Below are positions 1 through 38,835 of a DNA stretch of 38,835 nt, piece by piece. Position 1 is the stretch's first letter. Every line of letters begins with the position of its first letter. The notes beneath the pieces were generated by a model. That model was given only the letters and a program-made list of their open reading frames with translations. It made no database searches and was not told the DNA's origin. Made by a program: the position numbers and the translations under genes. The DNA comes from Gemmatimonadaceae bacterium (GTDB lineage Bacteria; Gemmatimonadota; Gemmatimonadetes; Gemmatimonadales; Gemmatimonadaceae), in the NCBI GenBank assembly GCA_022843265.1, contig JALHNZ010000032.1, positions 1-38,835 on the forward strand, in the 5' to 3' direction.

Positions 1-331
<331 letters not shown>

Positions 332-469
332 CCCCCATGGTTTTCCATGGGTTGAGATCAAACACATGCAAAGCACATAGCTATACTTGGTGCGCGGCTT
401 GGAGCTGCAGCACCACCACTATCACTTCCCAAGTCTGTTGTTAAAACAACAACCCACTTTTTGAAAATC
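332..469 (+). other. 23S-5S internal transcribed spacer
   Basis: This 138-base spacer holds no tRNA that I can fold. Two small hairpins are visible. CCCATGG (334-340) and CCATGGG (345-351) form a perfect 7-bp stem around TTTT just after the 23S end. GTTGT (437-441) and ACAAC (446-450) form a 5-bp stem before 5S. They are plausible processing signals for the rRNA precursor, but that role is inferred from position only. Confidence 0.7.
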
Positions 470-586
470 GCTGGCAACTAGAGCGTCAGGGCCACACCCG
501 TTCCCATACCGAACACGGTCGTTAAGCCTGACAGCGCCAATGGTACTCCGGTCGAGAGATCGCGGGAGAGTAGGCCGTTGCCGGCA
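470..586 (+). rRNA. rrf: 5S ribosomal RNA
   Basis: The 117-base length matches 5S rRNA. The ends pair as helix I: 470-478 (GCTGGCAAC) with 577-585 (GTTGCCGGC), including one G-T wobble. The conserved CCGTTCCCATACCGAACACG-type loop lies at about 498-517, and GGGAGAGTAGG at 564-574. It follows 23S in the standard 16S-23S-5S order and is followed by a strong terminator. Confidence 0.95.
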
Positions 587-597
587 CCCTTTCGAGG

Positions 598-627
598 CCC
601 CCGTCACACTTCGTGTGGCGGGGGTTT
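598..627 (+). terminator. Intrinsic terminator of the rRNA operon
   Basis: A 12-bp stem, 598-609 against 613-624 (five C/G pairs at the base, one T-G wobble), closes a 3-base loop and is followed by TTT. It lies 11 bases after 5S, so the rRNA transcript very likely ends here. Confidence 0.88.
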
Positions 628-759
628 CGTGTTTCCCGCCACTCCCACGTCACTACACGCGCTACGCGGAGTACTATCCCATGTTACGCCGCACTCCCCG
701 TCAAATACACCCAAAACTCACCGTTGCATTCCACGCCATCACCTCCCATTCTCCCTGCC
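628..759 (+). other. Gap between rRNA terminator and era
   Basis: I see no gene here; the era reading frame stays open back to 613 but that stretch overlaps the rRNA terminator and lacks era homology. A promoter for era should lie here. I found no convincing -35/-10 pair; TACTAT near 671 is only a weak -10 candidate. No Shine-Dalgarno precedes era. Confidence 0.5.
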
Positions 760-1704
760 ATGTCTCGCGCCGGCATCGTCACCGTCGCCGGTAAGCCAAA
801 CGCCGGTAAATCCACGCTCCTGAATCGACTCGTCGGCGAAAAACTCGCCATCACGAGCCCGAAGGCGCAGTCCACACGACATCGTGTCGTGGGCATCCGT
901 TCCGAAAACGACACGCAGATGATCGTGCTCGATACGCCCGGGCTGCTTGATCCCAAAGATCTGTTGCACCAGGCCATGCGCGGAGCCGCGCTCGCCGCCG
1001 TTCGTGACGCCGACGTCATCGTATATCTGGTCGATGCCGCTGCGCTCAAGCCGCACGCGATTCGCGACTGGGCCGTCGGCATTGCCACCGATTCAACGCT
1101 CAGGCCCCCGTGGCCCACGTTTCAGGAGGCCGCGTCAATTGAGCACGCGCCGCGTGCGCCGGTCATCACCGTGCTCAACAAGAGTGATCAGATGCCGCCA
1201 GAAATCGTCGCGGCACTCGACACGCAGGCACCGTATGTCCTCACGCTCTCCGCGCTCACCGGCAACGGTGTTGATCCGCTGGTGAGCGCCATCACGGCAG
1301 CGTTGCCGGAAAGTCCGTATCTATATCCAGCTGATGAGATCAGTACGCTCCCCATGCGCTTCTTCTGCGCCGAATTCGTGCGCGAAACAGCCATGGAACA
1401 GCTCGGTGACGAGCTGCCACACGCGCTGGCCTGCGCAATTGACGAGTACCGCGAGGGCTCGACACCGCTGTATATTCGGGCGGTTCTTTACGTTGAACGT
1501 GACAGCCAAAAGGCCATTGTGATCGGTGCCGGCGGACAGCAAATCAAAAAACTCGGACGTGCTGCTCGACTCAAAATCGAGCAGTTTGTGGGCGAGCCCG
1601 TGTACCTCGATCTGTGGGTGAAAGTGCTACCAAACTGGCGCAAAAAGCGCGGTGCCGTTGCCCGACTTGGATACGGTGATCCTGCACCCCAGCGTCCCGC
1701 GTGA
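760..1704 (+). CDS. era: GTPase Era
   Basis: Era is an essential GTPase that binds the 3' end of 16S rRNA and helps mature the 30S subunit. The 314-residue product (E. coli: 301) has the G1 loop GKPNAGKS at 11-18, G3 DTPG at 58-61, G4 NKSD at 140-143 and a C-terminal KH domain with GAGGQQIKKLG at about 256-266. I chose ATG 760 because the protein then starts MSRAGIVTVAG, directly before the G1 loop as in other Era proteins; an upstream start would read through the rRNA terminator. No Shine-Dalgarno is visible. It sits right behind the rRNA operon, which fits its role in ribosome assembly, and overlaps the next gene at GTGA (1701-1704). Confidence 0.96.
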   Translation: MSRAGIVTVAGKPNAGKSTLLNRLVGEKLAITSPKAQSTRHRVVGIRSENDTQMIVLDTPGLLDPKDLLHQAMRGAALAAVRDADVIVYLVDAAALKPHAIRDWAVGIATDSTLRPPWPTFQEAASIEHAPRAPVITVLNKSDQMPPEIVAALDTQAPYVLTLSALTGNGVDPLVSAITAALPESPYLYPADEISTLPMRFFCAEFVRETAMEQLGDELPHALACAIDEYREGSTPLYIRAVLYVERDSQKAIVIGAGGQQIKKLGRAARLKIEQFVGEPVYLDLWVKVLPNWRKKRGAVARLGYGDPAPQRPA

Positions 1705-2684
1705 GTAGCGCGCGTTTTCGTTCGCTCGTTCAACTGCTGCTGTTTGCGCTGTCTGTCGCGCCGCTGTTGCCCAGCGGCGCGCTGACAGCGCAGGGCGCGG
1801 GTTTTCTCTTGTTGCCAATTGGTGCGCGCAGCGTAGGAACCGGCGAAGCAGCGGTTGCGGATACGCTGGGCGCTGATGGCGTTTGGTGGAATCCGGCGTC
1901 ACTCGCCGCAATGAAAAAGTCAGAACTTTCATTGAGCGGTTCCCAGTCGTTCGAGGGAACCAGTGCTGCGGTTGGCTACGCGCGTCCGTCACGCGTGCTC
2001 GGCGCAATCGCGCTGACGGCCAATATCCTTGACTACGGTGATCAGGGGCTGACCGATCCCAACACCGGCGCAGAACTTGGCACGATCAGCGTTCGCAGCA
2101 GCATCTTCATGGCGTCGTATGCTACCGCGATTGGTGATCGCCTCCGCGTCGGACTCAATTACAAGTTTGCACGCCTCGCATTTACCTGCACCGGTTTGTG
2201 CGGCGAGACGCCGCAGTTCGTCGGATCGAGCAGCGCGCTTGATGTGGGCGCGCAATATGTGTTGTCCACGACCACACCGATCACGATCGGCGCGGCACTT
2301 CGTCAGCTTGGCCCGTCGTTCCAGGTAAAGGACGCCGAACAGGCCGATCCGTTGCCGCGCACCTGGCAAGTGGGTGCGAGCGCGCGTGTTCCGAGTGCAT
2401 CGCTCGACTCGGCGGGATTCGTGGTTGATGTGATGGCCGACGCGCTCGGTAGTCTGGCGTACGAATCGTTGAGTTTGCGACTGGGAACCGTCGTCACGTA
2501 TCAATCGAAGTATTCCCTGCGTGGTGGCTACACCCTGGTTGAAGGAGAGCGCGGCGGACCGGCACTTGGATTGGGTGTGTTCTTGTCGGAGGGCATGGTG
2601 CTTGATATCGCACGCCGCTTTGATGGGCTGTCAGCTCAGGCGGGGCAGGCGCCAACGTACGTCACACTTCGCTTTCTGTTCTGA
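1701..2684 (+). CDS. PorV/PorQ-like outer membrane protein
   Basis: A 327-residue protein with a signal peptide (hydrophobic residues about 9-29, then TAQG). Directly after it comes the N-terminal signature of the PorV/UPF0164 barrel family: GARSVGTGEAAVAD (about 42-55) and WWNPASLAA (about 62-70). The rest alternates polar and hydrophobic residues in beta-strand fashion and ends in YVTLRFLF, a terminal aromatic strand typical of outer membrane barrels. In Bacteroidota PorV is the shuttle protein of type IX secretion; no other type IX gene is in the window, so a secretion role here is not shown. The GTG start overlaps the era stop, so translation is probably coupled. The family call is fairly secure, the function is not. 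Confidence 0.78.
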   Translation: MSSARFRSLVQLLLFALSVAPLLPSGALTAQGAGFLLLPIGARSVGTGEAAVADTLGADGVWWNPASLAAMKKSELSLSGSQSFEGTSAAVGYARPSRVLGAIALTANILDYGDQGLTDPNTGAELGTISVRSSIFMASYATAIGDRLRVGLNYKFARLAFTCTGLCGETPQFVGSSSALDVGAQYVLSTTTPITIGAALRQLGPSFQVKDAEQADPLPRTWQVGASARVPSASLDSAGFVVDVMADALGSLAYESLSLRLGTVVTYQSKYSLRGGYTLVEGERGGPALGLGVFLSEGMVLDIARRFDGLSAQAGQAPTYVTLRFLF

Positions 2685-3589
2685 TGCGAGCGCTCCTTCC
2701 CGCGGCGCGGCGTGCACTCTCGATTGGAACGGCGCTCGCATTCACGTCGGCGTCGCTCTGCGCACAACCGCTTGATCGCAGAATAATTGTGGTCGCGCCC
2801 AGCGCTGAGGCGCTGCACGCCGCGGCGCGGTCGGTGCGCACCGATTCACTGCTCCCGCTTTCTGTGTTGATGCAGCAGCCGCGCGTTGCACCAACGGGCG
2901 CTTCTCCCTGGTTTGCACCGCTGTTGTCGGTGGTTGTACCGGGCGCTGGACAGGCGTGGTTGAGACAGCAACGTGCGGTCGCATACGTTGCGGCTGAAGG
3001 ATATCTGATTTTGCAGGCGGTGCGCTCGAGTCGCGACGCCTCACGGGAACGCGATGCGTACCGCGAGATTGCACGGAGCGTGGCGCGTGCCGGCGTGACC
3101 GGGGAACGTCCGGTCGGACCGTGGTCGTACTACGAACGCATGCAAACCGTGTTGGAGAGTGGTGCGTACAATCGCACCCCACAAAATGGTTTTTCGCCGG
3201 AAACAGATCCGGCCACGTTCAACGGGTTCATCTGGCAGTTGGCACGTGAAACGTACTGGCGTGATCCGGATAACGCGCCTGCCGTGTCGTCGCCCGAGTA
3301 CCAGCGCGCGCTGGCGTTCTACAAAAGTCGCGCCGCAGGTGACGCCTTCCTCTGGAGTTGGCGCGACGCACAGCTCGAGCAGGACTTGTATCGACAAACG
3401 ATCGCTCGTAGCAATGACGCGTCGCGGCGCACATCGCAGTTCATCGGCTTGTTGCTGGCCAATCACGCGCTCAGTCTTGTTGATGCATACGTCAGTGTTC
3501 GACTGCGTGTGTACGGCGGGCAGGGTGTCGCCGGCGAACAACGGGTCGGGATCAGCGGTTCGTTTCCTCTACCCGCGCGACGCGACTGA
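2684..3589 (+). CDS. Secreted/envelope protein of unknown function (DUF5683-like segment)
   Basis: This 301-residue product has a signal peptide (RRALSIGTALAFTSASLCAQ, about 9-28). A hydrophobic stretch at about 75-110, containing LLSVVVPGAGQAWLRQQ, resembles the membrane segment of DUF5683-type proteins; the resemblance is my recollection of the pattern, not a search result. The remainder is Arg/Ala-rich with aromatic residues and a second hydrophobic segment around 255-275 (FIGLLLANHALSLVDAYVSV). The ATG overlaps the stop of the barrel gene by one base (TGATG), suggesting the two are made together and act in the envelope. The last codons lie in a 28-base segment that is duplicated downstream (3611-3638). 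I do not recognise a function. Confidence 0.72.
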   Translation: MRALLPAARRALSIGTALAFTSASLCAQPLDRRIIVVAPSAEALHAAARSVRTDSLLPLSVLMQQPRVAPTGASPWFAPLLSVVVPGAGQAWLRQQRAVAYVAAEGYLILQAVRSSRDASRERDAYREIARSVARAGVTGERPVGPWSYYERMQTVLESGAYNRTPQNGFSPETDPATFNGFIWQLARETYWRDPDNAPAVSSPEYQRALAFYKSRAAGDAFLWSWRDAQLEQDLYRQTIARSNDASRRTSQFIGLLLANHALSLVDAYVSVRLRVYGGQGVAGEQRVGISGSFPLPARRD

Positions 3590-3638
3590 TTCGCCGCGCA
3601 TCGCGTGTGGCGCGCGACGCGCCTGATTCACCGCGCAT
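3574..3638 (+). repeat. Imperfect direct duplication of the 3' end of the preceding gene
   Basis: Bases 3574-3601 recur at 3611-3638 with two mismatches (3585 A versus 3622 C, 3593 G versus 3630 A), an offset of 37 bases. The first copy contains the stop codon of the preceding gene (3587-3589); the second copy leads straight into the heptamer array. Confidence 0.85.
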
Positions 3639-3922
3639 GGCGCATGGCGCATGGCGCATGGCGCATGGCGCATGGCGCATGGCGCATGGCGCATGGCGCA
3701 TCGTGCGTGGTGCACCGCGAGACGATTCACTGCTGGCACGGCTATCACAGATCTGGTGATGTGCGTTACATCGTGCCGAACGTCGCCCACCAATCGTCTA
3801 GCGAATGGATATCGTGAGGGCACGCGCGCGGTGAGCATCGCCGCACGCGCCCTTCCGAAGGCCGGTTTGTGCGGGCTATTCGCGGCCCCTGCCTTCGACT
3901 CCGACACGCGCGCACCGCACGG
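3590..3922 (+). other. 333-base gap with repeats, upstream of GGDEF gene
   Basis: Besides the duplication and the heptamer array, the gap holds an inverted repeat CGAAGGC (3856-3862) / GCCTTCG (3891-3897) 25 bases before the GGDEF start. I saw no terminator with a T-tract and no clear sigma70 promoter. A small open frame (3651-3926) crosses it and is listed separately. Confidence 0.6.
3634..3701 (+). repeat. Heptanucleotide tandem array (CGCATGG), about 9.7 copies
   Basis: Nine perfect copies of CGCATGG run from 3634 to 3696 and are followed by CGCAT. The period is 7, so each added or lost unit shifts the reading frame by one. All three + frames stay open through it and read as a 7-residue peptide repeat (MAHGAWR). 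Each unit carries an ATG. Perfect identity over 63 bases suggests recent slippage expansion. Confidence 0.97.
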
Positions 3923-3926
3923 ATGA
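3651..3926 (+). CDS. Possible small leader ORF from the heptamer array
   Basis: A 91-codon open frame starts at an ATG inside the heptamer array and ends with TGA 3924-3926, giving an ATGA overlap with the GGDEF start (ATG 3923). That is the same coupling found at most real gene borders in this window. Its non-repeat part (about 65 codons) has fairly GC-rich third positions, but I see no domain, no signal peptide and no Shine-Dalgarno. Because array ATGs occur in all frames, the start is undefined. The overlap could be chance. Treated as a low-confidence candidate for a translational leader. Confidence 0.22.
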   Translation: MAHGAWRMAHGAWRMAHRAWCTARRFTAGTAITDLVMCVTSCRTSPTNRLANGYREGTRAVSIAARALPKAGLCGLFAAPAFDSDTRAPHG

Positions 3927-4972
3927 CCGAGCCACGTATTACCGAGGATACGATCATTGTGGTCACCGCCGGGGCACCGCTGCCGGCATGGCTTTCGGCG
4001 TGGTGCTCGGATGTTGGCGACACCGTGCTGCATTCCGATGACGCGGAATCAGTCGTCAGGTGGGCGTTGCGTGCGCGGCCCCGGGCGATCGTTCTCGATG
4101 CACGCCCCGCGACACCGGCGCTCGCACTCTGTCGCCGACTCAAGCGGGATGCGTGGACAGCGATCGTGCCGGTTGTGGTGGTTGGCGACGCGGTCGACTT
4201 TGCGCTGGCGTTCGAAGCGGGTGCTGACGAAGTCCTGCAAACAGACCTGAATCCTCGCGAGGCGACCGCACGCCTGCTCACACTGCTGCGTCGATCGGAT
4301 CGGGACACCGATGTGCATCCCTCAACGCGACTGCCCGGCACACGTGAGATTGAAGCGGAACTCGGCCGACGTCTGGCGACGAATGAAGTCTTCGCCGCCT
4401 GTTACGCGGATCTTGATCATTTTAAGGAATTCAACGATCGCTATGGCTTCTACCACGGCGACCAGGTCATTCGGCTGTTGGCGCGGTTGCTGCATGATGT
4501 CGTCAAAGGATTATGTGGCACGGACGGCTTTGTGGGGCATATCGGTGGTGATGATTTCCTGTACATTGTTCCCATCGCCGCCATGCCACGAGTGTGCGAC
4601 GAGGTGATACGCGTGTTTGATGAGTTAGCGCCTCTGCAGTATTCAGAGGCAGACCGTCGGGCCGGCTATTTCCTCGGAAAGGATCGTCGCAATCATCTCC
4701 ACCGGGTGCCGCTTATGTCACTGTCGGTGGGTGTCGTCACCAACCAACACCGCCGCTTCTCGCGCGCGGTCGAGGTCAGCGAACTTGCTACGGAAATGAA
4801 GAGCTACGCCAAGACTCTGCCGGGATCGGTTTGGACGCTGGACCGCCGTCGCGATGACGAGGGCGAGCCGTCGGACGCCGTGCGCGATGCTGCCACGCCG
4901 ATCGCCTCGCCGAGCCTCACGCCGAATCACGAGGCCAAAGTGATTCCGCTGCGCACGGGGACATCGCGATGA
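3923..4972 (+). CDS. Degenerate receiver-GGDEF domain protein
   Basis: The 349-residue product has an N-terminal receiver-like fold (about 8-125) and a GGDEF domain (about 135-310). The receiver keeps a possible phospho-acceptor Asp (D59 in AIVLDARP) but lacks the acidic pair after strand 1 (VTAGAP instead) and the conserved Lys (LQTDLNP in place of LVKPF), so phosphorylation control is doubtful. The GGDEF domain has DLDHFKEFND at 163-172 and GGDDF at 208-212 instead of GGDEF, and no RxxD inhibitory site just before it. It may make cyclic di-GMP weakly or only bind nucleotide. I chose ATG 3923 over GTG 3869 because the extra residues are Arg-rich with no homology. It overlaps the next gene at ATGA. 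Confidence 0.85.
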   Translation: MTEPRITEDTIIVVTAGAPLPAWLSAWCSDVGDTVLHSDDAESVVRWALRARPRAIVLDARPATPALALCRRLKRDAWTAIVPVVVVGDAVDFALAFEAGADEVLQTDLNPREATARLLTLLRRSDRDTDVHPSTRLPGTREIEAELGRRLATNEVFAACYADLDHFKEFNDRYGFYHGDQVIRLLARLLHDVVKGLCGTDGFVGHIGGDDFLYIVPIAAMPRVCDEVIRVFDELAPLQYSEADRRAGYFLGKDRRNHLHRVPLMSLSVGVVTNQHRRFSRAVEVSELATEMKSYAKTLPGSVWTLDRRRDDEGEPSDAVRDAATPIASPSLTPNHEAKVIPLRTGTSR

Positions 4973-5841
4973 CGGTGAGTTGTCCAGACTGCCGGTCCGT
5001 GTTTCGGGTTGATCCCGCCAAAGTGCCCGCGACCGGCGTTCGGGCGCGCTGTTCGGTGTGCGGCGGGATCATCGTGGTGTCTGGGGGCACCGGTGCGCTT
5101 CGGACGCCGGCCCGTACGCCGGTTTCGGCGATGGCGACCTCTGGCTACGGTGCCGCCGCGCCGTCCTCGGTGACGGCCTCGGCGACGCCGGCGTTCTCCG
5201 CGGGCGCGATCGCACCTGACAGCCCCCCGCGAGCGCTGGGCACAAGTGGGCCGGGGCCGATGATTAGTCCTGCCTTCACGCCGGTTCGGCCCGTACGGGC
5301 CACGCCAGGGGCCATTCCGGGCGCTATTTCGCCGCGCAACGCCACGCCGTCTGCGGCGCCGGGGTTGGTGCCCCGTCCGGCTCCGCGTCTGACGCCACGC
5401 CCAACGCCCGCCGCGGCGCCAACGGTCGCGCCCGCTGCAGCGCTCGCGCCGACCCCAGTGGGCACCACCCCGCACTCGGGGGCAGCCGCACCAGCGCCCG
5501 CTTTCACAGCGCCCGCTTTCACAGCGCCCGCTTCACCGGCGCCCACTCCCATGGCCCCCGCGGCAACCCCGCGTCGCGCCATCAACCCATTTCTCAACGC
5601 GGACCCAGGACAACGCGCCAAACGTCTGGCCAGGGCGCTCGTGTCAGATCTGGTTGCGTACCACCCCAAAAAGCGGGATGAAGGATTGGCGCAGGGCACG
5701 CTTCGACAGCTTTTTCGTGAGGAAATCAAGAAGAGCTACGAAGAGTACGTGGATCAGGTCGGGAAAGAATTGGCCGAGTCTACGCCGCACTTTCAGGAAG
5801 CGCTCAACGACATTCTGGCCAGCGGGCAGCGCATCTTCTGA
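4969..5841 (+). CDS. MJ0042-type zinc-ribbon protein with Pro/Ala linker
   Basis: This 290-residue protein opens with a zinc ribbon of the MJ0042/zinc_ribbon_5 type (C5, C8, C28, C31; SCPDCRSVFRVDP). A low-complexity Pro/Ala/Thr linker follows (about 36-200), including tandem APAFT units. A charged helical C-terminal domain of about 85 residues (NPFLNADPGQ to the end) contains LARALVSDLVAYHPKK. There is no signal peptide or membrane segment. Related zinc-ribbon proteins with a variable linker occur in Gemmatimonadota and Deltaproteobacteria-like genomes, often near signalling genes; the function is unknown. The start overlaps the GGDEF gene stop (ATGA 4969-4972), which suggests co-expression and possibly a shared signalling role. 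Confidence 0.82.
   Translation: MTVSCPDCRSVFRVDPAKVPATGVRARCSVCGGIIVVSGGTGALRTPARTPVSAMATSGYGAAAPSSVTASATPAFSAGAIAPDSPPRALGTSGPGPMISPAFTPVRPVRATPGAIPGAISPRNATPSAAPGLVPRPAPRLTPRPTPAAAPTVAPAAALAPTPVGTTPHSGAAAPAPAFTAPAFTAPASPAPTPMAPAATPRRAINPFLNADPGQRAKRLARALVSDLVAYHPKKRDEGLAQGTLRQLFREEIKKSYEEYVDQVGKELAESTPHFQEALNDILASGQRIF
5494..5533 (+). repeat. 15-base in-frame tandem repeat (APAFT codons)
   Basis: GCGCCCGCTTTCACA occurs at 5494-5508 and 5509-5523, and its first ten bases again at 5524-5533. Being a multiple of three, it only lengthens the disordered linker of the zinc-ribbon protein. Confidence 0.9.
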
Positions 5842-5985
5842 GGGGGTGTGCGTCGTGTGACGCCGTGGTGCGATTGACTGGAGCGCGGGGCGCGCGCCGA
5901 GTATCTTTTCCAACGGCAACGTGAAGTTTTCTTGCGAGCCGCGCTCCGTCCCGGGGCGTCGGCTCGTGTCGTTCGTGGAGGCAGA
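5842..5985 (+). promoter_or_regulatory. prfB upstream region with hairpin and tentative promoter
   Basis: TTGACT at 5874-5879 is a good -35 match, but the best -10-like hexamer (TATCTT, 5902-5907) is 22 bases away, so the promoter is tentative. A hairpin CGAGCCG (5935-5941) / CGGCTCG (5960-5966) sits 19 bases before the prfB start. GGAGG at 5977-5981, 4 bases before ATG 5986, is one of the few clear ribosome binding sites in the window. Confidence 0.35.
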
Positions 5986-7108
5986 ATGCTGGACGGAAAT
6001 CGCGGGGCGATCCTGGAACAGGCCGCCACGAAGTTGGATGACATGCGGAGGTTCCTTTGACCTGGAGACCAAACGCCTTACGCTGATGGCCCTCGAAAAC
6101 GAGATGGCTGACGGCACGTTCTGGAATTCACAGGAACGCGCGCAGGAAGTGGTCAAGGAGGTCAAGACGCTGAAGGCGTGGGTCGATCCGTTTGACGCGC
6201 TGGTCTCGCGCGTGAATGCGGCACGCGAACTCGACGAGTTGCTTGCGATTGAGCCCGACGCCGCCATGAACGCCGACCTCGATGCAGATGTGATGGGCAT
6301 GCAGACCGAGCTTGAAGCGTTTGGTCTGCGATCGCTGCTGCGCCATCCCGACGACGTGCGCGACGCGCAGGTGGAAATTTCAGCTGGCGCGGGTGGTACC
6401 GAGGCGCAGGACTGGGCGCAGATGCTCATGCGCATGTACACGCGATGGGCCGAGAAGCGTGGCTTCAGCGTGGACCTGATGGACGTGTCCGAGGGCGAAG
6501 AGGCCGGCATCAAGGGCGCCGTGCTCGAGATCAAGGGCCAGTATGCGTACGGTTTTCTCAAAGCCGAATCTGGTGTGCATCGCCTCGTGCGCATTTCACC
6601 GTTCGACTCGCAGGCGCGTCGGCATACGTCGTTTGCGTCGGTGTTCGTCTACGCAATGGTAGACGACGAGATCAACATCGAGATTCGCGACGAAGACATC
6701 AAAATGGATGTGTTTCGCGCATCGGGTGCCGGCGGACAGCACGTCAACAAAACGTCGAGTGCCGTTCGGCTCACGCACATTCCGTCCGGAATCGTGACGT
6801 CGTCGCAGGCGGAACGCTCGCAGCTCAAGAATCGTGGCCACGCCATGAAACAGCTGAAGAACAAACTGTATCAGCTGGAGCTTGATAAGCAGATGGCCGC
6901 CAAGGCGGCGATCGATGCCAACAAGATGGATGTGTCGTTTGGCAGCCAGATTCGATCGTACGTATTTCAGCCATACACCATGGTGAATGATCATCGTACG
7001 GAACTCAAGATTGCCGACGTGGAGAAAGTCATGCTGGGTGGTATCGATCCCTTCATCGAAGCGTACCTCAAGGCCTCGGGTGACGTGTCAACCGGAAGCG
7101 CCGCGTGA
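5986..7108 (+). CDS. prfB: Peptide chain release factor 2, with programmed +1 frameshift
   Basis: RF2 recognises UGA and UAA stop codons and releases the peptide. The gene must be read as 5986-6057 joined to 6059-7108 (373 residues). The first 24 codons, from ATG 5986 (Shine-Dalgarno GGAGG at 5977-5981) to CTT, end at an in-frame TGA (6058-6060); a +1 slip on CTTT continues into FDLETKRL, the usual RF2 domain 1 sequence. The stop-recognition tripeptide SPF lies in RISPFDSQ (about 202-209) and the catalytic GGQ in GAGGQHVNK (about 246-254). The single open frame from 5921 is an artefact that bypasses the shift. It overlaps lysS at GTGA. Confidence 0.97.
6047..6061 (+). promoter_or_regulatory. 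Programmed +1 ribosomal frameshift site in prfB
   Basis: An internal Shine-Dalgarno GGAGG (6047-6051) is followed after exactly 3 bases (TTC) by CTT TGA C (6055-6061). Spacing and slip site match the E. coli RF2 element. When RF2 is scarce the ribosome pauses at TGA and shifts to TTT GAC, so the protein controls its own synthesis. Confidence 0.96.
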
Positions 7109-8634
7109 GTGACATCACGAATCCCACGCCGAGTGACGCGAGCAGCGACGCCGAAGACATTGGCTTTGTCATGCGCGATCGCATCGCGGCGCTTACGCGT
7201 TTGCGCGAGCGCGGCGTTGAGCCATTCGCCTACAGTTTTGATCGCACCCATTCAACCGCGGAAGCGCGCGAGCTGCTCGGCGAAAATGACGAAGGTCCGA
7301 TCGTTCGGCTCGCGGGTCGAATTGCGTCGTGGCGCTCACAAGGGAAAACCGCGTTCGCGAATCTGGTCGATCAGGACGGGCGGCTGCAGTTGTACATGCG
7401 CCGAGATGAGTTGGGTGAAGACGTGTGGGCCACCGCAGGTGAGCTGCACGTGTCCGACGTGATCGGTGTGAGTGGTCCGCTCATGCGCACACGCACCGGT
7501 GAGGTGACCGTGCGCGTGACGGAGCTGACGCTGCTGGCCAAGGCGCTGCGCCCGTTACCGTTTGGCAAAGAAGCCGTGGTTGATGGGCAAGTGGTGCGCT
7601 ACTCCGCGTTCAGCGATACGGAGATGCGGGCGCGTCAGCGGTACGCCGATCTCGCCGTGCACCCCGAAGTGCGTGCGTTGTTTACGGCGCGTTCACTGCT
7701 CACGCGTACCATTCGTCGGCATCTCGACGATCTCGGATATCTGGAAGTGGAAACGCCCGTCTTGCAGCCGCTCTACGGCGGTGCGGCAGCGCGTCCGTTT
7801 ATCACGCATCACAACGCGCTCGACATGCCGCTGTATCTGCGCATTGCCGACGAGCTGTATCTCAAGCGTTTGATCGTGGGTGGTTTTGAGCGGGTGTACG
7901 AAATTGGACATGATTTTCGCAATGAAGGCATCGACCGGACGCACAATCCGGAATTTACGATGCTCGAGTTCTACGAGGCGTACGCGGACTATCAGGGCAT
8001 GATGACGCGCGTGGAGTCGCTGCTGGTAGCGGCGGCCGATGTATTGCGCACCGTGCCGGTGATCGGTGAGCGGGTGCCCGTACTGACCACGCCGTTCCCG
8101 CGCATCGAGTGGGTGGGTTCGCTGGTGCAAGCCGCGGGTGTTGATGTGACCGCGCTTGATGATGCCGGGTTGAAAGAGGTCGCCACGCGCGTGGGCGTGG
8201 AACGTCCGGGCACGCTCAGCCGTCCGAAGCTGCTCGACGAACTCTTTCAGGCACTCGTGGAATCAAAGATCGATACGCCCACGTTTGTCGTGGATTATCC
8301 CAAGGCACTTTCGCCGCTGGCGAAGCCCAAGCGCGGCAATCCGGAGCTCACGGAGCGCTTCGAACTGTTCGCGCGCGGCAAAGAGCTCGCCAACGCATTT
8401 TCGGAACTGAACGATCCGATCGACCAGCGTGAACGCTTTGAGGCGCAAGCCAAACTTCGCGCGGCCGGCGATGACGAAGCCACCATGGTCGATGAAGATT
8501 ATTTGCGCGCCATGGAATACGGCATGCCACCAACAGGCGGCGTGGGTATCGGTATCGATCGTTTGCTCATGTATCTCACAGACACCGCCAACATTCGTGA
8601 CGTGATCCTGTTTCCTACGATGCGCCCCGAATGA
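7105..8634 (+). CDS. lysS: Lysyl-tRNA synthetase (class II)
   Basis: It charges tRNA-Lys with lysine. The 509-residue length is typical of bacterial LysRS. An N-terminal OB-fold anticodon-binding domain (about 60-170; VRLAGRIASWRSQGKTAF) precedes the class II catalytic core. Motif 2 shows as FRNEGIDRTHNPEFTMLEFY (about 270-289) and motif 3 as GIGIDRLLMYLTD (about 480-493). The GTG start overlaps the prfB stop at GTGA (7105-7108). The prfB-lysS order is common in bacteria. Confidence 0.96.
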   Translation: MSDITNPTPSDASSDAEDIGFVMRDRIAALTRLRERGVEPFAYSFDRTHSTAEARELLGENDEGPIVRLAGRIASWRSQGKTAFANLVDQDGRLQLYMRRDELGEDVWATAGELHVSDVIGVSGPLMRTRTGEVTVRVTELTLLAKALRPLPFGKEAVVDGQVVRYSAFSDTEMRARQRYADLAVHPEVRALFTARSLLTRTIRRHLDDLGYLEVETPVLQPLYGGAAARPFITHHNALDMPLYLRIADELYLKRLIVGGFERVYEIGHDFRNEGIDRTHNPEFTMLEFYEAYADYQGMMTRVESLLVAAADVLRTVPVIGERVPVLTTPFPRIEWVGSLVQAAGVDVTALDDAGLKEVATRVGVERPGTLSRPKLLDELFQALVESKIDTPTFVVDYPKALSPLAKPKRGNPELTERFELFARGKELANAFSELNDPIDQRERFEAQAKLRAAGDDEATMVDEDYLRAMEYGMPPTGGVGIGIDRLLMYLTDTANIRDVILFPTMRPE

Positions 8635-8677
8635 ATCCGATGCGTTCGATTCCGTTGCACGCCTTCGGTGACGTCGC

Positions 8678-9949
8678 GTGAGTTCAGCCGCGCCGTCGCT
8701 CGGTCGGCTCGAACTCGCGATTGCGTGGCGTTATTTGCGCAGTCGCCGCGGATCGCGATTGCTGTCACTCATCAGCGTGATCGCCATTGGCGGCGTGCTG
8801 GTTGGCGTGGCCGCACTGATCGTGATCATGGGTGTGATGAACGGGCTGCAACGTGATCTCCGCGAAAAGATTCTGATTGGCTCGCCCGATGTGCGCATCC
8901 TGCCATTTGGCGATGAATTGCGGTTAAGCGACTGGGATGCACTGCTGGCGAAAGCGCGCGGAGTATCAGGTGTGGTTGCGGCCGCACCGTTCGTGCAGAG
9001 CGAGGGACTGATTGCGAGCGGCAGCAGCTTCCAAACCGGCGCCCAGTTAGTTGGCCTGGAAGAAACGCCACAGGACAGCCTTGCGGTGACCTCCATTCGT
9101 GAGAAAGCCATTCTCGGCGCGTTCACGTTTACGCAGAACGGTCAGGCCAACGGCGCGGTGGTTGGCAAAACGCTGGCCGCGAAGCTGAATGCGTGGCCTG
9201 GCGACACGATTACCATGCTCGGCTTCAACAGCGTGCAATACAGCGCGTCCACGGGCATGCCGGTCAGTGCGCGCGTGGACACGTTTGTGGTGACGGGAAT
9301 TTTTGAGACCGGCATGTACGAGTATGACAATGTGTACGTCTACGTTGGTCTCGAGGCGGCGCAGCGTTTCGCTGCGCTGGGTAGTGATGTCACGGGACTC
9401 GAAGTACGCGCCGCCGACCGTTGGATCGCCCCGCAAGTGGGTGATTCGCTGGTAGCCACGCTCAGTGCGAACGTGCATTCCGTCGACTGGCAGAAGCAGA
9501 ATGAGGCGCTCTTTCAGGCCCTCAATCTCGAGAAGCTCGGCATGGGCGTGATTCTCTTGCTGATTATCATGATCGCCGCGTTCAATATCGTGTCGACGCT
9601 CACGATGGTGGTCTCGGACAAAACGCGTGAGATCGGGATTCTGCGTGCGATGGGACTGCCGGCGCGCTCCATTCGACGGATTTTTTTGCTGCAGGGCATG
9701 GTGATTGGAATTGTGGGGACGGGCGCAGGCGTTGTGTTGGGGCTGGTGATCGTGTTTGTGCTTGAGCACGTGTTTCCGATACCACTGAATCCGGCCGTGT
9801 ATTTCATTGATCATCTCCCACTCTTCACCGAGCCGGTGGATGTGCTGCTCACGGTATTGGCGAGTGTGGCGGTCGCCTCGTTGGCCACGATCTATCCAGC
9901 TGGTCAGGCGGCGCGCTTGTACCCGGTTGACGCGATCCGGCACGACTGA
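8678..9949 (+). CDS. LolC/LolE-family lipoprotein-releasing ABC permease
   Basis: The 423-residue inner membrane protein has the four-helix MacB/LolC layout: one helix at about 28-55 (LLSLISVIAIGGVLVGVAAL), a large periplasmic domain, then helices at about 285-312, 330-362 and 383-410. With LolD it extracts mature lipoproteins from the inner membrane for transfer to the outer membrane. Only one permease gene is present here, so it may form a homodimer (LolF-like) or pair with a permease encoded elsewhere. The GTG start at 8678 follows a 43-base gap after lysS in which I see no signal. The stop overlaps lolD by one base (TGATG). Confidence 0.9.
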   Translation: MSSAAPSLGRLELAIAWRYLRSRRGSRLLSLISVIAIGGVLVGVAALIVIMGVMNGLQRDLREKILIGSPDVRILPFGDELRLSDWDALLAKARGVSGVVAAAPFVQSEGLIASGSSFQTGAQLVGLEETPQDSLAVTSIREKAILGAFTFTQNGQANGAVVGKTLAAKLNAWPGDTITMLGFNSVQYSASTGMPVSARVDTFVVTGIFETGMYEYDNVYVYVGLEAAQRFAALGSDVTGLEVRAADRWIAPQVGDSLVATLSANVHSVDWQKQNEALFQALNLEKLGMGVILLLIIMIAAFNIVSTLTMVVSDKTREIGILRAMGLPARSIRRIFLLQGMVIGIVGTGAGVVLGLVIVFVLEHVFPIPLNPAVYFIDHLPLFTEPVDVLLTVLASVAVASLATIYPAGQAARLYPVDAIRHD

Positions 9950-10704
9950 TGCATCAGCCGCCCGTCGATCATGCCGACACGAACACCGGCCCCTCGGACT
10001 CGCGTGACGTCGTCATTGAAGCCCGCGCTGTCACCAAGTCGTTTCCGGGGGGCGACGGAGGCATGGTGCACGTGCTCAGCGGTGCAGATCTCGCCGTACA
10101 TCGCGGTGAAATGGTGGCCATCGTGGGCGCCAGCGGCGCCGGAAAGAGCACGTTTCTTCACGTGCTTGGCGCGCTTGAACGACCCACATCCGGAGAAGTG
10201 CTGCTGGCCGGCACTTCAGTGGCGCAGCTGAGTGATGATGCACTGGCAGCCCTCAGGAACCGAACGGTAGGATTTGTGTTTCAATTCCATCACCTCCTGC
10301 GTGAGTTTTCAGCGTTGGAGAACGTGATGTTTCCGCTGCGCATTGCAGGAAAGTCGGTGTCAGTGGCCAAAGAGCGTGCCGAAGCGTTGCTTGAACGCGT
10401 GGGCATGTCATCGCGCCGCCATCATCGGCCCTCGGAGCTTTCCGGTGGCGAACAGCAGCGCGCCGCCGTCGCACGAGCGCTGGCAGCGAGTCCTGCGGTA
10501 TTGCTCGCGGACGAGCCAAGTGGCAATCTGGATCAGGGCAATGCCGAGCGATTGCACGAGCTGTTTGGATCGCTGGCTCGGGAAATGGGGCTGGGACTGG
10601 TTGTGGTCACACATAACTTGTCGTTGGCTGCCAAAGCGGATCGGACAATGACGTTCGAGGCAGGTCGTTTGGTCAACAGTTCAGTGATGGAGCGAGTCGT
10701 CTGA
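9949..10704 (+). CDS. lolD: Lipoprotein-releasing ABC ATPase LolD
   Basis: This is the ATPase partner of the preceding permease. In the 251 residues the Walker A is GASGAGKS (60-67), the Q-loop is FQFHHLLREF (111-120), the signature is LSGGEQQ (164-170) and the Walker B is VLLADEP (184-190). FQFHHLL...F.ALENV closely follows the LolD-specific Q-loop pattern, which favours LolD over other MacB-type ATPases. About 20 extra N-terminal residues precede the ABC domain. The gene overlaps both neighbours by one base. Confidence 0.94.
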   Translation: MHQPPVDHADTNTGPSDSRDVVIEARAVTKSFPGGDGGMVHVLSGADLAVHRGEMVAIVGASGAGKSTFLHVLGALERPTSGEVLLAGTSVAQLSDDALAALRNRTVGFVFQFHHLLREFSALENVMFPLRIAGKSVSVAKERAEALLERVGMSSRRHHRPSELSGGEQQRAAVARALAASPAVLLADEPSGNLDQGNAERLHELFGSLAREMGLGLVVVTHNLSLAAKADRTMTFEAGRLVNSSVMERVV

Positions 10705-11192
10705 TGTTGTGCGATCACTGCAAGGAACGAGACGCCGTTGTGCATCTCACGCGCATCGTCGACAACGCGGTGACGCAGTTGCATCTCTGTGAAAAGTGTG
10801 CCGCGGAAAAGGGCGTCGAGACCACCATTGCGTTGCCGCAACACCCGTTGGGTGAGATTCTGCAGGCCGTGCAGCAGCAGGCGTCTCCCACCGCGGCCGC
10901 CGATGCCGCGGTCTGCGCGTTTTGTGGGGCGACCGCGCGCGATTTCCGCGCCACGGGCCGCCTCGGCTGCGCGCACTGTTACGACTCCATGGAATCGAGC
11001 TTGCGGGAGCTGCTGCGTCGTTTGCATGGCAGCAGCAAGCACGTCGGTCGCCGCTACGATGCGCCGCGTCCGGAAACACTGGCTGAGGTCGATGTGCGAA
11101 CGGAGTTGCGCGACAAGCTGCAGCGGGCCGTTGACGCGGAACAGTTTGAACTGGCCGCCGAGTTGCGGGATAAGCTGCGGGTGATGGAATAA
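10704..11192 (+). CDS. mcsA: McsA-like zinc protein, activator of protein arginine kinase
   Basis: McsA binds and activates the arginine kinase McsB. The 162-residue product has four CxxC pairs (C3/C6, C29/C32, C71/C74, C89/C92), which should bind two zinc ions. A C-terminal UVR motif at about 130-160 (RDKLQRAVDAEQFELAAELR) matches the form found in McsA, UvrB and ClpC. It overlaps lolD and mcsB by one base each. The order mcsA-mcsB-clpC is that of the Firmicutes stress operon, but the CtsR repressor gene is absent and lolCD stands in its place. Confidence 0.92.
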   Translation: MLCDHCKERDAVVHLTRIVDNAVTQLHLCEKCAAEKGVETTIALPQHPLGEILQAVQQQASPTAAADAAVCAFCGATARDFRATGRLGCAHCYDSMESSLRELLRRLHGSSKHVGRRYDAPRPETLAEVDVRTELRDKLQRAVDAEQFELAAELRDKLRVME

Positions 11193-12286
11193 TGCGCCGT
11201 CCACCGCTCGATTTGTCGCTGCTGCCAGATGGTGGCGTGCGTTGGCTGGATGCGTCCGGTCCCAATGCCGACATCGTGATCTCTACGCGTCTTCGGTTGG
11301 CGCGCAACGTGGTGGGTTATGCCTTTACCGCGCGCGCCAGGGATGGGGAACGGCTGCGCATGTTGGCCCAGGTCCGGGAGGCGCTGGCGCATGTGCCGAT
11401 ACTTGATGGCAGCGTTTTGCTGAGGCTTGATGAGTCGGGCCCGTTGGATCGTCAGTTGCTCCACGAGCGCCACCTCGTCTCCAAAGAGTTGGCCGGTCTT
11501 GATGCACAGCACCCGTTACGTACGGGGGCGGCGGTGTTTCTGGGCGAGCAGGTGGGCGTCCTTGTGAACGAGGAGGACCATCTGCGCCTGCAGGCCATGC
11601 GCAGTGGGTTCGATGTGCCGGCCGCGTTCGCCATGGCATCCCGGATGGATCAGGAGCTCGGCGCGCGCGTACCGTTTGCGTTTCACAAGGAGTTCGGCTA
11701 TCTGACGGCGTGTCCGACCAATGTGGGCACCGGTCTGCGGGCGTCGGTGTTGATTCACTTGCCCGGGTTGGTGCTGACCAAGGAAATTGGCAAAGTACTG
11801 GCTGGGTTGCAGCAGATGGGATTGACGTATCGTGGGCTGTATGGTGAAGGCAGTGAAGTGGTGGGAAACTTCTTTCAGCTCTCCAATCAGACCACCCTCG
11901 GCCGTTCGGAAGAGGAACTGCAGGACTTGCTCGTGCGCGTGGTTCGCCACGTGATCGAGCGAGAAGAAGAAGCTCGGCGTGTATTGGTGCGTGATGCCGG
12001 GTATATTATTGAGGACAAGTTATGGCGCGCGTTTGGCACGTTGCGGTTTGCACGCAGCTTGTCATTCGACGAGGCTATGAATTTCCTCAGTGGTGTTCGC
12101 CTGGGTGTCGGACTGAAACTGATCCCTGGGCTCAGTGTATATACGCTCAACAAGCTCCTGATCTTTGCGCAGTCAGCGCATCTTGCTCATCTCGAAGGGC
12201 GCGCGCTGACAGATAGCGAGAGCAACCTGGCCCGTGCACGATATGTGCGGCAGGTGCTCGCGACGGAGGGGAGTGGCGTCGAGTGA
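11192..12286 (+). CDS. mcsB: Protein arginine kinase McsB
   Basis: McsB phosphorylates arginines on damaged or regulated proteins, which marks them for ClpCP. The 364-residue length fits the family. Phosphagen-kinase features are visible: IVISTRLRLARN (28-39) for nucleotide binding, NEED at 126-129, the conserved Cys in TACPTNVGTGLRASV (C174) and GEGSE at 218-222. It overlaps mcsA by one base (TAATG) and ends 27 bases before clpC. Together these genes indicate phospho-arginine-directed protein degradation in an outer-membrane bacterium. Confidence 0.95.
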   Translation: MRRPPLDLSLLPDGGVRWLDASGPNADIVISTRLRLARNVVGYAFTARARDGERLRMLAQVREALAHVPILDGSVLLRLDESGPLDRQLLHERHLVSKELAGLDAQHPLRTGAAVFLGEQVGVLVNEEDHLRLQAMRSGFDVPAAFAMASRMDQELGARVPFAFHKEFGYLTACPTNVGTGLRASVLIHLPGLVLTKEIGKVLAGLQQMGLTYRGLYGEGSEVVGNFFQLSNQTTLGRSEEELQDLLVRVVRHVIEREEEARRVLVRDAGYIIEDKLWRAFGTLRFARSLSFDEAMNFLSGVRLGVGLKLIPGLSVYTLNKLLIFAQSAHLAHLEGRALTDSESNLARARYVRQVLATEGSGVE

Positions 12287-12313
12287 CCGCTCCGGCCCTG
12301 GGCTGAGGAAACG

Positions 12314-14827
<2,514 letters not shown>

Positions 14828-14840
14828 TCGGGGTCTCCCC

Positions 14841-14885
14841 AAAAACGCCGGCCGGATCCAATTGAGGGTCCGGCCGGCGTTGTGC
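14841..14885 (+). terminator. Terminator after clpC
   Basis: 14845-14856 pairs perfectly over 12 bp with 14869-14880, and up to three more pairs can form toward the loop. An A-run (14841-14845) precedes it, but only a weak T-rich stretch follows, so it may act better from the other side. It nevertheless separates clpC from bamA. Confidence 0.75.
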
Positions 14886-14984
14886 TTCGCTATATTGTGA
14901 GGCTGAACGTGTGAGGGACCGATTCGGCGGGCACCATCCCGTGGCTCCCGGTGTCAAACCGTCGGACCCTTTTTCCCATTAACT
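14886..14984 (+). promoter_or_regulatory. bamA upstream region, weak promoter candidate
   Basis: A promoter for the long bamA-lpxK operon should lie here. TATATT at 14891-14896 is a fair -10 hexamer, but a -35 at normal distance would fall inside the terminator stem and does not match well. A T-run (TTTTT, around 14970) precedes the start. No Shine-Dalgarno is evident. Confidence 0.25.
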
Positions 14985-17468
14985 GTGCCTCCTGTGCTGC
15001 TTTGGTCGTGGCGCCCGGCTCGCCGGTGCGTATTGCATGCGTTGACAGTGCTCGCCTGTGGAGCGGTATTGCCCAAAGGGCTTGCCGCGCAGGACCCGGA
15101 GCAACAGCTCGCCGGACGTTGCGCGACACCCGATTCCATCGCGGTGCGCGGGGTGAACCGCGTCGGTGAAGCCGTCGTTCGCGGTGAGGGCGGACTGCGT
15201 GTCGGTGAGCGCCTGAATTTTCAGGTGCTCCAGACGGCCATTAAGAACATTTTCGCGCTCGGTCAGTTTCACGATGTCGCGATCGAGTGCGACCTCGAAT
15301 CGGTGCCCGACAAAGCGCTCATCGTGTATAAAGTGAGCGAGCGCGCACTACTCGGTGACGTTGAGGTCGTCGGCGTGAAGGCGCTGTCCGCGCGCAGCGT
15401 GCGCGACAAGGTGTCGCTGCTCATTGGTCGGCCAGTGGATCCCGCCGAAATCGCCACGTCGCGTGCTCGCATCGATTCGATGTACAAGTCGGCCGGGTAC
15501 TATCTGGCGACGATCACGCCTGACACCTCGGAAATGTCAGAAGGGCGGCTCGGCATCACGTTCCGCATCGACGAAGGGCGCCGACTGGCAATCTCGGGTC
15601 TTGAGTTCAGCGGCACCGAGGGCGTGAAGCCGAAAGAAGTGGCGTCGGTCATGCAAACAAAGCCTGAGGGGTTCCTTTTCTTTCGAAAGGGTGAGTTCGA
15701 CGAAGAAAAGTTTGCGGGTGACCTCGGCGAGCGTATTCCGTCGTTGTACTCTCGACTTGGCTACATCGACGCGCGTGTTCTCGACGATACGTTGCTGGTC
15801 GATCCGGAGCTCGGCAAAGGCAAAGTGCGTATCACGATTGACGAAGGCCCGCAGTATCGCATCGGAGATTTTGGCATCACGGGTAATCGCGTGGTCCCGA
15901 CCGATGTGCTCGACGGCATGTACCGTGCAAGTGGTGCGGGCCTCTCGCTGCGTCAGCGACTTTTCTCACTCGTGCGTCGCGAGAAGCGCGCTGAAGAGGG
16001 TGTGTTTGACGCGGAAAAGTTTGAGAAGGCCACGCAGGAAGCACGCAGCATGTACGCGGATCGTGGCTACATCTATGCGAACGTCTATCCGGTGATCGAG
16101 CGATCGGTTTCACCGGATTCGGTGCCGATCGTGAACTTGCGCTGGGAAGTGGATGAACGCACCCCAGCGATTGTGAACCGCATTGAAATCGTGGGCAATG
16201 ATTACACGTCGGAAGATTGCATTCGACGGGCCATCGCGCTGGTGCCGGGCGGTGTGTTCAATCAGACCGCGCTGATCAATAGCTATCAGCAGATTCAGAA
16301 TCTCGGATTCTTCGAGTCGCCAATGGCCACGCCGTCTACGAAAACGGTGAACGATGCCGGTGATGTGGATCTGGTGTTCACCGTCAAGGAAAAGCGCACA
16401 GGCAGCGTGGGCTTTGGCGCCTCCATGGGTCAGGGCGGCGTGGGCTTCGGTGGTTTCATCAACCTTGAGCAGCCGAATCTTTTTGGTCAGTGCAAGCGCG
16501 GTTCATTGAACTGGCAGTATGGTCGTTTCTTCAACGACTTTACGCTCACGTATCAGGACCCGGCGCTGCGTCGCACTCGTACCTCAGGAACGGTGAGCGC
16601 GTACCGCACGCAGTCGCGTTTTGTGGTTGGAAATCTTGGACAGAACATCCGCACGGGCGCGCAGTTCCGACTGGGCTTCCCGGTGCCGTGGTCGTACAAC
16701 TCGGCGCTCTCGGTTACCTACGGCGCAGAGTCGGCCACGTTCACGCAAGGACAGATCGCCGGCCAGTGCTCGCGCAACTGTTTCCGATCGAGCCTTGGTT
16801 TCGACTACACGTTCGATAACCGACTTGGCATGCCGTTCCCGTTCACCGGATCGCTCCGGTCGCTTACGGCCGACTTTAGCGGTGGGCCGCTCGGCGGCAC
16901 GGTGAATTTCCAGCGATACACCGGCGAGATGAAGTCGTATACGCAGCTCGCGCAAATCGGCGGCAAGTCACCAGGGTCCCAGCCGTTGCCGATCCTGTTG
17001 GGTCTGACGGCAAAAGCGGGTACGTTGTTCGGTAACTCCGGACCGTTTTTCTTCCAGCAGCAGTTTGCGGTTGGTGGTGTGCAGTTCGGACAGGTGCTGC
17101 GTGGTTACCCGGAGTTCTCGATTACACCACGTGGATTTAATCCCAACACCGGTCAGTTCTCGTCGGAGCCTGAGTCGTTTGGTAATGCGTTCTTTACGAT
17201 GTCGGGTGAGCTTGGTTTGCGCGTCAGTCAGATGTTGTACATGAACACGTTTTTCGATGCCGGTAACAACTGGGCGTCTGCTCGACAGTTCAACCCAGCG
17301 CGTCTGTTCCGTTCTGCGGGCGTTGGTGTATCAACCGTGACACCCCTCGGGCCGCTCGGGCTCGATTTGGCGTACGGATTCGATCGCGTCGCGGTCGATC
17401 CGACTACCCTCCGCGTGCGGCCGGACCCGCGGTGGCAGTTTCATTTCCGGCTCGGACAGCTTTTCTAG
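14985..17468 (+). CDS. bamA: Outer membrane protein assembly factor BamA
   Basis: BamA folds and inserts beta-barrel proteins into the outer membrane. The 827-residue protein has a signal peptide (hydrophobic core about 16-30, GLAAQ cleavage region), a row of POTRA domains (about 50-430; for example ISGLEFSGTEGVKPKEVASV) and a C-terminal 16-strand barrel (about 450-827) ending in WQFHFRLGQLF. QVLRGYPEF at about 702-710 corresponds to the conserved loop 6 [V/L]RG[F/Y] motif. The GTG at 14985 is the first reasonable start; GTG 14994 is an alternative. BamA, Skp and the lpx genes occur in this order in many Gram-negative genomes. Confidence 0.95.
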   Translation: MPPVLLWSWRPARRCVLHALTVLACGAVLPKGLAAQDPEQQLAGRCATPDSIAVRGVNRVGEAVVRGEGGLRVGERLNFQVLQTAIKNIFALGQFHDVAIECDLESVPDKALIVYKVSERALLGDVEVVGVKALSARSVRDKVSLLIGRPVDPAEIATSRARIDSMYKSAGYYLATITPDTSEMSEGRLGITFRIDEGRRLAISGLEFSGTEGVKPKEVASVMQTKPEGFLFFRKGEFDEEKFAGDLGERIPSLYSRLGYIDARVLDDTLLVDPELGKGKVRITIDEGPQYRIGDFGITGNRVVPTDVLDGMYRASGAGLSLRQRLFSLVRREKRAEEGVFDAEKFEKATQEARSMYADRGYIYANVYPVIERSVSPDSVPIVNLRWEVDERTPAIVNRIEIVGNDYTSEDCIRRAIALVPGGVFNQTALINSYQQIQNLGFFESPMATPSTKTVNDAGDVDLVFTVKEKRTGSVGFGASMGQGGVGFGGFINLEQPNLFGQCKRGSLNWQYGRFFNDFTLTYQDPALRRTRTSGTVSAYRTQSRFVVGNLGQNIRTGAQFRLGFPVPWSYNSALSVTYGAESATFTQGQIAGQCSRNCFRSSLGFDYTFDNRLGMPFPFTGSLRSLTADFSGGPLGGTVNFQRYTGEMKSYTQLAQIGGKSPGSQPLPILLGLTAKAGTLFGNSGPFFFQQQFAVGGVQFGQVLRGYPEFSITPRGFNPNTGQFSSEPESFGNAFFTMSGELGLRVSQMLYMNTFFDAGNNWASARQFNPARLFRSAGVGVSTVTPLGPLGLDLAYGFDRVAVDPTTLRVRPDPRWQFHFRLGQLF

Positions 17469-17480
17469 GCAGGCAACCAG

Positions 17481-18089
17481 ATGCGTTCCATGATGTTCCG
17501 TAGCGCCCTTGCGCTCGCGATTCTCGTGCCGGCCTCGGCGCACGCCCAAGCGGGTGCGCAGAAGTTCGCCTTCGTTAATACTCAGCTCATTCTGCAGTCG
17601 GCACCCGGCGCTACCGAAGCGCAGGCGCAGTTTCAGAAGGAAGTTGAATCACTGCGCGGTCAGGTGCAGCAGCTCGGTGATTCACTCGGCGTGCTTGAAG
17701 CGGCGTACACCAAAGAGGCGGCCGCACTCAGCCCCACCGCGCGTGAAGCGCGTCTCAAAACGCTGACCGAACAGAAGACCAGCTTCGAAGAGCGCGCACA
17801 GAAGCTCAACGAGCAGGCTGAAGCGCGTCAGTTCGAGTTGATGCAGCCCATCATGGACAACGTGCGCAAAGCGCTCGACGATCTGCGTATCGAGGGCGGC
17901 TACTCCTTCATCTTTGATGTGGCCAACTCGTCGTTTATCGTGGCCGCGGATAAAAATCTCGACATCACTGAGCGCGTCGTGGCGAAGTTGCGCACGATGC
18001 CGAAGGCCACGCCGGCGCCGGCTGGCCCGACTACGCGTCCGGCCGGAGTTCAGGCACGGCCGCCGGTACGGACGCCGCCTACGCGGTGA
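17481..18089 (+). CDS. skp: Periplasmic chaperone, OmpH/Skp family
   Basis: Skp holds unfolded outer membrane proteins in the periplasm on the way to BamA. The 202-residue product has a signal peptide (MFRSALALAILVPASAHAQ), the family start FAFVNTQLILQSAPG (about 29-43), a long coiled-coil arm (about 45-120) and the closing YSFIFDVANSSFIVAADKNL (about 141-160). An extra Pro/Thr/Arg-rich tail of about 30 residues follows, which most Skp proteins lack. It is 12 bases after bamA and overlaps lpxD at GTGA. Confidence 0.92.
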   Translation: MRSMMFRSALALAILVPASAHAQAGAQKFAFVNTQLILQSAPGATEAQAQFQKEVESLRGQVQQLGDSLGVLEAAYTKEAAALSPTAREARLKTLTEQKTSFEERAQKLNEQAEARQFELMQPIMDNVRKALDDLRIEGGYSFIFDVANSSFIVAADKNLDITERVVAKLRTMPKATPAPAGPTTRPAGVQARPPVRTPPTR

Positions 18090-19264
18090 GTTTGAGCGCG
18101 TCTTCAGTTGGACGTGACGGCGGTGACGGGCAGCAGCCCGTCACCGCCTCGGCTATTGCGGCCCTCGTGGGCGGTGAGCTGATTGGAGATGGTTCAACGG
18201 TCGTTCGCGGTGTGGCCGCGCTCGATCGAGCCGACGGGGATCAGCTGAGCATGCTCTCGCACGCGCGCTACGGCGCGTGGTACCGTGATACGCGAGCCGG
18301 GGCCGTGCTCTTGTCGGCCGACTTTGCTTCGCTGCCCGGCAATCCATCCGCGCGCATCGTGGTGGACAAACCGATGGAAGCGATGCTGCTGGTGTTACCG
18401 CTCTTTCATCGCACATCCGCCCGTCCGCTCGGCGTTCACGCCACGGCGATGGTTGCACCTGACGCGGTGCTCGGCGCGGATGTCGCGATCGAAGCGTACG
18501 CGGTTATCGGATCCGGTGTGGTGCTCGGCGATCGCGTCTGGATTGGCGCGCACGCCGTGGTGGAGCAGGGGTCGGTCATCGGCGCCGATTCGCGATTGCA
18601 CGCGCATTCCGTGTGCTATCCGTATTGCGAAATCGGTGAGCGCGTGGTGTTGCACTCGGGTGCGCGCGTGGGTCGCGAGGGTTTTGGTTGGGTGCCGCGC
18701 AACGGCGCCGCGCATCGCATTCCGCACGTTGGTCGCTGCGTCATTGGTCATGACGTGGAGATCGGTGCCAACAGTTGCGTTGATCGAGGCAGCATTGACG
18801 ATACGATCATCGGCGCGGGCACCAAGATTGATAGTCTGGTGCAAGTCGCGCACAATGTGCGGATCGGACGTGGCTGCATGATTGCCAGCCAGGTTGGGAT
18901 TGCAGGCTCGACGCGTATTGAAGACGGCGTGCAGTTAGGCGGTCAGGTCGGCGTTGGTGGACATCTCACGATCGGTGCTGGCAGCACGCTTGCTGCACAG
19001 GCGGGCGTGGTGGGGAACGTGCCCACTGGTGAAACGTGGTCTGGATATCCGGCCCGTCCGCATCGCGAACAGATGCGTGCGTCGGCTGCGCTGCATCGAC
19101 TGGCGGCTGTCTTGCGCCCGATCGAGCAGCTGGTCGCGCGTGCGGCGGAGGCGCCCGAGACAAGCCGCTCCGATGCGGGCAGACCGCGCAATTCCGCGAC
19201 CAGTCAGTCAGATTCCAGCGACAGCCCTGATCCTGCGCGTCCTCACGAATCACCAGCCACATGA
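18086..19264 (+). CDS. lpxD: UDP-3-O-(3-hydroxyacyl)glucosamine N-acyltransferase LpxD
   Basis: LpxD adds the second acyl chain, an amide at position 2, in lipid A synthesis. The 392-residue product has the N-terminal uridine-binding domain (about 20-115) and a left-handed beta-helix built of hexapeptide repeats (about 118-315). The catalytic His is H256 in LVQVAHNVRIG, and GREGFGWVP (196-204) is a family hallmark. The last 60 residues are a Ser/Pro/Arg-rich, probably disordered tail, making it longer than the usual 340-350. GTG 18086 overlaps the skp stop; the gene end overlaps lpxC-fabZ at ATGA. Confidence 0.96.
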   Translation: MSLSASSVGRDGGDGQQPVTASAIAALVGGELIGDGSTVVRGVAALDRADGDQLSMLSHARYGAWYRDTRAGAVLLSADFASLPGNPSARIVVDKPMEAMLLVLPLFHRTSARPLGVHATAMVAPDAVLGADVAIEAYAVIGSGVVLGDRVWIGAHAVVEQGSVIGADSRLHAHSVCYPYCEIGERVVLHSGARVGREGFGWVPRNGAAHRIPHVGRCVIGHDVEIGANSCVDRGSIDDTIIGAGTKIDSLVQVAHNVRIGRGCMIASQVGIAGSTRIEDGVQLGGQVGVGGHLTIGAGSTLAAQAGVVGNVPTGETWSGYPARPHREQMRASAALHRLAAVLRPIEQLVARAAEAPETSRSDAGRPRNSATSQSDSSDSPDPARPHESPAT

Positions 19265-20631
19265 CCGTCACGCTCTCGCCGATTGGCAGCCCCTCGCCAG
19301 CGCTCCTCGCTGACGAACCCGCTGATCTGTGGACAGTACCGCTGCCTCCGCTTCCCGTCACAGGTCAGCGCCGCACGATTGCGCGCGCGATCGAAGTGTC
19401 GGGCATCGGATTGCATCTCGGACAGCAGTGTCGGCTTGAGTTTCGTCCGGCGGCCACCGGTACTGGCGTGGTGTTTCGGCGACGCGATCAGCCCGATGTG
19501 GCTCCCATTCCGGCGCTGGTGCGTGTTGCCGTTGACGCGGAGCGTCGAACGCAACTTGGCTCCGGCAGCTCAGCCTTGCACACGGTGGAGCATGTGCTGG
19601 CTGCGGTGGGCGCGCTGTGCCTCGATGACCTTGAGATTGTGATGGACGCATCCGAGCCGCCGATTATGGATGGCAGTGCGGCGCCGTTTCTGGCGGCGCT
19701 GGCCGAGGCCGGGGTGGTGGCGAACGGTGGGCGACCGGACTGGCTGGTGCTGCGGCGACCGCTGCGCGTCGTAGACGGGGACTCGGTCTATGAGGCCGAG
19801 CCGAGTATGGATCTCTCGCTCGATGTGCGGATTGCATTTCCGCACCCGTTGATTGGCGAACAGGAAGGAGTCTATCATGTCACGCCCGCGCTGTTCGCGC
19901 GCGAGCTGGCGCATGCGCGCACGTTCGGTTTCATGCACGAAGTCGAGGCGTTACGTGCTTCCGGACTCATTCAGGGTGCGTCGCTGGACAACGCCGTGGT
20001 ATTGGACGCGGATGGACTGCGCAGCGGTCCGCTGCGGTGGGCCGACGAGTTCGTGCGCCACAAGGCGCTTGACTGTGTTGGAGATCTGGTTCTGGCCGGC
20101 GCGCGAGTGCGCGCAAAAATTATTGCTCATCGCCCGAGTCATCGCGGTACGGTCGCGTTTGTTCGGGAGCTCGTTCGCACCGCTGTGCGGGAGTCCGCCG
20201 TGTATACCGTCGAAGACATCATGCAGGTGCTGCCGCACCGCTATCCGTTTCTGCTCGTCGATCGCATTCTTGAGATCGAAGAAGGCAAACGTATTGTCGG
20301 GCTCAAGAACGTCACAATCAACGAGCCGTTCTTTCAGGGGCATTTTCCCGGGCATCCGATCATGCCGGGCGTGCTGATTGTCGAGGCCATGGCGCAAGTT
20401 GGCGGCATGCTGCTGATGCGCACGATTGAAGACCCCGGCAGCAAGGTGGTGTACTTCATGTCGCTCGACAACATCAAGTTTCGTCGGCCGGTAAAGCCTG
20501 GCGATCAGATTCGCTTTGAGCTCGAAGTACTGCAGTTGCGTGGGAGCATCTGCAAGATGCGTGGTGTCGGGTATGTGGACGGAGAGGTCGTCGCGCAGGC
20601 CGATATGGCTGCGATGATTCGCGATCGATGA
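19261..20631 (+). CDS. lpxC-fabZ: Bifunctional LpxC deacetylase / FabZ dehydratase
   Basis: One 456-residue chain joins two enzymes. The LpxC half (about 36-310) is the zinc deacetylase for the committed step of lipid A synthesis: HTVEH at 107-111 (E110, zinc ligand H111) and HKALD at 267-271 (H267, D271). The FabZ half (about 315-456) is the 3-hydroxyacyl-ACP dehydratase, with catalytic H361 in [10 protein letters not shown] and E375 in LIVEAMAQ. The halves compete for the same acyl-ACP pool, so the fusion fixes their ratio. Such fusions are known from Bacteroidota and some other phyla. About 35 extra residues precede the LpxC domain. The gene overlaps lpxD and lpxA at ATGA. Confidence 0.96.
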
Positions 20632-21404
20632 CGGCTCGCATTCACGCAACCGCTTTGGTTGACGCTTCGGCGCAGCTTGGCGCCGACGTGGAGATTGGAG
20701 CGTGGGCGATCGTTGGTCCGCGATGCGTGGTTGGCGACGGATCGGTGATTGCGCCGCGCGCCACGTTGGAGCGCGATGTTACACTGGGCCAGCGCGTGAA
20801 AGTCGGGATCGGCGCGGTGCTGGGCGGTGATCCGCAGGATCTCAAGTATCGGGGCGAAGACACGCGCGTTGAGATTGGTGATGATTCGGCAATTCGCGAG
20901 TACGTCACCATCAATCGTGCCACGTCGCATTCGTGGGTGACCAAAGTGGGGCGCGGCTGTTTTGTCATGAGCTACGTGCACTTGGCGCATGATTGTCAGC
21001 TCGGCGACGGCGTGATGATCTCCAACGGCACGCAGCTCGCGGGTCACGTGGTTGTGGAAGATCGTGCCACGATTTCCGGACTGTGCGCCGCGCATCAGTT
21101 TGTTCGCATCGGCGCGCACGCGTTTGTTGGCGGGTGCTCGCGCGTGGCGCAGGACGTACCGCCGTACGTGAAGGCCGTGGGCAATCCCGTCAAGCTGTTC
21201 GGATTGAACAGCGTGGGCTTGCAGCGCAGTGGCTTTTCCGAACCGGCGGTCAAGGAGCTCAAGCGCGCGTATCGATTGCTGTTTCGTTCGGAACACAATG
21301 TGTCGCAGGGTCTGGTGCGTGCGCGCGCTGAATGTGAATCCCTTCCCGAAGTCACGCGTTTTCTCGACTTCATTGAGCATAGCGAACGGGGCGTGGGGTT
21401 CTGA
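20628..21404 (+). CDS. lpxA: UDP-N-acetylglucosamine acyltransferase LpxA
   Basis: LpxA starts lipid A synthesis by adding a 3-hydroxyacyl chain to UDP-GlcNAc (or its 3-amino analogue). The 258-residue protein is a hexapeptide-repeat beta-helix (about 1-185) with a helical C-terminus. The catalytic His is H121 in HLAHDCQLG. G169 in VGGCSR aligns with E. coli G173, the residue that sets chain length; Gly there suggests a long chain of about 14 carbons (inference). It overlaps lpxC-fabZ at ATGA and the next gene by one base. Confidence 0.96.
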   Translation: MTARIHATALVDASAQLGADVEIGAWAIVGPRCVVGDGSVIAPRATLERDVTLGQRVKVGIGAVLGGDPQDLKYRGEDTRVEIGDDSAIREYVTINRATSHSWVTKVGRGCFVMSYVHLAHDCQLGDGVMISNGTQLAGHVVVEDRATISGLCAAHQFVRIGAHAFVGGCSRVAQDVPPYVKAVGNPVKLFGLNSVGLQRSGFSEPAVKELKRAYRLLFRSEHNVSQGLVRARAECESLPEVTRFLDFIEHSERGVGF

Positions 21405-22420
21405 TGACGACGCGAATCGGGGTGATTGGTGCCGGTGCGCTCGGTCAGCATCACGTGCGTATTCTGCGGGATCTTGCGGGCGAGCGGTTCGTGGGGCTGT
21501 ACGATGCGCATGCCGGTCGAGCGGCGGCGATCGCCGAACAACTGGGTGTGGTCGCGCACCCAACGCTCGATTCGTTGCTTGTGGCGTCCGACGCCGTATC
21601 AATTGTGGTGCCGACCACGGCGCACTTTGCGGTGGCCTCGGCCGCGATTGCCAGCGGCTGTCATGTGTTCGTGGAAAAGCCGTTTACCGTCACGCTCGAC
21701 GAAGCCGATGAGTTGTTGTCCATGGCGCAGACGGCGGGCCGGCTGGTGCAGGTTGGGCACGTCGAGCGCTTTAACCGTGCCGTTCGCGCGGCGCTGCCAT
21801 ATGTGGACTCGCCGCGGTTCATTGAAAGTGATCGACTGGCACCATTCAATCCGCGTGGCTCCGATGTGGCGGTCGTGCTTGACCTGATGATTCACGACAT
21901 TGATCTGGTGCGCACGCTCGTTGGTGAGCGCGTGACCGATGTACAGGCGACGGGCATTCCGGTGCTCACGCCGCAGCTCGATATTGCCAACGCGCGATTG
22001 GTCTTTGCCAATGGTGCGGTGGCCAACGTGACCGCCAGTCGCGTGTCGCGCGAACGTGTGCGCAAGTTGCGACTCTTTCAGCGTAGTGGTTACCTGTCGC
22101 TCGATCTCGCGGCGGGCAGTGGCGAGTTCTTCCGCATGCGTCGCGATCTCGATCCGGCGACACTGGCGGCGCAGCCGCGTGCGCTCGAAGAGTTCGTGGA
22201 GCGCATTGCGCTGACGGCACCCGAAGCGGAACCGCTGTGGATAGAACTTTCGCAGTTCATTGAAGCGATTGAAGGACGTGCGCCGGTCGCTGTGTCTGGC
22301 GAAGAAGGGCGCGAGGCGTTGTCGGTCGCGCTGCGCATCATGCGAGAGATTGAGCGCACGTTGCCTAGCATGCAAGCGCCGTCCGGATTGACCGCCGATC
22401 GGGAACGCGCTGGTGCGTGA
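21404..22420 (+). CDS. Gfo/Idh/MocA-family oxidoreductase, possible GnnA-like sugar dehydrogenase
   Basis: An NAD(P)-dependent sugar oxidoreductase of 338 residues. The Rossmann motif is GAGALG (9-14), the family lysine is in EKP (91-93), and GHVERFN (118-124) and MIHDIDLV (162-169) mark the catalytic domain. It lies between lpxA and lpxB with overlaps on both sides, so it very likely acts on a lipid A precursor. In Acidithiobacillus ferrooxidans, GnnA (same family) oxidises the 3'' position of UDP-GlcNAc and GnnB transaminates it; both genes lie between lpxA and lpxB. No gnnB is present here. The family call is secure; the substrate is inferred. Confidence 0.88.
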   Translation: MTTRIGVIGAGALGQHHVRILRDLAGERFVGLYDAHAGRAAAIAEQLGVVAHPTLDSLLVASDAVSIVVPTTAHFAVASAAIASGCHVFVEKPFTVTLDEADELLSMAQTAGRLVQVGHVERFNRAVRAALPYVDSPRFIESDRLAPFNPRGSDVAVVLDLMIHDIDLVRTLVGERVTDVQATGIPVLTPQLDIANARLVFANGAVANVTASRVSRERVRKLRLFQRSGYLSLDLAAGSGEFFRMRRDLDPATLAAQPRALEEFVERIALTAPEAEPLWIELSQFIEAIEGRAPVAVSGEEGREALSVALRIMREIERTLPSMQAPSGLTADRERAGA

Positions 22421-23525
22421 AATTCTGTTTGTCGTCGGGGAACCCTCTGGCGATTTACACGCGGGGAAAGTGGCGACCGCGCTGCGTGTCGCGCAGCCGG
22501 AGCGACCGCTCGTGGGTGTCGGTGGTGAGCGGATGCGCGCGGCTGGCGTACAACTGCTGGAGCACAGTGAAAATCTCGCAGCCATCGGCTTCACCGAAGT
22601 CGTGCGTCATATCCCGCGACACTTTGCGTTGTTGCGCACGCTCAAAAAACGACTAACCTCGGGGAACGTGGGCCTGGTCGTGCTCATGGACTATCCCGGT
22701 TTCAACATGCGCGTTGCGGAAGCCGCGTATCTGGCCGGTGTGCCCGTGCTCTATTACATCACACCGCAAGTGTGGGCGTGGGGAGCCGATCGTTTGCCAA
22801 AGCTTGCCCGGTGGGTGAGCAAGGCGGCGGTGATTCTCCCCTTTGAGGAGGCGTTGCTGCGCCAACACGGAGTGGACGCCACGTTTGTGGGTCACCCGTT
22901 GCTCGACCGCGCATCCGAACTCCCAGAGCCTGCGGCGGCGCGAGCGCAACTGGGGCTCGATCCGCACGCACCCGTGTTGGCCGTGTTTCCTGGAAGTCGA
23001 GGCAGTGAACTGGCGCGACATCTCGATCCGTTCGTCGCGACGGCCAGGACGCTCCAACAACGGCATCCCGCATTGCAAGTGATCGTCAGTGGCGCGCCGG
23101 GCATTTCCATCGATGCGGCGCGCTGTCCGTTTCCGGTGGTGCGCGGGCAGTCCTTTGCCGTGCTGCGCGCGGCCACCGCCGGCCTGCTCAAGAGCGGGAC
23201 GACAACGCTTGAAGCGGCAGTCGCGGGCTTGCCACACATCGTTGCCTATCGTACGAGCGCGATCAGCTACGCCATCGCACGACGCGTGGTGAAAATTCCC
23301 AACATCGGTCTCGTGAATGTGGTGGCGGGCCGCACCGTGTCCCGCGAGTTTGTGCAGGACGCGATCGTGCCCGACCGCATGGCGGATGCGCTCGAACCGC
23401 TGCTTGATCTGACGAGTACTGAACGACGGGCGGCCCTGCAAGGGCTGGCGGATGTGCGAGCGAAGCTTGGAACGCCCGGTGCATCCGAACGCGCGGCCGC
23501 TTTCGCGTTGAGTCTGGTCGAATGA
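22413..23525 (+). CDS. lpxB: Lipid-A-disaccharide synthase LpxB
   Basis: LpxB joins UDP-2,3-diacylglucosamine and lipid X into the lipid A disaccharide. The 370-residue glycosyltransferase (GT19) has GEPSGD (9-14) at the N-terminus, MDYPGFNMRVA (about 92-102), the YYITPQVWAWG family block (about 114-124), FVGHPLLD in the linker and LLKSGTTTLEA (about 256-266) in the UDP-binding half. The GTG start lies 8 bases inside the preceding gene. The gene overlaps the DUF374 gene at ATGA. Confidence 0.95.
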   Translation: MREILFVVGEPSGDLHAGKVATALRVAQPERPLVGVGGERMRAAGVQLLEHSENLAAIGFTEVVRHIPRHFALLRTLKKRLTSGNVGLVVLMDYPGFNMRVAEAAYLAGVPVLYYITPQVWAWGADRLPKLARWVSKAAVILPFEEALLRQHGVDATFVGHPLLDRASELPEPAAARAQLGLDPHAPVLAVFPGSRGSELARHLDPFVATARTLQQRHPALQVIVSGAPGISIDAARCPFPVVRGQSFAVLRAATAGLLKSGTTTLEAAVAGLPHIVAYRTSAISYAIARRVVKIPNIGLVNVVAGRTVSREFVQDAIVPDRMADALEPLLDLTSTERRAALQGLADVRAKLGTPGASERAAAFALSLVE

Positions 23526-24208
23526 CTGCGACGCCGCTGAACTGGCGCTCGCGCGTGCTCGTTCGGCTTGGCACGTGGGTCATCCGCGTGTTGTCGGCCA
23601 CGTGGCGCGTGCGGACACACGGGTACGTTCCACCCCGCGTGCGACGGGATCGCGGTGAACCGCCGGTGGTCTACAGCGTGTGGCACGGACAGTTGTTGCA
23701 AGCACTGCGCATGTTGCGCTATGAACCCGTCACGGCGCTCGTCTCTGAGCATCGTGACGGCGAGCTGATCGCGCGCGTGCTCGATACGTTCGGGATCACC
23801 ACAACGCGCGGTTCGTCCACGCGCGGCGGAACGCGTGCGTTGCTCGAACTCGTGAAGGTGGTGCGAGACCAGCGAGCTGTAGTCCTCACGCCCGACGGGC
23901 CACGCGGCCCTCGTCGCAAAATGGCGCCGGGAATCTTGCTCATTGCCCAACGCACCGGCGCGCCGTTTGTGCCCCTTGTGTTTCATACCGACCGCCTGTG
24001 GCGCCTGAAGAGCTGGGATCAGTTTGAAATACCGAAACCATTTGCCCGGATTACGGTGGTGTGTGGTCCGGCGCAGCATGTCGAGGCCGAGTCGGGTCGT
24101 GATGCTGCGGCCTTGGCCTCGGTGTTTGAAGCGTACATGGAAGACGCGCTGTCGCAATGCATTGCGATTCACGAGGGACGCATGCACGTCTACGACGCCG
24201 CATCATGA
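23522..24208 (+). CDS. DUF374 lysophospholipid acyltransferase-family protein
   Basis: A 228-residue protein of the DUF374 branch of the LPLAT acyltransferases. Visible motifs are the short membrane-like N-terminus (VLVRLGTWVIRVL), VWHGQLLQAL (about 53-62), VSEHRDGEL (about 74-82), TRGSSTRGG (about 95-103) and TPDGPRGP (123-130). Proteins of this group are proposed to add secondary acyl chains to lipid A; from memory, the Helicobacter/Campylobacter enzyme LpxJ is of this kind. Sitting between lpxB and lpxK, and with no LpxL/LpxM in the window, a late lipid A acyltransferase role is reasonable but inferred. It overlaps both neighbours at ATGA. Confidence 0.85.
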   Translation: MTATPLNWRSRVLVRLGTWVIRVLSATWRVRTHGYVPPRVRRDRGEPPVVYSVWHGQLLQALRMLRYEPVTALVSEHRDGELIARVLDTFGITTTRGSSTRGGTRALLELVKVVRDQRAVVLTPDGPRGPRRKMAPGILLIAQRTGAPFVPLVFHTDRLWRLKSWDQFEIPKPFARITVVCGPAQHVEAESGRDAAALASVFEAYMEDALSQCIAIHEGRMHVYDAAS

Positions 24209-25287
24209 CGCTCGCCGGCGCCGCCGATTGGGTCTGGCACGATCGAGGTGCCACGGCCGCGATTGCGCGCGCGGCGCTTTCGCCGCTCTCGTCGCTGTTT
24301 GGTGTGGTCGTGGCATCTCGGAATCGCGGTTTTGACAGGGGCGATGATGTGCTTCCCGTTGCCCTGCCTGCACTCAGTGTTGGCAATCTGACCGTTGGCG
24401 GCACTGGAAAAACGCCAGTCGCCGCGTGGTGCGTGGCCCAACTCCGTGAGCGGGGAGCGCGACCTGCGCTGGTCATGCGCGGGTACGGCGACGACGAGTG
24501 GCGCGTACACGGCCTGTTGAATCCCGGCGCGAACGTGATTGCGGATGTTGATCGGGTGCGGGGCATCGCCACGGCGGCCAGCGACGGTGCCGATTGTGCG
24601 GTGCTCGACGACGCATTCCAGCATCGCCGCGCGAGCCGCGTGGCGGACCTCGTACTGCTGTCTGCGGACGCCTGGAGCGGTGCGGTGCACGTGCTGCCCA
24701 GCGGGCCCTGGCGTGAGCCGATGACGTCGCTTCGCCGCGCAACGGCCGCCGTGATCACCATCAAGGGCGCACGCGGCGAGTCACAGCTCTCGGCGGTGCG
24801 CCAAGCCGTCGCGGCGGCGGCGCCCGATGTGCCTGTGGCCGTTGTGGCGATCGTAGCGGCAGGACTGCGCGAGGTGGCGTCTGGAGCGGCGGTGGAGGGG
24901 CTGGGAGGCCCTGAGCAGCCCCTCGCGAGCCTGGACGGTCAGGCCGTCACCTTGGTCAGTGCGATTGCCGCGCCCGCAGCATTTGAAGACATGATCGCGG
25001 CGCAGGGGGCGTACGTGGTCGCACGTCGCTACCCGGACCATCACACGTTCACGCGGCGGGACATTGAGGACATGCTGCGCGCTGTCAAGCCGTCAGAGCG
25101 GTTTGTCTGCACGCTGAAAGATGCTGTCAAGCTTGCACCCGTATGGCCTCGCGCCGCTCCGCCCCTGTGGTATGTTTCGCAGACCATCGAGGTACGCGTC
25201 GGCCTGGACGTATTGCACAATGCCTTCGAACGGGTATTGGCAGCGCGTCCGCATCCGAATGCACCCTCACGCCCCAATGCCGGCTGA
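24205..25287 (+). CDS. lpxK: Tetraacyldisaccharide 4'-kinase LpxK
   Basis: LpxK phosphorylates the lipid A disaccharide at the inner membrane. The 360-residue protein has a P-loop in [15 protein letters not shown] (about 57-71), the ALVMRGYG block (about 89-96) and [18 protein letters not shown] (about 134-151). I chose ATG 24205, which gives an ATGA overlap with the preceding gene and starts [11 protein letters not shown]; the longer ATG 24157 would add Arg-rich residues from another frame. It is the last lpx gene of the run; gdhA follows after 20 bases. Confidence 0.94.
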
Positions 25288-25307
25288 GCCGGCCCCTCCT
25301 CTGCCGT

Positions 25308-26615
25308 ATGGCCATCGACCTCCGACTCCCCACCGATTCGATCGTCCACCCGGACAAAGATCGGTTTCTGAACGAAGACAATCCGTTCGAAGCCATGATG
25401 TCGCGCTTCGATCGTGCCGCCGAACTGCTCGATCTTGAGCCCGGCATTTATCGCATCCTCCGGCATCCGGAAAAGCAGCTCATCGTGTCCGTTCCGGTGC
25501 AGCTTGACAGCGGTGATGTGGAAGTGTTCACGGGTTATCGCGTGGTGTACAACTCGTCGCGCGGACCGTCCAAGGGCGGTATCCGCTTTGACATGAACGT
25601 CACGCTGGAAGAAGTCAAAGCCCTCGCGGCGTGGATGACGTGGAAGTGCGCCGTGGTGAACCTGCCTTTTGGTGGCGCCAAGGGCGGCGTGATCTGCGAT
25701 CCGCACAAAATGAGCATCGGGGAACTCGAGCGGCTCACGCGCCGCTACACGAGCGGCATCATGCAGTTGCTCGGCCCCGACACCGACGTGCCGGCACCCG
25801 ATGTGAACACCAACGAACGTGTCATGGCCTGGGTCATGGACACATACTCCATGCGTGTGGGTCGCACCGAGAACGCGGTGGTCACCGGCAAGCCGATCGA
25901 AATGGGCGGCTCATATGGCCGTCGTGAAGCAACGGGGCGCGGCTGTATGCTCGTGATCCGTGAGGCCATGGAGCACCTCGGGTTGCCCATGCAGGGTGCG
26001 ACGGTGGCGGTGCAGGGCTTCGGCAATGTGGGTTCGGTCGCGGCGCGGTTGCTCACGCGCGAAGGTTGCAAAGTGGTCGCGATTGGAGATCGTTTTACCG
26101 GCATGCACAACGCCAAGGGCATCGATGTGGATGCGGCGATTGCGTGGGTCAGTGAACACCGCACGCTCGAAGGCTTTCCGGGCGGCGATCCGATCGACAA
26201 CGAAACGTTGCTCACGCTCGACGTGGACATTCTCGTGCCCGCGGCCATGGAGAATGTCATCACCACGAAAGTTGCGCCAAAGATTCGCGCCAAGGTGATG
26301 TGCGAGGGGGCCAATGGTCCGACGACCGCCGCCGCCGATCCGATTCTCGACGCAAAGGGCGTGTTTGTGATTCCTGACATTCTGGCCAACGCGGGCGGCG
26401 TGACGGTGTCGTACTTCGAGTGGGTGCAGGATCGGATGGGCTACTTCTGGTCGGAAGACATTGTGAACGAGCGGCTCGCCGACATTATGACGCGAAGCTT
26501 CCGTGACGTGCTGCAGTTGGCCACGCAGCACAACGTGAACATGCGCACGGCGGCGTACATGCTCTCGATCAGTCGAGTCGCAACCGTGCACCGTCTGCGC
26601 GGTATCTACGCCTGA
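25308..26615 (+). CDS. gdhA: Glu/Leu/Phe/Val-type dehydrogenase, likely glutamate dehydrogenase
   Basis: It interconverts glutamate and 2-oxoglutarate plus ammonia. The 435-residue product has the substrate domain with [11 protein letters not shown] (about 84-94), catalytic-site block [14 protein letters not shown] (about 118-131) and the Rossmann motif VQGFGNVGS (about 229-237). Its size and composition resemble NAD-type hexameric glutamate dehydrogenases. ATG 25308 was chosen because upstream codons overlap lpxK in another frame. The 20-base gap after lpxK suggests read-through from the envelope operon. Confidence 0.92.
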
Positions 26616-26633
26616 GCACCGGACCGGCTCGCC

Positions 26634-27098
26634 GTGCGTGTCGCCGTCCTTGTGGTGGGCCGTGCCAAGGCGGGCGGCCTGGCCGACGCGATTGCGGAGT
26701 ACGAAACACGTGCGGCGCGGTACTGGCCGCTGGATGTGCATGAAGTGAAGGAAGAATCATCGCGCTCCCGCACCGCGGAGCACGTGAAGGCTGCCGAGGG
26801 CGAACGTTTGCTTGCCCGCGTGTCACCGGGAGCGCGTGTGATTGCGTGTGATCCAGGCGGTGAGGAGCTCGATTCTGCGCAGTTCGCCGCGCTGCTCGGT
26901 TCCGCACGGGACACTGCCACGGACACGACGTTCGTGATTGGTGGCGCACACGGTCTCGGCGATTTCGTGCTCTCCCGTGCATCGCGCCGGTTGAGCCTTG
27001 CGCCGTGGACACTGCCGCATGAACTGGCCAGACTGGTATTGGCCGAACAGCTCTACCGCGCTGGCACGATTGCGCGGGGTGAACCGTACCACAAGTGA
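26634..27098 (+). CDS. rlmH: 23S rRNA pseudouridine-1915 N3-methyltransferase RlmH
   Basis: RlmH methylates pseudouridine 1915 of 23S rRNA in assembled ribosomes. The 154-residue protein matches the E. coli length (155). The SPOUT-fold features are FVIGGAHGLG (about 102-111), in the SAM-binding knot, and the C-terminal PHELARLVLAEQLYRAGTI...PYHK. The GTG start is 18 bases after gdhA. bshC begins one base after its stop. Confidence 0.95.
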   Translation: MRVAVLVVGRAKAGGLADAIAEYETRAARYWPLDVHEVKEESSRSRTAEHVKAAEGERLLARVSPGARVIACDPGGEELDSAQFAALLGSARDTATDTTFVIGGAHGLGDFVLSRASRRLSLAPWTLPHELARLVLAEQLYRAGTIARGEPYHK

Positions 27099-27099
27099 T

Positions 27100-28695
27100 A
27101 TGTCGGCCAACGTGACAGCAACAGATTCTCTTCGCATTGACAATGCCACTCTCGGTGGCTCTGCGCTCTCGCGTGCCATCCAGCAAGCGGTGGTGCCCGG
27201 CGCGTGGCACACGCGCGCACCGTCGTCACCTGCAGAATGGCGCGCGCACGCAGACAGCGTGCGTGAGTCGTTTGCTACGCAGCCCGACTGGTTGGAGGCG
27301 CTGCACGGCGCGTTTGGACCCATCACACACACGCGAGCGCGACAGCGCCTGGCGGACGCCGCGCGCGACGGTGTGGTGGTGACGACAGGACAGCAACCGG
27401 GCTTGTTCGGCGGCCCCGCGTACACGATGACCAAAGCGTTATCAGCGTTGGCACTCGCCGATGAGTTGTCCGCGCAGCTTCGCATCCCGGTGGCTGCAGT
27501 GTTCTGGGCCGCCACTGACGATGCCGACTGGAAGGAAGCCGCAGTCACACACGTGGTGGGTCACAGCGGTCTCGACCAACTCATGCTCGCCGGACCGGCC
27601 ACGGAAGGCGTTGCGATGTCGGATGTGCCACTGGGCGATCTGACGAACCAGCGCGCGGCCTTGCGTGCGGCGTGTGGCTCCGTGTCAGATCCGCTGGTGC
27701 TCGACTTGATCGATGCGGCGTACACAGATGGTGCCACCGTTGGGAGTGCGTACGTCACCTGGCTGCGATCGGTGCTTGAACCACTCGGCATTGTCGTACT
27801 TGATGCATCGCATGCGGCCCTACGAGCAGCGGCACACCCCGTATTGCAGCGTGCCCTGTCGCACGCGGCATCAATAGACCGCGCGTTGGCTGAGCGTGGT
27901 TCCGAGATTCAGGCGGCCGGTTTTCTGCCGCAGGTTGAGGCAGTCGCGGATTTGTCGCTGGTGTTTGAAACGACAGAGGGCGTGCGAAGCCGCATTCCGC
28001 TCGCCACGGCCAGCGAACGCGTGTCGCACGCGCCGATCGGCTCACTCGGCGCGAATGTGCTGTTGCGACCCGTGCTCGAACGCGCGCTGATGCCAACCGT
28101 TGCGTACGTCGCGGGGCCGGGTGAGCTCGCCTACTTCGCACAAGTCAGTGCGGTGGCCGATGGTGCGCAGCTGGCGCGGCCGGTCGCGGTGCCGCGTTGG
28201 AGCGCGACGTGGCGCGAGCCACACGTGGACCGTGTACTTGAGCGATTGGGCGCCACTGATGACGAGCTGCGCGCACCATACGAACTCGAAGCGCGGCTCG
28301 CGCGCGCGGCCATGGATCGTGATGTCACCGATGCGATGGAGCGCTTGCGCGTCACGATTGATGCGCAAATTGCCGCGTTGGCGAGTGCCGTGGCCGCCGA
28401 TGATTCACTCGTGCACGAAACGGTTGTGGAAGGGCTGGCGCGCGATATGTCGCATCGGTTGACCCGTGTTGAACGTCGCTTGCTGGCGGCGGTCAAACGT
28501 CGCACCAACGAGACCACACGTGATATCGCGGTGGCGCGCGCGGCGATTGTGCCGAACGGTTCGTCGCCTGAGCGTGTGTTGTCGCTTGTGCCCGTGCTGG
28601 CGCGACACGGTTTGCAAGTGCTTGGGCTCATGCGAGAGAAAGCGGCCGAGCATGCCAATGCGCTGGTGAACGGGGGCGCCTCGACCGCGCTGTGA
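27100..28695 (+). CDS. bshC: BshC, putative cysteine-adding enzyme of bacillithiol synthesis
   Basis: BshC is thought to ligate cysteine to GlcN-malate, giving the thiol bacillithiol. The 531-residue length is usual for the family. Family blocks are VVTTGQQPGLFGGPAYTMTK (about 90-109), PVAAVFWAATDDADWKEA (about 129-146) and the charged helical C-terminus. ATG 27100 gives MSANVTATDSL; the frame is open further back but that part overlaps rlmH. bshA and bshB are not in the window. BshC in an outer-membrane bacterium is consistent with reports of bacillithiol outside Firmicutes. Confidence 0.9.
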   Translation: MSANVTATDSLRIDNATLGGSALSRAIQQAVVPGAWHTRAPSSPAEWRAHADSVRESFATQPDWLEALHGAFGPITHTRARQRLADAARDGVVVTTGQQPGLFGGPAYTMTKALSALALADELSAQLRIPVAAVFWAATDDADWKEAAVTHVVGHSGLDQLMLAGPATEGVAMSDVPLGDLTNQRAALRAACGSVSDPLVLDLIDAAYTDGATVGSAYVTWLRSVLEPLGIVVLDASHAALRAAAHPVLQRALSHAASIDRALAERGSEIQAAGFLPQVEAVADLSLVFETTEGVRSRIPLATASERVSHAPIGSLGANVLLRPVLERALMPTVAYVAGPGELAYFAQVSAVADGAQLARPVAVPRWSATWREPHVDRVLERLGATDDELRAPYELEARLARAAMDRDVTDAMERLRVTIDAQIAALASAVAADDSLVHETVVEGLARDMSHRLTRVERRLLAAVKRRTNETTRDIAVARAAIVPNGSSPERVLSLVPVLARHGLQVLGLMREKAAEHANALVNGGASTAL

Positions 28696-30314
28696 CCGCT
28701 CCTTCGCGCGACGTTGAGGCGGGCAGGGCGGCCGGCCTGGTCGGGGCCGGCATTCTGGTGAGCCGGTTGAGTGGATTCGTGCGCACGTGGTTTCTGGCGC
28801 GCTATCTCGGCGCCGGTGACGAACAGGATGCGTTCCAGACCGCGCTGCGCGTGCCGAATGCACTCAGAAATCTGCTTGGCGAGGGCACGCTTTCGGCGGC
28901 ATTTCTTCCCGTGTACAGCGGACTGCTTGCCCGCGCCGATGAACGCGGCGCTCGCACACTGGCCAACGCGTTGCTGGGCGTGCTGCTCGTGGCGGTGTCT
29001 GTGCTTACACTCGTTGGCATCGCGATTGCACCGTGGCTGACCGCGGTGTTGGCGGCAGGGTTCACCGGTGAAAAGGCGGAACTCACGACTCGGTTGATTC
29101 GGGTGCTGTTTCCGATGGCCGCGTTGATGGTGATTTCCGGCTGGTGTCTGGGAATACAAAACTCGCATCGGCGCTTCTTCATGTCGTACGCCAGTGCGGC
29201 GATGTGGAATGTTGCGCAGATTGTGCTGCTCGCCGGATGGGGTTCGCGAGCAGAATCGATGACACAACTCGCCTGGTGGCTCGCCTGGGCAACGCTCGTC
29301 GGTGCGTTGCTCCAGGTCGCCGTACAGCTCCCGGAGGTGTGGCGTCTGGCCGGCCCTATCAAGCCAACGTTGCCGCTGCAGAACGAATCGGTGCGCGCCG
29401 TGTTGCGCAATCTGACACCCGTCGTGGGTGCACTCGGTGTGGTGCAGCTGTCCGGATTTGCCGACGGATTTCTGGCGTCGTTTCTTGTCACCGGTTCCGT
29501 GTCCGCGCTGAGCTTTGCGAACATGATCATGTCGCTGCCGGTCGCATTGTTCGGGATCGCGGTCTCGGCGTCGTCGCTCCCGGAGCTGTCGCGCGAGGCC
29601 GATTTATCCACGACCACAGAAGGTGGCGGTGCCATGCGGCGTCTGAGCACAGCGCAGCGTGCGGCGGTACAGACACGCGTGCAGAACGGGCTGGCTCGCA
29701 TTCTGTTTTACGTCGTGCCAAGCGCTGTTGTGTTTATTGCGTTTGGTGATTTGGTGATTGGTGTCCTGCTGGTATCCGGAGAATTCGGAGCGGCGCAGCA
29801 GACGCTGGTCCACGCCACACTCGCCGCGTACGCGGTGGGACTGATTGGATTCTCTTCGAATCGGCTCATGGCGACCGTCTTTCATGCGATGCAGGACTAT
29901 CGCACGCCGCTTCGCTATTCGATGGTGAGTGTGGCGGTCTCGATCGTCACGGCGGCAGCGTTGGCGTACTACTTTCGCAGCAACAGGTTTGCCGTGGCGG
30001 GAATTGCGTTCGGTGCGGCGCTCGGATCCTGGGTAAACTTTGCCTTGCTCACCGCTCGAGTCCGTTCGGTATTTGGTTCGTTGCTCAGTCCTGAAACGCG
30101 TTCGGCTGTTCTACGCGTTGTTGCGTTGACGAGCGCCGCAACTGCACTGGCGTGGTTGCTGCGCGAGAGTTTGCCACCGCTGCATCGTTGGCTTCTGGCG
30201 GCAGTGGTGCTTGGCGTGTTCTCTCTCCTGTATCTGGTTTCCTCGTGGTGGCTTGGCTCAGCGGAAGCCGCCCGATGGCTGCGGCTGTCGCCACGGCGAC
30301 GTGTCGAGTCGTAA
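28692..30314 (+). CDS. murJ: Lipid II flippase MurJ
   Basis: MurJ moves lipid II across the inner membrane for peptidoglycan synthesis. The 540-residue protein is highly hydrophobic with about 14 predicted membrane segments. It starts with the family block GAGILVSRLSGFVRTWFLAR (about 18-37), followed by DAFQTALRVPNALRNLLGEG (about 46-65). GTG 28692 overlaps the bshC stop (GTGA). It ends 12 bases before uvrC. Confidence 0.95.
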   Translation: MTAPSRDVEAGRAAGLVGAGILVSRLSGFVRTWFLARYLGAGDEQDAFQTALRVPNALRNLLGEGTLSAAFLPVYSGLLARADERGARTLANALLGVLLVAVSVLTLVGIAIAPWLTAVLAAGFTGEKAELTTRLIRVLFPMAALMVISGWCLGIQNSHRRFFMSYASAAMWNVAQIVLLAGWGSRAESMTQLAWWLAWATLVGALLQVAVQLPEVWRLAGPIKPTLPLQNESVRAVLRNLTPVVGALGVVQLSGFADGFLASFLVTGSVSALSFANMIMSLPVALFGIAVSASSLPELSREADLSTTTEGGGAMRRLSTAQRAAVQTRVQNGLARILFYVVPSAVVFIAFGDLVIGVLLVSGEFGAAQQTLVHATLAAYAVGLIGFSSNRLMATVFHAMQDYRTPLRYSMVSVAVSIVTAAALAYYFRSNRFAVAGIAFGAALGSWVNFALLTARVRSVFGSLLSPETRSAVLRVVALTSAATALAWLLRESLPPLHRWLLAAVVLGVFSLLYLVSSWWLGSAEAARWLRLSPRRRVES

Positions 30315-30326
30315 GCGCGTGCCACG

Positions 30327-32255
30327 ATGAGCACCACCGAACGCATGCCGGAGGCCGTGGCCGCCAAGGTCCCACACCTGCCGGAATCACCGGGTGTGTA
30401 CCTCTGGAAAGATGCCATTGGTACGATCCTGTATGTCGGCAAGGCGAAGCGTTTGCGGTCGCGTGTGCGCAGCTATTTCGCGCAAGATCTGGTCAGTCCG
30501 CGGATCGTCGCCATGGTGCGTCGCGTGGCCGATGTCGAAACGCTTGTAGTGCCGACAGAAGCGCACGCGCTGATTCTTGAAGCCAACCTGATCAAGGAAT
30601 ACCGTCCGCGCTTTAATGTGGCGCTGCGCGATGACAAGTCGTATCCGTACATCAAGGTCACGGTAGCCGAGCCGTTTCCACGCGTGATGGTCACGCGGCG
30701 TTTGCTTGACGACGGCGCACGATACTTTGGTCCGTACACGGATGTGAGCGCCATGCGGCGTGCGCTGAACGTGGTCAAACGTTTGTTCACGGTCCGATCG
30801 TGTCACTACGATTTGCCACGTGAGACGCCGGAGCGACCGTGTCTGGACTACTTCATCAAGCGCTGCCACGCGCCGTGCATGGGCTGGCAGGAGGTCGCCT
30901 CGTATCGTGCGATGATTGATGACGTCGTGGCCTTTCTCGACGGACGCACGAACGATGTTGTCGCGCGCGTGCGCGAGCGCATGCTTGAGGCGTCGGAGAA
31001 GCTCGACTTCGAGACGGCGGCGGAACTTCGCGATGCATTGCTCAAGCTGGAGCGCATGGAGGAACCGACGGTCGTGGTGGATGTGGAAGGCGGTGACCGC
31101 GATGTGGTGGGCTTCGCGCGTGACGGTGAAGATGCCTGCGCGGTCGTGCTGCGGATTCGTGATGGCAAACTGCTGGCCAGAGAGCAGCGGTTGCTCGAGC
31201 ACGCGGAAGACATCGAAGACGGATTGGTGTTGTCGGCGTTCCTTCTGCAGTGGTATCGAACGGCGCCCGGGCGCTCACGCGACCTGCTGCTGCCGTTTTC
31301 GCTGCCGGAACAGGACATGGTGGAGAGCGCGCTTGATGGAACGGCGGTGCGCGTGCCGCAGCGCGGCCCTCGTCGTGCACTCGTGGATCTGGCGGATCAG
31401 AACGCGCGGCACCTGCTCGAAGAGTTCAAGCTCGCCGCGCTTGAAGCGGACGAACGGGCCTCCGATCCTGTGTACGAGTTGCAGCGCGAACTCGGCTTGC
31501 CCAAGCTGCCGCGCTCCCTCGCGTGCTTTGACATTTCGCACGCGCAGGGCACCGATACCGTGGCCTCGTGCGTGTGGTTCGAGAACGGCCGGCCCAAGCG
31601 CAGCGAGTACCGCAAGTTCATGATCAAGGACACCATTGGCATTGACGACTTCAAGTCCATGCACGAAGTGGTGCAGCGCTTCCTGCGTCGCCGTGTGGAT
31701 GAAGGCAAGCCGCTCCCGGATCTGGTTGTGATTGATGGCGGAAAAGGGCAGTTGAGTTCTGCGGTTGCGGCGCTGGATGAGCTCGGATTGTCACAACAGC
31801 CGATCGTCAGTCTCGCCAAGCGCGACGAGGAGATTTTTCAGCCCGGTCGGAGCGATGGTATTCGATTGCCCCGCCGTTCACCGGCGTTACGTATGCTGCA
31901 ACAGGCGCGCGACGAGGCGCACCGTTTTGCAATCACGTTTCAGCGCAGTAAGCGCGCCGCGCGTACGATTACGTCAGAGCTACTGCAAATTCCCGGTGTT
32001 GGTCCCAATCGCCGACGTGCGCTGCTGCATAAGTTCGGCAGCGTGCAAGGCGTGCGCGACGCATCACTGCGGGACATTGCGGAGGTGCCGGGATTTGGCG
32101 AGGCAATTGCTCGCAAAGTGCACCTCGCGCTCGGTGTTGCGGTGCAGGACCCGCTTCCCGCTCAGGAGTCCGTTACGCCTCCGGAACCTTCGGCGGCCCC
32201 GGAATCCTCTGTGTTTTCCGAACCAACCGACACTCCCCCAACAAACGACTCGTGA
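30327..32255 (+). CDS. uvrC: Excinuclease ABC subunit UvrC
   Basis: UvrC makes both incisions in nucleotide excision repair. The 642-residue product has a GIY-YIG nuclease domain (about 20-100; GVYLWKDAIGTILYVGKA), a UVR motif (about 220-245; LDFETAAELRDALLKLE), the RNase H-like nuclease domain (LACFDISHAQGTDTVAS, about 397-413) and tandem HhH motifs (about 550-600; IPGVGPNRRRALLHKFGS). A Pro/Glu/Ser-rich tail of about 35 residues is appended. It overlaps the next gene at GTGA. Confidence 0.96.
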   Translation: MSTTERMPEAVAAKVPHLPESPGVYLWKDAIGTILYVGKAKRLRSRVRSYFAQDLVSPRIVAMVRRVADVETLVVPTEAHALILEANLIKEYRPRFNVALRDDKSYPYIKVTVAEPFPRVMVTRRLLDDGARYFGPYTDVSAMRRALNVVKRLFTVRSCHYDLPRETPERPCLDYFIKRCHAPCMGWQEVASYRAMIDDVVAFLDGRTNDVVARVRERMLEASEKLDFETAAELRDALLKLERMEEPTVVVDVEGGDRDVVGFARDGEDACAVVLRIRDGKLLAREQRLLEHAEDIEDGLVLSAFLLQWYRTAPGRSRDLLLPFSLPEQDMVESALDGTAVRVPQRGPRRALVDLADQNARHLLEEFKLAALEADERASDPVYELQRELGLPKLPRSLACFDISHAQGTDTVASCVWFENGRPKRSEYRKFMIKDTIGIDDFKSMHEVVQRFLRRRVDEGKPLPDLVVIDGGKGQLSSAVAALDELGLSQQPIVSLAKRDEEIFQPGRSDGIRLPRRSPALRMLQQARDEAHRFAITFQRSKRAARTITSELLQIPGVGPNRRRALLHKFGSVQGVRDASLRDIAEVPGFGEAIARKVHLALGVAVQDPLPAQESVTPPEPSAAPESSVFSEPTDTPPTNDS

Positions 32256-33391
32256 CCTGGACTCTCTCATGTTCGGCATGCCACACTCCACGTGAGTCGC
32301 TCGATAATGCGACCACCTGTGCTGCGTGTGGTCAGCCACTGTTTGCGTCGTATGCGCCCGTGCCGCGTGACCACACGTTTCCCGCCCGCTGGGATATGTG
32401 GCGATACGCCGCGTGGCTTCCACTGCACGTTGGCGAAGCGCCGGTCACGCTCGGTGAAGGACTGACGCCGCTTATCGACGCGCCCGCTCTCGCGCAGAGC
32501 CTTGGGGTGCGACGGTTGCGCATCAAGGACGAATCACAGAATCCAACCGGCTCGTTCAAAGCGCGCGGCATGAGCGCCACGGTGACTCGCGCCAAAGGTG
32601 ACAAGGTGCCGGGGCTGGTCGTGCCAACGGCTGGCAACGCCGGAGCCGCGCTCGCCGCCTACGCCGCCGCGGCCGGAATTCCCGTGCGTGTGTTCGCGCC
32701 CAAAACCACACCGCGCCCTATCCTCGATACGATTGACGCCATGGGTGCACAGCTGGTGCGCATTGACGGGCATATCGGCGATGCGGGCAAAATGGCCGCA
32801 GCGTACGCGGCGGAATCGGGGTGGCGTCCGGTCGCCACGCTGCGCGAACCGTATCGCGTGGAAGGCATGAAAACGATGGGCTTCGAGCTCGCCGAACAGT
32901 GCGACTGGTCGCTGCCGGACGTGGTGGTGTACCCCACCGGCGGCGGTGAAGGCACCGTGGGAATCTGGAAGGCGATCAATGAACTCAAGAACAGTGGTTG
33001 GCTGGCTGAGCACACAAAACAGCCGCAGTATGTTGTGGCCCAGTCAGCCGGCTGTGCGCCCATTGCTCGAGCGTTTAATGCGGGCGCCGATCATGCCGAC
33101 CCGTGGATTGATCCGGAAACGTACGCCAGCGGGCTTCGTGTCCCGACGCCGTTGGGCGATCGCATACTGCTGCGCATTTTGCGCGAAACGCAGGGACACG
33201 CCGCCAGCGTGAGCGACGACACGATGCGCATCGCGACTCGGCAGCTGGCCGAGCACACCGGGATTGATGCGGCGCCGGAGGGTGGCTGCGCACTCGCCGT
33301 GCTTCGCGATCTGGTCAGCGCCGGCAAGGTTTCGCGTGATGCAGATGTTGTTGTGTTCAACACCGGCGTTGGTGCGTCGTACCGCTCGTGA
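32252..33391 (+). CDS. thrC: Threonine synthase-like PLP enzyme with N-terminal zinc ribbon
   Basis: Threonine synthase converts O-phosphohomoserine to threonine. The 379-residue product has a zinc ribbon (C7, C10, C23, C26) and a fold-type II PLP domain. The PLP lysine is in NPTGSFKARG (about 97-106), the phosphate loop in PTAGNAGAALAAY (about 125-137) and a glycine-rich YPTGGGEGTVG motif lies around 227-237. The zinc ribbon plus this length is the bacterial/archaeal threonine synthase form; other PLP lyases of this fold cannot be fully excluded. GTG 32252 overlaps the uvrC stop. Confidence 0.88.
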   Translation: MTWTLSCSACHTPRESLDNATTCAACGQPLFASYAPVPRDHTFPARWDMWRYAAWLPLHVGEAPVTLGEGLTPLIDAPALAQSLGVRRLRIKDESQNPTGSFKARGMSATVTRAKGDKVPGLVVPTAGNAGAALAAYAAAAGIPVRVFAPKTTPRPILDTIDAMGAQLVRIDGHIGDAGKMAAAYAAESGWRPVATLREPYRVEGMKTMGFELAEQCDWSLPDVVVYPTGGGEGTVGIWKAINELKNSGWLAEHTKQPQYVVAQSAGCAPIARAFNAGADHADPWIDPETYASGLRVPTPLGDRILLRILRETQGHAASVSDDTMRIATRQLAEHTGIDAAPEGGCALAVLRDLVSAGKVSRDADVVVFNTGVGASYRS

Positions 33392-33416
33392 CTTTCCAAA
33401 CCTTTCAGGAGCCAGC

Positions 33417-36329
33417 ATGCAGCAGGTGATCGATAGTCTCGCGCAACAACAGCGTCCATGGTCGTTCAAAGTGCGTCACGCTGCTCGCAACGCGGCGCTG
33501 AGCACGGCGCTCGTAGGAGCGCTGAGCGCGTGCTCGAAGGACGGCGCGATTGGTTCGTCTTCGAGCGGCGGTGTGGCTGGCAGCCCGACGGTGGCTGTTG
33601 AGTTCGAACGGTACGAACTCTCCAATGGACTTGATGTCATTCTGCACGTGGATCGGTCTGATCCGATCGCGGCCGTGGCCATGACATTTCATGTGGGCTC
33701 GGCGCGTGAGGTCGCGGGCAAAACCGGGTTCGCGCATCTGTTCGAACACCTGTTCTTTCTTGATTCGGAAAATCTTGGACCGGGCGGCCTCGACAAGCTG
33801 ATGACGCGCGTCGGTAGCTCAACCAACGGTTCCACCAGCAACGACCGCACCAACTATTTCGAAACCGTACCGATTGACGGTTTGCAGAAGGCGTTGTGGG
33901 CCGAAGCCGACAAACTCGGCTTCTTTATCAATACCGTCACTGAACCCGTTGTTGCGAAGGAAAAGCAGGTGGTCAAAAACGAAAAACGTCAGAGCGTCGA
34001 CAATCAGCCGTACGGGCACAACGATTACGTCATCGACAACGCGCTGTATCCGGAGGGGCATCCCTACAAGTGGCAGGTGATCGGATCCCTCGCCGATCTG
34101 GAGAGCGCCACGTTAGCCGACGTCAAGGAGTTCCACAGCCGCTGGTACGGACCAAACAATGCCACGCTCGTTGTGTCAGGCGACATCAATGTGGCTGAAA
34201 CCAAGGCGTGGATCGAGAAGTACTTCGGCGAAATTCCTTCGGCCACGATGCCGGCTGCGCCAACGCCCCCGACCGTTTCTCTGGCTGCGACACCGCGCCT
34301 CATGCACGAGGACAACCTCGCGCGCGTGCCGATGCTCACGCTCGCGTGGCCCACGGTGCCAGTGTACCACCCAGACCAATATGCGCTTGATGTGCTCGCG
34401 CAGCTGCTGACTGATGGCAAGTCCGCGCCGTTTTACAAAGTGCTGGTCGAAGAAGCAAAAGTCGCGCCCTCGGTGAATGCTGGTCAGTTCAACGGTGAAC
34501 TTGCTGGACGCTGGGATCTGAGCGTGCGCGCGTTTGCGGAGACGGATCTCGATAGCGTCGCGACAGCGATTGCCACGGCGTTCGCGCGATTCGAGCAGGA
34601 GGGCGTGATTGCCACTGAGCTGCAACGCGTCAAAGCGGGCTACGAACGCGCGTTCTACGCCTCCCTCTCGTCGGTGATTGGCAAAGCGTTTCAGTTGGCG
34701 CAGTACAACATCTTCGCCAAGGATCCGGGATTCGCTCAGGAAGATCTGCGTCGCACACTGGCCGTGTCCGAAGCCGATGTGAAACGCGTGTATGAGCAGT
34801 ACCTCAAGGGCAAGCATCATGTGATCACCAGCTTCGTGCCCAAGGGACAGCCGCAGTTGGCACTTGATGGATCCACGCGTGCGGCCGTTGTTGAAGAGCC
34901 GATCGTGATTGGTGCCGAAGCGGAGATCGGCGAAATCGAACGCGGTGCTGCGCGTACGGCGTCCAGCTTCGATCGATCCGTCGAGCCACCGTTCGGCACC
35001 TCGCCGTCGCTCAAGGCGCCCAACGTCTGGCGTACTGCACTCTCGAACGGATTGCCAGTCTTTGGCATCGAAGACCGTGAAGTCCCGCTCGTGCAGTTCG
35101 CGCTGTCAATGCGTGGCGGGCAACTGTACGAGTCGATGGATCGTGTGGGCGTCGCCAACCTGTTGGCGGAAAGCATGACGGCCGGCACCGCCAGGCGCAC
35201 GCCGGCCGAGCTTGAAAAAGCGATCGACATGCTCGGCGCTACGATCAACGTCTCGTCTGACGGACAGAACTTCACCGTACGCGGAAGCACGCTGGCGCGA
35301 AACTACGATTCCACGATGGCGATTGTGCAGGAAATCCTGCTCGAACCGCGTTTTGATTCGGCCGAGTTCGTGCTGTCGCAACAGCGCGTGGGCAATCAGC
35401 TGCGCCAGCTGGCGGCTAATCCGGTCGCCATCGCGGGCAACGTGTTTCGCCGGCAGCTGTACGACGGCCACATACTCGCGAAGAATTCCCTGGGCGACTT
35501 GAGCACGGTGGAGTCGATCACGCCTGCCGACTTGCGCGCCTACCACCAGACGGCGCTCAAGCCCACCGGCGCGGCGTTTCATGTCACGGGTGCGGTGTCG
35601 CAGGCGCAGGTGGAGTCGTCGCTTGCCGGTATCGCAAGCGGCTGGAGCGGCACCGCGCCGGCCATGCCCGCCGCACCCACGTGGAGCCCAGACAGGGCAG
35701 GGCTCTATTTCGTCGACGTGCCCAACGCCAGTCAGTCGGTGCTGCGCATAGGCTATCCAGCCCTCGCTGTGACCAACGACGAGTTCTATCCGGCCGTGGT
35801 GATGAACTTCCGCCTGGGCGGCGGCGGCTTCGCGTCGGAGCTCACGCAAGTGCTGCGGGAACAGCGCGGCTACACCTACGGCATCAACTCGTCGTTTAGC
35901 GGCTCGGATATTCCCGGCCCATTCCAGATTGGATCGTCGGTGCGCGCCAACGTGACGCTCGAGGCACTGCAGGCGATCAAACAAATCGTGGAGCGTCACG
36001 GCCCCGACTTCGACGCCGCTGATCTGGAGGAAACGAAGAGTTTCCTGCTCCGTTCCAATGCCGGCGCGTTTGAAACAGCGGGTGCCAAACTCGGATTGCT
36101 CAGCGATATGAGCGCGTTTGGATTCCCCGCCGACTACGTGCTGCGGCGCGAGCAGATTGTGCGCGATATGGACGTGCCGCGCATTCAGGCCCTGTCGCCG
36201 CGCTATCTCGATCCGTCGCGCATGATTTGGCTGGTCGTCGGTGACGCGCGAACACAGCTGCCGAGATTGCGAGCGCTCGGGCTGGGCGAGCCGATCCTTC
36301 TGGATCGGGATGGACAGCGGGTGCAGTAG
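33417..36329 (+). CDS. Fused M16 zinc peptidase, predicted lipoprotein
   Basis: A 970-residue pitrilysin-family (M16) metallopeptidase with both halves of the clamshell in one chain. The N-terminal half carries the inverted zinc motif HLFEH (107-111) and a downstream Glu in KNEKRQSVDNQPYG. The C-terminal half repeats the fold (from about residue 535) but has ANLLAESMTAG where the zinc motif would be, so it is the inactive partner. The N-terminus has a lipobox LSAC (Cys39) after RNAALSTALVGA, suggesting a lipid anchor; about 28 residues precede the hydrophobic core. ATG 33417 has the best Shine-Dalgarno in the window (AGGAG 33407-33411). Substrate unknown. Confidence 0.9.
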   Translation: MQQVIDSLAQQQRPWSFKVRHAARNAALSTALVGALSACSKDGAIGSSSSGGVAGSPTVAVEFERYELSNGLDVILHVDRSDPIAAVAMTFHVGSAREVAGKTGFAHLFEHLFFLDSENLGPGGLDKLMTRVGSSTNGSTSNDRTNYFETVPIDGLQKALWAEADKLGFFINTVTEPVVAKEKQVVKNEKRQSVDNQPYGHNDYVIDNALYPEGHPYKWQVIGSLADLESATLADVKEFHSRWYGPNNATLVVSGDINVAETKAWIEKYFGEIPSATMPAAPTPPTVSLAATPRLMHEDNLARVPMLTLAWPTVPVYHPDQYALDVLAQLLTDGKSAPFYKVLVEEAKVAPSVNAGQFNGELAGRWDLSVRAFAETDLDSVATAIATAFARFEQEGVIATELQRVKAGYERAFYASLSSVIGKAFQLAQYNIFAKDPGFAQEDLRRTLAVSEADVKRVYEQYLKGKHHVITSFVPKGQPQLALDGSTRAAVVEEPIVIGAEAEIGEIERGAARTASSFDRSVEPPFGTSPSLKAPNVWRTALSNGLPVFGIEDREVPLVQFALSMRGGQLYESMDRVGVANLLAESMTAGTARRTPAELEKAIDMLGATINVSSDGQNFTVRGSTLARNYDSTMAIVQEILLEPRFDSAEFVLSQQRVGNQLRQLAANPVAIAGNVFRRQLYDGHILAKNSLGDLSTVESITPADLRAYHQTALKPTGAAFHVTGAVSQAQVESSLAGIASGWSGTAPAMPAAPTWSPDRAGLYFVDVPNASQSVLRIGYPALAVTNDEFYPAVVMNFRLGGGGFASELTQVLREQRGYTYGINSSFSGSDIPGPFQIGSSVRANVTLEALQAIKQIVERHGPDFDAADLEETKSFLLRSNAGAFETAGAKLGLLSDMSAFGFPADYVLRREQIVRDMDVPRIQALSPRYLDPSRMIWLVVGDARTQLPRLRALGLGEPILLDRDGQRVQ

Positions 36330-36341
36330 GAGCAGGGACGA

Positions 36342-36387
36342 CGGGCAGTGTCACGCACATTCGAATCCACGTGCGGAGAGCTGCCCG
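36342..36387 (+). terminator. Candidate stem after the M16 gene
   Basis: CGGGCAG (36342-36348) pairs with CTGCCCG (36381-36387), and inside it CGCAC (36354-36358) with GTGCG (36371-36375). It lies 12 bases after the stop codon. There is no T-tract, so it may be a weak terminator, an mRNA-end stabiliser or part of the regulatory region that follows. Confidence 0.4.
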
Positions 36388-36414
36388 AAGTCCATGTTAT
36401 TGCTTGACTTCGGG
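36384..36414 (+). promoter_or_regulatory. 9-bp inverted repeat overlapping the -35 box (operator candidate)
   Basis: CCCGAAGTC (36384-36392) and GACTTCGGG (36406-36414) form a perfect inverted repeat with a 13-base spacer, about two helical turns between half-site centres. The right half covers most of the -35 hexamer. The left half shares bases with the stem at 36342-36387, so the two RNA folds exclude each other. A DNA operator is suggested by geometry only. Confidence 0.45.
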
Positions 36415-36432
36415 GCTATGACCTCGTAAACT
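36404..36432 (+). promoter_or_regulatory. Sigma70-type promoter for DUF512-der
   Basis: TTGACT (36404-36409) and TAAACT (36427-36432) are separated by exactly 17 bases. Five of six and four of six positions match the consensus. Transcription would start near 36439, at the base of the first leader hairpin. This is the best promoter match in the window. Confidence 0.62.
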
Positions 36433-36437
36433 TTCTC

Positions 36438-36516
36438 AGATAGGGCGCGGTGTGTTCGCGCCTATCTCGACCGGGGGCGGACCGCGATGCGGTCTCGGCC
36501 CCCGTTCTGTTCTGTC
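36438..36516 (+). promoter_or_regulatory. Double-hairpin 5' leader, possible attenuator
   Basis: Hairpin 1: 36438-36449 pairs with 36457-36467 (11 bp with one bulged G, 7-base loop). Hairpin 2: CGGGGGC (36472-36478) with GCCCCCG (36498-36504), enclosing GACCGC (36480-36485) / GCGGTC (36489-36494) around a GAT loop. Hairpin 2 is followed by a T-rich stretch (TTCTGTTCTGT), so it looks like an intrinsic terminator or attenuator inside the leader of the next gene. It could instead end transcripts from upstream. I recognise no known riboswitch. Confidence 0.5.
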
Positions 36517-36541
36517 ATCGTCTGCGCGGCGTCCTGTTCGT

Positions 36542-37837
36542 ATGGTTCGTGTCACCGCTGTCCAACCCGAAAGCATCGCCGACGCCATTGGCATCGAGCC
36601 CGGGACCGAACTGCTGGCCGTCAATGGTCGACCGTTGGAAGACTTCCTCGACTGGGAGTTTCTCACGGCCGACGATGCGTTTGTCATTGCGGCCCGTTTG
36701 CCCGACGGCACCGAAATCGAATACGACATTGAGCGCGATGCAGACGACGTGATGGGCGTGGTGCTCGCGCCTCCCACCGTGCGTCGATGCGCCAATCGCT
36801 GCGAGTTTTGCTTCATCGAAGGGCTGCCCAAAGGGCTACGCAAGCCGCTTTACATTCGCGACGATGACTACCGACTTTCGTTCGCGTATGGCAACTTCGC
36901 CACGCTGAGCAACGTCAAAGAAAAAGACATTCAGCGCATTCTCGAGTATCGGCTATCGCCATTGTATGTGTCAGTGCACGCCACGCCGTGGGAAGCGCGC
37001 AAGGTGCTGCTGAACAATCCGCGCGTGCCGAACATTGTGGAGCAGCTCACGCGTCTGGCCGATGGCGGCATCAGTTTCCATGGGCAGATGGTGATCGTGC
37101 CGGGCCTCAACGATGGCGCCGTGCTCGAAGAGTCCCTCCACGATCTCTACGAGCTCGGAGACGCCATGATGTCCGTGGCGATTGTGCCGGTGGGCGTGAC
37201 GCAGTTCTCGCATTTGTATACAGGCAAGTCCATGGATCCCGACGCGTCGGGCGCGCTGCTCGACCATGTGGATCGCTGGGCGGCAAAAGCGTTGGCCGAA
37301 CGGGGCGAACGGTGGGTGTACGGGTCAGACGAGTTGTACTTGCTGGCCGGACGCGAACTACCGGCGCCCGAGTTTTACGGCGAATTCCAGCAGATCGAAA
37401 ACGGTGTTGGTGCTGTCGCCTCGCTCAGGCAGCGCGTGGACCGTGGATTGTCGCAATTGCCGCGACTCGACGGTCGGCGCATTGGTGTGGTGACCGGCGT
37501 GTCCATGGCGCCGCTGATGCCTGAGTTGCTCGACAAGCTCACACTGCAGACCGGTGCATCGTTTGTGCTCATTCCGGTGGAGAACTCCCTGTTTGGCGCG
37601 ACCACCACGACCGCAGGGTTGCTGGTCGGCGCCGACATTCGCCGAGCGCTCGAGGGTCGACATGACCTCGATCTCGCTCTGATTCCGGCCGAGTGCATCA
37701 ACGACGACGGCCTCTTTCTTGACGACGAGCCGTTTGTGACCGTGCGTGAAAGTTTGCCTATGCCTGTTTTTCCTTCTTACGATTTTATAGATGCGCTGGT
37801 GCCGGAAGGCAGCTGTGCCTGGAGTCCCGCAGCATGA
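36542..37837 (+). CDS. PDZ / radical SAM / DUF512 protein
   Basis: The 431-residue protein has an N-terminal PDZ-like domain (about 1-60; AIGIEPGTELLAVNG), a cluster motif C83xxxC87xxC90 (CANRCEFC) of radical SAM type, and a C-terminal DUF512 domain with GVVTGVSMAPLMPELLDKL (about 319-337). Homologues of this architecture occur in Firmicutes and cyanobacteria, and in several Clostridia the gene also sits next to der. The function is unknown; the pairing with der suggests ribosome assembly or modification. I chose ATG 36542: the longer GTG 36452 lies in the loop of the leader hairpin and adds residues without homology. It overlaps der at ATGA. Confidence 0.88.
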   Translation: MVRVTAVQPESIADAIGIEPGTELLAVNGRPLEDFLDWEFLTADDAFVIAARLPDGTEIEYDIERDADDVMGVVLAPPTVRRCANRCEFCFIEGLPKGLRKPLYIRDDDYRLSFAYGNFATLSNVKEKDIQRILEYRLSPLYVSVHATPWEARKVLLNNPRVPNIVEQLTRLADGGISFHGQMVIVPGLNDGAVLEESLHDLYELGDAMMSVAIVPVGVTQFSHLYTGKSMDPDASGALLDHVDRWAAKALAERGERWVYGSDELYLLAGRELPAPEFYGEFQQIENGVGAVASLRQRVDRGLSQLPRLDGRRIGVVTGVSMAPLMPELLDKLTLQTGASFVLIPVENSLFGATTTTAGLLVGADIRRALEGRHDLDLALIPAECINDDGLFLDDEPFVTVRESLPMPVFPSYDFIDALVPEGSCAWSPAA

Positions 37838-38835
37838 GTCTTCCTGTCGTAGCGCTCGTCGGGCGCCCGAATGTTGGTAAATCTGCGCTCTTCAACCGCA
37901 TTGTCGGTGGAACGAGCGCCATTGTCAGTGATGAAGCCGGCACCACACGCGACCGTCATTTCGCGCAGACCGATTGGGCCGGCAAACACTTCTGGATCGT
38001 GGATACCGGCGGACTCGCTGATGACCCACACATGCCCATGGATCTGGAGATCCGCAAGCAGGTGCTGATGGCGATTGATGAAGCCGATCTGCTCATGCTC
38101 GTCGTCGACGCCAAGGCGGGCCTGCATCCGAGCGACCGGCGAGTGCTCGACTTGTTGCGCGACGCGAGCAAGCCCTGGGTGCTGGTCGTCAACAAGGTAG
38201 ACGACGCGAAGAATGCGAACTGGTACGAATTCTATGAGCTCGGCGCCGGCGATCCCATTCCCGTGTCCGCCAAGAACGGCATCAGTACGGGCGACTTGCT
38301 CGACGAAGTGATCAAGCGCATTCCCGAAGCGCCGGAAGAAGTGCCGGACGCGACGCGTGTGGCCGTGATCGGTCGTCCGAACGTGGGCAAATCGTCGTTC
38401 ATCAATCGCATTCTTAAGGAAGATCGGCTGGTGGTCGCCGACGAAGCGGGCACGACTCGCGATTCGATCGACACACCGCTGCGCTATCATGAGCGCGATC
38501 TCATTTTTGTTGACACGGCCGGTTTGCGTCGGCAGAGCAAGGTGGATGAAGGCATTGAGTTTTACGCCACCTTGCGTACGCGAAAGGCGATCGACCGCGC
38601 CGACATTTGCGTGCTGCTGGTCGATGCCGTCGACGGAATTCACAATCAGGATCTCAAAGTTGCGACCATCGCGTGGGAGGCCGGTCGCGGCCTGATTCTC
38701 GTGGTGAACAAGTGGGACTTGTATCCTGAAAAGGGCGACAAGAGCGCCGACAAGTTTCGTAAAGATATCGTGGAGAAGGCGCCGTTTCTCGCGCACGTGC
38801 CGTTCCTGTTTACGTCCGCCCTCACGGGCCAGCGC
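37834..38835 (+). CDS. der: GTPase Der (EngA), partial at window end
   Basis: Der is an essential double GTPase for 50S subunit assembly. 334 codons are present and the frame is open to the last base; the C-terminal KH-like domain is cut off (usual length 440-490). G domain 1 has GRPNVGKS (10-17), DTGG (about 57-60) and NKVD (about 120-123). G domain 2 has a second GRPNVGKS (about 181-188), DTAGLRRQ and NKWDLYPEK. ATG 37834 overlaps the DUF512 stop at ATGA. Era and Der thus bracket the window. Confidence 0.96.
   Translation, partial: MSLPVVALVGRPNVGKSALFNRIVGGTSAIVSDEAGTTRDRHFAQTDWAGKHFWIVDTGGLADDPHMPMDLEIRKQVLMAIDEADLLMLVVDAKAGLHPSDRRVLDLLRDASKPWVLVVNKVDDAKNANWYEFYELGAGDPIPVSAKNGISTGDLLDEVIKRIPEAPEEVPDATRVAVIGRPNVGKSSFINRILKEDRLVVADEAGTTRDSIDTPLRYHERDLIFVDTAGLRRQSKVDEGIEFYATLRTRKAIDRADICVLLVDAVDGIHNQDLKVATIAWEAGRGLILVVNKWDLYPEKGDKSADKFRKDIVEKAPFLAHVPFLFTSALTGQR

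Follow-up and report, generated by a model that had tools for sequence, protein, structure and literature searches.

The window analysed here is a stretch of 38,835 nucleotides from a Gemmatimonadaceae genome, whose nearest named relatives are metagenome-assembled genomes labelled Gemmatimonas sp. (86–90% protein identity). The region under study is the intergenic interval that extends from the stop (36329) of an M16 peptidase gene to the ATG (36542) of a DUF512 gene, itself followed by der (Table 1). A sequence-only reading had described the DUF512 product as an uncharacterised radical SAM protein, an overstatement because DUF512 is already known as a cobalamin-binding radical SAM domain; proteins containing it bind cobalamin and a crystal of a PDZ-bearing homologue exists (PMC11659888).

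An in-frame GTG at 36452 would lengthen the DUF512 protein across both leader hairpins (36452–36541), and automatic annotation may call it. Such a coding reading of the leader was rejected, as the extension yields no conserved protein and conservation begins at MVRV (36542), as the leaderless relatives described below show. In the relatives read, the operon continues beyond DUF512-der as plsY-gpsA-MerR-surE, where plsY, gpsA and surE are presumed identities taken from sequence resemblance and the usual gene order. No tRNA was found in the upstream region of the window. In the two other families of the order, several genomes (L039, L043, L044, L045 and L047) have a tRNA-Gly(CCC) gene immediately before DUF512, and positions 36356–36373 of the window carry a T-arm-like CACATTCGAATCCACGTG within an inverted repeat, perhaps a tRNA relic.

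Table 1. Positions of the genes, promoter elements and leader features in the window
Feature	Positions	Strand	Basis
Upstream dyad half GAAGTC	36387–36392	+	Dyad GAAGTC-N13-GACTTC, centred near -39
AAGT box, 12 nt upstream of the -35	36388–36391	+	96–100% conserved in 77 promoters; 1.5–2.0 bits per column, genus-weighted
-35 region TTGACTTC (family consensus TTGAYTTC), downstream dyad half	36404–36411	+	Scan, conservation, near-uniqueness per genome
-10 region TCGTAAACT (family consensus CTCCTANNTT)	36424–36432	+	Scan, family conservation
Predicted transcription start, conserved TNA, A36438 or G36439	36438	+	T and A 98% conserved
Hairpin 1, foot at predicted start	36438–36467	+	Folding; covariation of the equivalent hairpin in sister genus g23
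Hairpin 2, family motif GGGGGRAGA..TCTTCCCCC	36472–36504	+	-26.1 kcal/mol; similar in 14 genera
T-rich tail TTCTGTTCTGT, degenerate U-tract	36505–36515	+	TTCTGTTCTG in three congeners; canonical T runs in g23 and g24
PDZ - radical SAM - DUF512 (cobalamin-binding) protein	36542–37837	+	Pfam PF17820, PF19238, PF04459
der (engA), ribosome biogenesis GTPase, cut by contig end	37834–38835	+	NCBIfam TIGR03594

The promoter and its candidate regulator

A promoter scan of the 1.7-kb region returned two sites of the quality of TTGACT (36404–36409), a 17-nt spacer and TAAACT (36427–36432), against 0.2 expected. Transcription is inferred to start at about 36438 from this sigma-70-type promoter. The earlier proposal of a start near 36439, at the foot of a hairpin, holds up on sequence evidence: the predicted start falls on A36438 or G36439, at the foot of hairpin 1 rather than within or beyond the hairpins, and nothing else in the region is as well conserved across the family as the promoter. 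The TNA motif at the start keeps a fixed distance from the -10, and in leaderless relatives its A lies 0–3 nt before the ATG.

DUF512 turned up in 166 of 179 genomes of the family, and about 110 of these supplied the upstream regions for the analysis. The consensus AAGT-N12-TTGAYTTC-N11-CTNNTANNTT-N3-TGA precedes the DUF512 gene in 26 of the 32 genera sampled; across these 26, the AAGT, TTG, TTC, TA, TT and TNA columns mostly carry 1.5–2 bits, against about 0.1 bits in the 40 nt upstream. Of the 50 sites matched by an exact 14-base form of the pattern in 99 genomes, 47 lie at DUF512-der, while the reversed pattern in the same strict form gave none in those genomes. The remaining three matches represent one orthologous site in genus g22, and a longer 20-base form, allowing up to three mismatches, mostly returned one match per genome. 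These genome match counts rule out a general promoter of the family. The two other families of the order did not show the motif. With a motif conserved across genera and nearly unique within each genome, as would be expected of a single-target promoter, most genera of the family appear, on sequence evidence, to use a rigid promoter almost only for the DUF512-der operon.

Two observations from elsewhere in the order can be set beside this. The g22 site (L133:1501–1545) precedes a gene for a roadblock-like small protein and a response regulator. In L036 and L043, from another family, a different shared promoter-like stretch, TTGAAGTTGCGTCGTTTGCTTCAGAAACTCCTTGA, lies before DUF512 and has a GAAG..CTTC dyad inside its spacer.

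GAAGTC and GAYTTC can be read as inverted half-sites, with 13 nt between them and a centre near -39 if the start is A36438. The complementarity of the flanking bases exceeds that of shuffles only weakly (p about 0.02, representatives), so the dyad is a reading rather than a proof. This extra element, AAGT...TTC, which forms an imperfect dyad, probably binds a putative regulator devoted to the DUF512-der operon. For the link to ribosome status that the sequence-only reading found attractive, the analysis gave evidence neither for nor against. A motif of more than 20 positions that is kept family-wide yet is nearly restricted to one operon would imply a regulator with a single essential target, and such a target would tie Der, the ribosome-assembly GTPase, to a cobalamin-dependent radical SAM enzyme. 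The motif offers a direct handle on the role of the DUF512 protein and on the reason why DUF512 travels with der. Neither this promoter nor this leader was described in the literature searched, a miss that is weak evidence, and nothing relevant on transcription starts or leaders in Gemmatimonadota turned up.

In relatives L168, L169, L170 and L171, a MerR-family gene (125–140 aa; L168:9339–9725) lies a few kilobases downstream of DUF512 in the same direction. One match per genome was found in all 40 genomes tested, and in the source genome the gene is on another contig (G000:C145). As a regulator of the promoter, the MerR protein at the operon end was set aside on this distribution: motif-less genomes are among the 40 that carry it, so that gene and motif are not correlated, and it stands only as a candidate. 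Nor does the promoter have MerR-type architecture, in which the dyad sits inside a -35/-10 spacer of 19–20 bp; here, with a spacer of 17, the dyad instead overlaps the -35.

Leader hairpins in the window and its relatives

Hairpin 1 of the window consists of AGATAGGGCGCG-GTGTGTT-CGCGCCTATCT, with 12 pairs, a terminal G-U among them, a single bulged G and a folding energy of -16.4 kcal/mol, and the hairpin that had been proposed at the start is thus present. Hairpin 2 has 14 pairs and a 2-nt bulge and is followed by TTCTGTTC, in which five of eight bases are T. The stable two-part hairpin of the sequence-only reading is borne out, but its T-rich tail is interrupted and, having no TTT run, is not a canonical terminator in the window. 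Folding of the growing transcript forms hairpin 1 first and hairpin 2 next. In the full leader, the 5' arm of hairpin 1 pairs over a long range with the region before the ATG, leaving hairpin 1 a probability of 0.04 and hairpin 2 one of 0.94; this alternative fold was found only in the window leader.

The leaders of the family fall into five classes. The first has none, with the ATG 0–3 nt from the start in g5, g7, g19, g20, g25, g30 and a few g24 genomes. The DUF512 mRNA is predicted to be leaderless from the same promoter in L011, L024, L097, L100 and L183–L189. Since several genera would make a leaderless mRNA from this promoter, the leader cannot be essential to expression. In the second class, that of g24, a GAGCCGC..GCGGC hairpin stands directly at the start and is followed by about six or more T. 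The third, that of g23, has two hairpins in 83–86 nt, the second then mostly followed by TTTTCGTC. The window genus forms the fourth, with two hairpins in 100–104 nt and the tail TTCTGTTCTG in three of five species, and the fifth comprises g15, g21, g22, g10 and g14, where hairpin 2 mostly has no T run. A hairpin 2 with a 5' arm of four or more G and a C-rich 3' arm, typically GGGGG(R)AGA..TCTTCCCCC, recurs in 14 genera.

Whether these hairpins are simply what GC-rich sequence folds into can be judged only in part from energy. The fold of the whole window leader has a z of -2.16, with 4 of 200 shuffles folding as well; this is modestly beyond chance, and comparative evidence therefore has to carry the leader structure. 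Among 23 g23 leaders, 92.7% of cells pair, against 89.1% when shuffled and 39–51% when slid. Double changes occur there in 9 of 27 pairs (4.8 shuffled, 2–6 slid) and in 28 cells, where shuffling gave 10.0 and sliding no more than 11. The comparison with shuffles is inflated by relatedness, a flaw from which the slid control is free. For hairpin 2 across the family (34 leaders), 82.6% of cells are paired, and double changes affect 10 of 13 pairs and 42 cells, against 16.5 cells shuffled and 14–23 slid. The stems thus show compensatory changes in relatives beyond both controls, as expected of structured RNA under selection, and we conclude that both hairpins are real in sister genus g23 and that hairpin 2 is real in the family. 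Although the z of only about -2 would suit chance hairpins, this covariation and the conservation over 14 genera make that explanation scarcely credible. For hairpin 2 it is already refuted; for hairpin 1 of the window it keeps some probability. In the window alone this hairpin is not beyond chance (p = 0.15), and the window genus keeps it by position only, its stems differing in L002 and L003.

A covariance model built from g23 gave strong matches only at DUF512 within g23 and failed to recognise the window. The idea of a dispersed element or a regulon was rejected, since the best other matches of this model (G180 and G060) lie off DUF512 and resemble unrelated hairpins. Searches against Rfam, at the gathering score and at E<=1, gave nothing relevant, with one unrelated match (0.16).

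The gene functions make a protein- or ligand-binding leader attractive, whether autoregulated by Der, DUF512 or a ribosomal protein or acting as a cobalamin- or SAM-type riboswitch, and the selection on the hairpins also speaks for it. Against it, the loops are unrelated between and within genera, no Rfam class matches, no conserved alternative fold exists in g23 and the leader is absent in several genera; we regard it as improbable. A ligand riboswitch in particular is unlikely because the hairpin-2 loops vary freely, Rfam gives no match and both g23 hairpins are near-fully formed together.

Proposed termination and other possible roles of the leader

T content after the leader hairpin is 2.6 of 8 bases against 1.5 for leader composition (22 genera, Wilcoxon p = 0.0004), an enrichment carried mainly by g1, g17, g23, g24 and g26. 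T-tailed terminators occur in 27 of 28 g23 leaders and in 6 of 6 g24 leaders, and also in seven further g24 genomes; the window genus, with 5 of 8 T and no TTT run, has its degenerate tail in the same place between promoter and gene. No mutually exclusive antiterminator was found in g23, where hairpins 1 and 2 are each about 0.8–1.0 probable in one and the same fold, so that no switch is evident. Of the earlier suggestion of an attenuator or a ligand- or protein-sensing leader, the attenuator-like layout survives, with canonical T-tailed terminators in two sister genera, whereas ligand sensing finds no support, given the variable loops, the lack of a competing conserved fold and the absence of an Rfam match. 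A terminator with a T tail that lies between the promoter and the first gene is attenuator anatomy, and this is most likely the ancestral role of the leader.

The reading that we tentatively prefer, at slightly less than even probability, is a promoter regulated for a single target, with a leader behind it that would damp or insulate transcription of DUF512-der in an attenuator-like manner. RNA polymerase would start at about 36438 on the dedicated promoter, where a regulator devoted to the operon would bind the AAGT...TTC dyad, and the nascent RNA would fold at once, forming one strong hairpin or two. Hairpin 2, either an acting promoter-proximal intrinsic terminator or a derivative of one, would lower and insulate DUF512-der expression without ligand sensing, acting on the operon's own transcripts as well as on read-through that arrives from the upstream gene. 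Termination in the window genus would be at most partial because its U-tract is degenerate. Most genera, the window's included, have lost the U-tract or carry it interrupted while keeping the hairpin, and termination may therefore not be the conserved function. Of the possible control points, the promoter itself bears the strongest mark of evolution.

That the hairpin is kept without a U-tract in g10, g15, g21 and g22 also suits static 5'-end hairpins, an account in which hairpin 1 shields the mRNA against 5'-end-dependent decay, hairpin 2 leaves the start-codon region unpaired and the leader regulates nothing. It is also favoured by the hairpin foot, which many genera place 0–3 nt from the start; p<=0.05 was reached by 21 of 55 representative leaders, with a combined p of 6e-13. 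This account leaves the T runs kept in g23 and g24 unexplained, and in the window genus hairpin 1 does not exceed chance; we consider it a serious rival, though somewhat unlikely.

Alternatively, the leader terminator could be an insulator only, blocking read-through from the upstream co-directional gene while being too close to the start to affect the operon's own transcripts. Genera with T-tailed leaders mostly have no terminator upstream of the promoter (g23 1/28, g24 0/6), and g2, g3, g10, g12, g15, g29, g32 and g47 have an upstream terminator and none or few in the leader. Counted by genus, this upstream-versus-leader contrast does not reach significance (Fisher p 0.22), and a terminator downstream of the promoter should hit the operon's own transcripts too, at least with leaders of 80–100 nt, which leaves the insulator-only account quite unlikely.

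A bolder proposal, and a very doubtful one, is that the invariant element loads a factor onto RNA polymerase during initiation, which then passes the start-proximal terminator, a Q-like processive antitermination switch serving one housekeeping operon; its milder form is a regulator of this operon alone, retained by most of the family, that would control a cobalamin radical SAM enzyme and Der.

Among known systems, ANTAR target RNAs have two hexaloops with A1 and G4. The present leader resembles these double-hairpin targets in its two hairpins and the T-rich tail after the second, but the hairpin-2 loops listed vary freely and, like the hairpin-1 loop of the window, are not A1/G4 hexaloops. 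With stabilising 5'-terminal stem-loops of the ompA type it shares a hairpin whose foot coincides with the predicted mRNA 5' end or lies no more than 3 nt away, although the second hairpin and the T runs are not explained by this likeness. Attenuators of the trp and rplJL type similarly place a strong GC hairpin between promoter and first gene, with a T-rich tail as seen here in the sister genera; in contrast to these, no leader peptide and no competing antiterminator were found in the present leader, the U-tract is degenerate in the window genus and the leader is missing in several genera. The promoter, finally, is comparable to class II activator and operator-overlapping -35 promoters in having inverted half-sites near -39 that overlap the -35, but differs from them in that its half-sites are 19 bp apart and occur as essentially one site per genome.
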